A stretch of 10,486 bases of DNA from an uncultured Lysobacteraceae bacterium (lineage in GTDB: Bacteria; Pseudomonadota; Gammaproteobacteria; Xanthomonadales; Rhodanobacteraceae). Under the pieces are notes generated by a model. The model was not told the origin of the DNA. It saw nothing but the letters and a program-made list of their open reading frames with translations, and did no database searches. Positions within the stretch are counted from its first letter, which is position 1. Each line of letters begins with the position of its first letter. A program made the position numbers and the translations under genes. Shown piece after piece: positions 1 to 10,486 of this stretch. The stretch covers positions 1 to 10,486 of the forward strand of contig CAMLSI010000157.1 of the NCBI GenBank assembly GCA_946482585.1. Direction: 5' to 3'.

Positions 1-239
1 ACGGCGTGTTCGGAGGGCTGCTGCCGCTCATCGGGCTTGCCGTTGTGGCGCAGATAAGTCTTGTAGTCGCGCGCGGTTTCGCGATCTTCGATCGCGAGCA
101 GCGTGCGCAGCGCATCGAGCAGCGTGGTCTTGCCGGAACCGTTCGGCCCGACCACGGTGACGATGGCCGAATCCAGCGGCAGGGTGAAGCGCTGCCAGTA
201 GTCCCAATGCACCACTTCGAGTGCGCGGAACTCAAACAT
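1..239 (-). CDS. MukB/MksB/JetC-like SMC ATPase, N-terminal fragment (runs off the left edge)
   Basis: Only the first 79 codons are in the window. Translation from the ATG at 239-237 gives a beta-rich start followed by the Walker A loop GPNGSGKT at residues 31-38, then LLDALRTLL and a basic RDYKTYLRHNGKP stretch. An ABC-type P-loop this close to the N-terminus, followed by LLDA(L/I), is the head-domain layout of SMC-like ATPases of the MukB/MksB/JetC group. In that family the protein is long, with a coiled-coil arm and a C-terminal Walker B/signature half, and it clamps and extrudes DNA using ATP. None of those later parts is visible here. The start overlaps the stop of the MukE-like gene by 8 nt, so the two are probably translationally coupled. 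SbcC/RecF-type ATPases share such an N-terminus, but the two upstream partner genes favour a MukBEF-type complex. Confidence 0.8.
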   Translation of the reverse strand, partial: MFEFRALEVVHWDYWQRFTLPLDSAIVTVVGPNGSGKTTLLDALRTLLAIEDRETARDYKTYLRHNGKPDERQQPSEHA

Positions 240-918
240 GGCCGAACTCCGTGTCGGTCTCGTCCACGGCGTCCGCCGCGGTTTCGCCGTGCGCCCGTTC
301 GACGACGAACGCGAGCGCGCCGTCGAGCACGCGCCGTGCGGTGCGTTCGTAGTCGAACGCGAGATCGAGCAGCGGCCCCTCGATGATGCGTTCCTTGCGC
401 CGCACGATGAAGCCGTGGCGCGCGAGCACGCCGAGATTGATGTTGATGCGCATCTTGCCGCCGAGCTTGTCGCCGAAGTCGGCGATCAGCGTGCGCTCGG
501 CCAGCGGTTCGGCGACGTCGCTGCCGACCGGCACCGGCTTCATCTCGGCGAAGATCTGGCCCTGCTCCTGCTCGCGGTCGGCGTCGACGCGGCGGATCTG
601 GCGCTGGCGCTTGGGCAGAATCAGCAGACTCCACAGCACTACGAGCAGCGCGATGCAGTCGCGGTCGAAATCGAGATTGCTCGCCGACCACGCACGCGGG
701 CCGGCGAACACCGCCGCTTCCTGCGCCTTGGCGATCGCGACGGCGACATGGCCGGCGTACGGGTGATCGAGCAGGCGCAGTCCGGCCGCGGCGAGACGGC
801 GATCGAGCTCTTCGCGGAATCCCGCATCGGTCAGCGCCTGGCGCGCGAGTTCGTCTTCGCGCGGCAGCCAGCGTTCGGCGAGCAGGCGCGCGATCAGCGC
901 GGCGACGGGATCATTCAT
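232..918 (-). CDS. MukE/MksE/JetB-like (DUF4194-type) SMC accessory subunit
   Basis: A 228-aa protein; E. coli MukE is about 234 aa. In the family this subunit binds the kleisin and forms the non-SMC part of a loop-extruding condensin. Visible features are an N-terminal helical segment, a hydrophobic helix (CIALLVVLWSLLILPKRQ, about residues 88-105), a central charged segment, and a winged-helix-like stretch (GGKMRININLGVLARHGFIVRR, about 153-174) ending in an acidic tail. I infer the family mainly from size, the winged-helix-like pattern and position between a kleisin-like gene and an SMC ATPase gene. The assignment to MukE, MksE or JetB is therefore at superfamily level. The ATG at 918-916 has GAGG about 9 nt upstream inside the previous gene and overlaps that gene's stop by 8 nt. 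The gene's own TGA overlaps the next start by 8 nt. Confidence 0.75.
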   Translation of the reverse strand: MNDPVAALIARLLAERWLPREDELARQALTDAGFREELDRRLAAAGLRLLDHPYAGHVAVAIAKAQEAAVFAGPRAWSASNLDFDRDCIALLVVLWSLLILPKRQRQIRRVDADREQEQGQIFAEMKPVPVGSDVAEPLAERTLIADFGDKLGGKMRININLGVLARHGFIVRRKERIIEGPLLDLAFDYERTARRVLDGALAFVVERAHGETAADAVDETDTEFGHV

Positions 919-2245
919 CGATGGCTTCCTCGCTGCGTTCGCCCGCGGGCGGCGCAGGTGCTTGCAACGGGTGCGGCGCGAGCGGACGCAGACGGCCCGC
1001 GCTGATGTAGGCGATGCCGGCGCTGTCGACCGCTTCGAGCGCGCCGCTGAGTTCGAGCCGCAACGGCAGCCGGGCGAGTTCGGCGAGCGCGCCGTCGCGC
1101 GCGTGCGCGGCCGGATCGCCGAGCAGGCCGAGCAGCGACAGGCGATAGGCCGAGGTCGCGAAATCGGCGCTGGGAACGAATGCCGACAGCGGCGCGTCGT
1201 CCGCGAGCGCAGCCAGTTCGGCCTGCCAGTGCTGCGCGAGCTCGTAGTCGTTCGCGGCGATCGGCGCAGCGGCCTGTTCCGGCGCGCCGCGCGCCTCGGG
1301 CAGCGTTTCGACGACGCCGACGTCGCGCTCGCGTTCGACGAGTTCGAAGTCGGCGATGTCGAGCGCGATGTCGCCGAGTACGAAAGCCGGCGCGAGACGT
1401 TCGGCCACGACGTCGCGCGCGAGCGCGGCGAGCTGGTCGGTCTCCAGCGTGCGCAGCCACTGGTTCACGTCGGAGGAGGACAGGCCGCTCGCACCGAGAT
1501 GCACGCGATGACGATCGAGCTGATTCAGCGCGCGCTGGAATACCGACGCCTGGCGCAGCATCGCGCTCTGCGCGCGGCCGATCTGCTGCGCGACGCGGTG
1601 CGTGGCCGGATCGAGTTCGCCGTCCTGCGCGATCAGCCGGACGATGGCGGTGCCTTTCTCGACCCAGCGCCAGACGGACTTCAGAGTGGCCGCGGCGGCA
1701 CGGATGCGATGTTCCGAGCCGCTGAGCACGGCGCGGTCGAAGTCGTCGCGCAGCTCGTTGAGGCGCGACAGCAGATGCTGCAGATCGTCGCTGCCGACGC
1801 GGCCGGTGGCTTCGCCCGCGGCAATCTGCGCGGTCACGTAGGCGAGTTCGTCGCCCTCGCCCTGGAATTGCAGCAGAAGGCTCAGCGCCGACAGCGCCTG
1901 GCGGCCGACCGGGCTCACGCGGTAGCGCTGGGTTTCGCTGTCCCAGGTCAGCAGGCTGTTGTCGCGCAGCCGCACGAGCACGGTGTCGAGCTTGGTCGCG
2001 TCGACGTAGGCGAAATGCTCGCGCAGTTCCTGCGGACTCCAGTCCGGCGCCGCGCCGCGCTCGCCGATCGTGCGCAGAATGAGCAGACGCACCATCACCG
2101 CGTCTTCGCCGCCGTGGAACAGGGTCGAGAACGCGCGCAGCAGTTCGCGCGCCTTGCGCAGGCCGAACAGGGCGGGAATGTCGTTGGCGACGAGGCCGGG
2201 ACGCAGGAAATCCTGCAGGCCGTCATCGGACGCGGATGCGCTCAC
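911..2245 (-). CDS. MukF/MksF/JetA-like kleisin subunit of an SMC complex
   Basis: First gene of the SMC operon, 444 aa from the GTG at 2245-2243; E. coli MukF is about 440 aa. Residues about 15-110 look like a winged-helix domain: helix-rich start (LFGLRKARELLRAFSTLF), then SPQELREHFAYVDATKLDTVLVRLRDNSLL and a beta wing (TWDSETQRYRVSPVGRQAL). The middle is long amphipathic helices (RLNELRDDFDRAV, then the RQASVFQRALNQLDRH region), as in the kleisin middle domain. The C-terminal part is rich in Ala, Asp and Glu, ending in a Pro-rich acidic tail. The frame stays open upstream to a GTG at 2362, but that start lies inside the terminator hairpin and its extra residues are Pro/Arg/Ala-rich and unlike the rest, so GTG 2245 is preferred. 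No clear Shine-Dalgarno precedes it, so the start is uncertain. I do not see the classical DUF3375 N-terminus of type I JetA, so the subtype is open. Confidence 0.72.
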   Translation of the reverse strand: MSASASDDGLQDFLRPGLVANDIPALFGLRKARELLRAFSTLFHGGEDAVMVRLLILRTIGERGAAPDWSPQELREHFAYVDATKLDTVLVRLRDNSLLTWDSETQRYRVSPVGRQALSALSLLLQFQGEGDELAYVTAQIAAGEATGRVGSDDLQHLLSRLNELRDDFDRAVLSGSEHRIRAAAATLKSVWRWVEKGTAIVRLIAQDGELDPATHRVAQQIGRAQSAMLRQASVFQRALNQLDRHRVHLGASGLSSSDVNQWLRTLETDQLAALARDVVAERLAPAFVLGDIALDIADFELVERERDVGVVETLPEARGAPEQAAAPIAANDYELAQHWQAELAALADDAPLSAFVPSADFATSAYRLSLLGLLGDPAAHARDGALAELARLPLRLELSGALEAVDSAGIAYISAGRLRPLAPHPLQAPAPPAGERSEEAIDE

Positions 2246-2347
2246 TCGAGAAGAAAGCCACGAAACGGCCGGCGATGGTCGGACATGCGCGGCGGCAAGG
2301 CAAGCCGAAGGAGCGCCCGGCGGCCCGGAAATCCGCGGCGGACACAA
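2246..2347. other. Leader / candidate promoter region of the SMC operon
   Basis: About 100 bp separate the efflux-operon terminator from the GTG start of the kleisin-like gene. If the terminator works on the minus strand, the SMC operon needs its own promoter here. A very weak candidate on the minus strand is a TTGCCT box followed 17 nt later by GACCAT, which is too poor to call. I see no operator palindrome. Confidence 0.3.
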
Positions 2348-2378
2348 AAAAACGACCGGCACGGGGCCGGTCGTTTTT
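2348..2378. terminator. Strong intrinsic terminator after the RND pump gene (symmetrical, potentially bidirectional)
   Basis: A perfect 13-bp stem, AAAAACGACCGGC (2348-2360) with GCCGGTCGTTTTT (2366-2378), encloses a 5-nt loop ACGGG. On the minus strand it begins about 38 nt beyond the RND transporter stop codon and ends in a T run (complement of A2346-A2352), the classic Rho-independent form. Because the plus strand also ends in five T, it could act both ways. It separates the efflux operon from the SMC operon downstream on the same strand. Confidence 0.9.
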
Positions 2379-2416
2379 CAGTCAGGAGCGCGCCGGAAAC
2401 GCGCCGGGTGCCGGCT

Positions 2417-5400
2417 TCAATGCGCCGGCAGCGGTGCCGCCGCAGGCGCCCGGCGGCTGCCGCGCGTCGCGAGCTTGCGGATCAGCACGTAGAACACCGG
2501 CGTCAGGAACAGACCGAACAGCGTGACGCCGAGCATGCCGGCGAACACCGTGACGCCCATCGCGTGACGGATCTCCGCACCGGCGCCGTGCGCGAACACC
2601 AGCGGCAGCACGCCCATGATGAACGCGAAGCTCGTCATCAGGATCGGGCGCAAACGCAGACGGCAGGCTTCCAGCGCCGCTTCGACGATGCTCATGCCGC
2701 GCTTCTGTTCCAGCTCGCGCGCGAACTCGACGATGAGGATCGCGTTCTTGCACGCGAGCCCCATAAGCACGACCAGGCCGATCTGCGTGAAGATGTTGTT
2801 GTCGCCGCCGGTCAGCCAGACCCCGGCGATCGCCGACAGCATGCACATCGGCACGATCAGGATCACCGACAGCGGCAGCGACCAGCTCTCGTACAGCGCG
2901 GCCAGCACCAGGAACACCAGCAGCACGCAGAGCGGGAACACGAGCAGCGCGGCCTTGCCCTGCGTGACCTGCTGGTACGTGAGCGCGGTCCACTCGAAGC
3001 TCATGCCGTTGGGCAGTTGCCGCTGCGCGAACGCGGCGGCGCCCTGCACGGCCTGCGCCGACGACAGCAGGCGCGGATCGGCGCCGCCCTGCAGATCCGC
3101 CGCAGGGTAGCCGTTGTAGCGGATCACCGGATCCGGCCCGTAGGTCTGGCCGATCTTCACGACGCTGCCGATCGGCACCATCGCGCCGGCCGTGTTGCGC
3201 GTCTTGAGATTCGCGATGTCCGCGACTTCGTCGCGGAAGTTCGCGTCGGCCTGCGCGATCACCTGATACGTGCGGCCGAAGCGATTGAAATCGTTGACGT
3301 AGCGCGAGCCGAGGTAGACCTGCAGGGTTTCGAACAGATCGGTCAGCGCGACGCCCTGCTCCTTGGCCTTGATGCGGTCGACGTCGGCGCTGAGCTGCGG
3401 CACGTTGGACTGGTACGAACTGAACGGACGCTCGAACCCGGGCGTCGACATGATCGCGCCGCTGAGCGCTTCGACCTGCCGCTGCAGTTCGCCGTAACCG
3501 AGGCCGCTGCGATCCTGCACGTACATCTCGTAGCCGGCCGACTGGCCGAGGCCGAGCACCGGCGGCGGCATCGCCGCGAACGCGAGGCCTTCCTTGATCT
3601 CGCCGAAGAAGCGGCCGTTGAGCTGCTGCACGATCTGCTCGGCACTGAGCCCGTCGCGTTCGGAGAACGGTTTCAGGCCGAAGAAGATCGTGCCCATGTT
3701 CGGCGTGTTGGTGAACTGGATCGCGTTGAGACCCGGGAAAGCGACGGCCGTCGCCACGCCCGGCGTTTCCAGCGCAATTTCGCTCATGCGCCGGATCACC
3801 GCTTCGGTGCGATCGAGCGAAGCGCCTTCCGGCAGCTTCGCGCCGGCGAACAGGTACAGCTTGTCCTGCGTCGGAATGAAGCCGCCCGGCACCGCGCGGA
3901 AACCGATCACGGTGAGTCCGATCAGCAGCGCATAGACGAGCACCATCAGCGGTGCGCGCTTGAGCGCGGGCCGGCCGCCGTTCGCATAGCCGTCGCTGGC
4001 GCGGCGGAAGAAGCGGTTGAACGGACGGAACACCCAGCCGAAGGCCGCATCGATGAACTTCGTGAGCCAGTCCTTCGGCGCGCCGTGCGGCTTGAGCAGC
4101 GCCGCGGCGAGCGCCGGCGACAGGGTCAGCGAGTTGATCGCCGAAATCACCGTCGAGATCGCGATCGTCACGGCGAACTGGCGATAGAACTGTCCGGTGA
4201 CGCCGTCGATGAACGCGATCGGCACGAACACCGCACACAGCACCAGCGCGATCGCGATGATGGGACCGCTGACCTCGCTCATCGCGCGGTGCGCGGCCTC
4301 GAGCGGAGAATGACCCTCTTCGATGTTTCGCTCCACGTTCTCGACGACGACGATCGCGTCGTCGACGACGATGCCGATCGCGAGCACGAGGCCGAACAGA
4401 GTCAGCACGTTGATCGAGAAGCCGAGCATCCAGAGCACGGCGAACGTGCCGATCACCGATACCGGCACCGCGAGCAGCGGAATGATCGACGCGCGCCAGG
4501 TCTGCAGGAACAGGATCACGACGATGACCACGAGCGCGATCGCCTCGAACAGAGTGGTGATCACGGCCTTGATCGAATCGCGCACGAACACGGTCGGGTC
4601 GTAGACCACGTCCCAGGTGACGCCCTCGGGGAACTGCTTGGCGAGCTCACCCATCTTGGCGCGCACCGCGTCGGACATCGCGATCGCGTTGCTGCCCGGG
4701 GCCTGGAAGATCGGGATCGCGACGGCCTGCTGATTCGACAGCAGCGAGCGCAACGCGTATTCCGACGCGCCGAGTTCGATGCGCGCGACATCCTTGAGTC
4801 GCGCGACGGTGCCGTTCGCGTCGGTCTTGATGACGACGTTGCCGAACTCCTCTTCCGTGACCAGGCGGCCCTGTGCGTTGATCGACAGCTGCATCTCGGA
4901 ATTCATCTTCTGCGGCGGCGCGCCGATCGAACCGGCCGACACCTGCAGGTTCTGCTCCTGGATGGCGCGGGTCACGTCGCCCGCGGTCAGGCCGAGCGCG
5001 GCGACGCGGTCGGGCTGCAGCCAGACGCGCATGGAATAGTCGCCCGCACCGAAGATCAGCGCCTGGCCGACGCCGGAAATGCGCGCGATCTCATCCTTGA
5101 TGTGCAGTACCGCGTAGTTGCGCAGGTAGGTGATGTCGTAGTTGCCCTTGGGCGACAGCAAGTGCACGACCATGGTCAGGTTCGGCGACTGCTTCAGCGT
5201 CGTCACGCCGAGCCGGCGCACGTCTTCGGGCAGGCGCGGCGTGGCCTGGCTCACGCGGTTCTGCACCTGCACCTGCGCCAGGTCGATGTCGGTGCCGATC
5301 TTGAACGTGACCGTGAGCGACATGACGCCGTCGGAACCGGCGACGGACTTCATGTAGATCATGTTCTCGACGCCGGTGATCGCTTCTTCGAGCGGTGCGG

Positions 5401-5590
5401 CGACGGTTTCGGCGATGGTCTTGGGATTCGCGCCCGGATAGACCGCGCGCACCTGCACCGACGGCGGCACGACGTCGGGGTATTCGCTGATCGGCAGCAT
5501 CGGTATCGCGATGAGGCCGGCCACGAAGATGATGATGGAAAGCACCGCCGCGAAGATCGGGCGGTCTACGAAAAATCTGGAAAAGTCCAC
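2417..5590 (-). CDS. RND (HAE1 family) multidrug efflux transporter, MexF/OqxB-like inner-membrane subunit
   Basis: A complete 1057-aa protein, full length for the AcrB/MexB/MexF family. It is the proton-driven inner-membrane pump of a tripartite efflux system. The N-terminus FFVDRPIFAAVLSIIIF is the family's first membrane helix, followed by LPISEYPDVVPP and GANPKTIAETVAAPLEEAITGV. The proton-relay residues are all present: D410 and D411 (LAIGIVVDDAIVVVENVER, AcrB D407/D408), K948 (GLACKNAILIVEFA, AcrB K940) and R979 (RLRLRPILMTS, AcrB R971). Overall wording is closest to MexF-type pumps as I remember them; substrates cannot be read from the sequence. The start is GTG (5590-5588), fixed by AAGGAG at 5603-5598 with a 7-nt spacer. 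Adaptor and SDR-like genes lie upstream in the same orientation; the terminator at 2348-2378 follows. The pump should recruit an outer-membrane channel encoded elsewhere. Confidence 0.97.
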   Translation of the reverse strand: MDFSRFFVDRPIFAAVLSIIIFVAGLIAIPMLPISEYPDVVPPSVQVRAVYPGANPKTIAETVAAPLEEAITGVENMIYMKSVAGSDGVMSLTVTFKIGTDIDLAQVQVQNRVSQATPRLPEDVRRLGVTTLKQSPNLTMVVHLLSPKGNYDITYLRNYAVLHIKDEIARISGVGQALIFGAGDYSMRVWLQPDRVAALGLTAGDVTRAIQEQNLQVSAGSIGAPPQKMNSEMQLSINAQGRLVTEEEFGNVVIKTDANGTVARLKDVARIELGASEYALRSLLSNQQAVAIPIFQAPGSNAIAMSDAVRAKMGELAKQFPEGVTWDVVYDPTVFVRDSIKAVITTLFEAIALVVIVVILFLQTWRASIIPLLAVPVSVIGTFAVLWMLGFSINVLTLFGLVLAIGIVVDDAIVVVENVERNIEEGHSPLEAAHRAMSEVSGPIIAIALVLCAVFVPIAFIDGVTGQFYRQFAVTIAISTVISAINSLTLSPALAAALLKPHGAPKDWLTKFIDAAFGWVFRPFNRFFRRASDGYANGGRPALKRAPLMVLVYALLIGLTVIGFRAVPGGFIPTQDKLYLFAGAKLPEGASLDRTEAVIRRMSEIALETPGVATAVAFPGLNAIQFTNTPNMGTIFFGLKPFSERDGLSAEQIVQQLNGRFFGEIKEGLAFAAMPPPVLGLGQSAGYEMYVQDRSGLGYGELQRQVEALSGAIMSTPGFERPFSSYQSNVPQLSADVDRIKAKEQGVALTDLFETLQVYLGSRYVNDFNRFGRTYQVIAQADANFRDEVADIANLKTRNTAGAMVPIGSVVKIGQTYGPDPVIRYNGYPAADLQGGADPRLLSSAQAVQGAAAFAQRQLPNGMSFEWTALTYQQVTQGKAALLVFPLCVLLVFLVLAALYESWSLPLSVILIVPMCMLSAIAGVWLTGGDNNIFTQIGLVVLMGLACKNAILIVEFARELEQKRGMSIVEAALEACRLRLRPILMTSFAFIMGVLPLVFAHGAGAEIRHAMGVTVFAGMLGVTLFGLFLTPVFYVLIRKLATRGSRRAPAAAPLPAH

Positions 5591-5858
5591 GGTTGTACTC
5601 CTTTACCGGGGAAAGCGCTGTTCTTGTCGTGCGGGGCTGGAACGTGTGTCGCGTCAGTCGGCGTGGTGAAACCCATCCCCCAGACCCTCCGGCCTGTCGG
5701 GCGTTCAAGGTCGTCGGAGCCTTGCGGTTCCAGGCGACGGCCTTTCACCCTTTCGAAGGGGGTCAGAGCGTCGCAACCCGGAAGCCCCATTCAAGGAGAG
5801 GGTCGGGTGGGGATGGGTGCCCCCGACGTCGCCGAAAAACCCAAACAAACCGGATCGT
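5591..5858. repeat. 268-bp intergenic stretch inside the efflux operon, resembling a dispersed intergenic repeat
   Basis: The adaptor and pump genes of such operons are normally only a few to tens of bases apart, but here 268 bp lie between them. The stretch holds C/G-run segments unlike the coding DNA around it: CCCATCCCC near 5671-5680 and its inverse GGGGATGGG near 5810-5818, about 140 bp apart; a small hairpin CCCTT-TCG-AAGGG at 5748-5760; and GGAGAGGGTCGGGTGG at about 5795-5810. The last is the style of the GAGAGGGT/GGGTGGGGATGGG dispersed repeats common between genes in many proteobacteria. The frame 5566-5790 on the minus strand is open for 74 codons but looks like translated repeat, not a gene. 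The Shine-Dalgarno of the pump gene sits at the right end on the minus strand (5598-5603). Confidence 0.5.
5598..5603 (-). promoter_or_regulatory. Ribosome binding site deciding the GTG start of the RND pump
   Basis: On the minus strand AAGGAG lies 7 nt before the GTG at 5590-5588. The adaptor gene has the same AAGGAG with the same 7-nt spacing, which supports the GTG as the real start and suggests similar initiation strength. Confidence 0.8.
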
Positions 5859-7058
5859 TCACCGCCCTCCTGCCGCCGCCGCAACCGCAGCCGCCTGTTC
5901 GGGTTTCTCCATCGGCACGACCTGCGGATCGACCGGCATGCCCGGGAAGAACACTTTCTGCACGCCGTTGACGATGACGCGGTCTTCGGGCGCGAGTCCC
6001 TGCGACACGATGCGCAAGCCGTCGACCTGCGCGCCGAGCTTCACGTCGCGACGCAGCGCCTTGTTTTCCGGGCCGATCACGTAGACGAACTTGCGGTCCT
6101 GGTCGGTGAGCACCGCGCGGTCGTTGATCAGCAGCGCCGACTGCGCGCCGCTGCCGAGCAACTGCACGCGCGCGAACAGGCCCGGCGTGAACAGACCGTC
6201 CTTGTTCGAGAACACGGCGCGCGCGCGGATCGTGCCGGTGCCCGCGTCGAGTTCGTTGTCGACGAAGTTCATCGTGCCCTCGTGCGGATAGCCTTCCTCG
6301 TCGGCGAGGCCCATGCGCACCGGATTGCCGGCTTCGCGCGCACTCGGCAGTTCGCCGGCGCGTTCGAGACCCTGATAGCGCAGGTAGGTGTTCTCGTCGC
6401 CCTCGAAGCTCACGTAGACCGGGTCCATCGAGACCACGGTCGTCAGCAGCGTCGTGCCGGGCGCGACGAGGTTGCCCGGCGTCACGAGCGCCTTGCCGAC
6501 GCGGCCGTCGATCGGCGCGGTCACGCGCGTGAACTCGAGATTGAGCCGTGCCTGCTCGGCCGCGGCCTGCGTCGCCTTGATGTCGGCCTGCGCCTGGGCG
6601 AGTTCGTCCTCGCGCAGATCGAGGTCGTTGCGCGCGACGAGCTTGTTCGCGACGAGCTGGCGCGAGCGCTCGAGCTGGCGCTGCGCGAGCGCCGCTCGCG
6701 AACGCGCGCGTTCGACCTCGGCCACGGCGCGCGAATGCGCCGCGCGGTATTCGCGATCGTCGATCTGGAACAGCAGGTCTCCCTTGCTCACGCGGCGGCC
6801 TTCCTCGAAGTTCGCCTTGTCGAGATAGCCCGCGACGCGCGGACGCACTTCGACTTTGTCGACGGCTTCGATGCGGCCGGTGAATTCGTCCCAGAGCGTC
6901 ACATCCTTCTTGACGACGGCGGCGACGCTGACCTGCGGCGGCGGCATCTGCGGCGGCGCGGCCGAGCTGCCGCAACCGGACAGCGCGAGACCGATCAGCA
7001 TGAGCAGGCCGGCATTGGCGAGCGCGGGCCAGACGGGCATCGTGGTGTTGGTTTTCAT
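5859..7058 (-). CDS. RND efflux periplasmic adaptor lipoprotein, MexE/AcrA-like
   Basis: A 399-aa membrane-fusion protein that links the inner-membrane pump to an outer-membrane channel in the periplasm. The N-terminal hydrophobic stretch LLMLIGLALSG ends in the lipobox LSGC with Cys29, so it should be processed and lipid-anchored. Then come the first lipoyl-type half (FTGRIEAVDKVEVRPRVAGY and EGRRVSKGDLLFQIDDREY, about residues 58-105), a helical hairpin rich in Ala/Arg/Glu/Gln (about 105-170), the second half (FTRVTAPIDGRVGKALVTPGNLV), a beta-barrel region and an Ala-rich C-terminus. These are the AcrA/MexE landmarks in the right order. The frame is open to 7352, but the ATG at 7058 has AAGGAG (7071-7066) 7 nt upstream and begins a proper signal peptide, so that start is chosen. 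It lies 20 bp after the SDR-like gene and is co-oriented with the pump. Confidence 0.95.
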   Translation of the reverse strand: MKTNTTMPVWPALANAGLLMLIGLALSGCGSSAAPPQMPPPQVSVAAVVKKDVTLWDEFTGRIEAVDKVEVRPRVAGYLDKANFEEGRRVSKGDLLFQIDDREYRAAHSRAVAEVERARSRAALAQRQLERSRQLVANKLVARNDLDLREDELAQAQADIKATQAAAEQARLNLEFTRVTAPIDGRVGKALVTPGNLVAPGTTLLTTVVSMDPVYVSFEGDENTYLRYQGLERAGELPSAREAGNPVRMGLADEEGYPHEGTMNFVDNELDAGTGTIRARAVFSNKDGLFTPGLFARVQLLGSGAQSALLINDRAVLTDQDRKFVYVIGPENKALRRDVKLGAQVDGLRIVSQGLAPEDRVIVNGVQKVFFPGMPVDPQVVPMEKPEQAAAVAAAAGGR

Positions 7059-7078
7059 GTTCCCACTCCTTCGGATCT

Positions 7079-7789
7079 TCAAACGTGTACGGGTTCGGGA
7101 CTGCCGCCGGTGCGCAAGTCGAGCACGGCTGCGCTGCCGTCGGAGTGCTGCAACAGATCGATCACGGCCTGGCCGACGGCGTCGACTTCCATCCACTCGC
7201 TGCAGGCGCAGTGATCGTTGCGATGTGTGCGTACCAGGCCGGCCAGCGCGAGCTGCTGCACGCGCACCGGCAGGTCGCGGCTTTCGGCATGGACGACCTT
7301 GGCGAGCATGCGCAGCGCGGCGTTGGCGATGGAGAAATGGCCGAAACCGCACCAGGGGTGCGAGGTCGCCGCGCTCGCGATGCCGAGATACAGCGCGTTC
7401 GGCGCGCTCTGCGCGAGCAGCGGAATCAGCGCGCGCGCCGCGTTGAAATGCGTGACCACGTGTGCGTGCAGGCGGTCTTCGAGAAAGACGTCGTCGCGGT
7501 CCATGAGCCGGCCACAGTCGCGCTCGGGTCCGATCGCGACCACCACGCCGGCGTAGCGCCGCCTCAGCGCAACCAGCTGCTGCACGAGATCCTTGGCCGC
7601 CGTGTCGCTCTCCACGCTCGCGGTCAGCACCGTCAGCGCAGCCGGCCGGCCGAGCCGTTCGGTCAGTTGCAGCAACGTGTCGCGATGCCGGCCGACCGCG
7701 ACCACCGGATAGCCTTCGGCCAGCAACGCGGCGACTACGCCGCTGCCGATACCGCCGCTGGCACCGATGACGATGACACTGGATTTCAT
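7079..7789 (-). CDS. SDR-family NAD(P)-binding protein with degenerate active site
   Basis: A 236-aa Rossmann-fold protein of the short-chain dehydrogenase/reductase family. The dinucleotide-binding loop GASGGIGSG is at residues 9-17, followed by VVAVGRH after the second strand, the position that helps choose NAD or NADP. The strand with the usual catalytic Ser is present (LGIASAATS, S139). However, where the family has YxxxK, the sequence reads FSIAN (F152, N156), so both catalytic Tyr and Lys are replaced, and the NNAG-type motif is AIGPE. It is therefore probably not a conventional oxidoreductase and may be a cofactor-sensing or structural protein. The ATG at 7789 is preferred, with GAGG 9 nt upstream; an in-frame ATG at 7804 would add five residues. 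It is the first gene of the efflux operon, ends 20 bp before the adaptor gene, and is divergent from the LysR gene. Confidence 0.88.
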   Translation of the reverse strand: MKSSVIVIGASGGIGSGVVAALLAEGYPVVAVGRHRDTLLQLTERLGRPAALTVLTASVESDTAAKDLVQQLVALRRRYAGVVVAIGPERDCGRLMDRDDVFLEDRLHAHVVTHFNAARALIPLLAQSAPNALYLGIASAATSHPWCGFGHFSIANAALRMLAKVVHAESRDLPVRVQQLALAGLVRTHRNDHCACSEWMEVDAVGQAVIDLLQHSDGSAAVLDLRTGGSPEPVHV

Positions 7790-7813
7790 GCAGACCGACC
7801 TCATCCCATAAAC

Positions 7814-7876
7814 GGACCGGCGGACGCCGCCTGCGTCGGTCCGACCGGACTGCGCAGTCCCCAGGGCGCCCGGGGG
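7814..7876. promoter_or_regulatory. Cluster of palindromes in the leader of the efflux operon
   Basis: Three adjacent dyads lie between the two divergent genes, close upstream of the SDR-like start on the minus strand. The first is a bulged hairpin: GGACC (7814-7818) pairs with GGTCC (7838-7842) and GACGC (7823-7827) with GCGTC (7833-7837). The second is a perfect 14-bp palindrome, GGACTGCGCAGTCC (7847-7860). The third is CCCC (7859-7862) with GGGG (7872-7875) around GGGCGCCC (7864-7871). If transcription starts to the right of them they would fold in the mRNA leader. They could equally be protein-binding dyads. No T run follows, so they are not simple terminators. Confidence 0.5.
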
Positions 7877-7910
7877 TTCAGGTCGGCTGAATTGGGCACG
7901 CACCCGTGCT

Positions 7911-7938
7911 TTGATTAGGGGGCCGAATCGGGAATGAT
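7911..7938 (+). promoter_or_regulatory. Candidate sigma-70 promoter of the LysR-family gene
   Basis: TTGATT (7911-7916) and AATGAT (7933-7938) each match four of six consensus bases, with a 16-nt spacer. The -10 overlaps the left arm of the inverted repeat at 7935-7960, which would fit autorepression by the regulator. Matches are modest, so this is tentative. Confidence 0.3.
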
Positions 7939-7960
7939 TGTCCCGTCAATGCAACAATCA
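7935..7960. promoter_or_regulatory. Candidate LysR-type operator (7-bp inverted repeat)
   Basis: TGATTGT (7935-7941) and ACAATCA (7954-7960) form a perfect inverted repeat with a 12-nt spacer. A T-N11-A arrangement (T7941, A7953) of the kind bound by LysR-type regulators lies within it. It sits immediately upstream of the regulator's start codon and in the shared region with the divergent efflux operon, the usual place for such sites. Its A/T-rich arms stand out from the G/C-rich surroundings. Confidence 0.5.
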
Positions 7961-7968
7961 AGGCGGTT

Positions 7969-8940
7969 ATGTCACGCGACTTCAATGAAACGCTGATCTT
8001 TGTGCGCGTGGTGGAACACGGAGGCTTCAGCGCGGCCGCGCGTTCGCTCGGCCTGCCCAAGACCAGCGTGAGCCGCAAAGTGCAGGAACTCGAGGATCGC
8101 CTGGGCCTGCATCTGCTCAAACGCACGACGCGGCGCATCGGCCTGACCGAAGCCGGCACCTTGTACTACGAACATTGCCGCCACATCGCGCGCGACCTCG
8201 AAGCCGCCGAAAGCGCCGTCAACCAGTTGCACGGCGCGCCGCGCGGCTGGCTGCGCGTGACGGCGCCCTACACGCTCGGCAGCAACGCGCTCGCCCCGAT
8301 CCTGCCGGAGTTCCTGCAACGCCATCCGGAACTGCGCGTGGAACTCGTGCTCAGCAACGACAAGCTCGACCTGATCGGTTCGGACATCGATCTCGCCCTG
8401 CGCGTCGGCGCGCTGGCCGACTCGACTTTCACGGCGCGGCGCCTCGGCAGTTTCGTCGCGCAGGTCTATGCGAGCCATGACTACCTCGCGCGCTGCGGCG
8501 AACCGACGCGCCCCGAGGAACTCGTGCATCACCGTACCCTCGCGATGAGCCAGCATCGCGGCGCGAACGGACGCTACTGCTGGCCGCTGCACAACGGCAG
8601 CGTCAGCGACGACTACGTGGTCGCGCCGAGCGTCGTCGCGAACGATCCGACCGTGCTGCGCAGCGCGCTCGTCGGCGGTCAGGGGCTCGCACTGATCAGC
8701 GACAGCCTGGTCGAGCCGCTCGTGGCCATGGGCAAGCTGCGCCGCGTGCTGCACGGCTGGGAAAGTCCCGCGCTCGATCTCAACGCGGTCTACCCGCCGG
8801 GACGCTCGCAATTGCCCAAGGTGCGCGTGTTCGTGGATTTCCTGCTCGAACGCATGAGCCTGACCGAGTGGTGGCATCCCTGCGAACAGATGCGGCAGGC
8901 GGCGTTCGGCCCTCAGCTGCTCCACTCGCCGGAGACGTAG
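7969..8940 (+). CDS. LysR-family transcriptional regulator (CrgA/DmlR/YafC-like)
   Basis: A complete 323-aa LysR-type regulator, slightly longer than the usual 300 or so because of a C-terminal tail. The N-terminal winged helix-turn-helix is clear: FVRVVEHGGFSAAARSLGLP (residues 11-30), then KTSVSRKVQELEDRLG and LLKRTTRRIGLTEAG. The effector domain begins GWLRVTAPYTLGSNALAPILPEFL and contains DIDLALRVGAL, the wording of the CrgA/DmlR-like subgroup, which often controls neighbouring redox or transport genes. The ATG at 7969 has an AAGGCGG purine tract (7960-7966) close upstream. It is divergent from the SDR-adaptor-pump operon with 179 bp between starts, so it is the likely controller of that operon and perhaps of itself. 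Whether it activates or represses, and which ligand it senses, cannot be read from the sequence. Its last 28 bp overlap the end of the convergent YchJ gene. Confidence 0.95.
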   Translation: MSRDFNETLIFVRVVEHGGFSAAARSLGLPKTSVSRKVQELEDRLGLHLLKRTTRRIGLTEAGTLYYEHCRHIARDLEAAESAVNQLHGAPRGWLRVTAPYTLGSNALAPILPEFLQRHPELRVELVLSNDKLDLIGSDIDLALRVGALADSTFTARRLGSFVAQVYASHDYLARCGEPTRPEELVHHRTLAMSQHRGANGRYCWPLHNGSVSDDYVVAPSVVANDPTVLRSALVGGQGLALISDSLVEPLVAMGKLRRVLHGWESPALDLNAVYPPGRSQLPKVRVFVDFLLERMSLTEWWHPCEQMRQAAFGPQLLHSPET

Positions 8941-9305
8941 AACCAGTGCCCGCCTTCGCGGCGGAAACGGCTGAGCTCGCGCAGCCGCTGCATGCTGCCG
9001 CCGCCGACCTTGAATTTCGCGACGAATTCCACGAACGCGTTGTCGGCATCGACCGGCTGGTAACGCAGGATCTTCAGGCCGTGCCAGCGCGGCGCGTTTT
9101 TATCGTGCGCGAGGTTCAGCGCGGCCGGCCGCGTCGAGCGGTGCCAGCTCCGCAGCAGATAGTCCTCGAGCGCCAGCACGTAGGCGCTGTAGCGCGAACG
9201 CATCAGCGCCTCGGCCGTCGGCGCCGGTTCGCCCGCGTGCAACGGACCGCAGCAGGCGGCGTAGGCGCGATCGGAACCGCAAGGACAATCGGCGGGTGCG
9301 TTCAT
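8913..9305 (-). CDS. ychJ: YchJ / UPF0225 family protein with one SEC-C metal-binding motif
   Basis: A 130-aa protein of the YchJ family, whose function is unknown. The N-terminus carries a SEC-C zinc-binding motif with Cys7, Cys9, Cys18 and Cys19 (CPCGSDRAYAACC), followed by the family signature LMRSRYSAYVL (about residues 35-45), a YLLRSWHRSTRP segment, and an NTF2-like beta-rich core ending in FRREGGHWFYVSGEW. E. coli YchJ, as I recall it, has a second SEC-C motif at its C-terminus; this protein stops before that point, so it is a short form with only one. The ATG at 9305 has no strong Shine-Dalgarno. The gene converges on the LysR gene with a 28-bp overlap at the 3' ends, so no separate terminator lies between them. 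Confidence 0.92.
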   Translation of the reverse strand: MNAPADCPCGSDRAYAACCGPLHAGEPAPTAEALMRSRYSAYVLALEDYLLRSWHRSTRPAALNLAHDKNAPRWHGLKILRYQPVDADNAFVEFVAKFKVGGGSMQRLRELSRFRREGGHWFYVSGEWSS

Positions 9306-9402
9306 GGACGGTCGCAGACGAAAGCGGCGCGCATTCTCGCCGCAATCGCGCCGCCGTCACAGGGGCCGCCGCGAGGCCGGTCGTCGTCCAGGCAGGGCCG
9401 GT
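9306..9402. other. Short gap between the small membrane gene and ychJ, no terminator seen
   Basis: The 97-bp gap contains the direct repeat AGGCCGGTCG at 9374-9383, whose second copy (9405-9414) lies over the 3' end of the membrane gene, 31 bp away. There is no stem with a T run, so read-through from the membrane gene into ychJ is plausible. Confidence 0.3.
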
Positions 9403-9600
9403 TCAGGCCGGTCGGGCGCCGAGCAGCCGCGCCGGCAGGAACAGCAGCGCGCGCAGGAATTCGAATACGGCCGATACCGTGATGCCCACGAGCCGGAACG
9501 GCAGGCTCAGCAGCCAGACCAGCGGATAGGCGATCAGCGCGAGCAGCGCCAGCGGCCAGCAGACGACGAGCAGCAACAACCAGAGCAGGAACTTCAGCAT
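9403..9600 (-). CDS. Small hydrophobic membrane protein, 65 aa, function unknown
   Basis: From the ATG at 9600 the product is 65 aa and almost entirely hydrophobic: FLLWLLLLVVCWPLALLALI (residues 4-23), AYPLVWLLSL around a Pro, then a semi-amphipathic segment LVGITVSAVFEFLRALLFL ending in PARLLGARPA. This predicts two, possibly three, inner-membrane segments with Pro kinks and short basic loops. GGAGG lies 11 nt upstream (9616-9612), a slightly long spacing. The frame is open upstream to 9732, but those residues are Arg-rich and non-membrane-like, so the shorter form is preferred. I recognise no functional family. It lies 97 bp before the YchJ gene in the same orientation and could be co-transcribed with it. 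Confidence 0.7.
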   Translation of the reverse strand: MLKFLLWLLLLVVCWPLALLALIAYPLVWLLSLPFRLVGITVSAVFEFLRALLFLPARLLGARPA

Positions 9601-9782
9601 GACGCACGGCGCCTCCAGGGACGTCGCGGTCAGGTTCGCAGCGCGCCGCACCGCGCGCGTGTGCCGGAAGTCGCAGGCATCGCGTTCAGCTTTCGCACGA
9701 TGTGACCGGGACCACAGCCGCGTCGCAGGCACCGAGACCGCACCGCCGCAAGCTGCGCTCCCGCCTGTGGAGATTTACCTTT
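9601..9782. other. Divergent intergenic region between the membrane peptide and the 133-aa gene
   Basis: 182 bp separate the two divergent starts and should hold both promoters. I see the two ribosome binding sites (GGAGG complement at 9612-9616 and TGGAG at 9768-9772) but no convincing -35/-10 pair or palindrome. Confidence 0.3.
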
Positions 9783-10184
9783 ATGCACACGCGAATTTCC
9801 TATACCGATCCGTTGCTGGAACTCCTCGACTGCATCGAGGACGCGGTTCAGTTGCTCGCGTTCGACTATTTCGCCGCCGCCGGCGACGAACTGCGCCGCG
9901 CCGGCGCACTGCTCGCCGGGGCACTGGAGGAGTGGCGCGGCAACGACGCCGAGCTCGCGCGGCAATGGTTGCAGCAGGCTACCGCGGCGAACGGCGGCAC
10001 TGCACTGCGCGAGCGTCGCGGCCACTGCGTCGGAGCGCTCTGGCGCGCGCGTCGCGCGGTCCGGCGACACTGGCTCGCGCGCCTGGGTGTTGCATGGGAT
10101 CCCTACGACAGCGCGCTCGCGGCGCCGGGCACGCGCACACGGTTGCGACTCGTCGACGACGATCCCGGCGAACCGGCCGCATGA
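9783..10184 (+). CDS. Hypothetical protein, 133 aa, helical
   Basis: From the ATG at 9783 the product is 133 aa. TGGAG (9768-9772) lies 10 nt upstream, and the first residues (MHTRISYTDPLLELLDCIEDAVQLLAFDYF) read as real protein. The frame is open from a GTG at 9702, but those extra codons are Arg/Pro/Ala-rich, so the shorter form is preferred. Predicted content is mostly alpha-helical: residues 9-50 form amphipathic helices with ELRRAGALLAGALEEW, 55-70 another, 76-102 a strongly basic helix (RERRGHCVGALWRARRAVRRHW), and the tail is acidic (DDDPGEPAA). There is no signal peptide and no membrane segment. I recognise no family. A plausible guess is a small nucleic-acid- or protein-binding factor because of the basic helix, but nothing proves it. 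It converges with the EF-hand gene, with 16 bp between the stops. Confidence 0.6.
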   Translation: MHTRISYTDPLLELLDCIEDAVQLLAFDYFAAAGDELRRAGALLAGALEEWRGNDAELARQWLQQATAANGGTALRERRGHCVGALWRARRAVRRHWLARLGVAWDPYDSALAAPGTRTRLRLVDDDPGEPAA

Positions 10185-10191
10185 AATGTCG

Positions 10192-10215
10192 GCGCCGCCG
10201 CTACCGCGGCGGCGC
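10192..10215. terminator. GC-rich hairpin between convergent genes
   Basis: GCGCCGCCGC (10192-10201) and GCGGCGGCGC (10206-10215) form a perfect 10-bp all-G/C stem with a 4-nt loop TACC. It sits between the stops of the 133-aa gene and the EF-hand gene, and covers the EF-hand stop codon (10203-10201). No T run follows on either strand, so it is not a canonical intrinsic terminator. In high-GC genomes such hairpins may end transcription or protect the 3' ends of both mRNAs. Confidence 0.45.
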
Positions 10216-10486
10216 GCCGAGCTCGCGCACGTCGAGAAAGCCGTTGCGATTCGCATCCTGCCGCTTGAACACCTCGCCGAGCCGCGCGCGGTGACGCGAG
10301 AGGGAGATCGGGCGCGTGTTCGGACCGACCACGGCCGGATCGAACTCGTCGAGATCGACGACGCCGTTGCGGTTCGCATCCATCTGCCGGAACGCGTCGC
10401 TGAGCTTGTCCTGGTACTCGCTCAAGCTCACGCGCCCGTCGCCGTCACGATCGAATTGCGAGAGGTAGTCCTGCGTCGACGCGGCA
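10201..10486 (-). CDS. EF-hand calcium-binding protein, C-terminal part (runs off the right edge)
   Basis: The frame is open from the window edge at 10485 to the TAG at 10203-10201, giving 95 residues of a protein whose start is outside. Three 12-residue EF-hand loops can be read in order: DRDGDGRVSLSE (textbook D-x-D-x-D-G-x-h-x-x-x-E pattern), DANRNGVVDLDE and DANRNGFLDVRE. In the last two, positions 1, 3, 5, 6 and 12 are D, N, N, G and E, all compatible with calcium binding. Loops are separated by about 20-30 residues, as in paired EF-hands. Bacterial proteins of this type are often secreted or periplasmic calcium binders, but any signal peptide would lie beyond the edge. A GTG at 10431 could be mistaken for a start, but it cuts through the first EF-hand. 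Confidence 0.88.
   Translation of the reverse strand, partial: AASTQDYLSQFDRDGDGRVSLSEYQDKLSDAFRQMDANRNGVVDLDEFDPAVVGPNTRPISLSRHRARLGEVFKRQDANRNGFLDVRELGAPPR

Follow-up and report, generated by a model that had tools for sequence, protein, structure and literature searches.

A kleisin-KITE-SMC operon from an unclassified branch of the Muk/Mks/Wadjet group, with a Toprim nuclease gene in a minority of its relatives

Introduction

The SMC family of loop motors includes both the condensins that pack chromosomes and the Wadjet defence systems that cut plasmids. Three co-oriented genes at the left edge of the stretch of DNA analysed here (the window, 10,486 nucleotides from an uncultured Lysobacteraceae bacterium) raise the question of which of these two jobs such an operon serves. 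A preliminary description had placed the genes with MukBEF, MksBEF or Wadjet and had made the choice between condensin and defence system depend on the gene following the SMC ATPase gene. The explanation favoured here, at a probability of about 0.65, is that of a chromosomal three-subunit complex which would extrude DNA loops, and to which a plasmid-cutting nuclease module may optionally be added.

Results

The operon and its relatives

The three genes described at the outset, encoding proteins of 444 aa and 228 aa and an ATPase with a Walker A motif, are all found on the minus strand with overlapping junctions (Table 1), with overlaps of 8 bp each between the kleisin and KITE genes (911-918) and the KITE and SMC genes (232-239). 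The list of open reading frames extended the kleisin gene to 2362 (483 aa); the start at 2245 gives the same N-terminus as that of the relative P0003 (444 aa, 89% identical), with the exact start not proven because P0001, 93% identical to the window kleisin, is listed with 458 aa and P0003 with 444 aa. The genes of an RND efflux pump (2417-7061, minus strand) lie upstream of the kleisin gene, and the hairpin in between is a possible upstream boundary of the operon, with two terminator-like sites observed within 2100-2500 of the window compared with 0.7 expected from shuffles, counting consensus matches only.

Table 1. Positions of features in the window and of the additional gene found in some related loci.
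Feature	Position	Strand	Remark
Kleisin-like subunit gene, 444 aa, GTG start	911..2245	-	MukF/JetA position
KITE-like subunit gene, 228 aa, ATG start	232..918	-	MukE/JetB position
SMC ATPase gene, 5' part, 79 codons, ATG start	1..239	-	continues past left edge
Walker A GPNGSGKT, SMC residues 31-38	126..149	-	read from sequence
Terminator-like hairpin with T run	2353..2369	-	between upstream RND pump gene and kleisin gene
AcrB-type permease gene	2417-5590	-	OqxB model, below its cut-off
HlyD-type adaptor gene	5859-7061	-	RND pump
LysR regulator gene	7969-8940	+	
EF-hand protein gene, open at its start, right edge	10201-10485		
Extra gene between kleisin and KITE	L018:11259-11915		
Extra gene between kleisin and KITE	L021:11279-11932		
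Extra gene between kleisin and KITE	L023:11334-11984		
Extra gene between kleisin and KITE	L024:11323-11973		

Searches at E ≤ 1e-3 recovered at least 397 homologues of the kleisin and at least 1747 of the KITE protein, and 24 loci were obtained by scanning genome contigs. The loci belong to Lysobacterales (Tahibacter, Lysobacter, Luteimonas, Vulcaniibacterium, Pseudoxanthomonas, Frateuria and other genera), to Chitinilyticum and kin within its order, and to one Desulfuromonadales metagenome-assembled genome (MAG; locus L016). When the kleisin alignment was run against whole genomes, the order of locus L001 had hits in 32 of 299 genomes and that of L018 in 45 of 300; in the phylum of L016, L016 itself was the one hit among 198 genomes. 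Of the 77 hits, 71 supplied further regions and six were already in the set, and as L113 repeats L017 the final set holds 94 distinct loci. Across Gammaproteobacteria, one of 276 genomes was returned, the centre of the search itself, at a strict threshold (E ≤ 1e-30) with three candidates scored per genome, so that distant members are not excluded.

In all 94 loci the genes present run kleisin, KITE, SMC on one strand, and the complete order proposed for the window is kept in 93, those in which the SMC gene is present. The many homologues and the same gene order in relatives argue that the window genes are not chance reading frames. At L077 (minus strand), the kleisin and KITE genes stand without an adjoining SMC gene, with other genes directly after KITE over several visible kilobases. 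Chitinilyticum and kin carry an extra gene of ~216-218 aa between kleisin and KITE (Table 1); the protein from L018 matches nothing in PADLOC (E ≤ 0.1) or NCBIfam (E ≤ 0.01). Additionally, a short gene, GNAT acetyltransferase-like by eye, lies between KITE and SMC at L022:11949-12494 and L023:12858-13412, and a protein with Endotoxin_N and jacalin-like domains is encoded upstream of the kleisin at L001:7722-9338.

Comparison with known SMC complexes

The window kleisin has no match in Pfam (KicB, the MukF family, included) or PADLOC at E ≤ 1 and none in the PDB, with its one NCBIfam match, to the Rv3488 regulator family (E 0.0078), reaching 16.4 of 140 bits, far below the cut-off. The window KITE protein scores 12.6 bits against DUF4194 of Pfam (E 0.11, cut-off 32.7) and E 0.035 against PADLOC JetB1, and its PDB match (E 0.011) is an unrelated heat-shock protein. 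Both subunits fall below every Pfam, NCBIfam and PADLOC threshold, and annotation with those libraries would therefore miss them. The profile check proposed at the outset, against MukF, DUF3375 and DUF4194, thus finds neither KicB nor DUF3375 in the kleisin and leaves the KITE protein below the DUF4194 cut-off. Two weak matches of the L016 kleisin were set aside: PADLOC PDC-S06 (E 3.5e-4) and the Rv3488 regulator family (E 9e-4), the latter probably reflecting a shared winged helix.

The 79-residue SMC fragment of the window resembles the start of an SMC/AAA_29-like head, matching PADLOC JetC1 at E 3e-8, and scores 26.4 bits against TIGR02168 (cut-off 567) and 20.7 bits against the MukB N-terminal domain PF04310 (cut-off 23). 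Complete relatives are 929-941 aa long (22 listed) and contain the two halves of the head, Walker B and a signature motif, with a weak match resembling a hinge mid-protein; among 18 aligned relatives Walker A is invariant (18/18), the signature reads DGEASGGQQ and the Walker B stretch is nearly invariant. The L001 SMC matches the hinge family PF06470 at E 0.011, below its cut-off, scores 15.4 bits against PF04310, and has no zinc-hook family among the Pfam matches listed. PADLOC JetC1 is matched at E 3e-16 by the L001 SMC, for which mad3 scores higher, and at E 7e-22 by the L016 SMC, with two full-length relatives reaching 90.6 and 88.8 bits against TIGR02168.

JetB is the best fold match of the predicted KITE model, with MukE also among the matches, and the kleisin model (m1afec76f6e31, mean pLDDT 79.9, pTM 0.47) ranks MukF first, albeit weakly. 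A profile search of the PDB with 60 kleisins did not recover MukF, its only hits being a transcriptional regulator (E 0.028) and two cytochromes, and one with 46 KITE proteins gave nothing. Taken with the architecture of the full-length SMC relatives, these folds agree with the earlier assignment to a Muk/Mks/Wadjet-type complex. The suspicion that the operon represents a less-described branch was likewise well founded: kleisin and KITE are left unclassified by the libraries, the SMC sequence is nearest to type I JetC, and within the Muk/Mks/Wadjet group the operon represents an unclassified branch.

The ATPase could in principle be a repair enzyme of the SbcC/Rad50/RecN type with an accidental likeness of its neighbours to kleisin and KITE, and its AAA_29/AAA_23 and SMC_N matches are indeed common to those families, with Rad50 among the PDB matches of the SMC. 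However, kleisin and KITE are constant neighbours, the KITE fold is nearest JetB, and the L001 SMC has a weak match to the hinge family at its centre and none to a zinc-hook family among those listed, making a repair ATPase extremely improbable. The preliminary description had named an SbcC/RecN-type ATPase as the outcome that would speak against its assignment; the weak hinge match and the constant kleisin and KITE point away from that outcome, with the qualification that the hinge stays below its cut-off.

Comparison with type I Wadjet used JetA, JetB and JetC profiles built from 15 DUF4194 operons of Gammaproteobacteria and a JetD profile from 13; the reference operon L152 is a type I system by PADLOC check, a check made on L152 only. 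By hmmsearch, none of 96 kleisins matches JetA and none of 96 KITE proteins matches JetB (window and duplicate included in both), in line with the initial view that the kleisin is not of the DUF3375 type, whereas all 94 SMC sequences (one a duplicate) match JetC, the best at 7e-36. Profile-profile alignment relates SMC to JetC over 866 columns (E 7.7e-40), with kleisin and KITE reaching a probability of 7-8% against JetA and JetB. The operons thus resemble type I Wadjet in their kleisin-KITE-SMC(-Toprim) order, in an SMC related to JetC along its length, in the KITE fold and, where present, in a Toprim gene with JetD catalytic residues; they differ in a kleisin that is not DUF3375, a KITE protein far below the DUF4194 cut-off, an SMC of ~940 aa against ~1115-1225 aa in the reference operons, and a nuclease that is usually absent. 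The genome of L001 also encodes a complete type I Wadjet (JetABCD, L152:4318-11069), and because it holds both operon types the two are separate systems. Types II and III were considered and rejected: only type I JetC models occur in the best 25 PADLOC rows for two full-length SMCs, the Toprim proteins match JetD1 in 20 of 20 members and JetD2 in two, and the kleisin matches JetA of no type.

MukBEF is approached through the weak first rank of MukF and the presence of MukE among the KITE fold matches; it differs in that KicB is not matched, the MukB N-terminal domain stays below cut-off, and the window-type SMC does not replace canonical Smc. A KicB search of 94 gammaproteobacterial genomes yielded no reference set. 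Smc-ScpAB is a loop extruder by architecture and shares the ATPase head motifs, but window-type SMCs reach 26-91 bits against the TIGR02168 cut-off of 567, and 16 of 18 genomes encode canonical Smc as a gene of its own.

An ordinary MksBEF like that of Pseudomonas aeruginosa would account for the three-gene make-up, for an SMC that falls short of JetC in length, for its coexistence with Smc and for the frequent lack of a nuclease; MksBEF and MksBEFG likewise have a three-gene core, an optional fourth nuclease gene and coexistence with Smc. Against this, no subunit matches the similar-sized MksFEB-like L171, a gammaproteobacterial three-gene operon of 426-199-924 aa (minus strand, SMC 6570-9344) that is perhaps a Pseudomonas-type MksBEF, the P. 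aeruginosa type being assigned to it only by inference. L171 matches no profile of the window family by hmmsearch at E ≤ 10 and none of the JetA-D profiles, and its SMC profile alignment with the window family covers only 89 columns. A further difference is that nuclease presence varies within the window family at one site, and an ordinary MksBEF is a decidedly improbable identification.

The optional Toprim nuclease

A gene for a JetD/MksG-like Toprim protein of ~400-420 aa lies directly after SMC in 16 loci (L006, L010, L015, L019, L076, L096-L099, L101-L103, L128 and L134-L136, with L103 cut by the contig end), and in Tahibacter caeni, where locus L003 is cut, the gene is on another contig of the genome, giving 17 carriers among 94. 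At 74 of the 94 loci there is no Toprim gene after SMC within at least 1,300 visible bases (73 free of N; L116 with two N). Of the other three, L009 is truncated, part of L067 consists of N, and at L077 the KITE gene has no SMC neighbour. The gene after SMC, on which the choice between condensin and defence was originally hung, thus proves to have both outcomes among the relatives; the window itself ends inside its SMC gene, short of that position.

The Toprim proteins match PADLOC JetD1 at E ≤ 1e-5 in 20 of 20 aligned members, and their E, D-x-D and E-Q-E residues are invariant (20/20) and align with those of JetD. Two of 16 match the JetD profile by hmmsearch, and profile-profile comparison gives E 3.6e-10 with a probability of 96.7%; a PDB profile search with the 20 proteins gave chance-level rows only. 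At L019:14983-16206 the Toprim frame matches over almost its full length, and the public Pseudoxanthomonas wuyuanensis record, at 332 aa, probably has its start annotated too late.

Pairs of related loci show the nuclease gene present or absent at the same site. L015 and L013 are 92% identical at the SMC end and 94% in the downstream gene, with a spacing of 1,238 bp in L015 and 143 bp in L013; both flanks are common to L006 and L002 (1,319 vs 61 bp) and to L019 and L008 (2,010 vs 102 bp). L014 also shares both flanks with L015, and L001 with L006, but in L001 another gene lies between. The pair L010/L017 aligns only in SMC and is therefore uninformative on this point. No convincing nuclease remnant was found in 74 downstream stretches (77 collected; L003 and L009 with almost no sequence, L067 with N); a weak match in L014, of 28% over 138 residues at E 2e-4 with the composition correction switched off, was disregarded.

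On the core tree, 17 carriers among 94 tips require at least 11 changes, 10 after branches of support below 0.9 are collapsed, and 11 also on 90 tips with L009, L067, L077 and L116 left out. Shuffled labels need ~15.5 changes, so the trait clusters on the tree and yet is labile. Nuclease and core trees are correlated (Mantel r 0.82, p 1e-4, 16 carriers), favouring long co-inheritance with losses; nevertheless, some gains are likely, since a history made up of losses only would require 30 of them on 91 tips and the nucleases of L096-L098 are divergent, and no order of events is claimed.

The window organism could itself hold a four-gene, Wadjet-like defence operon with a Toprim nuclease after SMC, as the sister pair of the window and L001, namely L006 and the Tahibacter caeni genome of L003, does carry the nuclease. 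This is rather unlikely, given that L001, the nearest neighbour of the window on the core tree, is without nuclease, as are L002, L004, L005 and L007, and that 74 of 91 loci with a visible state lack the gene.

Constraint and genomic setting

The core without nuclease is under purifying selection with no decay. Ten nuclease-free pairs give dN/dS values of 0.02-0.17 for kleisin, 0-0.19 for KITE and 0.01-0.24 for SMC, and four mixed and two carrier pairs give 0.02-0.17 for the core genes, from simple Nei-Gojobori counts on hand-picked pairs. Canonical Smc scores over its cut-off in 16 of 18 genomes (representing 18 of the first 24 loci), the two misses being MAGs. Among 72,556 plasmid records, relatives were found of the L016 kleisin in none, of the L016 SMC in two and of the L171 SMC in five; no phage record contains a relative of the L001 SMC, and no viral contig matches the kleisin profile.

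A defence role in all carriers, with nuclease-free copies recruiting another effector or entrapping or silencing plasmids, would suit the patchy distribution of window-type loci, the relation of the SMC to type I JetC and the extra genes within the operons of some lineages (L018, L021-L024). It is clearly unlikely in view of three observations. First, a search of 74 genomes, which covered the JetD-like family and left out the nuclease-free loci L012, L014, L020, L021 and L024, found the nuclease only in the genomes of L003 and L006, and none elsewhere in the 72 genomes of other loci (L009, L067 and L077 included, L067 as far as its sequence is open). Second, upstream flanks are common within lineages and not island-like: among 92 flanks examined, groups of 19 and 14 loci each include carriers and non-carriers, with the largest group, of 30 loci, holding non-carriers only. 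Third, ordinary genes follow SMC in the nuclease-free loci scanned, namely a DUF938 methyltransferase (L004, L005), a sensor kinase (L016), RlmL (L021, L022), a chemoreceptor (L023) and an alcohol dehydrogenase (L013).

Discussion

In the favoured reading of a chromosomal complex with an optional nuclease, we infer that two SMC proteins of ~940 aa would form a dimer, with their heads bridged by kleisin and KITE, and that ATP binding and hydrolysis at the heads would drive DNA loop extrusion, as in MukBEF or JetABC. Most carriers of the operon have no nuclease, and there the complex would act purely by extruding loops, probably those of the chromosome, in parallel with canonical Smc. In the smaller number of carriers with a Toprim protein of the JetD/MksG kind encoded after SMC, this enzyme would cleave small circular DNA that the motor has extruded to completion. 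The complex would thus act in Wadjet-like plasmid restriction where the nuclease is present, and behave like MksBEF where it is absent.

A broader and more tentative proposal, to which we give slightly less than even odds, is that one SMC family switches repeatedly between nuclease-armed plasmid restriction and a nuclease-free chromosomal motor, the motor remaining constrained and a single gene at a fixed site making the difference. A comparable step in the MksBEF/MksBEFG systems is treated in a review (PMC10586767), and such a step, or its reverse, appears to have been repeated within the window-type family. Related literature includes PMC10123090 and PMC7485682, and, as far as titles and the beginnings of abstracts show, none of the papers found deals with the window-type branch.

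Since relatives of the window operon combine this motor with a Toprim nuclease in some cases but mostly have it on its own, the difference between a condensin-like and a defence job may come down to one gene. If the switching is real, the family would be a present-day natural experiment on the conversion between condensin and defence SMC complexes. Because sister genomes either carry or lack the nuclease gene at one shared site, the effect of the nuclease on plasmid restriction and on chromosome folding is directly testable.
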